Shown here: positions 1 through 38,066 of the stretch, in pieces | How positions within the stretch are numbered: position 1 is the stretch's first letter | How the letters are laid out: the number at the start of each line of letters is the position of its first letter | NCBI GenBank assembly: GCA_024640545.1 | Contig: JAHEEU010000006.1 | Span: 1-38,066 of the forward strand | Reading direction: 5' to 3' | Origin: Geobacteraceae bacterium | Lineage (GTDB): Bacteria > Desulfobacterota > Desulfuromonadia > Desulfuromonadales > BM103 | Length of the DNA: 38,066 bases | Notes under the pieces: generated by a model | Databases searched by the model: none | What the model was told of the DNA's origin: nothing | Seen by the model: only the letters and a program-made list of their open reading frames with translations | Position numbers and translations under genes: made by a program

Positions 1-85
1 CCTGCTCGGCGTGTTCGCCTTCGTCTCGGCCGTCCTGATCGCCTGGCCGGCCCTCGCCTACCTGGGCGCCAAGATGTTCAACTAA
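1..85 (+). CDS. 3' end of a membrane protein gene (partial)
   Basis: The window opens inside a plus-strand frame whose last 27 codons end at TAA 83-85. The visible tail is almost entirely hydrophobic, rich in Leu, Val, Ala and Trp, and ends in AKMFN. It therefore reads as a C-terminal transmembrane helix with a very short polar end. Codon use is GC-rich like the rest of the window. Too little is visible to name the family, and no function is proposed. Confidence 0.6.
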   Translation, partial: LLGVFAFVSAVLIAWPALAYLGAKMFN

Positions 86-133
86 CCGGCCACGGAAAGG
101 GCGGGCCCCGCCCGTCCCGGACAGCGCCATAAA

Positions 134-163
134 AAAGGCCGCTCTCATCTGAGAGCGGCCTTT
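134..163 (-). terminator. Rho-independent terminator of the ferritin-like gene
   Basis: A near-perfect 30-base palindrome forms a 13-14 bp stem containing GGCCGCTCTC, with a 2-4 base loop. Read on the minus strand it is followed at once by a run of T (A131-136 on the plus strand), the classical intrinsic terminator layout. It lies 23 bases past the stop of the minus-strand ferritin-like gene. The plus-strand side has only TTTGCTGTTT, so termination of the upstream plus-strand gene is possible but weaker. Confidence 0.85.
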
Positions 164-186
164 GCTGTTTGATCTGACTGGCCAAC

Positions 187-651
187 TTACCGGCCCATGC
201 CGAACATGGCCCTGTAGTCTTCCTCAACCAGTTCCAGGTGGTTGTGAGTCGAAGTGGCGTTGGCAAGGTAGACCCGGGCGATATCGGGGTCGTCAATCCT
301 CGCGGCCATGTCGCGAAGGCTCTTCTCCAGGGCCTCTTCCTGTTCGATCGCCAATTCCAGGGCCTTGCGCTCGTCAAAGTCCTGCACCAAAAGGCTCTGC
401 AGGTTCTTCCACCAGGTTGAACTGGTGTTCGGCGGGGCACTCATGAATTCATGGAAGGAAGGGATATCATCTCCGGGATAGATCCTGTAGAAGGATTCGG
501 CGTGTTGATATTCTTCGCGGGCAAGGATCTCAAACGTCTGGCGTGCTTTGTCCTCCGCCATGCGCTCGGCGCCGTACTTGTAGTAATCCATGGCGTCTTT
601 TTCGGTCTGGATGGAGTCCTTGATCGCTTTTTGCACGTCAATGATTCCCAT
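187..651 (-). CDS. Ferritin-like (rubrerythrin-type) diiron protein, paralogue 1
   Basis: 154 residues. The ATG at 649-651 is chosen because AGGAGG lies 9 bases upstream; the frame stays open further upstream without signal. The first half carries QTEKDAMDYY (E17) and LAREEYQHAE (E46/E47, H50), the Glu...ExxH pattern of a ferritin-like four-helix bundle that binds a diiron centre. The second half has DFDERKALELAIEQEEA and NATSTHNH, a modified second half-site. There is no rubredoxin domain, so it is rubrerythrin-like only in its helical part. A close relative sits at 36683-37180, sharing HAE.FY..YPGDDI and NATST. The likely role is iron or peroxide handling in the cytoplasm, which is inference from the family. 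Confidence 0.85.
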   Translation of the reverse strand: MGIIDVQKAIKDSIQTEKDAMDYYKYGAERMAEDKARQTFEILAREEYQHAESFYRIYPGDDIPSFHEFMSAPPNTSSTWWKNLQSLLVQDFDERKALELAIEQEEALEKSLRDMAARIDDPDIARVYLANATSTHNHLELVEEDYRAMFGMGR

Positions 652-819
652 GATTTTAAGCCTCCTCTGATGACTCGGTTTCTGCTCAAAATTTAACCGG
701 GCACATTCATAACATATTTTAAGGAACAGGTCTTGTTTTTTTTCCTCTGAACAGGTCTGCAGGGAGGACCATAAATGCTCGGTCAGGCCGTCCATTGAGG
801 GCTGACCGGCCCCGGTGGT

Positions 820-1173
820 TCAGTCGCTCAACCAGGCGGACAGTTCGTTGCGGGTCGTTTCGGCGTCCCCGGTATTGAGTTCGAGAAGCTTGCGCAAATG
901 GGTGAGGGTGCCCAGGTCTTCACTGATGAATTTGAAGCCGTAATGGTTCTCTTCGCAATGCTTGAGTTCGGCCTGGAAATCGAGTGAGATGGTGGTTCCC
1001 GGCAGGATTATGCTGAGGTTGCATCGGCTGCCGATATCGAGGGGCAGGGGGGCTTCAGTGCCGACCATAGCACCTTTCAGTGCGATCTCGAGTAATTCTG
1101 CAGACCAGACATCCTGGCCAGTGCTCAGCGTGACCTGGGCTGCAAACGGAATCCTGCGGAAGCGACGGTGCAT
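820..1173 (-). CDS. Single-domain PilZ protein
   Basis: 117 residues starting at the ATG 1171-1173, preceded by a weak purine-rich GGAAAGAGAAG. An upstream extension in frame is possible but would put 30 unlikely residues before the domain. The N-terminus RRFRRIPF supplies the RxxxR part of the PilZ c-di-GMP site, and LLEIALKGAMV about 25 residues later matches the D/NxSxxG strand loosely, with Ala in place of Ser. The domain fills the whole protein. PilZ proteins act as c-di-GMP receptors; the degenerate second motif leaves binding uncertain. It is the last gene of the chelatase-Nudix-PilZ minus-strand run. Confidence 0.75.
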   Translation of the reverse strand: MHRRFRRIPFAAQVTLSTGQDVWSAELLEIALKGAMVGTEAPLPLDIGSRCNLSIILPGTTISLDFQAELKHCEENHYGFKFISEDLGTLTHLRKLLELNTGDAETTRNELSAWLSD

Positions 1174-1270
1174 TGGTCTTCTCTTTCCATGACATGTCCT
1201 GCCGGGCAAGGGCAGGATACAAGGATATGCCTGGCAGTTTAACGCAGAATGACAGCCAGGCAACTAATTC

Positions 1271-1897
1271 TCAGCAGCGTGTCTCGAAGGTTGCGTCCGG
1301 CAGACCGAAATCGCGATTGCAGGTGGTGAAAAAATTCCGGATCAGCCGATAAGTGATCCCCCACAGGAGGGGCTCGTGAGGCTCAAGCAGTTCAACCACG
1401 GGATGGGTTCGTTCCGCACCACGATAAAAGAAGGTTTGATACTGCTGGCGTCCAGGTTCCAGGAGTTTCTCCAGGGGGCACCAGAAAGCCCTGGCAACCT
1501 CGTAATTCGGCTGTAAGCTTACCGGCTCCTGCATCTGATAGACAAAGCAGGATACCAGGACAGGCATGACCGCACCGTAAAGATCATCGAGACGCCCGAG
1601 ATAGCGGCTCTGGCTGAGATCAAGGGCCAGCTCTTCGAACGTCTCGCGCTCGGCCGCCTGTTGCGGTGTTTCGCCGGCCGGGTTGAGTCGGCCGCCAGGG
1701 AAGCCGATATTTCCCGACCATGGGTCGTGATCGTGCTCGGCACGCACGATAAAGAGGACTTCAGGTGAAGATGCCCCGTTCCTGAGGAGCATGGCGACGG
1801 CGGCGTGTCCACGCTCGACGGGGGAAAGGATTGCCGGGCGCTGATCGGCGAGGCATTGAGCGATGTTGGATAGCTGTAAACTGACTGCGGACTTCAT
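1271..1897 (-). CDS. Nudix hydrolase, CoA pyrophosphatase-like (NudL type)
   Basis: 208 residues. The Nudix box is complete: GGRLNPAGETP, then seven residues, then RETFEELAL, giving G-x5-E-x7-RE-x2-EE with the metal-binding glutamates. The preceding HDPWSGNIGFPGG is typical of the NudL/YeaB branch, which hydrolyses CoA and its derivatives to 3',5'-ADP and phosphopantetheine. The start codon overlaps the stop of the upstream VWA frame (ATGA, 1894-1897), so the two are translationally coupled. Family assignment is firm. The CoA substrate is inferred from the GFPGG context only. Confidence 0.88.
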   Translation of the reverse strand: MKSAVSLQLSNIAQCLADQRPAILSPVERGHAAVAMLLRNGASSPEVLFIVRAEHDHDPWSGNIGFPGGRLNPAGETPQQAAERETFEELALDLSQSRYLGRLDDLYGAVMPVLVSCFVYQMQEPVSLQPNYEVARAFWCPLEKLLEPGRQQYQTFFYRGAERTHPVVELLEPHEPLLWGITYRLIRNFFTTCNRDFGLPDATFETRC

Positions 1898-2769
1898 GGC
1901 GATTGCGTGGGTCCTGATTGTTCAATGAGGTGCAATACCTGCTCCGAGCGCAGGTCATGAATGTGCCGGCATTCGACACCGAGGGCCCGCGCCAACTGCG
2001 GCATGAGGTTCTTATGCTTCCGGCTCTCGAGGGTGTCGATGAGCAGCGCCGGAATCTTTTCCTGGTAGATGCGTTTTGCAAGGGCCAGGGCTTCGGCGTT
2101 CGGTTCGGCGCCGGGGTCCAGGGGGACCGTTGCCTCGCCGTCGGAGATCAGCACGAGCAGGGGGGCCACGCCCTGGTCCTTCAGCCTGGCCTGGCGAATC
2201 ACCTCGCGTGCTTTTTGCAAGCCGGCGGCTAGAGGCGTGGCCCCGCCGACGGGCAGGTGCTGCATCTCCTGTCTGACCAGCGCGACGCTCGCGGTGGGCG
2301 AAACAACCAGCCGGGCGGTTTGATCGCGAAAGGTGATCAGGCAGACCTGGTCACGGTTCAAATAGGCTCTTGACGCAAGCGTCAGGCTGGCGCCGAGAGC
2401 TGCCGTGATGCGCGCCGTAGGTCCGTCACCCATGGAGTCCGAGGTGTCGATGACGAAAACCACCAGCCGGCGCCCTGGCCGGTAGCGAACCTGCAGATGC
2501 AAATCTTCTGCCGCGAGCGGCCGGTCTGGTCCGGTCGCGGCGGCTTGCGCCCGGCGCAGCATCGAGGCGTTGACTGTTTTACCGAGATCCAGGGGAGAGC
2601 AGGGCCCGCGCCGCTGCCAAGGCCGGCTGCCGATGCGCCTGCCGGTGGCAGAACTCCCTGCCAGCTTGGAGCGTCTGCCCGGCTGCTGCCTGGACAGCTG
2701 CGCAAGGTGCCAGTCGACAGTCCTCAGGTCGAAGGATTCCTCGGCGCAGTAGTAGCGGTCGGCAATTTT
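1894..2769 (-). CDS. chlD: VWA-domain part of a ChlD-like chelatase subunit, reached by -1 frameshift
   Basis: This frame continues the chelatase gene after a -1 shift in the A10 run at 2766-2775. It encodes 291 residues: a short linker, a basic segment, then a von Willebrand A domain. All MIDAS elements are visible: VIDTSDSMG (DxSxS), GGATPLAAG (Thr) and LISDGEA (Asp). From the A-run down to the first ATG (2560-2562) the frame has no stop, no ATG, GTG or TTG codon, and no Shine-Dalgarno-like sequence before that ATG. Independent initiation is therefore unlikely. The fused product would be 674 residues, about the size of ChlD-type medium subunits. It overlaps the Nudix start by four bases. 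If frameshifting does not occur, an isolated VWA protein from 2562 (222 residues) is the alternative. Confidence 0.8.
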   Translation of the reverse strand, partial: KIADRYYCAEESFDLRTVDWHLAQLSRQQPGRRSKLAGSSATGRRIGSRPWQRRGPCSPLDLGKTVNASMLRRAQAAATGPDRPLAAEDLHLQVRYRPGRRLVVFVIDTSDSMGDGPTARITAALGASLTLASRAYLNRDQVCLITFRDQTARLVVSPTASVALVRQEMQHLPVGGATPLAAGLQKAREVIRQARLKDQGVAPLLVLISDGEATVPLDPGAEPNAEALALAKRIYQEKIPALLIDTLESRKHKNLMPQLARALGVECRHIHDLRSEQVLHLIEQSGPTQSP

Positions 2770-3917
2770 TTTTTTAGATATGTGAACAAACTGCTGCCCG
2801 CCGCCGCAGCGCCTGGGAAGTCCAGGTTGTCGAGCTCCTGCAGATTACCCTGGTCGGCCGTACCGGAAGCTCCGGGCGCGGCCGCCTCAAGCGTGCATTG
2901 CTCCTTCAGCAACCCGGCAAGCTTGCCGTCGATCTCGGCCTGCGAGAGGATCGCAGTCCCGGGACAGCGATGTGCCAGGGCGAAGCCGGCTATTTCGGCG
3001 AGATCGTCCAGGGTGGTGCTGTCACGGTCAAGCAGGGCTGCCAAGGCCCTGGCCGCCCTCACCAGGGCCAACTCTGCCCTGTGTCCCTGGGCCCTGACCG
3101 CAGTCGCGATGTTGACCGCGCGATCGATGACCTCGACAGGGATGGCCACCCCATCGAGCCGCTCTCTCGCGGCTATAAGCTGCTGCCGCAGCGCTTCTTC
3201 CCGGTCCTGGCAGGCCTCGCGGAAAGCCCTCGGGTCGCGGTCATAAGCCAGGCGCTGTTCGACGATGCGTCGCCTCAGTTCCACATCGTCAAGCCCGGAA
3301 ATCGTGACGCAAAGTCCAAAGCGATCGAGGAACTGGGGACGCAGTTCACCTTCTTCGGGGTTCATGGTGCCGATCAGGATGAAGCGTGCCGGGTGGCTGA
3401 ATTGCAAGCCTTCCCGCTCGACCTGGTTACGGCCGGAAGCGGCCGTGTCGAGCAGCATGTCGACCAGGTGATCGGGCAGCAGGTTGACTTCGTCGACATA
3501 GAGGATGCCGCGATGGGCGGCTGCGAGCAGACCCGGCTCGAACTGCCTTTGGCCGCTCTGCAGGGTGTGCTCCAGGTGCAGGGTGCCGACCAGGCGATCT
3601 TCCGTGGCCGAGAGGGGCAGGTCGACAAAAGGGGTCTCCAGAGAGGTCCGCGGCAGAACTTCCCCCGCGTCCTGCCTGGCCCGACAGGCGTTATGCAGCT
3701 CTTCAGGGCGATCGGGGTCGCAGTGGAAGGAACACCCTGAGACGATGGCCACTTCCGGCAGCAGCGTCGCCAGGGCCCTCGCCGCGGTCGATTTGGCAGT
3801 TCCCTTCTGGCCGCGGATCAGGACCCCGCCGATCGCCGGATCGACCGCACTGAGCAGCAGCGCAGTCTGCATCGCCTCCTGGCCGAGAATGGCGGTAAAG
3901 GGATAGGTCGGCGGCAT
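2724..3917 (-). CDS. chlD: ChlI-like AAA+ ATPase: frame-0 product, also the N-terminal part of the ChlD-like fusion
   Basis: 397 residues in frame 0. Walker A GQKGTAKS is at 36-43, Walker B ILYVDE at 138-143, and the sensor/arginine region GTMNPEEGELRPQFLDRF at 183-200. This is the magnesium/cobalt-chelatase AAA+ class that powers metal insertion into tetrapyrroles with a VWA partner and a large ChlH/CobN subunit. The helical lid ends near residue 340 and is followed by an Ala/Gly-rich linker, then LKKKLP and a stop 13 codons after the lysines. Those lysines are the A10 run where a -1 slip enters the VWA frame. No ChlH, CobN or separate ChlI gene is visible in the window. GGAGG lies 13 bases before the ATG. 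A damaged gene or a miscounted homopolymer are the alternatives. Confidence 0.88.
   Translation of the reverse strand: MPPTYPFTAILGQEAMQTALLLSAVDPAIGGVLIRGQKGTAKSTAARALATLLPEVAIVSGCSFHCDPDRPEELHNACRARQDAGEVLPRTSLETPFVDLPLSATEDRLVGTLHLEHTLQSGQRQFEPGLLAAAHRGILYVDEVNLLPDHLVDMLLDTAASGRNQVEREGLQFSHPARFILIGTMNPEEGELRPQFLDRFGLCVTISGLDDVELRRRIVEQRLAYDRDPRAFREACQDREEALRQQLIAARERLDGVAIPVEVIDRAVNIATAVRAQGHRAELALVRAARALAALLDRDSTTLDDLAEIAGFALAHRCPGTAILSQAEIDGKLAGLLKEQCTLEAAAPGASGTADQGNLQELDNLDFPGAAAAGSSLFTYLKKKLPTATTAPRNPST
2766..2775 (-). promoter_or_regulatory. A10 slippery run, predicted -1 recoding site
   Basis: The coding strand reads CTA AAA AAA AAA TTG, giving the canonical heptamer A_AAA_AAA in frame 0. 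The frames on each side differ by exactly -1 (frame-0 codons start at positions of residue 2 mod 3, VWA codons at 0 mod 3). Frame 0 meets TGA at 2724-2726, about 40 bases downstream. Possible downstream structure includes six-base arms at 2744-2749 and 2698-2703 enclosing small hairpins, but the spacer is longer than usual, and no clear internal Shine-Dalgarno stimulator lies upstream. A run of ten A can also cause RNA polymerase slippage, so ribosomal and transcriptional mechanisms are both open. Confidence 0.65.
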
Positions 3918-3995
3918 GATCTTCAGTCATCCTCCCGTGGAAGTTTGTGTCGTTCAGTATCTCAGGAGCCCTTTGCCCGAGTCAATCGCCCGGCA

Positions 3996-5816
3996 TCAAT
4001 CCGTAGAGTAGTGCTCTTTCTTTTTCTCCATCTCCAGGGCGTAGCGGGCCAGCACGGCGCGGCGGGTCAGCATGAACAGCACATGGTGGGGGTCCTCGTC
4101 GGCGACCACTGGAATTTCTTCCAACCCGCGGCTGGAAAGCTTGCGCATGACTTCCGTCAGGGACTCGTCCGGGCTGGTTGTGATGACCCGGGACACGGCG
4201 ATATCCCTGGCCAGGACCAGGCTGGGGGGGAGTTCCTCGGCCAGGATGCGGCGGATGTCGTTAACCGAGAAGATACCGGTCATGCGCATCTGGTCGTCGA
4301 CCACGGGGTAGTATGCTCCATCGGCATTGGCAATCTTTTCGAGAATCTCCGGCAGGGGCAGTCCCTCGGCGATCAGGGTTGGCTTGCGACCATGCTCATG
4401 CAGGTCGGTGACGCGGATCCCTTCCAGGACATCGACGATGAACTCACCGAGGTGAACCGGTGAATCAATGCGGCTCTTCACCTGTTTCTGGTAAATCGAA
4501 TTGCGCGGGTAGACGATCATGGCCACAGTGCAGACCAGCATCAGGGGCGCCAGCAGACCGTAGTTCCCGGTCAGTTCGCTGACCATGATCAGGGTGGCGA
4601 TCGGCGTGTTGGAGACCCCGGCGAAAAAGCCGGCCATGCCGATCAGCACGTAGGCCCGCGGGTCGTGGACCATGGTCGGGAAGAGGGCCTGTGCCGAGGC
4701 GCCGAAAGCGCCGCCGAGCATGGCCCCGATCACCAGGCTTGGAGCAAAGACGCCTCCGGAGCCGCCCGAGGAAATAGTCAGGCTGGTGGCGATAATCTTG
4801 GCCAGGGCAACGACCAGCATGATCCACAGCGCGACCTTGCCGTAAAGGGCCGCCTGCACCATGCCGTAGCCGGACCCGAGCACCTGGGGCACGACCATCG
4901 CCAGCAGGCCCAGCAGGAAGCCGCCGACGGCAGGTTTGAGCATGACCGGGAAATCCCACGCCTTGAACTTGTGCTGGATGCCATAGAAACATTTTACGTA
5001 CAGTTTGCCGAAGAGCGCACAGACGATGCCGAGCAGCAGGAAGAGGATGAGCTCCCGGGGGTGCTCGAAGCTGAAATGCGGGGTGGCCAGCAACGGCTTC
5101 CAGCCGGTGGTGGCACCAAAGAGGGAGAATGCGGTAATGGAAGAGATGATCGCCGGAATCAAGCCTTCGTGCTCGAATTCCGGGTTCTTGTAGAGCACTT
5201 CGACCGCAAACAGGGCGCCGCCAAGCGGGGAGCGGAAGGTGGCGCCGATGCCGCCGGCCATGCCTGCCAGCAACAGGATCCTCCGGTCCGTGGAGGTCAG
5301 CTTCAGCCGGGTGGCGATAAAGGAGCCGAAACCGGCGCCGATCTGAGCAATTGGCCCCTCGCGACCGGCCGAACCGCCAGTGCCGATCGTTGCAATGGAG
5401 GCGAGCCCCTTGATGATCGGTACCCGCCCCCTGATGATGCCACCTTTGTTGTGAAAAGCGTCAATCGCCGCATCCGTGCCATGGCCCTCTGCTTCGGGAG
5501 CGAATTTGAAGACCAGGAAACCCGAAACCAGTCCGCCGATGACCGGCACCAGGAAGAGGAACCAGCGATGATCCATGGACAGGCTGTCGATCATCCGGTC
5601 GCCCATGGCCAGGATCGCCCCGGTCCCCTCGCCTGGCGGATGGTAGCCGGCCAGATTGCTCAGGAACAGGTGCTCGACGCTGTTGGTGGCGAAGTAAAAA
5701 AGCACCGCGGCGCTTCCGGTGACCAGACCGACCAGCACGCTGAGGATGACCGGGCGCGTCAGCATGCGCCAGTCGAGTTTTTTTAGGGTGGAGAAGAGGA
5801 TGTCAAGTTTTGCCAC
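3996..5816 (-). CDS. CLC-family chloride channel/transporter with C-terminal CBS pair
   Basis: 606 residues beginning with GTG at 5814-5816. No strong ribosome site is seen, and an in-frame ATG at codon 18 is possible. The CLC core has GHGTD at 111-115 in place of GSGIP, GREGP at 151-155 with the gating glutamate E153, GGSGGVFAPS at 351-360, and Y442 in SIYQ. After about residue 465 two CBS domains follow (roughly 465-525 and 538-595), which in the family bind adenine nucleotides. The motif FAVEVL puts Val207 where E. coli ClcA has the proton glutamate E203, as in eukaryotic CLC channels. Chloride movement across the inner membrane is likely; channel versus exchanger is not settled. It stands 79 bases downstream-strand of the chelatase gene start and is probably its own unit or joined with the small upstream gene. 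Confidence 0.92.
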   Translation of the reverse strand: MAKLDILFSTLKKLDWRMLTRPVILSVLVGLVTGSAAVLFYFATNSVEHLFLSNLAGYHPPGEGTGAILAMGDRMIDSLSMDHRWFLFLVPVIGGLVSGFLVFKFAPEAEGHGTDAAIDAFHNKGGIIRGRVPIIKGLASIATIGTGGSAGREGPIAQIGAGFGSFIATRLKLTSTDRRILLLAGMAGGIGATFRSPLGGALFAVEVLYKNPEFEHEGLIPAIISSITAFSLFGATTGWKPLLATPHFSFEHPRELILFLLLGIVCALFGKLYVKCFYGIQHKFKAWDFPVMLKPAVGGFLLGLLAMVVPQVLGSGYGMVQAALYGKVALWIMLVVALAKIIATSLTISSGGSGGVFAPSLVIGAMLGGAFGASAQALFPTMVHDPRAYVLIGMAGFFAGVSNTPIATLIMVSELTGNYGLLAPLMLVCTVAMIVYPRNSIYQKQVKSRIDSPVHLGEFIVDVLEGIRVTDLHEHGRKPTLIAEGLPLPEILEKIANADGAYYPVVDDQMRMTGIFSVNDIRRILAEELPPSLVLARDIAVSRVITTSPDESLTEVMRKLSSRGLEEIPVVADEDPHHVLFMLTRRAVLARYALEMEKKKEHYSTD

Positions 5817-5917
5817 GATTACAGGGCTTTGTCTCTCGTCAGTTCCTGACAGTCAGTTAGCGGTGGTTTCGAACGGTTCTGATCTGCCCGCTGCCTCGCC
5901 GGGGGCAGCGCCGTCGA

Positions 5918-6226
5918 CTAATAGCTGCTGAGCTGTTTCTGCAAGGTGGCCTTGGTTTCGTCCACCCATCTGGTGTTGATCAGCTTGACCTTCTTCAGGT
6001 AGCCGGAAGAAATCATCTTGCTGTCCGCCTTGGTCTTCATGAAAGAGCAGACCAGGAAATTTGAATAATCGATATCCTTCCAGATCTTTTCCTGCATCTC
6101 CACCGGGAGGGGGTATTCCTGTTGCAACTTGGTGAGCAGGAAGGCCTTGTGATCTTCAATTTTCGGTACTGTGTAGTTGAGGTAGACCAGGCCGGCGATC
6201 AGGATGAAAAAAAAGAGACGGGACAT
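5918..6226 (-). CDS. Small membrane-anchored or secreted protein of unknown function
   Basis: 102 residues from the ATG 6224-6226, which has GGAGAG eight bases upstream. A hydrophobic N-terminus (LFFFILIAGLVYLNY) acts as a signal peptide or anchor without a clear cleavage site. The rest is a charged, Lys-rich domain with one cysteine and predicted helical character. The N-terminal pattern with an early Pro after the helix recalls the small DUF4359-type proteins, but this is only an impression. It precedes the CLC gene on the same strand by 101 bases, so co-transcription is possible. Confidence 0.7.
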   Translation of the reverse strand: MSRLFFFILIAGLVYLNYTVPKIEDHKAFLLTKLQQEYPLPVEMQEKIWKDIDYSNFLVCSFMKTKADSKMISSGYLKKVKLINTRWVDETKATLQKQLSSY

Positions 6227-6361
6227 GGTGATAAGCTCTCCTCGACAAAATGACAGGTCGAGGTCTAGGATAGCGCAAAAAAGTAAGGATGAACAGGGTT
6301 TCAATCACCTAATTTCACGATAACATTGCTCTATAAGGATTTTGGTCTTTTCGGGAGGTAA

Positions 6362-6384
6362 GTCTCAGGCGCAGCGGCTGAGAC
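6362..6384 (+). other. Hairpin in the leader of the nicotinate phosphoribosyltransferase gene
   Basis: GTCTCAG and CTGAGAC form a perfect 7-bp stem around a 9-base loop, ending 19 bases before the ATG of the downstream gene and just before its ribosome site. GGGAGG lies immediately upstream of the stem. It could be an operator or a translation-modulating hairpin. No known NAD riboswitch class was recognised. Confidence 0.3.
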
Positions 6385-6403
6385 CGTTTGGAAAGGAAAC
6401 CCC

Positions 6404-7825
6404 ATGCATCAGGCACTCATGACCGACCTCTATGAATTGACCATGCTGGCTGGATACCTGCGTGAAGGGATGCACCAGCAGCCGGCCGCCTTCGACTTGT
6501 ACTTTCGCGAAGCACCCTACCATGGGAGCTATGCGGTCTTTGCCGGGTTGCAGCCGGCACTCGAGTACCTGTCGAACCTGGCGTTCACCGACGCGGATTT
6601 GCGCTACTTGGCAGGCCTCGGCCTGTTCTCAAGGGAGTTCCTGGATTTTCTCAAGGAGTTTCGGTTCCACGGGCGCGTCACGGCACCGCGCGAGGGAGAA
6701 GTGGTCTTCCCGGGCGAACCCTTGCTGTCCGTCGAGGGCACGCTGGCCGAGGCCCAATTCGTGGAAACGACCCTGCTCAATATCATCAATTTCCAGACGC
6801 TGGTGGCCACCAAGGCGGCCCGCCTGACCCTGGCCGCCAGAGGCGGCCAGGTCATCGAGTTCGGCCTGCGGCGGGCCCAGGGGCCCGACGGCGGCCTGAG
6901 CGTTGCCCGGGCAGCAGCGGTCGGCGGTGTTCGTTCCACCAGCAACGTTCTGGCCGGACGCCGTTTCGACCTGCCGGTTAAGGGGACCCACGCGCATAGC
7001 TGGGTCATGGCGTTCCCCGATGAACTGAGTGCCTTTCGCGCCTACGCGGAGTGTTTCCCCGACAGCAGTGTGCTGCTGGTTGATACTTACGATACCCTGA
7101 CCAGCGGCCTGCCAAACAGCCTCACCGTAGCCCGGGAACTGCGCGCGGCCGGGCACGAATTGCTGGGCATTCGTCTGGATTCCGGTGACCTGGCCTATCT
7201 CAGTCGCGAGGCGCGCCGGATGTTTGATGATGCCGGCTTTGCCGACGTCAGGATCGTCGCCTCGAATGAGCTTGATGAGCATGTCATCGATTCGATTCGC
7301 AACGAGGGGGGCCGCATCGATATCTACGGAGTCGGAACGCGCCTGGCGACCTGTGCCGGCCCGGGCGGCGGCGCCCTTGGCGGTGTCTACAAGCTGGTGG
7401 AATATGCCGGCCAGCCGCGCATGAAAGTGACCAGCGACCCGGCCAAGAGCACTCTGCCAGGCTGCAAGCGGGTGCTGCGGGTGATCGACGACAATAACCA
7501 CTTCGTCATGGATGTCCTCGATCTCAGGGAGGGCACCGGCGAAGCTTTCTCCCCCGGCCAGGTCGCTTACGATCCGGCCAATTCACAGCGGCACAAAGCA
7601 ATCCCCTTAAACTGCAGCATTGTCGATTGTCGTGCGGTGGTCATGGAGCAAGGCAGGATTCTGCACCCGGCCCCGTCCCTTGAGGCTATGGCGGACTACT
7701 GCGCCGACCAACTGCAGAGAATGCCCGATGGCAGCCTGCGCCTGGTCAATCCGCACATCTACAAAGTCGGTATCAGCGAACGGCTGCTCAAGCTCAAGGA
7801 GCAGTTGACAACACACCTGGAGTGA
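6404..7825 (+). CDS. pncB: Nicotinate phosphoribosyltransferase
   Basis: 473 residues, the usual length for the type with a C-terminal extension. The start ATG 6404 has GGAAAGGAAACCCC in front. Diagnostic motifs are LMTDLYELTM at the N-terminus, EFGLRRAQGPDGG, KGTHAHSW with the catalytic histidine, LVDTYDT, and LDSGDLAYLS for phosphate/PRPP contacts. The enzyme converts nicotinate and PRPP (with ATP hydrolysis) to nicotinate mononucleotide in the Preiss-Handler NAD salvage route. The convergent neighbour at 7926-8447 is a nicotinamidase-like hydrolase that would supply nicotinate, so the pair covers nicotinamide to NaMN. Confidence 0.95.
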   Translation: MHQALMTDLYELTMLAGYLREGMHQQPAAFDLYFREAPYHGSYAVFAGLQPALEYLSNLAFTDADLRYLAGLGLFSREFLDFLKEFRFHGRVTAPREGEVVFPGEPLLSVEGTLAEAQFVETTLLNIINFQTLVATKAARLTLAARGGQVIEFGLRRAQGPDGGLSVARAAAVGGVRSTSNVLAGRRFDLPVKGTHAHSWVMAFPDELSAFRAYAECFPDSSVLLVDTYDTLTSGLPNSLTVARELRAAGHELLGIRLDSGDLAYLSREARRMFDDAGFADVRIVASNELDEHVIDSIRNEGGRIDIYGVGTRLATCAGPGGGALGGVYKLVEYAGQPRMKVTSDPAKSTLPGCKRVLRVIDDNNHFVMDVLDLREGTGEAFSPGQVAYDPANSQRHKAIPLNCSIVDCRAVVMEQGRILHPAPSLEAMADYCADQLQRMPDGSLRLVNPHIYKVGISERLLKLKEQLTTHLE

Positions 7826-7847
7826 TTCCCGACAAGAATGCTGCGTA

Positions 7848-7924
7848 TTAGGGGTCAGGTCTACACATTTCACAAAAAATGCACTTTGTGCAAAAAATGT
7901 GAAATGTGTAGACCTGACCCCTAA
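7848..7924. repeat. 77-bp palindromic REP/MITE-like element
   Basis: Two perfectly complementary 27-base arms (7848-7874 and 7898-7924), each starting TTAGGGGTCAGGTCTACAC from its outer end, enclose a 23-base spacer. The spacer itself folds through TGCAC/GTGCA around TTT. It fills the gap between the stops of two convergent genes, with the outer end one base from the stop codon of the nicotinamidase-like gene. The GGGGTCAGGTCT arm resembles sequences I recall next to REP-associated (Y1/RAYT) transposases in related genomes, but no transposase lies in the window. As a long hairpin it may also act as a two-way transcription barrier. Confidence 0.85.
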
Positions 7925-7925
7925 A

Positions 7926-8447
7926 TCACTCAACTTTTACCCCGAGGACTTCCGACATCTGTTTCAGGGCGAAAGCGCCGTCGTCGGCGGCGAGGTTGGC
8001 GACGCAGTCGCGTGGTACGCTGACATCGTAGCCGCGGATGACCGCATCGTAGGCGGTGTAGAGGACGCAGATGTTGGTGACGCAGCCGGTCAGTGTCAGG
8101 TGGTCGATTTTGAGGCTTTGCAGCAAACCTTCCAATCCGGTCTGGTGAAATCCTGAATAACCGGTTTTTTCGATCACCGGGTCCGTCTCCCCGGGAGCCA
8201 GTTCAGAGATGACCTGCGCTCCGGCGGTGCCGCGCACGGCATGCGGCGGCCAGCCCATGCGGGAAAATTCCGGGTCGTCGGGCGTGTGGGCGTCGCAGAT
8301 ATAGATGACGGGACGCTGAGCGGCCCTGGCTGCAGCGACGCGCTTCTGGATCGCCTTGATGATCGAGCGGGTTTCCGGAACCTCCAGGGGGGCTCCCGGC
8401 TGCACGAAATCATTGAGCATATCGATAATCAGGAGTGCCTCAGCCAT
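7926..8447 (-). CDS. Isochorismatase-family cysteine hydrolase, probable nicotinamidase
   Basis: 173 residues from the ATG 8445-8447, with AGAGGAGA six bases upstream. The catalytic triad of the family is visible: D9 in LLIIDMLNDF, K94 in IEKTGYSGF, and C127 in GCVTNICV. The metal-site region has D52 and H54 (CDAHTP) and H69 in WPPHAVRGTAGAQ, a phrase typical of nicotinamidases; the second histidine of M. tuberculosis PncA is Asp here. The reaction would be nicotinamide to nicotinate plus ammonia. The convergent pncB gene supports this. The upstream DUF748 gene ends 22 bases before its start, so it may be read from that promoter. Confidence 0.85.
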   Translation of the reverse strand: MAEALLIIDMLNDFVQPGAPLEVPETRSIIKAIQKRVAAARAAQRPVIYICDAHTPDDPEFSRMGWPPHAVRGTAGAQVISELAPGETDPVIEKTGYSGFHQTGLEGLLQSLKIDHLTLTGCVTNICVLYTAYDAVIRGYDVSVPRDCVANLAADDGAFALKQMSEVLGVKVE

Positions 8448-8469
8448 GGTTCTCTCCTCTGATTTTTGT

Positions 8470-11400
8470 TCAGTGGACGGCCACGCCGAATTCGACCCGC
8501 GCACGGCTGGTGGTCTCCTTGTCCGGTACTGACGTGATATCGGTCTCCTGCAGAAAGATCCTTTCCTGGGCGAGTTTTCCTTGTTCGATCAGGAAGTTCT
8601 GAACGGCTATAGCCCTTGCCTGGGCGAGCTCGGCGAGGTCGTTGCCGGTCACCGAGGTGTTGGTGTAGATCAGTTTCTCCATTTCCGGTACCGGCAGTTT
8701 TCTGGTTATGCCGATGAAGTTGCGCGGTTTGGGGAAGTCGGCTTCGCGGTAGACCTCCCAGAGGTAGTCGGCATACTCTTCGTCAGGCACGGTCACGTCC
8801 TCTTCGCTGGTCCCCTCGGGGAGCTCCCCGGCCTTGACCAGGTCGAGGTACTTGAGCCGCTTGACCTCAGTACTGAGCTGCTGACTGCGATAGCCTTCGA
8901 CGTCCTGTTCAGGATCAATGAAACCGCTGACTTCAATCTCAAGCCCGGGGCGCTCGGCCAGGGCCTGCGCCATGTGCTGCAGCTTGTCCTTTTGGTCCGG
9001 CCCGAGGCGGGATGAGCCGTAGTCGAAGCTGACACTGCTGAAGTCCTGGTCGCCACCGCCGGCCAGGGCGCCGAGCAAGGCAAATGGCGAGGTTGCGGCC
9101 TTGACTATCAGGTTCCTGATGATGGTCCAGACCACTCCGGTGATGCTGAACTGAGGGTCGTCGAGGCTGCCGGAGACGGGGATATCCATATGGATTTCGC
9201 CCTTGCTGTCCTTGAGCAGGGCGACCGCCAGCTTGACCGGCAAGGTGGTCGCCTTGTCGCTCTCGACCTTGTCGCCGAAGGTGAACTGGTCGAGAAATAC
9301 CTGGTTGTTCGCCTTGAGCTTGCCGTCTTCGAGAAAATATTCAAGGGCGAGGTTGAGCTTGCCCTTCTTGATCAAATAGCCCACATAGGTGCCGGAATAA
9401 GGGGAGAGCGGGCTCAGTTCAATGTCATTGAAGCTCAGCTTGAGATCGAGGAAGAGCCTTTCGGCCAGCGGGTTGACCGAGCCGCTGATCGACAGGGGAG
9501 ACTGGTTGCGCAGGCTGCCGCGCAGGTCGACCGAGGCCCGCGTCTCCGCTGCCGAAGAGAGCCCTTTGATGCTTCCGCCCAGTTCGCGCATATCGGCGTG
9601 AAAGGGGCGGGGGAGGCTGCGATCGGTAAAGTCGACCTGGCCGCCCTGCAGGGTGACGGTCTCGATGCGGATGTCGGGAGTTGCCGCGGCCTGTGTGGCG
9701 TCTTCAGCCGGGGCGGTTGCCGGGGTCTTCTCTGCTGCAGGCTCCGCGGTCTCAGCGCCTGGAGCGGCGCCCGGCTTGCGAAACGCTTCCACCAGGTTGA
9801 GCCGAGCCTCTTCATCGATCAGGACCTTGGCGAAGTAGGCACTGAGAGTGATCGACTGGACCGCTAAAGTCAGGGGGGCCAGCTGAGCGTCGATGCCGGC
9901 CAGTTGCAGGCTGTCCCATTTCATCAGGTCTTCGCGGTGGAGGGCGTCGAGCAGGTGGAAGCGGCTGACGCCGACATCGCCGGCAAAGGTAATTTTCAAG
10001 GGTCCGGTGCCTGCCTCCACGGTGCTGTTCAACTGTGCATCGAGCAAGCCGTCGACGAGGGCCAGGCTGGCCTGCTCGGCAAGGTAGGGTGCGAAAGTGG
10101 CGAGTGGAATCTGTTTGAGGCGACCAGCCAGGCTGATCGACTGATCGGCGAGCGAGGCGTTGCCGCTGATTTCGATCCGCCCCTTGCTCTGGAAAGTGGT
10201 CGAGAGGGTGAAGGGACTCTCGACCTTCTCCGGAGCCGCAAGGTTGTGGAAGGTCAGGTTGAAATCGCGGGCCTCCAGCTTGGTCGGGGTCGACGGCAGA
10301 AAGTCGCTGACTTCGAATGTGCCGTTGATCATGGAGAGCTCGCCGATCCGGTAGCTGAACACCGGGCCCTGTTCTGTTCGCTCTGGTGTGGTTTTTTCCT
10401 CCGGGGCCTCCGTCAACTTGGTCAGAACCGGGAAATTCTGTGAGAGGAAGGACCAGTGCCCCTCATGACTGCGAGAGAAATTGACCCGACCGTTCTGGTA
10501 GAGAAACGAGCCGACTTCGAGCCGATTCCTGTCCAGGTCGAAAGACAGCTGGCCCATTTCGATCAGGTCAACCTTGACCCCCTCCTGCTCATTGAACGCC
10601 ATGGAGGCCTCTCGCCATTGCAGGTGTCCTTCGCTGATCAGCAGGCGCTGGCCGGGGCTGACCGCCAGGTTCAACTCGAGACCAAGTTTCCCGCCGAGAG
10701 GCCCGGAGTAGGTTTCGCGATAGTAGGGTTCATAGGCCCCGGCCTCGATGTTGCCCAGTACGGCTTTGAGGTCCAGGGAAAAGGGGTTGAGCAGGAAGTG
10801 GCCGTTGACCGCAACATTCTCGTCCCGGTCGGTCGCCAGTGCGAGCTCGAAGGGGATGCCGTTGTCGGCGTCGAGAGCGAAGTTTCTGACGTCGAGGTTG
10901 ATATCCCTGGCTGCTGCACTGAACCCCCCGGCGGGGAGGCTGTCCTCGAAAAAGACGGCTCCATCGCGAAGTTTGAAGCTGTCGACCAGGAGCTTGAAGG
11001 GCGCTGCCGGCGGTTGCTCTTCCGGGGCGGTTTCCTGCCCTGGCGATACCTCTGCCATGCGGGCGTGGTTCCACGCTCCATGCTGGTCTCTCTTCAGCTG
11101 GACTTCGAGGTTATAGACATGCACCGAGGCGAGGTGGAGTTGCCGCTGCAGCAGCTGCGAGGGGGCGATCTCGACCTGCATCAGCGGCAGGAAGAAGAGC
11201 TGTTCATCGAGCCGGTCCCAGATGTTGAGCGAAGTCAGGTTGAGACGTCCGCTCAGTTCCAGTTCGCCGCCCGACTCGGCGGAGACCCGGTAGAGGATGT
11301 CGAGGTCGATGCTGAGCCCGCCGTTGCGCACCTCGACCGGCAGTTCGAACGGCACATATCCGAGGTAGAAGGGCAGGTCGATGTTGGAAAGATTCAGGTT

Positions 11401-12060
11401 GAAGTTCATCTCCTGCGTGGTGCTGAAGGGCTTGAGCTTCCCTTCGAGGTTGATCGGAGAGCCGTTGACCACGGCCCTGAAGAGAGGCTGAGCCGGTTCC
11501 TCGACCAGGTAGGGGAGGTTGCCGATCATTGGCAGAACCAGCTGCAGGTCGCTGATGGTGTGATGCACCTGGGTGGCCAGACTGCTGTCGATGAGGTCGA
11601 TGCGGCCGTCGATGATCGCCAGGTTGCTGATTGCGAAACGTGCCGGTTCGCCGGCCGGTTCTGCGGCAGCATTTTTGTCCCGGGCGGGGATCAGGTCGCT
11701 GAAATTGAAGGTTTCGGCGGTCAACCGCTCGAGGTGGACAGCCGGGCTGTCGAGACGCAGCTCACGAATGATCGGCGCCCACTTCAGGATCGACCGCGGA
11801 CTCAGGGCAACCCGCAACAGTTTCCAGGAGATGAAGGGCGCCGCATGGTCCCGTTCGCTCAAACTCAGCTCGCTGACTTCGACCGCCAGGGTGAACGGAT
11901 TGATGCTGATGGAACCAACGGCTAGCGATCGGCCGGTTTCCTCGGCAACCCATTCCTGGCTTTTGGTAATGATGATGCCGGGCAGCACCAGGGTGACGAA
12001 GAGCAGGGCCAAAAGGATCAGACCGCTGCCTGTCAGGATAATCCGTTTCCAAGTGAACAT
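8470..12060 (-). CDS. Large DUF748 (AsmA-like) envelope protein with OmpA-like C-terminus
   Basis: 1196 residues from the ATG 12058-12060; a TTG 21 codons upstream is less likely. One N-terminal membrane helix (IILTGSGLILLALLFVTLVL region) is followed by a very long beta-rich periplasmic part made of repeated GLSIDL- and LDLKLSFNDIEL-type strands, typical of DUF748 and related AsmA-like bridging proteins. A low-complexity Ala/Pro/Glu linker lies near the middle (minus-strand 9800-9690). The last about 200 residues include FDYGSSRLGPDQKDKLQ and an EIEVSGFIDPEQD segment resembling an OmpA-type domain. A role in envelope maintenance or lipid transport is inferred from AsmA relatives. It diverges from the TetR-efflux operon. 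Confidence 0.85.
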   Translation of the reverse strand: MFTWKRIILTGSGLILLALLFVTLVLPGIIITKSQEWVAEETGRSLAVGSISINPFTLAVEVSELSLSERDHAAPFISWKLLRVALSPRSILKWAPIIRELRLDSPAVHLERLTAETFNFSDLIPARDKNAAAEPAGEPARFAISNLAIIDGRIDLIDSSLATQVHHTISDLQLVLPMIGNLPYLVEEPAQPLFRAVVNGSPINLEGKLKPFSTTQEMNFNLNLSNIDLPFYLGYVPFELPVEVRNGGLSIDLDILYRVSAESGGELELSGRLNLTSLNIWDRLDEQLFFLPLMQVEIAPSQLLQRQLHLASVHVYNLEVQLKRDQHGAWNHARMAEVSPGQETAPEEQPPAAPFKLLVDSFKLRDGAVFFEDSLPAGGFSAAARDINLDVRNFALDADNGIPFELALATDRDENVAVNGHFLLNPFSLDLKAVLGNIEAGAYEPYYRETYSGPLGGKLGLELNLAVSPGQRLLISEGHLQWREASMAFNEQEGVKVDLIEMGQLSFDLDRNRLEVGSFLYQNGRVNFSRSHEGHWSFLSQNFPVLTKLTEAPEEKTTPERTEQGPVFSYRIGELSMINGTFEVSDFLPSTPTKLEARDFNLTFHNLAAPEKVESPFTLSTTFQSKGRIEISGNASLADQSISLAGRLKQIPLATFAPYLAEQASLALVDGLLDAQLNSTVEAGTGPLKITFAGDVGVSRFHLLDALHREDLMKWDSLQLAGIDAQLAPLTLAVQSITLSAYFAKVLIDEEARLNLVEAFRKPGAAPGAETAEPAAEKTPATAPAEDATQAAATPDIRIETVTLQGGQVDFTDRSLPRPFHADMRELGGSIKGLSSAAETRASVDLRGSLRNQSPLSISGSVNPLAERLFLDLKLSFNDIELSPLSPYSGTYVGYLIKKGKLNLALEYFLEDGKLKANNQVFLDQFTFGDKVESDKATTLPVKLAVALLKDSKGEIHMDIPVSGSLDDPQFSITGVVWTIIRNLIVKAATSPFALLGALAGGGDQDFSSVSFDYGSSRLGPDQKDKLQHMAQALAERPGLEIEVSGFIDPEQDVEGYRSQQLSTEVKRLKYLDLVKAGELPEGTSEEDVTVPDEEYADYLWEVYREADFPKPRNFIGITRKLPVPEMEKLIYTNTSVTGNDLAELAQARAIAVQNFLIEQGKLAQERIFLQETDITSVPDKETTSRARVEFGVAVH

Positions 12061-12190
12061 CTGGGAAGCTTTCTTTCCGAGTTGATGATAACTAAAGGCT
12101 AGCAGGTCTGTCGCCGGACGCAATCACCCAAGATGCTTGTCTCGGTGTTTGCGAACCAGTTTCCGATGGTTGTCCCGGAAAATTAATTGC

Positions 12191-12230
12191 TTGACGAAAT
12201 TAAAACGAACGTTTAAATCAATTGTATAAT
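12191..12230 (+). promoter_or_regulatory. Promoter and probable TetR operator of the efflux operon
   Basis: TTGACG (12191-12196) and TTAAAT (12213-12218) are spaced by 16 bases. A second, extended -10-like TGTATAAT ends at 12230. Between them lies AAACG-AA-CGTTT (12203-12214), a perfect 5-2-5 palindrome placed where a bound repressor would block polymerase. The TetR start follows at 12273. Autoregulation is inferred from this placement. The palindrome is also close enough to affect the divergent DUF748 gene. Confidence 0.55.
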
Positions 12231-12272
12231 CGTGACAATGCTTCCTCCACTTTCAGGAGCTGCCGCAGACCG

Positions 12273-12917
12273 ATGAGCCCGCCAGTCACCAAACAGAGGA
12301 TTCTCGATGCCGCGGAGCACCTTTTCGCCAGGGACGGTTATCATGCCACCTCGCTGCGCTGCATAACCCAGGCGGCCAAGGCCAATCTGGCCGCGGTCAA
12401 TTACCACTTCGGCAGCAAGGAGGCCCTTCTCGAAGCAGTCATCGTGCGCCGCCTGACCCCGCTCAACGAGATGCGGCTCGGCCAGCTCGAGGCGCTGATG
12501 CAGAGGGCGGAGCGGTCCAGAAGGGTGCCATCCTGCCGGGAGGTCCTGCGGACGTTTGTCGAGCCGACCCTGCGGCAGCGCCAGAAGGACTCTGAAACCG
12601 GCGATTTCATTGCCCTGATCGGCCGGACCCTTGCAGAACCACGCGGCGTTGCCATGACGATCTTCATGCGGCACATGGACCCGCTGATGATAAAGCTCTT
12701 TCAAGCGTTGAGCCTGGCGCTGCCTGGGTTGTCCCAGCAACTCCTGTTCTGGAGGCTGCACTTTGCCATCGGCTCCCTGAGCCATATCATGCGCTGCCAC
12801 GAACGGTATTCGCTGCGGCCTGAGGATGTCAACATCGACCTGCCTGTCGATGAGCTGGTTGAACTCTTTCTCGACTTCGCCGCTGCCGGCATGGAGGCGC
12901 AACGATGGTCCGTCTAG
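12273..12917 (+). CDS. TetR/AcrR-family repressor of the efflux operon
   Basis: 214 residues from the ATG 12273, preceded by AGGAG 13 bases away. The N-terminal helix-turn-helix is clear: TKQRILDAAEHLFARDGYHATSLR, then ITQAAKANLAAVNYHFGSKEALLEAV. The C-terminal ligand domain, with its phrase RHMDPLMIKLFQAL, looks like the CecR/DUF1956 type, but that subclass is tentative. It overlaps the next gene by 13 bases and heads a four-gene overlapping operon. It probably represses the operon through the palindrome at 12203-12214 until an efflux substrate binds. Confidence 0.9.
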   Translation: MSPPVTKQRILDAAEHLFARDGYHATSLRCITQAAKANLAAVNYHFGSKEALLEAVIVRRLTPLNEMRLGQLEALMQRAERSRRVPSCREVLRTFVEPTLRQRQKDSETGDFIALIGRTLAEPRGVAMTIFMRHMDPLMIKLFQALSLALPGLSQQLLFWRLHFAIGSLSHIMRCHERYSLRPEDVNIDLPVDELVELFLDFAAAGMEAQRWSV

Positions 12918-14320
12918 CTCTGTTCCTCACCGCGCTGCTCCTGACCGGCTGCCAGGTGCATGACCCGATCAGGGCAAGCCTGCCGGTCGAGCCGCCGCCA
13001 GCCTATCTCGGTCCTCAGTCCGTCGGCCGGGCCGGCCTCCCGGTGGAACAGTGGTGGCAGGCTTTCAACGACGCGCAGCTCAACCTGCTGATGAACGAGC
13101 TCTTTGTCAACAACCTGGAATTGACCCAGGCGATTGCGCGCATTGAGCAGGTCGAGGCGGCCTTCAGGGTTTCGCGCAGCGCCCAGCTGCCGGCACTCTC
13201 TGCCGCTGGCAGCCTCGATCGGTCCAGCCAGCCCGGCCTGGTTGATGATTTCGTCGGCGACGGTCGGCAACTGTCGCTGGCGGCCGGTTTTGAACTGGAC
13301 CTCTGGGGCAAACTCGCGGCCCGCAGCCGGGCGGCCAGCCAGGAGCTGGCGGCCACCCGTCAGGACGTGCAGACGCTCTACCTCGGTCTGACGGCCCGCC
13401 TCGCCGATCTTTACTTCCTGGCCGTTGAACAGCGGGCGCAACTGGCGCTGGCCGATCAGGTGATCGCGTCCTTTTCGGATACCGCCACGCGGGTCGAAAG
13501 CCGCTATCGCATGGGACTGGTTCCGGCGGTCGATATGTACCAGGCCCGCCAGAGCCTGGCCGGGGCACAGGCCGCAAGGCACCTCTTCGCCGCCCGTCTC
13601 GCCGAAGCCGAGCATGCCATCGGCGTTCTGCTCGGCCGCTACCCGGAGGGCAATCAAGCTGGCCGCCTCGCCACATTACCGTCAGCTCCCGAGCTCTATG
13701 CCGTAGGCATCCCTGCAGAATTGATCAGCCAGCGCCCGGACCTGCAGGCGGCACTGCAGAGAGTGGCCGCCGCTGACTCCAGGGTGGCCGCTGCGATTGC
13801 CGACCGTTTTCCGTCGATCACCCTGTCCGGGAATTACGGCACCCTGCGGCAGGAGGTCGCCGCCGGCCTGATCAAGGGGGAGTTCTGGAGTCTGCTCGGC
13901 AATCTGGCCCTGCCGGTGATAGACGGTGGGCGGCGGCGTGCCGAGGTCGATCGCAACGAGGCGGCGCTGCGGGAAGCCGTGGCCGGCTACCAGCAGAAAG
14001 TGCTGACGGCTTTCAAGGAAGTCGAGGATGCCCTGGCGAACAATCACGCCACCGGCCAGCGTATCGAGAGCCTGATGGCAACCGCCCGGGCGACCTCGGC
14101 CAGCCTGCGCCTGTCCACGGAGCGCTACCTGGCCGGACTGGTTGATTATCTCCCCGTGCTGACGGCCCAGCGCGCCGATGCCGATACCCGCAGCCGACTG
14201 CTCGATGCGCAGCGCCAGCTGCTGACAGACCGCATCAGCCTGGCCCGGGCCCTCGGCGGATCCTGGATGCAGGAGCAACTGAATACCCGTCTACAGGCCG
14301 CAAAGGATAAGCAACCATGA
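12905..14320 (+). CDS. Outer-membrane efflux lipoprotein, TolC/NodT family
   Basis: 471 residues. The N-terminus MVRLALFLTALLLTGC is a lipoprotein signal with lipobox LTGC (Cys 16). The mature part has two outer-membrane-factor repeats of long helices, with the family phrases WWQAFNDAQLNLLM, FELDLWGKLAARSRAA, IPAELISQRPDLQAA and LPVIDGGRRRAEVDRNEA. It forms the trimeric outer-membrane duct of a tripartite RND pump. It overlaps the TetR gene by 13 bases and the adaptor gene by ATGA (14317-14320), so it is translated as part of one coupled message. Confidence 0.93.
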   Translation: MVRLALFLTALLLTGCQVHDPIRASLPVEPPPAYLGPQSVGRAGLPVEQWWQAFNDAQLNLLMNELFVNNLELTQAIARIEQVEAAFRVSRSAQLPALSAAGSLDRSSQPGLVDDFVGDGRQLSLAAGFELDLWGKLAARSRAASQELAATRQDVQTLYLGLTARLADLYFLAVEQRAQLALADQVIASFSDTATRVESRYRMGLVPAVDMYQARQSLAGAQAARHLFAARLAEAEHAIGVLLGRYPEGNQAGRLATLPSAPELYAVGIPAELISQRPDLQAALQRVAAADSRVAAAIADRFPSITLSGNYGTLRQEVAAGLIKGEFWSLLGNLALPVIDGGRRRAEVDRNEAALREAVAGYQQKVLTAFKEVEDALANNHATGQRIESLMATARATSASLRLSTERYLAGLVDYLPVLTAQRADADTRSRLLDAQRQLLTDRISLARALGGSWMQEQLNTRLQAAKDKQP

Positions 14321-15492
14321 AAGTCAAGAGAGCTGTGCTGCCGCTGCTGGTGATAGTCGTTGCCCTTGGGTTGACCTTTGTGCTGGTCAAATCGCGCAAA
14401 GTGCCCCTGCCGCATGAGACTCCCCATCTCGGGCCGCTGGTCGAAATGACCCCCCTGGTCAGAACCCGTCACCAGGTCGTGGTTACCGGGACCGGCACTG
14501 TCCAGCCGCGCTTCGAAGTGACCATCACGCCCCAGGTCAAGGGCCGGGTCAGCGAAATCTCTCCCCGAATGGTGGCCGGTGGACAGCTCCGCAAAGGGGA
14601 GCTGCTGTTTGCGATTGAGGATGAAGACTACCGCCTGGCGATCGAGCTGGCCCGTTCCAGCCTGGCCCAGGCGGAACTTGAGCTGCTGCGCAACGAGAAC
14701 CTGGCCGAAGTGGCGCGCAGGGAATGGCGGGAACTGAACCCCGATAGCCGTGAGCAGCCCAACCCGCTGGTCGTCTACGAGCCGCAGCTGAAAAGTGCCC
14801 GGGCTCAGCGCGACGCCGCGCTGGCCAACGTCAGGCAGGCCGAGATCAACCTGCAGCGGACCCGGGTGTTTGCCCCCTTCAACTGCTCGGTGCGCAGTGA
14901 ACAGGTCGAGGTCGGCCAGTTCGTCAATGCCGGGAGCCCGGTGGCAACCGTGCTCGGTACGGACCAGCTGGAAATCGCCGTGCCGCTGCCCATCGAGGAG
15001 CTGGCCTGGCTGCAGGTCCCGCGCAGCGGTGGTGTCGAGCGGGGGTCACGTGCCGAGGTCGTGTTGCAGGCCGGCGACCAGGCCTTCCGCTGGCGGGGTG
15101 AGATAACCCGTGCCCTGGGCGAGATCGATCCGCGCAGCCGGATGGCCCGCCTGGTGGTGACGGTGGCCGACCCGGTTGCCGAGGATGGTCCGTCAGGGAA
15201 TCTCCTCAATGAACTTCTGCCGGGGATGTTCGTCGAGGTGCGCCTGCAGGGCGACGACCTCGCCGACATCTTCGCGGTGCCCCGCAGCGCTCTGCACGAC
15301 AACGACACTCTCTGGATCGTCGACGATGCAAACCGGCTGCATATCCGCCCGGTTGAGATCCTGCGCAGGGAACCCGGGGAGGTTCTGATCCGTGCCGGTC
15401 TCGAGCCAGGCGAGAAACTGGTCCTGACCAGTCTTTCCGCAGCGGCCGAAGGGATGCTGCTGCGACCGCAGCTGCGCGAGGCCGGCCAATGA
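14317..15492 (+). CDS. Periplasmic adaptor (MFP/HlyD family) of the RND pump
   Basis: 391 residues. One N-terminal membrane segment (VLPLLVIVVALGLTFVLV) anchors it without a lipobox. It then shows the adaptor order: beta-barrel/lipoyl halves (GTVQPRFEVTITPQVKGRV and FAPFNCSVRSEQVEVGQFV) flanking an alpha-hairpin (LARSSLAQAELELLRNENL), and a C-terminal barrel with LLPGMFVEVRLQGD. It links the inner-membrane pump to the outer-membrane factor. Overlaps of four bases at both ends indicate translational coupling with its neighbours. Confidence 0.92.
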   Translation: MKVKRAVLPLLVIVVALGLTFVLVKSRKVPLPHETPHLGPLVEMTPLVRTRHQVVVTGTGTVQPRFEVTITPQVKGRVSEISPRMVAGGQLRKGELLFAIEDEDYRLAIELARSSLAQAELELLRNENLAEVARREWRELNPDSREQPNPLVVYEPQLKSARAQRDAALANVRQAEINLQRTRVFAPFNCSVRSEQVEVGQFVNAGSPVATVLGTDQLEIAVPLPIEELAWLQVPRSGGVERGSRAEVVLQAGDQAFRWRGEITRALGEIDPRSRMARLVVTVADPVAEDGPSGNLLNELLPGMFVEVRLQGDDLADIFAVPRSALHDNDTLWIVDDANRLHIRPVEILRREPGEVLIRAGLEPGEKLVLTSLSAAAEGMLLRPQLREAGQ

Positions 15493-18400
15493 ACGGAGCG
15501 ATTCGCTGGATGGCGGAGAATCATGTCGCCGCCAACCTGTTGATGCTGGTCCTGATCGTCGGGGGGTTGATCCTCGGCTTCAGCATCAAGCAGGAGGTCT
15601 TCCCGGATATCTCCCTCGATCGGATCCAGGTGAGCGTGGCGTATCCAGGTGCCGGTCCGGAGGAGGTGGAAGAAGGTGTCATCCTCAAGGTCGAGGAGAA
15701 CCTCTCCGGCGTGGACGGTATCAAGCAGGTCAAGTCAGTGGCGGCCGAAGGCTACGGGGTGGTCACCGCGGAGATCATGACCGATGCGGACATTGACCTG
15801 GTCCTGCAGGATATCAAGAGCGAAGTCGACCGGATCACCACTTTCCCGAAAGACGCCGAGAAGCCGGTGGTCAGCAAGATGCTCAACCGCAGGGAAGTGA
15901 TCTCCGTGGTCGCATACGGCAAGTTGCCCGAGCGCAGCCTGCGGGAGCTGGCGGAGCAGGTTCGCGACGAGCTGCTGCTCGAACCGGGCATCACCCAGGT
16001 CGATCTCAGCGGCGTGCGCCCCTACGAGATCTCCATCGAAATTGAAGAGGCCAGCCTGCGCCGCTATGCCCTGACCTTCGATCAGGTCGCGCAACGGATC
16101 CGCCAGGCGTCGCTCGACCTCCCCGGCGGGTCGATCAAAACCAGCTCCGGGGAGATCCTGGTCAGGACCAAGGAACGGCGCTACGTCGGGCATGAATACG
16201 CCAGCATCGTCATCCTGACCGCGCCTGACGGCACGGAAGTCACCCTCGACGAGATCGCCACAATTCGCGACGGCTTCGAAGAAACCGACCAGTTCGGCCT
16301 GTTCGACGGCTTGCCGGCGGCCATGGTCAAGGTCTACCGGGTCGGAGACCAGAAGCCGACGGAGATTTCCGAGACGGTCAACAAGTTCGTCGAGGCCAAG
16401 CGCCGCCAGCTGCCGGAATCGGTCGACCTGGCGACCTGGAACGACAATTCTGAGCTCTTCAAAAGCCGCAAGGACCTGCTGACCAGGAATGCCCTGATCG
16501 GCCTGGTGCTGGTCTTTATCACCCTCGGACTGTTCCTCGAGATTCGCCTGGCGCTCTGGGTCATGCTCGGCATCCCCATCTCCTTCTGCGGCGCCCTGCT
16601 GTTCATGCCGGCGATCGATGTCTCGATCAACATGATTTCGCTGTTTGCCTTCATCATGGCGCTCGGCATCGTGGTCGACGACGCCATTGTCGTCGGCGAG
16701 AATGTCTATGAACACCGCCAGTCCGGCAAGCCTTACCTGCAGGCGGCGATTGACGGTACGATCGAGGTCGCCCAGCCGGTGATCTTTGCCATCCTGACCT
16801 CGGTTACGGCGTTTCTGCCGCTGCTCTTCACCAGCGGCATCATGGGCAAGTTCATCATGGTGATCCCGGCTATCGTCATAACGATTCTCCTGGTGTCGCT
16901 CATCGAATGCCTGTTCATCCTGCCTGCCCACCTGGCGATCGGCCAGCCCCGCCGGGCCCCGGGGGGATTCCTGGGAGGTCTCGATAACCTGCGCCAGGGT
17001 TTCGGCCGGCTTCTGCAGGTCTTCATCGACGGGCCGTACCGGAAGACTCTGGCTCTCTGCCTGGAGTACCGCTACACGACCGTTGCCGTGGCCTGCGCCG
17101 TACTGCTCCTGGCCGGTGTCGGCCTGATCGGCGGCGGCATCGTCAAGTTCCGCTTCATGCCGGAGGTGGACGGGAATGTCATTCAGGTGGCCCTGGAGCT
17201 GGCCCCCGGAAGCCCGGTGGCCCTGACGACCCGGATCCAGCAGCAGGTCGTTGATGCCGGGCTGGCCGTGGTCGCCGAGTTCGATCATGACCGGCCGACC
17301 GGTGATTCGGTGCTGCGCCACATCTATGCGGACGTCGGCACCGCCGTGGCGGAGCGCGGCCCGGCTGGGGCCTTCGCCAGCAGCGGAGGGAACCTTGCCA
17401 ACATTTCGATGTTCCTGACACCGAGCGAACGGCGCGGAGTGCCGGCAACCGAGATCTCCAACCGCTGGCGCGAGCGGGTCGGAGAGATCGTGGGTGTGGA
17501 AACCCTGACCTTCACTTCGAACCTGATCCACCTCGGTGCCAATATCGACGTGCAGCTCGCACATGAAGATTTTGCTGTTCTGGACGAGGCGGCCGAGCGG
17601 CTCAAGCAGGTCCTGGCAACCTATCCCGGGACGGGGGATGTCAGCGACAACTACACGCTGGGCAAACGTGAAGTCAAGGTCCGCCTGAAAGCCGAAGCCC
17701 GCACCCTGGGCATTACCGAGGAGGAGCTGGGGCGCCAGCTGCGCGGCGCTTTTTACGGTTCCGAGGCTCTGCGCCTGCAGCGCGGCCGTAATGAAGTCAA
17801 GGTCCAGGTCCGCTATCCTGAAGAGAGCCGGCAACGCTTCTGGAATCTTGAAACCATGCGGATCAGGGTGCCCGGAGGCGGCGAAATCCCCCTGGACAGG
17901 GCGGCGACCCTGATCGAAAGCCACGGTTTCAGCAAGATCAACCGGACCGACCGCAAGCGGGTGATCGATGTCACGGCGAACGTGGACAGTCATGTCGCCA
18001 ATGCCGAGGAGATCCTCGCCGAGATCAAGGCGAACGCCCTGCCGAAGCTGATCGCCGACTACCCCGGCCTGAGTTATGACCTGGAGGGGGAGGACAAGAA
18101 CCGGCGCGAGTCGATGGCCAGCATGTTTACCGGGTTCAAGCTGGTCCTGATCGTCATCTTTGCGCTGCTGGCAATCCCTTTCCGCAGCTACTCCCAGCCG
18201 TTGCTGATCATGACGGCGATCCCGTTCGGGATTGTCGGCGCGATCCTCGGGCACTTCATCATGGGCTACAACCTGAGTATCCTGAGCATGTTCGGTATCG
18301 TGGCCCTGACCGGTGTGGTGGTTAATGACTCGTTGCTGCTGATCGATTACGTCAACCGTGCCAGGCGGCAGGGGAGAGGGCTGCAGGATGCGCTCATGGA

Positions 18401-18662
18401 TGCCGGGCAGAGGCGTTTCCGACCGATCCTGCTGACGTCGCTGACGACATTCTTCGGCTTGACGCCGATGATCCTGGAGACGAGCGTGCAGGCACAGTTT
18501 CTCGTGCCCATGGCACTCAGCCTGGCCTTCGGCATTCTCTTCGCCACCGGCATCACCCTGTTGCTGATCCCTTCCCTCTACCTGGTCCTCGAAGATGCCC
18601 GCCGGTTCGTTGGCCTGAACCCGGGGCATGCCGATCCTCACCGCTCCAAACCGGACGCCTAG
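15489..18662 (+). CDS. RND-family efflux pump permease (AcrB-like)
   Basis: 1057 residues, the normal size for the AcrB/MexB/CusA superfamily, with twelve membrane segments and two large periplasmic loops. The first helix is NLLMLVLIVGGLILGF, followed by EVFPDISLDRIQVSVAYPGA. TM4 carries GIVVDDAIVVGENVYEHRQ with the paired aspartates of the proton relay, and the second half has MFGIVALTGVVVNDSLLLI. Proton-driven export of hydrophobic or amphiphilic compounds is likely; the heavy-metal CusA branch cannot be excluded from motifs alone. The substrate is unknown. It is the last gene of the TetR-OMF-MFP-RND operon and is followed by a hairpin at 18693. Confidence 0.94.
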   Translation: MNGAIRWMAENHVAANLLMLVLIVGGLILGFSIKQEVFPDISLDRIQVSVAYPGAGPEEVEEGVILKVEENLSGVDGIKQVKSVAAEGYGVVTAEIMTDADIDLVLQDIKSEVDRITTFPKDAEKPVVSKMLNRREVISVVAYGKLPERSLRELAEQVRDELLLEPGITQVDLSGVRPYEISIEIEEASLRRYALTFDQVAQRIRQASLDLPGGSIKTSSGEILVRTKERRYVGHEYASIVILTAPDGTEVTLDEIATIRDGFEETDQFGLFDGLPAAMVKVYRVGDQKPTEISETVNKFVEAKRRQLPESVDLATWNDNSELFKSRKDLLTRNALIGLVLVFITLGLFLEIRLALWVMLGIPISFCGALLFMPAIDVSINMISLFAFIMALGIVVDDAIVVGENVYEHRQSGKPYLQAAIDGTIEVAQPVIFAILTSVTAFLPLLFTSGIMGKFIMVIPAIVITILLVSLIECLFILPAHLAIGQPRRAPGGFLGGLDNLRQGFGRLLQVFIDGPYRKTLALCLEYRYTTVAVACAVLLLAGVGLIGGGIVKFRFMPEVDGNVIQVALELAPGSPVALTTRIQQQVVDAGLAVVAEFDHDRPTGDSVLRHIYADVGTAVAERGPAGAFASSGGNLANISMFLTPSERRGVPATEISNRWRERVGEIVGVETLTFTSNLIHLGANIDVQLAHEDFAVLDEAAERLKQVLATYPGTGDVSDNYTLGKREVKVRLKAEARTLGITEEELGRQLRGAFYGSEALRLQRGRNEVKVQVRYPEESRQRFWNLETMRIRVPGGGEIPLDRAATLIESHGFSKINRTDRKRVIDVTANVDSHVANAEEILAEIKANALPKLIADYPGLSYDLEGEDKNRRESMASMFTGFKLVLIVIFALLAIPFRSYSQPLLIMTAIPFGIVGAILGHFIMGYNLSILSMFGIVALTGVVVNDSLLLIDYVNRARRQGRGLQDALMDAGQRRFRPILLTSLTTFFGLTPMILETSVQAQFLVPMALSLAFGILFATGITLLLIPSLYLVLEDARRFVGLNPGHADPHRSKPDA

Positions 18663-18692
18663 ACGCGCTGAAGCGGATTCCGGAACGCGCCG

Positions 18693-18714
18693 ACGGCGGC
18701 CTCGCGGCCGCCGT
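18693..18714 (+). terminator. Probable terminator of the efflux operon
   Basis: ACGGCGGCC and GGCCGCCGT form a 9-bp GC-rich stem with a TCGC loop, 30 bases after the RND stop, followed by TCTGTT. The T-tract is short, so termination may be partial. Confidence 0.6.
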
Positions 18715-18726
18715 TCTGTTCGGCCC

Positions 18727-18755
18727 TTGAAATATTCCCGAGGTTGTCGTTAAAT
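18727..18755 (+). promoter_or_regulatory. Candidate promoter for the ttcA-phosphatase-PilZ genes
   Basis: TTGAAA (18727-18732) and TTAAAT (18750-18755) are separated by 17 bases, a good sigma-70-type layout just after the efflux terminator. The transcript would carry a GC-rich leader of about 180 bases containing self-complementary GGCCGG runs near 18811-18832. No riboswitch was recognised in it. Confidence 0.4.
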
Positions 18756-18936
18756 GCGCGGATGAAAAACCGGTCTGCATGCTACCCTCGGCAGATTGAG
18801 CCGGCGCATCAGCCGGCCGGTCCGGCCGGGACCCACATGGCCGCTGCCGCCGGGCGGGAAGGCTGGCCGGGCTTGATCTCTTGCGGTTCTGAAAACCTCA
18901 CTCCGCAATCAACCGCCGATCACAGAAAAAGACAGG

Positions 18937-19782
18937 TTGCCGACGTTGTTACTGAATAATGCTCATTTTCGCAAAGTCAAAAAGCTCACCGGCCAGGCGA
19001 TCGGTGATTTCAAGCTGATCGAGGAAGGCGACCGGATCGCCGTGGCCGTCTCCGGCGGCAAGGACTCCTACGCCCTGCTGCATATTCTCGAACAGCTGCG
19101 CCGACGGGCGCCGGTTCACTACGAGCTGATCGCGGTCAATATCGATGCCGGCTTTCCCGGCTATCGCAAGGATGTCCTGGCGGATTACCTGAAGGGCTGT
19201 GGGTTCCAGGTGCACATGGAGGCCACTGATTGTTCACGGATCATCGACGAGAATTTGCGTCCGGGGTCCTCCTATTGCGCATTTTGCGCCCGCCTGCGGC
19301 GTGGTGTCCTGTACACCGTGGCTGACCGGCTCGGCTGCAACAAGATTGCCCTCGGTCACCACCTCGACGATTTCATCGAGACGCTGCTGCTCAACCAGTT
19401 CTATATCGGCACCCTGGCGGCCATGAGCCCAAGGCTTCTGGCGGACAACCAGCGGCACACCGTGATCCGGCCGCTGGTCTATGTTGAAGAATCGGATATA
19501 ATCAAGATGGCCCGGCAGAACGCATTCCCGGTCATCGATTGCGGCTGCCCGATGATGGGCCAGGTGGACCAGAAGCGCCAGCGGATGAAGCAGCTGCTCA
19601 GCGAGCTGCACAAGGAGAACCGGTATCTCAAGCGCAGCATGATCCGTGCGCTGAGCAACGTGCGCCCGCGCCACCTTCTGGACCGCGAGATGGTCAGGCT
19701 CCTGGAGCTCGATGAGAGGAGGACTGATGAGCCAACCCCGAGTGGCCAGCAACCCGCCGCAGAGAGGCCTCGACCCCGTTGA
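18937..19782 (+). CDS. ttcA: tRNA 2-thiocytidine(32) biosynthesis protein TtcA
   Basis: 281 residues if started at TTG 18937; TTG 18946 is also possible, since GACAGG then lies nine bases upstream. No ATG precedes the conserved region. The PP-loop SGGKDS is at 39-44, and the cluster-binding cysteines are C114 and C117 in YCAFCARLRRG plus a third in DCGCPMMG (202-204). The phrase ALGHHLDDFIETLLLN is typical. The enzyme adenylates and thiolates C32 in certain tRNAs using a [4Fe-4S] cluster. The C-terminal tail overlaps the next gene by 56 bases. Confidence 0.9.
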   Translation: MPTLLLNNAHFRKVKKLTGQAIGDFKLIEEGDRIAVAVSGGKDSYALLHILEQLRRRAPVHYELIAVNIDAGFPGYRKDVLADYLKGCGFQVHMEATDCSRIIDENLRPGSSYCAFCARLRRGVLYTVADRLGCNKIALGHHLDDFIETLLLNQFYIGTLAAMSPRLLADNQRHTVIRPLVYVEESDIIKMARQNAFPVIDCGCPMMGQVDQKRQRMKQLLSELHKENRYLKRSMIRALSNVRPRHLLDREMVRLLELDERRTDEPTPSGQQPAAERPRPR

Positions 19783-20527
19783 GCTCAAGCTGGCCGGAGA
19801 GGTCCAGAAGCTGCTTCTGCCGAAGAACTCCCCCCGCTGCAACTGGTGCCGCATCGCAGCCAAAAATCGCATGGCCGAAGTGCTCGGCGGCGACTTTTAC
19901 GACTTTATCGAGCTCGACAGCGGCTGCCAGGTTCTCTTCCTCGGTGACGTGACCGGGCATGGCCTGCATGCTTCGGTGGTCATGTCGCTGGTCTACGGCT
20001 TCATCCATCATGCCGCCGTAGAAGAGTGCCGCCCGCAGGATGTGGTCTGCGACCTCAATGCTTTCCTGCGCACTTTTGCCCGGCGTTCCAACCTTCTGGA
20101 TCATTTTTTTTCGGCGACGATCTTTTTCGGCGTCATCGACCCGCGCACTCTGGCGATGCACTATGTCAATGCCGGGCACCCGGCCGCCCTCGTGCGCCGC
20201 CGGGAGACCCTGCTCCGCCTGCCGGCGACCAGCCCTCCGGTCGGCTATTTCGATCAGGCAGAGTTTCCAGCTGTCCGCTTCCAGCTCGAAGCCGGCGACC
20301 GCTTGCTGCTCTACACTGACGGGTTGATCGACAGCAGCAGCCCGCAGGGCCAAATGTACGGTGCGGAACGCCTCGATGCTGCTTTCCGCAGCCTGGATGG
20401 TGATCATATGGTATTTTTGGAAAGGCTCTTTGCAGAGCTCGGCGACCACCTTGCCGGCCAGCCGCCGTTTGACGATTGCACGGCGATCGTGGTGGATTTG
20501 CCCGGCGCCATCTCGGGAGGGGGGTAG
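19727..20527 (+). CDS. Stand-alone SpoIIE/RsbU-type PP2C serine phosphatase
   Basis: 266 residues from the ATG 19727, which has AGGAGG just upstream; an in-frame ATG 15 bases earlier lies before that ribosome site. The metal-binding motifs are present: VLGGDFYDFIEL, FLGDVTGHGLHAS, YVNAGHPAAL, LLLYTDGLIDS and PFDDCTAIVV. There is no N-terminal sensor domain beyond about 20 residues, so the protein is essentially just the phosphatase. Family members dephosphorylate anti-anti-sigma or similar STAS proteins; no such partner is in the window. It overlaps ttcA by 56 bases and is followed four bases later by a PilZ gene. Confidence 0.9.
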   Translation: MSQPRVASNPPQRGLDPVELKLAGEVQKLLLPKNSPRCNWCRIAAKNRMAEVLGGDFYDFIELDSGCQVLFLGDVTGHGLHASVVMSLVYGFIHHAAVEECRPQDVVCDLNAFLRTFARRSNLLDHFFSATIFFGVIDPRTLAMHYVNAGHPAALVRRRETLLRLPATSPPVGYFDQAEFPAVRFQLEAGDRLLLYTDGLIDSSSPQGQMYGAERLDAAFRSLDGDHMVFLERLFAELGDHLAGQPPFDDCTAIVVDLPGAISGGG

Positions 20528-20531
20528 TGGC

Positions 20532-21233
20532 ATGACATTGTTAGGGGGCCGACAGCCCGATATCAAGCAGGTCGCGGTCGTCACCCGCAACCCGAAGTTC
20601 AATAAGCTGCTGGGCAGCATCCTGGCTGACTGGAAGTTCTTTGCCGTCGAGGATCCGGCGGCCGCCAAGGTGGTGTTCGCTGAACGCGGGCTGGAATTGC
20701 CGCCCCGCGTCGGCGAGGTGGTCTGGCTGACGCCCATGCCGCTTGCCGAAGGCCGTTTCCTGGCGCCCCCCATCTCCCTGTCCCGGCTCTACCACCTGCT
20801 CGAGTCGCAGTTTTTCTCGACTCCCCGCCGGCACATTCGGTTGGCCATGGATCTGGCGATTGCCCTGGAAATTGGCGAGGCCCGGCTGGAAGGCCGGTTG
20901 CTCTCCCTCTCCGGTCGCGGCGGCCGGATTGCCTGTGCGCAGGAGATCCCGCGCGGCAGGTCACTGCATCTGCACGTGACCCTGGCCGGCAGGACGCAGA
21001 GTCTCGCTGCGGAAGTCATCTATTCCGTTCCCGCAGGAGACGCCCAGGTCAGCGCGCAACCCCAGGTCGGGTTGCTGTTCAAGTCCTTCGCGAATCAGCA
21101 GTTCGAGATGCTCCGGAACTTCATCGAAAAGACCTGCATCGAACGCGCCTGTGCCAGGGAGGGGATCGCTTTGCACGACCCCTGCCTGAGTTGGCTGGAT
21201 ATGCCGGCCGACCCCTGGAGCGCGACGGGCTGA
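20532..21233 (+). CDS. PilZ-domain protein with degenerate receiver-like N-terminus
   Basis: 233 residues from the ATG 20532, behind GGGAGGGGGG. Residues 11-95 look like a receiver fold without its active site: VAVVTRNPKFNKLLGSIL at the start and PISLSRLYHLLE at the end, but no acidic pair, phospho-Asp or Lys. Residues about 99-200 form a PilZ domain with RRHIR (99-103) and LSLSGRGG (124-131). The C-terminal helix ends near WLDMPAD. This combination suggests a c-di-GMP effector paired with the adjoining phosphatase; that pairing is inference from the four-base spacing. The gene converges on the REC/DnaJ gene with only three bases between stops. Confidence 0.8.
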   Translation: MTLLGGRQPDIKQVAVVTRNPKFNKLLGSILADWKFFAVEDPAAAKVVFAERGLELPPRVGEVVWLTPMPLAEGRFLAPPISLSRLYHLLESQFFSTPRRHIRLAMDLAIALEIGEARLEGRLLSLSGRGGRIACAQEIPRGRSLHLHVTLAGRTQSLAAEVIYSVPAGDAQVSAQPQVGLLFKSFANQQFEMLRNFIEKTCIERACAREGIALHDPCLSWLDMPADPWSATG

Positions 21234-21236
21234 CGC

Positions 21237-23144
21237 TCAGTCGAAGATCCTGTCGAAAAGCCCCTTCTTCTCTTTGCCGACAGTTGCCTTGCGCATGTTC
21301 ATCAAGCGCAGCTCGCGGAGCGCCTCGGTGCAGTTCGGGTCGCACTTGACCGCCCTTTCGAAGCGGCGCTGCGCTTCTTTCTGGTCGCCTTCAGCTTTGC
21401 CGATATAGCCGAGATACAGTTGCGCCAGGCTCAGCCTGGGATTCAGCTCGGCGGCTCGCACCAGGTCCCTGCGGCTGCTGATGACGGTCTCCGTTGCCTG
21501 GGGGGCGGCTTTGTAGGCTGACCATGCCCGGTACATCAAGTACTCCGCTTCATTGGGGGTGCAGCTTAGCGCTTCGGCAAAGGCCTCCTCTGCGTCGGCA
21601 TATTTCATGTTCCGGAAGAGTGCCTTCCCCTTCTGGAATGCGGTCTCGGCCTGGAGAATCGTTTCCAGGCTGGTCGTCGGGACGGGGGACTTGCCCTGGC
21701 GGCGCCTGATATAGCTCGCTCTGGCCGAGACTTCGCTCAAGGTTTCATAGGCATCGCCGATGCGCTGGAAAAGCATGTTGACCTTGTCTTGGAGGTCGAG
21801 CAGACTGTCCTGCTCGAAAAAACGGTCCGGGTGATATGTCTTGGCCAGCTTGTGATAGGACCTGCGAACCTGCTCACGGGAATCTGACTCACTGACCCCG
21901 AGGAGGGTAAAGAAATCCTGCTCCATCATCCAAGCAAAATCCTTGAGGAAGCTCTGCCGTCGGGTGCCGAGATCCTCCACCTCGTCGAAGCTGGACTCGT
22001 CCGGAACGGCTGCCGGTTCGCTGCGCCCGACCAGGATGCCGGTGCTCAGGAGTGCGGCCAGCAGTGGTTCCGCCACCTTGCGTGAGAGCGTGTGGCGTTT
22101 GAGGACTTCACGCAGGGTCGACTGCCCCTGGCATCCGTCGAGAATGAGCTGTTCGCCGGCGGAGAGCTGGATTTCCTGAAAACGGTAGAGGGGGTTTTCC
22201 GCCCGCTGCAGGTAGTGATCGTAGTGCGGTTCAAGAATCTTCAACAGCTGCTCGCGCCCGGCATAATCGCGCAGGCCCTGCAGGATCAGGTTGGCGGTCG
22301 AGAGGTCGATGCTGGTGACGCCGGGCTTGAACTCGCGCGCCTGGATGAACCGGTAGTTGCCTTCAGGCCAGGAAAAAATCTCGAGGAGCTTTTCCCGGGC
22401 CTGGCTGTGCAGGCTTTCCTCCAACTGCTGCGGCGATATCAAGCCCATTTCGACCAGTGCCGTGCCGTGCCGCTGGCCTTTTCCCCTGGCGATCTCGACA
22501 GTCTGGTTCAGCTCGGCTTCGTTGAGTTGCCCGCTTCGCAGGAGCCTCTGCCCGAGGAACTCTTTGACCAGATTGGAGCGGACAAAAATCGGGTAGCCGT
22601 CGTGGATGTAAATGACCTTCTTGACCTCGCGGTTCTCCAGGTGCAGCAATCCGGTGGCGCGCAGGCTGTAGAGTTTGTGCAGGATGCGTGGCAGGCCGGT
22701 CTCGGCGAGTTGCCCGCCAATGCTCAGCCGCTCCTCGGCCTCGACCGCTACATCCGGTGCTCCGATCTGGGCTTCGATCTTCTCGTGAAGCGTTTTCAAA
22801 GGGAAGGGCTTGAGCAGGTAGTCCACCGCGCCGTATGTTTCGCGGGCGTCGCTGATGTGCTCGGTCTGTTTGTAAAAGGCGGTCATCATGATGACCGGCA
22901 GGTGCTTGGTCTTCGGCAGGGATTTCAGCTTGCGGCAGAGTTGCAAGCCGTTGGTGCCCGGCAGGAGAATGTCCAGCAGGGCCAGGTCAAAGTCATGGTC
23001 TTCCAGCTCCAGCAGGGCATCCTCCGCCGCTGCAAAGCTCCGGACTCCATAACCGCGCAAGCGTAAAGACTCGGTAATGAAGCGGCGGATGTTCGGGTCG
23101 TCGTCGACGATCAGAATCTGCCTGCGGTCCCCCTCAGAACCCAT
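21237..23144 (-). CDS. Four-domain REC-DUF4388-DnaJ-TPR protein
   Basis: 635 residues. The ATG 23142-23144 is chosen because GGGAG lies about 10 bases upstream and the receiver begins at once; the frame also stays open into glnE. Residues 9-125 form an intact receiver: acidic D14-D16, phospho-acceptor D58, T88 and K112. Residues about 145-275 match DUF4388 (PATAN-like), containing GLLHLENREVKKVIYI and LVEMGLISPQQLEE. Residues 408-480 are a J-domain with HPD at 438-440. The remainder is TPR repeats (KGKALFRNMKYADAEEAF and later YLGYIGKAEGDQKEAQ). It starts one base after the glnE stop. A phosphorylation-controlled chaperone recruiter or scaffold is plausible but inferred. Confidence 0.88.
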   Translation of the reverse strand: MGSEGDRRQILIVDDDPNIRRFITESLRLRGYGVRSFAAAEDALLELEDHDFDLALLDILLPGTNGLQLCRKLKSLPKTKHLPVIMMTAFYKQTEHISDARETYGAVDYLLKPFPLKTLHEKIEAQIGAPDVAVEAEERLSIGGQLAETGLPRILHKLYSLRATGLLHLENREVKKVIYIHDGYPIFVRSNLVKEFLGQRLLRSGQLNEAELNQTVEIARGKGQRHGTALVEMGLISPQQLEESLHSQAREKLLEIFSWPEGNYRFIQAREFKPGVTSIDLSTANLILQGLRDYAGREQLLKILEPHYDHYLQRAENPLYRFQEIQLSAGEQLILDGCQGQSTLREVLKRHTLSRKVAEPLLAALLSTGILVGRSEPAAVPDESSFDEVEDLGTRRQSFLKDFAWMMEQDFFTLLGVSESDSREQVRRSYHKLAKTYHPDRFFEQDSLLDLQDKVNMLFQRIGDAYETLSEVSARASYIRRRQGKSPVPTTSLETILQAETAFQKGKALFRNMKYADAEEAFAEALSCTPNEAEYLMYRAWSAYKAAPQATETVISSRRDLVRAAELNPRLSLAQLYLGYIGKAEGDQKEAQRRFERAVKCDPNCTEALRELRLMNMRKATVGKEKKGLFDRIFD

Positions 23145-23145
23145 C

Positions 23146-26100
23146 TCAAGCTTTCTCCCTGCAATGCAACACGCGTTCAAACACTTCGCGGATCGTCTGG
23201 GTCGTCCTGGCGTAGTCTTCCAGGAAGCGTTTCTCAGGTCTCGTCGGTGCTTCCGGGTAGCCGAGATGCCGGGCCAGCTTCGCCAGATAGGCCGTGTCGG
23301 CGGACAGCTCATTGACCGACTGATCGTGAACCAGGCGCAGCTTGTTTTCCAGCCGGCGCAGGAACTTGTAGCCGGAGACCAAAGTCTCATAGTCCTTTTC
23401 CGAAAGCAAGCGCTCCCTCTGCAGGAGGCTCAGAGCTTCGACCGTGTTGCGGCAACGCAGAACGGGCCGGTCACGGCCGTGCCGCAGCTGCAGGTACTGG
23501 GCAATGAATTCGACGTCGACCATGCCGCCGCGTCCGGTTTTGATGTTGAGATGCTGCGCGTCTTCCTTGCCGAGTTCCTTCTCCATCCGCTGGCGCAGGC
23601 GGCAGATCTCTTCGGCGAGGTCGTCCGGCAGCGAACGCTCGTAGACGATTTCGGCGGTCAGCGCATCAAAGGCGGCGGCCAGGTCTGCCGAGCCCGCGAC
23701 CACCCTGGCCTTGATCAGCGCCTGGCGCTCCCATGGCGCGGCCGAGCTCTTGTGGTACTCACGGTAGGCCGGCAGAGATGAGACCAGCGGCCCCTGGTTG
23801 CCGGACGGTCTCAAGCGGGTGTCGATCTCATAAACATTGCCTTCCTGGGTCATCAGAGTCAGAACGGAAATGATCCTCTGCGCCAGGCGGGCAAAGTACT
23901 GCTGGTTGGTCTGTTGCCTGAAGCGCCCGGGAGCGGTCCGCTCGACCGGCCCGGTCTCCCCCTCGCCTTCGTAAATGAAGATGATGTCCAGGTCGGAGTG
24001 GTAGTTCAGCTCCATCCCGCCCAGCTTGCCCATGCCGACTATGACGAAGGCCGCTTCGTGCAATTCGCCGGCATCGTCCCGGCAGAAAGGCAGGCCGTAA
24101 CGTTCCAGCAGTTCCTCCCGGGCGATGACCAGCGCTTGCTGCAGGCAGGCATCGGCGACCAGCGAGATCTGGAGGGTGGTCTGGCCCTGCGGTGTATGGC
24201 CATGAATGTCGTTGATGGCGATGCGTAGAAATTCCTCGTTGCGGAAGCGTCGCAGGGTATTGAGCTTGTCCTCGTAGTACTCCGCGTGGCTCAGGTGTTC
24301 GCCCAGTTCGGCAGTGAGCCGCTCGGCTTGCTTGACATTCCGGGCGTAGCTGGTCGCCACCAGTGAATCGAGAACTTCCGGGTGCTGGATGAAGTTGCGC
24401 GAGAGAAACTGGCTGGTGGCAAAGAGCGAGACCAGGACCTTGATGATCCCCGGGTTCTCGGCCAGCAGGGCATAGTAGGTGCCGCGTGCCCGGCGGCAGG
24501 CCTCGAGGAACTTTTCCATGTTGGCCAGGGCCATCGGTGGATCCGGGCTGTACATCACCTCCTGGAAGAGCAGCGGTGCGATCCGGTCCAGCAGGCGGCG
24601 GGCCCGTTCGGTCAGATATCCCCTGGTCCCGCCCTGGCGCAGGACCTTGAGGCTCTCGTAGGCGCTTTCAGGCGGGCGGAAGCCTTTTTCTTCGAGGATA
24701 TCCAGGCAGAGATCGGGATCGGCGCTGGCGTCGAACAGCATGATGACCTCGGGGCTGACCTGGGAGGGCAGCTCCTCTTCGCTGGTGTAGAAGAGGTCGC
24801 GGAAAATCGCCGAGACCTTGTCCCGGTGCTGGCCCAGGGCCGCCATGAACTCTGCCGCCTGCGTATAACCACAGCGCCTGGCCAGGGCGGTAAGCTCCTC
24901 CGGCCGAGTCGGCAGGTTGTGCGTCTGCTGCTCGTGGATCACCTGGATGCGATGCTCGACAGTGCGCAGGAAGCGGTAGGCTGCACTGAGGTCGTCACGC
25001 TCCTCGACGGTAATCAGCTCCTCGGCAGCGAGCACCTGCAGGGCCTCTAGGGAGTTGCGCAGCCGCAGCCGCGGGTGCTTGCCGGCGTTGATCAGCTGCA
25101 GGGCCTGAATGAAGAATTCAATCTCGCGGATGCCGCCGCGCCCCAGCTTGAGGTTCAGTTCGCCCTCTTTGACCCGCGTCAGGCTGCGGTCGATCTTCTG
25201 CTTCATCAGCTTGATATCGTCGATCATGGCGTAGTCGAGGTGACGACGGTAGATGAACGGCTGCAAACGCTGCAGAAGCTGTTCGCCGAGCGCTTTCGAG
25301 CCGGCGACCGGGCGGGCCTTGAGCATTGCCGAGCGCTCCCAGCTCTGCCCCCAGCCCTCGTAGTACATTTCCCCCGCAGCAATCGAGTTGGCCATTTCGC
25401 CGCTGTTCCCCTCTGGCCGAAGGCGCAGGTCGACGCGGAACACGAAGCCGTCTTCGGTGACCTGGCCGATGGCGCGGGTGATCAGCCCCGCCAGCTTGAC
25501 GAAATACTGGTGGAGGGAAATGCGGTTGCGTGGCCCGCGAATCGGGTCGGCAATCCCCGCTGTCTGGCCGCGATCGGAGCTGTAGAAATAGATCAGGTCG
25601 ATGTCGGAAGAAAAATTCAGCTCGCAGCCGCCGAACTTGCCCATGCCGAGAATGGTGAACTCCGCCTCTCCTGGCGTGGCGCCTTGTGCGGAGTCGAGCA
25701 GGGGGGCGCCGTATTCGGCCTGCAACTGGCGGCTGCAGATTTCGACGGCTCTTTGCAACGCGGCTGCGGCCAGCGAAGAGAGTTCGGCGGTGACTTCCTC
25801 CAGCCCGGCCAGCCCGCACAGGTCTCGTCCGCCGATGCGCAGTATCTCGCGGGCTTTGAAAACGCGCAGGCCATTTTTCAGCGCGGCAAAGTCGGCGTCG
25901 TCGGCGATCATCTGGCGCAGCTCCGCGCACATCTGCGCCTCGGTTTTCGAGGTGCCGATCCGGCCCTGCAGGAACAGCTCCGCGCAAAAGCCTGTGCGGC
26001 GGAAGAGGATGCCGGCGAGGAATGGCGAGGCACCGAGAATCGTCAATAACCGGGCGGCGTGAGCCTGGTCTTTGAGAACGTCGGCCAGCCCTTGCCTGGC

Positions 26101-26340
26101 ATCCGTCCCGCTGAGACGTTCGAGATTGTTGAGTGCCAGGTCCGGGTCAGCGGTTGACAAAGCCTGTTCGGCGAGGGTGGTCACCAGCTGCGGATCGCAG
26201 AAGACCTGCAGCAGCAGGACCAGGTTGGCCGCGGTTCTCGCCGGTTGGGCAAAACCTGACCTGGCGGCGGTGGCGGCCAGGGCCGCTTCATCGCCGGCGA
26301 GGAGCTGCTCAGCCCATGTCTGACGCTCGGTAATGCTCAT
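23146..26340 (-). CDS. glnE: Bifunctional glutamine-synthetase adenylyltransferase/adenylyl-removing enzyme
   Basis: 1064 residues, somewhat longer than the E. coli enzyme. Both nucleotidyltransferase halves are complete: ILGMGKFGGCELNFSSDIDL in the N-terminal de-adenylylating half and IVGMGKLGGMELNYHSDLDI in the C-terminal adenylylating half, each followed by helical GlnD/GlnE-associated domains. The enzyme adds AMP to, or phosphorolytically removes it from, glutamine synthetase in response to PII and glutamine. AAGGA lies about 14 bases before the ATG. It lies 8 bases downstream of mtnA and 1 base upstream of the REC/DnaJ gene, so it is probably in one transcript. Confidence 0.96.
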   Translation of the reverse strand: MSITERQTWAEQLLAGDEAALAATAARSGFAQPARTAANLVLLLQVFCDPQLVTTLAEQALSTADPDLALNNLERLSGTDARQGLADVLKDQAHAARLLTILGASPFLAGILFRRTGFCAELFLQGRIGTSKTEAQMCAELRQMIADDADFAALKNGLRVFKAREILRIGGRDLCGLAGLEEVTAELSSLAAAALQRAVEICSRQLQAEYGAPLLDSAQGATPGEAEFTILGMGKFGGCELNFSSDIDLIYFYSSDRGQTAGIADPIRGPRNRISLHQYFVKLAGLITRAIGQVTEDGFVFRVDLRLRPEGNSGEMANSIAAGEMYYEGWGQSWERSAMLKARPVAGSKALGEQLLQRLQPFIYRRHLDYAMIDDIKLMKQKIDRSLTRVKEGELNLKLGRGGIREIEFFIQALQLINAGKHPRLRLRNSLEALQVLAAEELITVEERDDLSAAYRFLRTVEHRIQVIHEQQTHNLPTRPEELTALARRCGYTQAAEFMAALGQHRDKVSAIFRDLFYTSEEELPSQVSPEVIMLFDASADPDLCLDILEEKGFRPPESAYESLKVLRQGGTRGYLTERARRLLDRIAPLLFQEVMYSPDPPMALANMEKFLEACRRARGTYYALLAENPGIIKVLVSLFATSQFLSRNFIQHPEVLDSLVATSYARNVKQAERLTAELGEHLSHAEYYEDKLNTLRRFRNEEFLRIAINDIHGHTPQGQTTLQISLVADACLQQALVIAREELLERYGLPFCRDDAGELHEAAFVIVGMGKLGGMELNYHSDLDIIFIYEGEGETGPVERTAPGRFRQQTNQQYFARLAQRIISVLTLMTQEGNVYEIDTRLRPSGNQGPLVSSLPAYREYHKSSAAPWERQALIKARVVAGSADLAAAFDALTAEIVYERSLPDDLAEEICRLRQRMEKELGKEDAQHLNIKTGRGGMVDVEFIAQYLQLRHGRDRPVLRCRNTVEALSLLQRERLLSEKDYETLVSGYKFLRRLENKLRLVHDQSVNELSADTAYLAKLARHLGYPEAPTRPEKRFLEDYARTTQTIREVFERVLHCREKA

Positions 26341-26348
26341 CGGGTCGG

Positions 26349-27425
26349 TTATCTATCCTTCTGGACGAAAGCGGCCAGCTGTTCGGTGTAGTTGCCCCTG
26401 GCGACCCCATGCTGGGTGATGATGGCACTGACCAGCCGCGCCGGGGTCACGTCGAAGGCCGGGTTGAACACGGCGACCCCGGTCGGAGCCAATTGCTGAT
26501 CACCGAGATGGGTGACCTCGCGGCTGTCGCGTTCCTCGATCGGAATCTGCGAGCCGTCAGCGGCCTGCAGGTCGATCGTCGAGGTCGGCGCCGCCACGTA
26601 GAAGGGGATGTGGTGCTCCCTGGCGAGCACGGCGACCGTATAGGTCCCGATCTTGTTGGCGACGTCGCCGTTGGCAGCGATCCGGTCGGCACCGACGACC
26701 ACTGCGTCGATGGCGCCCTTGGACATCAGGTAGCCGGCCATGTTGTCACAGATCAGGATGGTCTGGATGTGGTCCTGATGCAGCTCCCAGGCGGTCAGCC
26801 GGGAACCCTGCAGAAAGGGGCGGGTCTCATCGGCGAACACGGTGACCTGCTTGCCGGCGGCCACGGCCGCACGAACGACCCCCAGCGCCGTACCGTAGCC
26901 GCCGGTGGCCAGGGCCCCGGCGTTGCAGTGGGTCAGGATCCGCACCTGGTCTGGCAAAAGCGCCGCGCCATGTCGGCCCATGCTCATGTTGATGCGGATG
27001 TCTTCCTCGTTGATCGCCATCGCCTCGTACTCGAGGCCTATTTTCAGGTTGCCGACCGGCTGGTCGGCGTTGGCACGCACCAGGCTTTTCATGCGTTCCA
27101 GGGCCCAGCAGAGGTTGACTGCCGTCGGGCGGGTTGCAGCAAGCACCTCGCACACCTGCTCGAACTCGGTGACAAAATCGGCATACTTCTCAGCCTTGCT
27201 GGCCTGGGCGCCGAAAAAAGCGCCGTAGGCGGCGGTGACGCCGATTGCCGGGGCACCACGTACCACCATGCTGCGAATCGCTTCGGCGACCTCGTGGTAA
27301 TCGGTGTATTCCAGCCACACCTCTTCGGTGGGCAGGCGGCGCTGGTCGATCAGGCGCAAAATGCCGTCGCTGTACTTGATCGGGCGGATGCCCGCGGCAT
27401 CGGGGAAAAAATCGCAATTGCTCAT
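26349..27425 (-). CDS. mtnA: S-methyl-5-thioribose-1-phosphate isomerase
   Basis: 358 residues, the normal family length. Motifs are VVRGAPAIGVTAAYG, ILTHCNAGALATGGYGTALG with the catalytic cysteine, and VVGADRIAANGDVANKIGT with the catalytic aspartate. The enzyme interconverts methylthioribose-1-phosphate and methylthioribulose-1-phosphate in methionine salvage. The ribosome site is poor (GGAACGG about 12 bases upstream). No other salvage gene is nearby; its place between gatB and glnE looks like housekeeping linkage rather than a pathway cluster. Confidence 0.94.
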   Translation of the reverse strand: MSNCDFFPDAAGIRPIKYSDGILRLIDQRRLPTEEVWLEYTDYHEVAEAIRSMVVRGAPAIGVTAAYGAFFGAQASKAEKYADFVTEFEQVCEVLAATRPTAVNLCWALERMKSLVRANADQPVGNLKIGLEYEAMAINEEDIRINMSMGRHGAALLPDQVRILTHCNAGALATGGYGTALGVVRAAVAAGKQVTVFADETRPFLQGSRLTAWELHQDHIQTILICDNMAGYLMSKGAIDAVVVGADRIAANGDVANKIGTYTVAVLAREHHIPFYVAAPTSTIDLQAADGSQIPIEERDSREVTHLGDQQLAPTGVAVFNPAFDVTPARLVSAIITQHGVARGNYTEQLAAFVQKDR

Positions 27426-27455
27426 GGATGGATACCGTTCCTGGGGAGGAAATAA

Positions 27456-27594
27456 GTGACAGAATACAGGAGACAGAATACAGGAGACAGAATACAGAAT
27501 ACGGGAGAGGGGGCGCTGGTTATGGGGGGGCCGTCAAAGCACGGTAGCGTGTTTTCATCCGGCATGCTGACTTCCGTATGCGGTCTCCTCTCCA
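27456..27594. repeat. Heptamer-repeat element between mtnA and gatB
   Basis: 27456-27511 is a direct array of eight 7-base units alternating GAGACAG and AATACAG, with the last two degenerate. Viewed as 14-base units it has three copies, two of them exact. About 60 bases further, 27574-27594 holds three inverted, diverged heptamers beginning CCGTATG CGGTCTC. The intervening sequence contains no gene. A related element lies on the other side of gatB (29065-29134) and shares CTTCCGTAT at the inverted arm. No CRISPR logic applies, since units are abutting. Confidence 0.7.
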
Positions 27595-27600
27595 CCTGCT

Positions 27601-29043
27601 TCACCCTTGCAGCTTCTTCTTCAAGAGCTGGTTCACCATTCCGGGGTTGGCCTTGCCCTGGCTGGCCTGCATGACCTTGCCGACGAAAAAGCCGATCAAC
27701 TTGTCCTTGCCGGACAGGTACTCGGCCACCTGCTCCGGATGAGCGGCAATCACCTGGTCGACCAGCCCTTCGATCGCGCCCGTGTCGGTCACCTGCTTGA
27801 GCCCTTGCGCCTGGATGATCTGGTCGGCGGTCTCGCCGCTCAGCCACATCTGCTCGAAGACGGTTTTGGCAATCTTCCCGGATATCGTGTTGTCGGCGAT
27901 CCTTGCCAGCAGGCCGCTGAGCAGCTCAGGAGTGACTGGTGCCGCAACGACCTCGGTGTCGGTCTCCTTGAGCTTGCGGAGGACCTCACCCATAACCCAG
28001 TTGGCGCAGCTCTTGGCGTCCTTGGCGAGGGTGACGCAGGCGTCGAAATAATCAGCCAGGTTGCGGTCGGCAGCGAGGACCTCGGCATCGTAGGCCGGCA
28101 GTCCCAGTTCCTCGACGAACCGGTGGCGTTTGGCATCCGGCAGTTCGGGAAGCGTCGCCCGAACCTCTTCGATCCATGCCGGGCTGATCACCAGCGGCAC
28201 CAGGTCGGGGTCGGGAAAATAACGGTAGTCGTGGGCTTCTTCCTTGCCGCGCATGGAGCGGGTCATGCCGGTGCCGCTGTCGAACAGGCGGGTCTCCTGG
28301 ATGACCTTGCCGCCGCTCTCGATCAGGTCGATCTGGCGCTCAACCTCGTATTCGATGGCCTGCCTGATGAAGCGGAACGAGTTGATGTTCTTCAGCTCGG
28401 CGCGGGTGCCGAACTCCTTCTGCCCGAAGGGCCGGACCGAAACGTTGGCGTCGCAGCGGAAGCTGCCTTCCTCGAGGTTGCCGTCGCAGACGCCGAGATA
28501 AACCACGATCTGATGCAGCTTTTTCAGGTAGGCGATCGCTTCGTCGGCCGAACGCATATCCGGTTCCGAGACGATCTCCAAGAGGGGCGTGCACGCCCGG
28601 TTGAGGTCGACCAGGGAGCTGCCGGCGGTTTCCGGCGTCTCGCCGTGGATCAGCTTGCCGGCATCCTCCTCCATGTGGGCCCGGGTGATGCCGATGCGCT
28701 TGCTTTGGCCATCGCCAAGGTCGATGTCCAGCCAGCCGTGTTCACAGACCGGCAGCTCGTACTGGGAGATCTGGTAGCCCTTCGGCAGGTCGGGATAGAA
28801 ATAGTTCTTGCGGGCGAAGATCGAGCGGGGCGCGATCCGACAGTTGGTCGCCAGACCGGTCCTGATGGCAAACTCCACCGCCTTGCGGTTGAGGACCGGC
28901 AGGGCGCCCGGCAGGCCGAGGCAGACCGGACAGGTCTGAGAGTTGGGCGTCCGGCCGAACTCGGTAGAGCAGCCGCAGAAGATCTTGGTCCTGGTGGTCA
29001 GCTGGGCATGCACTTCCAGCCCGATGACGGTTTCGTAATTCAT
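27601..29043 (-). CDS. gatB: Asp-tRNA(Asn)/Glu-tRNA(Gln) amidotransferase subunit B
   Basis: 480 residues from the ATG 29041-29043, with GAGG seven bases upstream; an ATG four codons earlier lacks a site. The N-terminus [13 protein letters not shown] and the core [25 protein letters not shown] and [13 protein letters not shown] are diagnostic of GatB, with CxxC-type zinc ligands. The C-terminal YqeY/tail domain ([13 protein letters not shown]) binds tRNA. With GatA and GatC it converts mischarged Glu-tRNA(Gln) and/or Asp-tRNA(Asn) to the amidated forms. It is separated from gatA by a repeat-bearing gap of 98 bases. Confidence 0.97.
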
Positions 29044-29064
29044 TGAGAACCTCATTATTTTTAG

Positions 29065-29134
29065 GATACAGGAGACAGAATACAGAATACAGATCAGAGC
29101 CTCCTGTGGTCTTCCGTATCCTGTCTGCTGTGTC
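29065..29134. repeat. Heptamer-repeat hairpin element between gatB and gatA
   Basis: 29065-29092 is four abutting 7-base units: GATACAG, GAGACAG and two AATACAG. 29114-29134 is three inverted units: CCGTATC, CTGTCTG, CTGTGTC. The arms are in the right order to pair into an imperfect stem of about 21 bp with a loop of about 28 bases. The same units form the element at 27456-27594, so the two are copies of one repeat family. It may influence gatA-gatB readthrough. Confidence 0.65.
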
Positions 29135-29141
29135 CCCGATT

Positions 29142-30599
29142 CTAAATCTCCGGCTGCCTCTTGTGCCATTCGGTGGCCTGCTCGAAAGCGTAGGCCGCGC
29201 TCAGGATGGCTGCCTCGTCGAAAGGCTTGCCGATCAGCTGCAGGCCGATCGGCAGGCTGTCGGCCGAGAAGCCGCATGGGAGGCTCATGGCACAGGTCCC
29301 GGCCAGATTGACCGGGATGGTGTAGATGTCCGAGAGGTACATCTGCAGCGGATCGTTGACCTTCTCGCCAAGGGCGAAGGCCGGGGTCGGCGCCACCGGT
29401 GTCAGCAGGACGTCGACCTTTTCGAAGGCGTCGAGAAAGTCCTGGCGAATCAGTGTCCTGACTTTCTGCGCCTTGAGATAGTAGGCGTCGTAGTAGCCGG
29501 AAGAGAGCGCGTAGGTGCCGAGCATGATGCGGCGCTTGACTTCGGTGCCGAATCCGGCCGCCCGGCTCTGCATGTACATGTCGATCAGGTTCTCCGCCTG
29601 CTCGGCACGCAGGCCGTAACGCACGCCGTCATAGCGAGCCAGGTTGCTCGAGGCTTCGGCGGTGGCGATCAGGTAGTAGCAGGCAACCGCATAGGCGGTG
29701 TGCGGCAGGCTGACCTCGACGATTTCGGCACCGAGGTCGCGGTAGGTCGCCGTCGCCTGCTCGACGGCCCGGCGCACGTCATCATCCAGACCATCGATGA
29801 AATATTCCCGCGGCAGGCCGATGCGCAGTCCTTTAATGTTCCCGGTCAAGCCGGCCTGGTAGTCGGGAGCCGCTGTGTCCACCGAGGTCGAATCAGCCGG
29901 ATCGTAGCCGGCGACCGCCTGCAGCATGAGCGCGCAGTCGCGCACGTCACGGGCCAGGGGGCCGACCTGGTCGAGCGAGGAGGCATAGGCGACCACGCCG
30001 TAGCGGGAGACGCGGCCATAGGTCGGTTTCAGTCCAACCACGCTGCAGTAGGCGGCCGGTTGACGGATCGAGCCGCCGGTGTCGGTACCCAGCGCTGCTG
30101 CAGCCTGCCTGGCCGCGACGCAGGCAGCGCTGCCGCCCGAGGAGCCGCCCGGTACGCGGGAGAGCTCCCAGGGGTTGCGAACCGCACCGAAGGCGCTGTT
30201 CTCGTTGGAGCTGCCCATGGCGAACTCGTCCATGTTCAGCTTGCCGAGGATGACCGCTTTCTGTGCTTTGATGCGGCCAATCGCCGTGGCGTCGTAAGGC
30301 GAGATGTAATTGCCGAGGATTCGCGAACCACAGGTGGTTCTCAGCCCCGCGGTGTTGAAAATGTCCTTTACGGCAATTGGCAGGCCCGTGAGCGGAGCGG
30401 TCTCGCCGGCGGCAATCGCCCGGTCTGCGGCTTCCGCTTCGACCGTCGCCGTCTCGGCGCAGACGGTAATGAAGCTGTTGAGCTGTGGGTTGGTTGCGGC
30501 GATCCGCTCCAGGTAGGCGCCGGTCACTTCTGCGGCCGAGAGTTCACGGCGGTCCAGCCGGTCGCGCAGTTCCGCCAGGGTCAGGTCGTAAATCGTCAT
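29142..30599 (-). CDS. gatA: Asp-tRNA(Asn)/Glu-tRNA(Gln) amidotransferase subunit A
   Basis: 485 residues from the ATG 30597-30599, with a weak GGAA upstream; an upstream in-frame start is not supported. The amidase-signature triad is intact: K78 in [10 protein letters not shown]153 in GGSSGGSAA and nucleophile S177 in [13 protein letters not shown]. The subunit liberates ammonia from glutamine for the GatB active site. It lies 32 bases downstream of gatC and is in the order C-A-B. Confidence 0.97.
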
Positions 30600-30631
30600 G
30601 GTTGTTATTCCATCAATGTTTAGGTGAGGGT

Positions 30632-30919
30632 TCACTCGATAACCCGGCGGACCCGGAACGCACTCTCTGCGGTGTCGGGAGCGTTGCCCAGGGCCTGCTC
30701 CGGAGTGAACCCCGGCTTGACTTCGTCGGCGCGAAAGGCGTTTTCCATTGGGACGGCATGGGCCGTCGGCACTATGCCCTCGGTATCGAGAGAGTTGAGC
30801 TGTTCCACGTAGTCGAGGATGGCGTCCATTTCGCCGGTCAGCGAGTCGAGCTCGGCCTCGCTCAAAGCCAGGCGGGACAGGCGGCTGACATGTTCGACCT
30901 CTGCGCGGGTAATCTTCAT
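30632..30919 (-). CDS. gatC: Asp-tRNA(Asn)/Glu-tRNA(Gln) amidotransferase subunit C
   Basis: 95 residues, the standard GatC length. The ATG 30917-30919 is favoured; GGAGG lies 11 bases upstream inside an alternative TTG extension of six codons. Features are the helix [18 protein letters not shown] and the conserved FRADEV followed by [16 protein letters not shown], which wraps between GatA and GatB. It is the first gene of the minus-strand run. The 276-base gap before it is AT-rich near 30945-30970 and must hold its promoter, but no hexamer pair was convincing. Confidence 0.95.
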
Positions 30920-31195
30920 TTCCAGGTAAACCTCCAAGCTCTTGTTTCGTCTAAAAATTAAGTTAGAAAACTAGCACGGGCCCCCATGGCATGGCAAGCA
31001 GGAGAAGTTCACGCGGGGCTGGTTCTTGGCATGTTTTTCCTGTTCTCATGCGAAACCAGTTGCTAAAATCAACAGGAGTGGCAAAGTATACGCAACAGGA
31101 TCTGATCGAGCAGGCAGGAGGGCCCTTTGGCCGCCGTCGTCGAGTTCGTCGGACTTTACTCATCTCACACAACGAATTTAACAAGGGGAGGTTGC

Positions 31196-31858
31196 ATGAT
31201 GTTAGCGATAAAGCGGTGTTCCATTCTGGCCCTGGTTGCATTGACCATGTGGGGGTGCGCCGAACCACAGACGAAGACTCAGAAGGGGGCCGTCTACGGT
31301 ACGGGCATCGGCGCTGCCGTCGGAGCCGGCCTGGGCCAGGTCATCGGCGGCAATACCAAGTCGACCCTGGTCGGGGCCGGTATCGGCGCGGTTCTCGGCG
31401 GAGTGGCCGGCGGCAGCATCGGCCGCTACATGGATAACCAGGAAGCCGCCCTGCAGCAGCAGTTCGCCGCGTCCGAGGCGGCCAACATCCAGAGAAATGC
31501 CAACGTGCTGGCCGTCACTTTCAAGTCGGACGTGCTCTTCGATATCAACTCGGCAGCGCTCAAACCCGGCGCAAGCACGGAGATCAACCGCGTGGCCCAG
31601 GTTCTGGTCCAATATCCCCAGACCACTATCCAGATAGCCGGGCACACCGACAGCACCGGCACCGAAGTCTACAACCAGGACCTCTCCGAACGCCGGGCCC
31701 AGAGCGTGCAGAATGCCCTGGTCAACCAGGGTGTTGCGCCGGCGCGCATGCACACCATCGGATTTGGCGAAAGCCAGCCGGTTGCCGACAATACCACGGA
31801 AGCCGGACGCCAGCTGAACCGGCGGGTCGTGGTGACCATCACCCCCCAGCAGAGCTGA
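31196..31858 (+). CDS. OmpA-family lipoprotein with glycine-zipper domain (YiaD-like)
   Basis: 220 residues from ATG 31196; ATG 31199, seven bases after GGAGG, is equally possible. The signal LALVALTMWGC ends in a lipobox-like site with an unusual Trp before Gly-Cys. Residues about 30-80 form a glycine zipper (GTGIGAAVGAGLGQVIGG, GAGIGAVLGGVAGGSIG). Residues 110-218 are an OmpA C-terminal domain with FDINSAALKPGA, IAGHTDSTGTEVYN and RRAQSVQNAL, which binds peptidoglycan. It probably ties the outer membrane to the wall. It converges on tatA with a shared terminator. Confidence 0.92.
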   Translation: MMLAIKRCSILALVALTMWGCAEPQTKTQKGAVYGTGIGAAVGAGLGQVIGGNTKSTLVGAGIGAVLGGVAGGSIGRYMDNQEAALQQQFAASEAANIQRNANVLAVTFKSDVLFDINSAALKPGASTEINRVAQVLVQYPQTTIQIAGHTDSTGTEVYNQDLSERRAQSVQNALVNQGVAPARMHTIGFGESQPVADNTTEAGRQLNRRVVVTITPQQS

Positions 31859-31893
31859 AACGTTTGATTTGATCCCCTCTGCAGCGACCCAAT

Positions 31894-31927
31894 AAGAAAA
31901 GCGCTTCCATTTGGAAGCGCTTTTCTT
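31894..31927. terminator. Bidirectional terminator between ompA-like gene and tatA
   Basis: A perfect 16-bp stem with a two-base loop: AAGAAAAGCGCTTCCA pairs with its complement, so A-tract and T-tract flank the GC core on both strands. It lies 36 bases after the lipoprotein stop and 22 bases after the tatA stop, serving both convergent genes. Confidence 0.9.
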
Positions 31928-31948
31928 GCTTATCTGTCAAGGCGGGTT

Positions 31949-32143
31949 TTACTTGCTCTCGCCATCGTCGATTTTATCTTTTTCCTTTTCCGCTTGCTCT
32001 TCGTTGCCTTCCTTGACGCCGTCCTTGAAGTTCCGCAGCCCCTTGCCCAAGGCCCCACCGACCTGCGGCAGTTTGCCGGCGCCGAAAATAATCATAACGA
32101 GTACCAGGATAATAATCAGTTCTGTTGTGCCCAGTCCGAACAT
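31949..32143 (-). CDS. tatA: Sec-independent translocase protein TatA/E
   Basis: 64 residues, typical TatA size. The N-terminus MFGLGTTELIIILVLVMIIFGAGKLP is the short membrane helix, followed by the amphipathic helix VGGALGKGLRNFKDGVKEG and a charged Lys/Glu tail. It forms the pore part of the twin-arginine pathway for folded, often cofactor-containing proteins. AAGGAGT lies seven bases upstream. No tatB or tatC is in the window. It precedes the cytochrome cluster, whose members carry ordinary Sec signals. Confidence 0.93.
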   Translation of the reverse strand: MFGLGTTELIIILVLVMIIFGAGKLPQVGGALGKGLRNFKDGVKEGNEEQAEKEKDKIDDGESK

Positions 32144-32284
32144 CGCAACGACTCCTTGGAAGAGGTGTAAGACATCATCATAGACATATTCATGGAAAAA
32201 TCAACTGGTTTGCGCGCTCCTGCGGTGCCTGGCTGTCCCGGTGGCCTCAGAAGCGTTTTTTAGGGTAAAGGGCCAAAATAACAA

Positions 32285-32308
32285 GGGGACCGGCCTGGGC
32301 CGGTCCCC
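32285..32308 (-). terminator. Terminator of the octaheme cytochrome gene
   Basis: GGGGACCGGC and GCCGGTCCCC form a 10-bp stem with a four-base loop, 27 bases beyond the cytochrome stop. On the minus strand it is followed by TTGTTATTTT, which suits intrinsic termination. Confidence 0.8.
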
Positions 32309-32334
32309 GGGAAGCCTGTTCAGAGTCAGCAGGC

Positions 32335-33723
32335 TTACTTGGTGCGGGCGTACTTCGGGTTGTCCATCGGGTCGCCTTTGTAGCCGAGGGCCTGCCACTG
32401 CATGCGGCCGTTGTCGCCGTGGCAGTCGAGGCAGCCGAGGGCGTCTTCCTTGGGCGAAACCATATGGTTGATCCGCCAGTACATTTCGGTCGGCGCAAAG
32501 CCATACTCGCCGCTGTAGGGCAGGCCGCTGGCCTGCATGCCGAGACGTGCCGCCTTGTCCCAGTCGAAGTCACGCCAGTAACCGCCATCACCGAAGACCT
32601 TGGCGGTGATGAAGTACTTGTTCTGCTTGTCGTAGATCTGCTTGCCGGAATGGAGCTTGAATGGGTAGATCCTGGCCTTTTCGTCCTTGATGCTGCCGTT
32701 CGGGTAGGTCAGCATGGTGACTTTGTCCGGGTCGATCTTGTCGCCGCGCTCGTAGGCGCTGGCGCTGCCGTTGTACCAGAGGTACTCGGGGGTTACCATT
32801 TTGCCCCACTTGAAGTGGCCTTTTTTCTTGTCGTAAGCATGCTTGCCGTATTCATCATTCTGTGCCTCGATCTCCTGGCCTGCGGTCGACCAGTCCCAGG
32901 AAAGCTTGGTCGGTACTTCCTTGGCGAAGAAGGGGATGTGGCAGGTCTGGCAGGAGACCGTGGCCGCGTGCTGGTTCAGGCGGCTCTGGGCATGCGGTGC
33001 GGCGTCGTGGCACTTCTCGCAGGAGAAATGTCTGGTGCCGCCCGGGGAGACACCCAGGGAGTTGCCGGGGATCGCGTGCTTCTCGGTGGCATGGCATTCC
33101 TGGCAGGAGAAGTTGTTGCCGTCGGCGTCCATGTGGACATCGATCGCTCTGGTCGGGTATTCAATCGAGGAGTCGAGGTCGCCATGTTTGACGGCGTCGC
33201 CGCCGCCGCCATAGAAATGGCAGGTTCCGCAGTTGAAACGGCTCGGCTTGCCAACGTTCTGGGCGACGTAGAGCAGGTCGACGCGCTTGGACGGGTTGCC
33301 GGCGCCAGTCGGCTCCTTGACGTAGGTGCCGGTGGTGTCGTGGCAGACCAGGCAGTCAACATTGCCGGGGTTGCCGAAATCGAACGAGCTGTCAGTCCAG
33401 CCATAGCCGGCATGGCAGCTGGTGCAGCGCGGTTCGTTGCCGGCGATCGAGGTGCAGAAGTTGTTGATGGCGTTCTTCTTGCCGCGCACGACGGTGCGGT
33501 CGCCGACTTTCTGCTCCAGGGCCCAGGTCCAGTGGGTGGTCTTCATGAAGTCCTCGGCATGTTTCTCGTGGCACTTGAGACACTGGGCGGTCACTTGCGG
33601 GCCGGTTTCCATCGGCCCCTGGAGAAAGTAGGAGTGGTCGTTTTCGACGGCCAGTGCGGCCCCCGGAATCAGGGTTGCCAGGACGATCAGCAGCAGGCTG
33701 GCGGTCCAGATTGACTTTTGCAT
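32335..33723 (-). CDS. Octaheme c-type cytochrome, tetrathionate-reductase (OTR) family
   Basis: 462 residues with signal peptide cleaved after GAALA (residue 25). Eight CxxCH sites begin at 48, 100, 124, 165, 207, 235, 258 and 431. The segment CGTCHFYGGGGDAVKHGDLDSS region matches Shewanella OTR, where a lysine replaces histidine as ligand to the active-site heme; here it should be K179 with D176 nearby. C90 in NNFCTS is the extra non-heme cysteine of the family. OTR reduces tetrathionate, nitrite and hydroxylamine in vitro; the physiological substrate is unsettled. GGAGAAG precedes the ATG. The porin gene upstream ends 128 bases before its start, with a hairpin between. Confidence 0.93.
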   Translation of the reverse strand: MQKSIWTASLLLIVLATLIPGAALAVENDHSYFLQGPMETGPQVTAQCLKCHEKHAEDFMKTTHWTWALEQKVGDRTVVRGKKNAINNFCTSIAGNEPRCTSCHAGYGWTDSSFDFGNPGNVDCLVCHDTTGTYVKEPTGAGNPSKRVDLLYVAQNVGKPSRFNCGTCHFYGGGGDAVKHGDLDSSIEYPTRAIDVHMDADGNNFSCQECHATEKHAIPGNSLGVSPGGTRHFSCEKCHDAAPHAQSRLNQHAATVSCQTCHIPFFAKEVPTKLSWDWSTAGQEIEAQNDEYGKHAYDKKKGHFKWGKMVTPEYLWYNGSASAYERGDKIDPDKVTMLTYPNGSIKDEKARIYPFKLHSGKQIYDKQNKYFITAKVFGDGGYWRDFDWDKAARLGMQASGLPYSGEYGFAPTEMYWRINHMVSPKEDALGCLDCHGDNGRMQWQALGYKGDPMDNPKYARTK

Positions 33724-33816
33724 GGAGCTTCTCCTTCAACGGTTCAATGGTGTTAGTGATGCTTATGCTGAGTTCCAGCATATATATGAATAAATTGATT
33801 AAATGAGTCGAATAAT

Positions 33817-33840
33817 CGGGGAGAGGCGCACCTCTCCCCG
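33817..33840 (-). terminator. Hairpin between porin and octaheme cytochrome genes
   Basis: CGGGGAGAGG and CCTCTCCCCG form a perfect 10-bp stem with a four-base loop, 10 bases beyond the porin stop. The minus strand continues ATTATTCGACTCATTT, so the T-tract is interrupted. It may be a partial terminator that lowers expression of the octaheme gene relative to the porin, or an RNA-stability end. Confidence 0.7.
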
Positions 33841-33850
33841 GGATCTGCAA

Positions 33851-35686
33851 TTAAAACTTAACCGTCAGAGACGCATTCAGGTCGTATGCCGTGTCGATGA
33901 CGGGCATGAGGGAATAGGCTTTGCCATCCTTGACGTCGTCGACCTTCTGCGGTTTGCCCACCGGCGTGCCGCTGTTGGTGTAGACGAAGTCGTAGTAGAG
34001 GCCGCCGACCTTGATGAACATGTTCGGGTTGATATCGAAGATGTAATAGGCTTCGCCGACATGGCCGCGGGTGGCCAGCTTGCTGCCGAGCGCGTCATCC
34101 TGCCCTTGAGTGAACGGGGACCAGTACTTCGAACCGTAGTTGTACTCGAGGCCGAGCTTGCCGTACGGAGCCGGTACCTGCACGCCGGCGTAGAACCCGT
34201 AACCGTTGCGCACCTTGTCTTCGGTGGCGTTGACCGGAACCATCATGACTTCGGTGCCGTCAGCAGAGAGCTGGGCCTCGAACACGGCGTCCGTACCCAT
34301 GCCGCCGAACATGCCGGCATTGCCGTTGGGACGCAGCTGGGTCCAGCCGCCGGAAGTGAACCACTTGATGCCGTTCTCTTCCTCGCGGGAGAAGACGATG
34401 CCGCCGAGGTTGATGTCACCGATGGTGGTGCTCGGCTGAACGCGGGTTACGAAGTTGAAGTTGGGAAACTTCTGCATGTCTTTGAACAAGGTCGGAGCGA
34501 AGAGTTCGCCGTATTGAGTCGGGAAGGCGATGGTTCCCTTGAAGCCATCATTGATGTCCTGTGCCCTAAAGATGGTCGTCTGCAGGAAGTTGGTCCCGTC
34601 GTTGAACAGGTCGAAGTTGAAGCCGGCGAAGTGAGTGTCCTTCGTCGTGATATCGTTGAACATCTCACCGTTGCCCCACTCGGACTCGAAACCCTGGCCG
34701 TAGCAGAAGCGGGCGATCATCCCTTCGATGCCGGTCGCTTCGCTGAGGCTGTAGCCGACCGTGATGCCGTCGAAGTTGAGGTTCATGACGTTGCCGGTCG
34801 GGGTGCCGCCGCGCAGTTCGTTCTCGCGGATCTCGGTGGGCGGTCCGTAGGTCGAGGGGCGCCGGCCGATCGAGAGATAAACGCCACTGTCGGCGATGTT
34901 GCTCCAGTCCATGTAAGCCCGGTCAACATGCAGCAAGTCGCTTGAGGTGTTGCCGGAGCTGGTGCCGTCCATGGAGAAGCTCCTCCAGGAATCGAACACC
35001 TGCGCATTGGTGGAATCACCCCAGTTCTTGTACATGGCCAGGCGGCCGGCGAACTTGACGTTGTCCCAGACCTTGGCTTTCATGTTCAGCCGCAGGCGGG
35101 AGTCGTACATGACGTCGTTGTTGATATCGTATGTGTCGAGCTTGGCCATTGGGTATATGCCAACGCCTGGGGCGTTGCCATTGAGCATGTAATCGGCCAT
35201 GCTGTTCATCAATTGCTGGAACAGCTCCGGGTTGCTCTCGGCAAGGTTGACAAACATGTTGTCGAGCGCGGTGCCCCCGGAGTTCGTCGGGTCAAATCTA
35301 AGGCCGAGGGGATTGTTAGGGTCGGAATCAGGGACAAACACATTGATGTCTCCCAGGGGAGCCCCTGAGCCTGGAGGCATCATAACTGACATGCCGACCT
35401 TGTCGAAGAAGTCGGTGTAATTCACCTCGATGCCCGGATTGAACGTCACATCGTTGTAATGCAGGCTGTGCGCCCTGGCGCGCAGGTCGCCGCTGAGCTC
35501 GATCCGGTCCAGAGTCGAATGCCGCTCGGTGTCGTCAAGCCGGTCCGAGAGCTCTTCGAGCTCGCCGCTCAGCGCCTCGATCTGCTTCTGCAGCTCCGAG
35601 ATCATGGCGTCCTCCTGGCTTGCCGCGAAGGTGGTCATCGGCAGGGCCAGCAGCACCGCCATGACCAGGAAAACAAGTTTCTTCAT
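33851..35686 (-). CDS. DUF3373-type outer-membrane porin of a cytochrome cluster
   Basis: 611 residues from the ATG 35684-35686, with AGGAGG eight bases upstream. The signal peptide ends near TTFAA, followed by a coiled-coil of about 35 residues (ISELQKQIEALSGELEELSD), as in trimeric or wall-tethered porins. The rest is a predicted beta-barrel with alternating aromatic strands and the terminal VKF, the phenylalanine recognised by BAM. The pattern resembles the DUF3373 family found with multiheme cytochromes in Desulfuromonadia. It lies between a monoheme and an octaheme cytochrome. A role in passing substrate or electrons across the outer membrane is inference. Confidence 0.85.
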   Translation of the reverse strand: MKKLVFLVMAVLLALPMTTFAASQEDAMISELQKQIEALSGELEELSDRLDDTERHSTLDRIELSGDLRARAHSLHYNDVTFNPGIEVNYTDFFDKVGMSVMMPPGSGAPLGDINVFVPDSDPNNPLGLRFDPTNSGGTALDNMFVNLAESNPELFQQLMNSMADYMLNGNAPGVGIYPMAKLDTYDINNDVMYDSRLRLNMKAKVWDNVKFAGRLAMYKNWGDSTNAQVFDSWRSFSMDGTSSGNTSSDLLHVDRAYMDWSNIADSGVYLSIGRRPSTYGPPTEIRENELRGGTPTGNVMNLNFDGITVGYSLSEATGIEGMIARFCYGQGFESEWGNGEMFNDITTKDTHFAGFNFDLFNDGTNFLQTTIFRAQDINDGFKGTIAFPTQYGELFAPTLFKDMQKFPNFNFVTRVQPSTTIGDINLGGIVFSREEENGIKWFTSGGWTQLRPNGNAGMFGGMGTDAVFEAQLSADGTEVMMVPVNATEDKVRNGYGFYAGVQVPAPYGKLGLEYNYGSKYWSPFTQGQDDALGSKLATRGHVGEAYYIFDINPNMFIKVGGLYYDFVYTNSGTPVGKPQKVDDVKDGKAYSLMPVIDTAYDLNASLTVKF

Positions 35687-35788
35687 GTTACGCCTCCTCA
35701 TTGAATGGTGAAGATGTTATCGGCCGGGGGCCCCGCTAGCAGTGAGCCGGCGGGGTGGCCGCAGCCGGTGTCCCTGCATAGCAACAGA

Positions 35789-36109
35789 TCAACCGCAGGT
35801 CTGGGGCTGCGGAGAGTCTGCTGCGTGGTCGAAGAGGAACTGCTGGATATCTTTCAGGTCCTGGTCGGACAGGTCCTTCCACCCCTCTTCGTTGTGTTTT
35901 TTCTTGTCGAAAACCCGGTCCCACTGAGCCTGGGTTTTGGTCATCGGTGTGACTTCACCGCCGGCGCCGCCGCTGGAATGACAGGTCTTGCAGGTCTTCT
36001 TGAAGAGGTGCTTGCCTTTGCGCGGGTTGCCGCCTTCGGCGGCCAGGGCCGATGTGGCGATGAAAGCCGCCAGGGTGATAAAGAGTGCCGGTTTGATGAG
36101 CTTTTTCAT
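35789..36109 (-). CDS. Small periplasmic monoheme cytochrome c
   Basis: 106 residues with a Sec signal cleaved after ATSALA (residue 23). The single heme site is CKTCH at 40-44, and M56 in TPMTK is the likely sixth ligand, giving a class I-like cytochrome; DLKDIQQFLFDHA is the usual C-terminal helix. GGAGG lies 10 bases before the ATG. It is the first gene of the cytochrome-porin-octaheme run and probably shuttles electrons in the periplasm. The gap to the porin contains a GC-rich imperfect hairpin near 35731-35755 but no T-tract. Confidence 0.93.
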   Translation of the reverse strand: MKKLIKPALFITLAAFIATSALAAEGGNPRKGKHLFKKTCKTCHSSGGAGGEVTPMTKTQAQWDRVFDKKKHNEEGWKDLSDQDLKDIQQFLFDHAADSPQPQTCG

Positions 36110-36188
36110 GGTTGAGATACCTCCGTGTTCTCGTCTTTGCCGGGTGCCCGTGAGCCGTCAGCTGACAATTTGCTGACGGAGGACGCCG

Positions 36189-36258
36189 ACTTAAATATTG
36201 AAAATCGTATATCTTGTTTTCACAATCTATGCCAATTCATATACATGAATATTTAAGT
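36189..36258. promoter_or_regulatory. Inverted repeats in the cytochrome-cluster promoter region
   Basis: ACTTAAATATT (36189-36199) and its exact complement (36248-36258) are 48 bases apart. Overlapping the right arm is a compact palindrome, ATTCAT-ATAC-ATGAAT (36235-36250), of operator form. Both lie 80-150 bases before the monoheme cytochrome start on the minus strand. No known regulator consensus fits (it is not TTGAT-N4-ATCAA). Confidence 0.4.
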
Positions 36259-36630
36259 TGTTGAATTAAGAGATAAAATACCGCATTTTGGGTAAAAGCA
36301 TCGTGGGCGGACGAGCTGTATTGCGTGAAAAGACCGGCTTCTCACGTGTGAAATAACTGGTCCTTTCGCTGTGGAGCCCGCGGCCGCTAGGCTGAGGGGG
36401 CGAGGCGATTCTCTGCTGTGGATTGTCGGATGAAGCCGGGGGCGAAGTCGATTGGCGGGTGGGAAGGGGGCGTAGCGGGAGGACGGAATCAGCAGCAGGC
36501 CCCGGACAAGTCCAGGTTGTAATTTTGGCTGCAAACTGCGGTTCAAGGGCCCGCCTGACAGCCTGCTGGCGCAGGTTTCAAAGTGCGCAAGCTCGTGCAG
36601 CCATTATCTCCGGGCTTGTCGTCGATAAAA

Positions 36631-36661
36631 AAAGCCGGGGGCCATCGCGGCCCCCGGCTTT
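36631..36661 (-). terminator. Terminator of ferritin-like paralogue 2
   Basis: AAAGCCGGGGGCC and its complement form a 13-bp stem with loop ATCGC. The minus strand continues in T (seven A on the plus strand end at 36633). It lies 21 bases past the stop of the ferritin-like gene. Confidence 0.9.
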
Positions 36662-36682
36662 CAATCAGTATTTCCTGGTGTG

Positions 36683-37180
36683 CTACTCGCGCACATAGGT
36701 ATCAATGTCGGTTTCGTGCACCATGCCCATCATGCGCGCATATTCGGATTCGATGATCTGGTAATGATGGTCGGTCGAGGTGGCGTTCTGCTCGAAAACC
36801 TTGCGGACTTCGGGGTTGTCGATTTTTGCCGCCAGGGTGCGCAGGTGTTCGGCCAGGTTCTTTTCCTTGGCCATGGCCAGTTCCATGGCCTTGCGCTCGT
36901 TGAAATCTTCGGATTTGACCTGATTCAGTTCGGTCATCCAGTCCGAGCCCTGGTCGGCTCCGCTGCTCAGGAACTCCTGCAGGTCGGCGATGTCATCGCC
37001 CGGGTAGACATTGTAAAACCACTCTGCATGTTCGCGCTCTTCCCGTGCCAGCAGCTGGAACACCTTCTTGGCCTCGGCATTCTTCATCATCTCGGCGCCG
37101 CGCTGATAGAAGTCCATGGCGTTCTTCTCGGTCTGAATGGCACGACGAACAGCGTCCTTCAATTCAATGGTGTCAAACAT
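36683..37180 (-). CDS. Ferritin-like (rubrerythrin-type) diiron protein, paralogue 2
   Basis: 165 residues from the ATG 37178-37180, with AGGAGG six bases upstream. The first half has QTEKNAMDFY (E18) and LAREEREHAE (E47/E48, H51). The second half has DFNERKAMELAMAKEKN and NATSTDHHYQIIESEY, the same modified second site as paralogue 1 at 187-651. A C-terminal tail of about 12 residues (HETDIDTYVRE) is unique to this copy. It lacks rubredoxin. It sits next to ferritin, supporting a role in iron storage or oxidative protection, though the reaction is not known. Confidence 0.87.
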   Translation of the reverse strand: MFDTIELKDAVRRAIQTEKNAMDFYQRGAEMMKNAEAKKVFQLLAREEREHAEWFYNVYPGDDIADLQEFLSSGADQGSDWMTELNQVKSEDFNERKAMELAMAKEKNLAEHLRTLAAKIDNPEVRKVFEQNATSTDHHYQIIESEYARMMGMVHETDIDTYVRE

Positions 37181-37226
37181 GTAAATCCTCCTCAGCATAG
37201 TGATATATCTGATTCAAAGACGGGGA

Positions 37227-37254
37227 ATCTTACCAGAAAACGGCCGCCTGCCAA
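37227..37254 (-). promoter_or_regulatory. Candidate promoter of ferritin-like paralogue 2
   Basis: On the minus strand TTGGCA (37249-37254) and TAAGAT (37227-37232) are 16 bases apart, with TGG before the -10 giving an extended -10. It would start transcription about 40 bases before the ATG, downstream of the ferritin terminator, so this gene is likely independent of ferritin. Confidence 0.45.
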
Positions 37255-37290
37255 ACGAAAAATTTCCATGCCGAATCGGCCTTAAAATGA

Positions 37291-37315
37291 CAAGGCGGAT
37301 ATCGAGTCCGCCTTG
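37291..37315 (-). terminator. Terminator of the ferritin gene
   Basis: CAAGGCGGA and TCCGCCTTG form a 9-bp stem with a seven-base loop, 30 bases beyond the ferritin stop. The minus strand continues TCATTTTAAGG, a short T-tract. Confidence 0.75.
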
Positions 37316-37345
37316 CCCTGGACCTGTCGATTGGGCCGGCGCTGA

Positions 37346-37858
37346 TCAGGCGACTGCGGCAGGTGGTACGAAGGTCCGCTGGGCAAGCTCCTCGTCGAGA
37401 CGCAGCAGGCCGTTGCCGTCGTCGCCAATGCGCTGCAGTTTTTTCACGATCAGGCCGAAACTGGCTTCTTCTTCAACCTGCTCGGTGACAAACCACTGCA
37501 GGAAGATCTGGGCGGCGTGGTTGTTGTCCTTGCGCGCCAGGTCCATGAGCTTGTTGATGCTGTCGGTGACAAAGTTCTCGTGCTTGAGTGAATAGACAAA
37601 GCAGTCGAGCGGCGAAGCATAGTCATTCTGGGGAGCGTCGATCGCACGCAGGTCGGTGCGACCATTGGCTTCACAGATGAAGTTGAAGAACTTTTCACCG
37701 TGGGTCAACTCCTCCAGCGCCTGCACGCGCATCCAGTTGGCGATACCCGGGAGATCCTCTGCCTGAAAATAGCCGGCCATGGCCAGGTAGAGGTAGGCGG
37801 AGAGGAATTCGTTTTTCATCTGCTCGTTCATCGCATCGAGCAATTTCTTGCTGAACAT
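37346..37858 (-). CDS. ftnA: Bacterial non-heme ferritin
   Basis: 170 residues, standard for FtnA. The ferroxidase site is complete: NEFLSAYLYLAM (first Glu), ALEELTHGEKFF with the ExxH pair, and FVTEQVEEEASFG in the fourth helix. Twenty-four subunits form a shell that oxidises and stores iron in the cytoplasm. AAGGAGG lies eight bases before the ATG. An extended -10 promoter lies at 37911-37916. With the two ferritin-like paralogues it makes three iron-type four-helix proteins in this window. Confidence 0.95.
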   Translation of the reverse strand: MFSKKLLDAMNEQMKNEFLSAYLYLAMAGYFQAEDLPGIANWMRVQALEELTHGEKFFNFICEANGRTDLRAIDAPQNDYASPLDCFVYSLKHENFVTDSINKLMDLARKDNNHAAQIFLQWFVTEQVEEEASFGLIVKKLQRIGDDGNGLLRLDEELAQRTFVPPAAVA

Positions 37859-37910
37859 TTTGAAGGCCTCCTTGAAAACGTGGAATGGTGTGAAATAGGC
37901 TTTGCGTAGA

Positions 37911-37919
37911 ATTATACCA
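37911..37919 (-). promoter_or_regulatory. Extended -10 promoter of the ferritin gene
   Basis: The minus strand reads TGGTATAAT, a perfect -10 with the TGn extension, 53 bases before the ferritin ATG. No good -35 is seen 17 bases upstream, as is common for extended -10 promoters. No clear Fur box was recognised. Confidence 0.6.
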
Positions 37920-37962
37920 GAACCATTTAATTTTTGTGGACATTAAGAGCGTACAATCCGTT

Positions 37963-37984
37963 GGCCTGAGCAAAAGCTTAGGCC
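37963..37984. other. Hairpin near the right edge
   Basis: GGCCTGAGC and GCTTAGGCC form a 9-bp stem (one G-T pair) around AAAA, followed on the plus strand by TTCTTCC. It could end a transcript or structure a leader, but nothing else about its context is visible before the window ends. Confidence 0.3.
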
Positions 37985-38066
37985 TTCTTCCGGCAATCAG
38001 TCGACTGTTACAGGTTATACCTTAGAGATGGAGGTTGTGCAATCCGGCCGCTGAAAAAAGCAAGTG

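Follow-up and report, generated by a model that had tools for sequence, protein, structure and literature searches.

Anatomy of the fs-chlD locus

The window (the whole stretch of DNA analysed: 38,066 nucleotides, positions 1 to 38,066 of contig JAHEEU010000006.1 in the Geobacteraceae bacterium assembly GCA_024640545.1, genome G000 in our set) carries on its minus strand a chlD-like gene that lies in two frames and is flanked by genes for a chloride channel and a NUDIX hydrolase. From upstream to downstream the features are:

3996–5816, minus strand: ClC-type chloride channel containing CBS domains, immediately upstream of fs-chlD
2724–3917, minus strand: 0-frame product, a 397-amino-acid ChlI-like AAA+ ATPase (small subunit), by matches to TIGR02442, TIGR02030 (BchI-ChlI) and ChlI structures in the PDB
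3786–3812, minus strand: Walker A, GQKGTAKST, from the sequence
3489–3506, minus strand: Walker B, ILYVDE, from the sequence
2766–2775, minus strand: A10 slippery run, CTA AAA AAA AAA TTG, with A_AAA_AAA in phase, from sequence and comparison
2724–2726, minus strand: 0-frame TGA stop, 13 sense codons past the last AAA and at the same codon position in the six family members
1894–2775, minus strand: −1 extension, linker plus VWA domain (VWA_2, E = 6.7e-16; PDB BchD, 2x31), with stop TGA at 1894–1896
2434–2448, minus strand: MIDAS motif DTSDS (DxSxS), intact
1271–1897, minus strand: NUDIX hydrolase, its start codon sharing an ATGA with the fs-chlD stop

The 0 frame begins with ATG at 3917 and spans 397 codons. 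The VWA part lies in exactly the −1 frame relative to it, and this frame has no stop between 2844 and the TGA at 1894–1896, its first ATG, GTG or TTG being the ATG at 2562; a −1 fusion at the run is predicted to comprise 384 + 290 = 674 amino acids. The original prediction, made from the letters of this DNA, had described a ChlI-like frame stopping soon after the run, a VWA frame open to 1894 with neither a start codon before 2562 nor a ribosome site there, and an intact MIDAS. The coordinates and the frame check bear this out, and by inspection we saw no Shine–Dalgarno-like sequence ahead of ATG 2562. At 61% GC, the A10 is the sole A or T run of at least nine in the window, where a first-order Markov model expects about 0.02 runs of at least ten. 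Three further runs of eight A or T occur (736–743, 6207–6214 and 20104–20111), the first two overlapping the listed open reading frames 187–795 and 5918–6304.

Against NCBIfam, the 0-frame product matches TIGR02442 over residues 5–323 and TIGR02030 over residues 5–318, and solved ChlI structures (PDB 6l8d, 8osf and 1g8p) align to residues 4–319. The whole ChlI fold is therefore covered, followed by linker, in agreement with the earlier proposal that the 0 frame ends in the linker just where a small subunit should end. The VWA part is closest in the PDB to BchD (2x31). Both halves find their best NCBIfam match in TIGR02442, ‘putative cobaltochelatase’, scoring separately 457 and 170 bits against a curated cut-off of 779 bits that applies to the whole protein.

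ClC, fs-chlD and NUDIX form a tight operon in the window family. The channel gene is found at this position in each of the six family members (80–95% identical) and overlaps fs-chlD by four bases in two of them; a NUDIX gene follows fs-chlD in five, with no call in the sixth (G007). The channel gene is better conserved than the adjoining fs-chlD (57–83%). Neither neighbour is kept near fs-chlD outside the window family, and because they are confined to it they are a weak functional lead.

Conservation and codon-level restraint in the order

This anatomy is conserved, and restrained at the level of single codons, across the order. Of 136 genomes of the order searched in full, 24 have the gene, and in 22 of these it is broken alike: the run is A9 or A10, the VWA part is always in −1 and the 0 frame stops shortly past the run. 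One of the 22 genomes is a single contig; in another, G002, the gene is split across two contigs. The run is A10 in five of the six window-family members and A9 in the sixth and in 16 other genes of the order. In G006 a TAA stands in the −1 frame where the run begins, leaving that frame open from the run only.

In a codon alignment of 19 genes, 133 columns (Met and Trp excluded) are invariant in amino acid. Just three of them are also identical in codon in every gene, and these are the Lys codons of the run. All 66 Lys codons at the run are AAA, compared with 47.5% in the rest of the same genes, a contrast that holds even though the genes are related and their codon counts thus not independent. 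Five of six family genes have CTA as the Leu codon preceding the run, whereas CTA accounts for 2.3% of Leu codons elsewhere, and it is this codon that turns A9 into A10. Alignment of homologues had been proposed as a check, and A-run, −1 relation and extreme synonymous restraint all prove to be conserved in the order.

Tests of assembly error, pseudogene formation and internal initiation led us to reject all three. It is extremely improbable that a homopolymer sequencing or assembly error has broken one continuous frame: the site is a homopolymer in a MAG-like draft assembly of 268 contigs, but 21 other genomes of the order, one of them in a single contig, have the same A9/A10 break and the run codons are frozen. 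Equally improbable is gene decay following a recent frameshift. A single species in which both frames are broken would fit decay, yet both frames, Walker A, Walker B and MIDAS are kept across the order; relatives were checked for intact frames and for conserved run codons, and the latter are there, in line with the earlier view that the downstream part is under selection rather than decayed. Only marginally better placed, and still very unlikely, is a separate VWA protein initiated at ATG 2562 with the run incidental. The in-frame ATG exists, but the stretch from the run to 2562 aligns as protein among relatives and the run codons are again frozen. Internal initiation moreover fails to explain the VWA part, since start codons in the −1 frame are not conserved in position and G007 has none at all between the run and MIDAS.

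We consider it very probable, judging from sequence and comparison, that the window gene is an fs-chlD, a chlD with programmed −1 frameshifting that would yield both products from one gene by slippage on the A run. Standard decoding would end 13 codons past the A10 and give a complete 397-residue ChlI-like AAA+ subunit. In a fraction of expression events a slip of one base on the run, either by the ribosome moving back on A_AAA_AAA or by RNA polymerase adding an A, would instead give a 674-residue ChlD-like subunit in which linker and VWA domain follow the shared AAA+ module. A hetero-oligomeric AAA+/VWA motor would thus obtain its two subunits from a single gene, in proportions that the run determines; we infer that the cell makes both proteins and that they assemble. 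Antonov (2020) reportedly described programmed frameshifting in chlD that gives small and medium cobalt-chelatase subunits.

Frameshifting of the fs-chlD kind has been documented (Antonov 2013, PMC3711429; Kuznetsov 2022, PMC9227772), and the window gene is built like known examples, with a poly-A slippery site, a shift in the −1 direction and no separate chlI. It differs in having no downstream hairpin, in a run kept at A9–A10 throughout the order's 22 genes and in the tight ClC/NUDIX operon of its family. The break is real and well conserved, a very probable programmed frameshift of a kind known since 2013 and examined in chlD in 2020. What is new is its spread in the order, the run length, the missing stimulators, the family operon and the fact that a large subunit is almost always absent, although the 2020 lists of Antonov may already include some of the species.

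Chelatase partners and B12 genes

G000 is 87.6% complete and its congener G004 99% complete. Profile PF02514, which covers both CobN and ChlH, has no match in G000, and CobN was likewise not found with it in G004; ChlH, which magnesium chelatase (ChlIDH) requires, is thus lacking in G000. We found no CbiK, CbiX or CbiG in G000 and no CbiG in G004. The separate chlI for which the original prediction suggested a search is absent from G000, and no second chlI is present at E ≤ 1e-40 in any fs-chlD genome of the order, whereas G013 and G097, with unslipped chlD, both have one. Together with the conserved run, −1 relation and early 0-frame stop, this favours the earlier idea that one gene specifies ChlI-like and ChlD-like products.

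CobN is absent from 34 of 36 distinct fs-chlD genomes. The remaining two give a signal: a 930-residue open frame in G091, which its coordinates identify with G025, and in G006 a match of 87 residues that is broken off by the contig end. The G006 contig (L042, G006:C45) carries this CobN-like N terminus at 4186–4755, after genes resembling the G013 cluster; the rest of CobN was not found in the G006 genome. Full-length CobN profile matches in the order are confined to G013 and G097, both with unslipped genes, so that fs-chlD and CobN tend to be mutually exclusive in the order.

These two genomes hold a different, unslipped chelatase-type system. Loci L041 (G013:C86, 5106–18892) and L145 (G097:C98) are ordinary cobN-chlD-chlI sets, with, in G097, cobN on another contig and only the C-terminal 342 residues of chlD on the contig. 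The G013 cluster comes after two further genes, the first apparently encoding a TonB-type receptor, and the chlI genes of G013 and G097 have the same three genes downstream (78–80% identical). CbiG of the anaerobic B12 route is present in several other fs-chlD genomes of the order, and fs-chlD is therefore not simply a mark of B12 loss.

That the window products belong to a cobalt chelatase, as originally predicted, is accordingly improbable. Both halves do fall best in a family named for cobaltochelatase, and in other taxa fs-chlD serves CobN (PMC9227772), but CobN and ChlH are missing here, CobN is missing in nearly all fs-chlD genomes examined, the B12 genes sought in G000 and G004 are not there, and the full-length CobN genomes of the order use unslipped genes. 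The prediction thus stands for slippage on the A run giving two products and falls for cobalt-chelatase membership.

The window gene is of the fs-chlD type without a large subunit, and the putative AAA+/VWA motor of this genome would work without CobN or ChlH. Genomes that have fs-chlD without a large subunit have been termed ‘stage 1’, with the function given as unknown (PMC9227772; for example, Spirochaeta thermophila and Brevefilum fermentans). The window genus resembles them in lacking chlH and cobN and additionally shows no B12 chelatase or CbiG; it differs in that the trait is here widespread in one order (Desulfuromonadales-type), several of whose carriers have CbiG. Tentatively, such a motor may act on another client, in membrane transport or metal-cofactor assembly, with its subunit ratio set by RNA polymerase slippage on stimulator-free A9–A10 runs; the guess at the client comes from the ClC and NUDIX operon. 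CoxD/CoxE-like MoxR AAA+ plus VWA systems could be a model for a pair without the H subunit. Such systems (CoxD: PMC3471820) pair AAA+ and VWA proteins without a tetrapyrrole-binding large subunit; they differ from the window gene in being separate genes and in using a different AAA+ branch, the window AAA+ part scoring about 300 bits against true ChlI.

These results extend fs-chlD to an order in which nearly every carrier, complete genomes included, is without CobN and ChlH. A related gene occurs in the cultured species Malonomonas rubra, and the role of ChlI and ChlD without a large subunit, a question raised previously (PMC9227772), becomes directly testable.

Spread beyond the order and the slipping step

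In named genomes a scan gave 80 loci. Wherever a single chlD gene lies in two overlapping frames in these genomes, the VWA part is in −1 and an A8–A10 run is in the overlap; no true +1 case occurs among them. Named genomes and the order together give 54 distinct genes (7 with A8, 35 with A9 and 12 with A10). A tree of the AAA+ part resolves two large frameshift groups, a Desulfobacterota-type group that contains the window gene and single Spirochaetota and Omnitrophota members, and a Chloroflexota group that includes one record labelled Bacteroidetes. Nested in the group of the window gene is L051, a chlD fused in frame that keeps A8G at the slip site (about 9120–9140), possibly a return to a single frame; slippage is thus not obligatory for the fold. 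The fs-chlD of an Omnitrophota-labelled record (L043) groups with the gene of G092, from the order of the window, reflecting either transfer or a misbinned contig.

Reporters of other chlD runs in E. coli frameshift at 63%, 40% and 10% with 11, 9 and 7 A's (PMC3711429), and on these three tests the A10 run is expected to slip often. Signals for chlD frameshifting usually include downstream RNA structure (PMC9227772). Folding found no hairpin or stem 3′ of the window run, 91% of control stretches from the same region folding at least as stably as its downstream stretch, and a motif scan placed a dnaX-like Shine–Dalgarno motif upstream of the run in L111 only, not in the window. With both stimulators absent, ribosome and RNA polymerase are each candidates for the slip.

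Slippage by RNA polymerase alone, with A's added or dropped so that A11 transcripts read straight into the VWA part, differs from programmed frameshifting as set out above in the slipping step only, being a sub-case of it, and is a serious contender that we hold to be somewhat short of an even chance. In its favour, each of the order's 22 genes has a run of at least nine A's, and at this length selection against transcriptional slippage is evident in many bacteria (PMC1088944). No hairpin or Shine–Dalgarno-like stimulator was found near the run of the window family, and the otherwise rare CTA makes A10 in five of six family genes. Against polymerase slippage as the sole mechanism, A_AAA_AAA is in phase in every case, making a ribosomal slip equally possible, and the A8 Chloroflexota clade keeps a hairpin that points to the ribosome there. 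On balance we regard ribosomal slippage as slightly the likelier of the two, and both may act.

In dnaX of Thermus thermophilus, RNA polymerase slips on an A9 run (PMC1088944), which the long stimulator-free runs of fs-chlD resemble. Like fs-chlD, dnaX derives short and long AAA+ products from an A run, by RNA polymerase slippage in T. thermophilus and by a ribosomal −1 shift in E. coli. The standard frame gives the long product in dnaX and the short one in fs-chlD, and the genes are not orthologous.

The Chloroflexota hairpin (L077, L083, L093, L103 and L105, all A8) is a shared stem of 8–10 bp, GCTGACCG/CGGTCAGC, that lies 5–7 nt after the run, one variant carrying a compensatory change. The hairpin-free long A runs and these A8-plus-hairpin genes offer a ready comparison, within one gene family, for telling transcriptional slippage apart from ribosomal slippage. 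We considered a general link between short runs and hairpins (5 of 7 A8 genes compared with 3 of 47 longer ones, Fisher 3e-4) and rejected it on the tree, in which the five A8-hairpin genes are one clade and so count as a single evolutionary event.

Follow-up and report, generated by a model that had tools for sequence, protein, structure and literature searches.

A conserved cytochrome–DUF3373 porin pair beside an octahaem OTR in a Geobacteraceae bacterium and its exchange of reductase partner

The closest described system is the SO4142–SO4144 locus of Shewanella oneidensis, which extends from a monohaem cytochrome to the octahaem tetrathionate reductase (OTR; PDB 1SP3). Besides tetrathionate, purified Shewanella OTR also accepts nitrite and hydroxylamine for reduction, and which substrate it uses in the cell is still treated as open (PMC4484225; PMC4335978). 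The active haem of S. oneidensis OTR has a Lys ligand outside the CXXCH motif (PMC12285233). Tetrahaem STC binds OTR in Shewanella, in tests whose pairs excluded the monohaem cytochrome (PMC4484225), and SO4142 and SO4144 increased together in one S. oneidensis transcriptome (PMC5955497).

Three further systems share single features with the locus described here. The Geobacter Ext cluster extHIJKLMNOPQS, which is implicated in selenite and tellurite reduction and includes a rhodanese, the porin ExtI, and the selenocysteine cytochrome ExtKL, likewise has a solute-type porin beside multihaem cytochromes (PMC5877670). PsrABC and PhsABC operons differ in encoding a molybdopterin enzyme and an NrfD membrane subunit, with no sequence relation to OTR, but such enzymes hold the OTR position after the same cytochrome–porin pair in 21 distinct loci. 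Campylobacter Omp50 and porins of the OmpM1/OprB/Omp32 type are, respectively, a distant sequence relative and fold matches of the porin. Searching the literature texts for DUF3373 yielded no more than a pore-family catalogue and a phenotype-prediction paper.

The three-gene unit and its products

The window, that is, the whole 38,066-nucleotide stretch of Geobacteraceae bacterium DNA that was analysed, contains the following features of the locus.

About 36658–36627: GC hairpin with a T-run (read by eye), between the unit and the upstream rubrerythrin gene
36209..36235, minus strand: promoter-like element TTGGCATAGATTGTGAAAACAAGATAT, some 100 bp upstream of the cytochrome start (from pattern counts in relatives)
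35789..36109, minus strand: secreted monohaem c-type cytochrome, 106 aa, C-terminal end DHAADSPQPQTCG (PF13442, E 7.6e-10)
33851..35686, minus strand: DUF3373 outer-membrane porin, 611 aa, N-terminal helical segment followed by a beta-barrel (PF11853, E 2.6e-136)
33817..33840, minus strand: GC-rich hairpin without a T-run in the porin/OTR gap (read directly from the sequence)
32335..33723, minus strand: octahaem tetrathionate reductase (OTR), 462 aa (TIGR04315; 1sp3; eight CXXCH)
32285..32308, minus strand: intrinsic-terminator-like hairpin after OTR, at the end of the unit (10-bp stem, 9 GC pairs, tail TTGTTATTTT)

The initial annotation had described three consecutive genes on one strand, and this observation is confirmed: cytochrome, porin, and OTR follow each other in this order on the minus strand, each start codon being preceded by a clear ribosome-binding site. 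The three genes are one unit, flanked by two terminator-like hairpins. Upstream rubrerythrin and ferritin genes were rejected as members because a terminator-like hairpin lies in between; their membership is also weakened by the presence of similar 171-aa genes upstream only in some relatives. The hairpin in the porin/OTR gap is possibly an element for mRNA stability or processing. Gene order is the same as in the Shewanella loci examined (a set that does not include MR-1), and identity to the two Shewanella versions tested is about 65% for OTR and 56–59% for the cytochrome and the porin. As a difference in this comparison, L047 has ABC/HlyD-type export genes downstream.

The assignment of the third product to the octahaem OTR family holds: it matches TIGR04315 with 621.5 bits (curated cut-off 375; profile positions 2–440 of 440), carries eight CXXCH motifs, and has 1sp3 as its only PDB match (E 6.6e-213). 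Residues C90, D176, and K179 align with C64, D150, and K153 of 1SP3, in which residue 153 is presumably the Lys ligand of the active haem. K179 is conserved in all aligned OTRs, as a Lys ligand outside the CXXCH motifs on the active haem, and both C90 and K179 are invariant in 48/48 porin-linked OTRs. Relatives have an in-frame UGA at the C90 site together with a SECIS-like hairpin, in line with selenocysteine in place of the active-site Cys in some of them; this fits catalysis by a redox-active thiol or selenol.

The porin ORF spans 616 codons (33851–35701), but a strong ribosome-binding site, gaggaggcgtaac, precedes an internal ATG at 35686, and the product is therefore taken as 611 aa, the length given originally. 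Membership in DUF3373 is clear (PF11853, 455 bits; gathering threshold 26.1). The AlphaFold model, of moderate confidence (mean pLDDT 65), has N-terminal helices followed by a beta-barrel of roughly 16–18 predicted strands. In a fold search with this model, the best matches were OmpM1, OprB, Omp32, PorB, and OprO/P (Z 19–21.6), and Campylobacter Omp50 is a distant sequence relative (10aw, E 1.6e-25).

These features bear on an alternative raised by the initial annotation, a porin–cytochrome electron conduit. In this reading, porin and cytochrome would carry electrons to the cell exterior in the manner of MtrAB or OmbB–OmaB–OmcB, with OTR as the multihaem part. The porin does adjoin c-type cytochromes, in a lineage with well-known metal reducers. 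However, MtrB has 28 predicted strands (PMC5877670), whereas the barrel predicted here is like those of small-solute porins; OTR is a catalytic octahaem protein with conserved active-site residues; and the cluster lacks a surface lipoprotein cytochrome, no further multihaem ORF being found beside the three genes. MtrB is absent from the fold matches, although this by itself excludes nothing. The predicted barrel type and the gene content disfavour an MtrAB-type conduit, which we regard as very improbable. A substrate porin is favoured because the predicted barrel matches OmpM1, OprB, Omp32, and OprO/P and because the cluster is devoid of a surface cytochrome.

The cytochrome had been annotated as a secreted class I protein. 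A signal peptide ending in ALA, a single N-terminal CXXCH at 40–44, and matches to PF13442 and PF00034 sustain secretion and a class I-type domain, but a conserved distal Met ligand was not found, M56 being present in only 44/91 close homologues. His72 (78/91) and His95 (83/91) are more frequent, and no distal Met or His is fully conserved among the 91. All 91 proteins have a Thr-Cys-Gly C-terminus, followed in 7 by an extra Q, and Cys105 is the sole invariant Cys besides the two that bind haem. This invariant near-terminal Cys without an invariant distal Met or His is new here. Judged from these residues, the protein appears class I-like, yet is no ordinary class I carrier. Its AlphaFold model is poor (pLDDT 60), and the tail (99–106) lies within the low-confidence part.

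Conservation and exchange of the reductase

The association of the three genes is strongly conserved in two distant bacterial groups. Of the 60 Shewanella genomes, 42 carry the complete set and the other 18 lack every one of the three genes; in the 42 carriers the genes stand side by side in the single order cytochrome–porin–OTR. Since every Shewanella genome with any of the genes (42/60) has all three, adjacent, this adjacency is far beyond chance. In the Desulfuromonadales, the fixed pair is cytochrome and porin: the loci read have the cytochrome directly upstream of 73 distinct porins. Of 90 distinct porins, 47 are followed by OTR and 21 by a gene for a PsrA/PhsA-like molybdoenzyme. At least nine switches between the OTR and Psr partners are placed on the porin tree. 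A survey of OTR and DUF3373 neighbourhoods, as proposed with the initial annotation, thus found the association kept in both groups, and the suggested porin partner of OTR is indeed conserved.

The alternative enzyme, encoded outside the window, comes closest to PhsA (E about 1e-166), is accompanied by a 4Fe-4S subunit and an NrfD subunit, and has Thermus 2vpw as its nearest PDB structure. Because its score (535–556 bits) is under the PhsA equivalog cut-off of 694, it is labelled only PsrA/PhsA-like, and its substrate is likewise a predicted one.

Frequent exchange of the reductase, together with 8/90 pairs that adjoin neither enzyme and with cytochromes of this family away from any DUF3373 gene, would agree with a function of the cytochrome–porin pair by itself (for example, as a thiol-haem redox sensor or in general sulfur-anion uptake), the reductase next to it being loosely linked. 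The all-or-none distribution of the three genes across the 60 Shewanella genomes argues against this view, which we consider quite unlikely.

Substrate and electron path

It is fairly probable that the three genes make up a single cassette for anaerobic respiration in the periplasm, with a solute porin, an OTR that reduces a likely sulfur-sulfur anion, and a dedicated cytochrome. The porin would be a diffusion channel through which a small soluble acceptor crosses the outer membrane, most likely tetrathionate, another polythionate, thiosulfate, or polysulfide. Haem 2, with its Lys ligand K179 and the conserved thiol C90 nearby, would be the site at which periplasmic OTR reduces this acceptor, and we infer that the haem of the small cytochrome, as the dedicated soluble partner, passes electrons towards OTR. 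The C-terminal Cys of the cytochrome probably either serves as a haem ligand or makes contact with the sulfur compound, as substrate or product. The initial reading of a periplasmic reductase with a small cytochrome and its own porin thus stands but was incomplete, in that the constant part is the cytochrome–porin pair. The choice it had left between tetrathionate and other oxyanions or N-oxides now leans towards sulfur anions, which appear to fit best because the exchanged enzyme belongs to the polysulfide/thiosulfate reductase type and because the C90 site has selenocysteine in some relatives. On the other side, the entire porin is acidic (net about -30), and it is not obvious why a quinol-linked Psr enzyme would need a soluble cytochrome.

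With the same architecture, the physiological substrate could instead be nitrite, hydroxylamine, or NO, with a role either in ammonification or in defence against nitrosative stress. Purified S. oneidensis OTR is active on nitrite and hydroxylamine (PMC4484225; PMC4335978), and its Lys-ligated active haem resembles that of NrfA (PMC12285233). However, NrfA is already encoded in the same genome, so that OTR is unneeded for nitrite, and the four molybdopterin matches typed, out of five in this 88% complete assembly, were all formate dehydrogenase or NuoG, with no nitrate reductase among these four. Moreover, the cassette's alternative enzyme is PsrA/PhsA-like and not NrfA, and it is hard to see what a Cys/Sec exchange in the active site would contribute to nitrite reduction. 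We consider these substrates unlikely.

In the preferred sulfur-anion reading, gain and loss of porin and cytochrome with OTR in Shewanella, and elsewhere their pairing with a polysulfide/thiosulfate-type reductase, provide a concrete, testable hypothesis for the OTR substrate. This reading would also suggest a possible role for some of the DUF3373 porins and for the type of cytochrome in which a near-terminal Cys is universal. The sulfur carriers DsrC and SoxY have a functional Cys at or beside the C-terminus and no haem; the cytochrome, which has haem, resembles them only in the near-terminal Cys, and no homology is claimed. More tentatively, the cytochrome might be a haem-thiol carrier, whose near-terminal Cys would bind porin-imported sulfur chains, or ligate its own haem, and pass them with electrons to the reductase in the third position (OTR or Psr-type). 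If true, this would be a periplasmic sulfur carrier based on a c-type cytochrome.

The promoter-like element

The promoter-like element is common to the OTR and Psr versions of the module, and its position before both is new here. Its strict pattern occurs in 10/22 genomes of the family, at one site each, beside the module cytochrome. In a looser form it stands before the cytochrome in 28/65 non-Shewanella loci, against 0.26 in shuffles and 0 in the reverse complement; the conserved element is absent from Shewanella upstream regions. The spacer in the window is 6. As a possible sigma-54 site the element agrees only in part: its -24 half conforms, but its -12 half carries TGA in place of the expected GC. 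Two Psr-type loci nevertheless have a gene for a PAS/sigma-54 activator upstream.

Gene organization and promoter-like element

The best-supported reading is that of a conserved cassette for periplasmic respiration, in which the porin would pass substrate and the cytochrome is dedicated to the system and unusual in kind. The first interpretation was mostly right; the substrate and electron path, like the role of the terminal Cys of the cytochrome, are matters that we infer. The three annotated genes are real open reading frames in the expected places, all on the minus strand of the window. The porin probably starts at ATG 35686, because a good ribosome-binding site lies there and this start gives exactly the 611 residues initially reported. 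By sequence, the third gene encodes a true octahaem tetrathionate reductase (OTR) (TIGR04315, 621.5 bits; sole PDB match, 1sp3), the only copy in the host genome.

Features of the unit
36235–36209, minus strand: TTGGCAYANATNNTGAA-N6-8-ATAT element before the cytochrome gene (pattern match)
36109–35789, minus strand: cytochrome gene, signal peptide and one CXXCH motif
from ATG 35686, minus strand: DUF3373 porin gene, 611 residues
32308–32285: terminator-like hairpin at the end of the unit (from sequence)

Another GC hairpin, lacking a T-run, lies in the porin–OTR gap. Rubrerythrin-like and ferritin genes lie upstream on the same strand (36683–37198 and 37346–37858) and are shut off from the unit by a terminator-like hairpin, a GC stem with a T-run (read by eye) that closes the rubrerythrin gene.

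The strict TTGGCAYANATNNTGAA-N6-8-ATAT pattern occurs in 10 of 22 genomes of the family, at one site each, adjoining the module. A looser form of the element precedes the cytochrome gene in 28 of 65 non-Shewanella loci (shuffles, 0.26; reverse strand, 0). Because these loci share descent, the hits are less independent than the comparison with shuffles implies. This form is found with OTR and with the alternative molybdopterin enzyme alike, and the element tracks the cytochrome rather than the enzyme type. In the Shewanella loci (L046–L063), repeated ATTAGATTTTTATCAAT-like words stand upstream of the cytochrome gene in place of the TTGGCA element, and are possibly sites for another regulator.

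Conservation of the cassette and exchange of its enzyme

A survey of 10-kb neighbourhoods and genome stretches, as the initial annotation had proposed, showed that the association of OTR with DUF3373 is conserved. Among 90 distinct porins classified (15 from Shewanella), the cytochrome gene is directly upstream of 73, and the gene directly after the porin encodes OTR in 47 and a molybdopterin enzyme in 21; eight retain the cytochrome with neither enzyme next, and the remainder are contig ends or porins without a cytochrome. The latter (n = 11) comprise a separate subfamily of one Desulfuromonadales family (loci L145, L162, L163, and L180–L185) and two diverged long-branch rows. The alternative enzyme, accompanied by 4Fe-4S and NrfD subunits, is closest to PhsA and Thermus 2vpw, scoring below the PhsA cut-off. 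The label switches between OTR and this Psr version at least nine times along the porin tree.

In a sample of 60 genomes from Shewanella, the genus of L047 (S. aquimarina), the trio is all-or-none: porin, OTR (above cut-off), and cytochrome are each present in 42, the same 42 genomes, and none of the three is found in the other 18. By their coordinates, the three genes are neighbours and run cytochrome, porin, OTR; three of the 42 genomes have one damaged member each (a porin stop, a split OTR, and a cytochrome stop). In S. oneidensis, SO4142 is a monohaem cytochrome and SO4144 is OTR (PMC5955497), which fits the same locus, judged by published names only. In S. fodinae (L055), a related molybdopterin gene lies on the opposite strand beside the trio. 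Shewanella forms a single clade among Desulfuromonadales in both the porin and OTR trees (quick searches with SH-aLRT support only), which suggests that the module moved as a whole by transfer.

The porin and the cytochrome

The AlphaFold model of the porin (pLDDT 65, moderate confidence) has a clear barrel preceded by helices. Its top structural matches are OmpM1, OprB, chitoporin, Omp32, PorB, and OprO/P (Z, 19 to 21.6), and its sequence profile matches Campylobacter Omp50. Because all of these are small-solute channels, whereas 28 strands have been predicted for MtrB (PMC5877670), we favour a substrate channel, the role first proposed, over the porin–cytochrome electron conduit that had been offered as the alternative.

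All 91 close homologues of the cytochrome have a Thr-Cys-Gly C-terminus, followed by an extra Gln in seven, and 88 contain just three Cys residues, two of them haem-binding. Cys105 is fully conserved, whereas the candidate distal ligands Met56, His72, and His95 are incompletely so. Cys105 could be either a haem ligand or a reactive thiol, and the AlphaFold model of the cytochrome is too poor to choose between them. Loci L033, L036, L037, L039, and L045 carry a second, diverged cytochrome copy, ending in TCGQ, between the first copy and the porin. Distant relatives, several with a Cys-Gly end, adjoin a protein of 292 aa that has a single haem motif (L205, L206, L207, and L210); this protein is Tll0287-like with a HAMP domain in L205, the one examined, which suggests a sensing role.

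OTR active site and substrate

By alignment, C90, D176, and K179 in the OTR of the window correspond to C64, D150, and K153 of 1SP3 (Shewanella OTR), where C64 and D150 are active-site residues. C90 and K179 are invariant in all 48 porin-linked OTRs. In OTR, the active haem has as ligand a Lys that is not part of the CXXCH motif (PMC12285233).

In eight OTR relatives outside the module, from other Desulfuromonadales (L152–L158 and L159), the C90 codon is UGA, the single in-frame UGA of each. When the downstream DNA was folded for seven, six shared a SECIS-like, near-perfect GCAACGAGTCTCGTTGC hairpin; in the seventh, the stem was a different one. These relatives are probably selenocysteine enzymes; in a 2026 review, the OTR family appears among the selenoproteins annotated as such in GenBank, with no motif given (PMC13188914). 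The form in L152–L157 has additional N-terminal haem motifs (13 in total). Single in-frame TGAs are widespread in OTR genes of the phylum: in a 395-genome scan, about 30 full-length OTR matches from other families had one, counted irrespective of position.

By inference, the Cys-to-Sec exchange, together with the replacement of OTR by a Psr/Phs-type enzyme, favours OTR chemistry on S–S bonds. Against this reading, nitrite and hydroxylamine are also reduced by the purified enzyme (PMC4484225), although the host encodes a separate nitrite reductase, NrfA. In Chloroflexota, Neomarinimicrobiota, and others (L098, L099, L101, L102, L105, L107, and L110), the OTR gene precedes one for a long protein containing some seven haem motifs. 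The L098 version of this protein also carries a fused cytochrome b561 domain, and after it come genes for YeeE/YedE-type sulfur transport and rhodanese, which gives OTR a further sulfur context.
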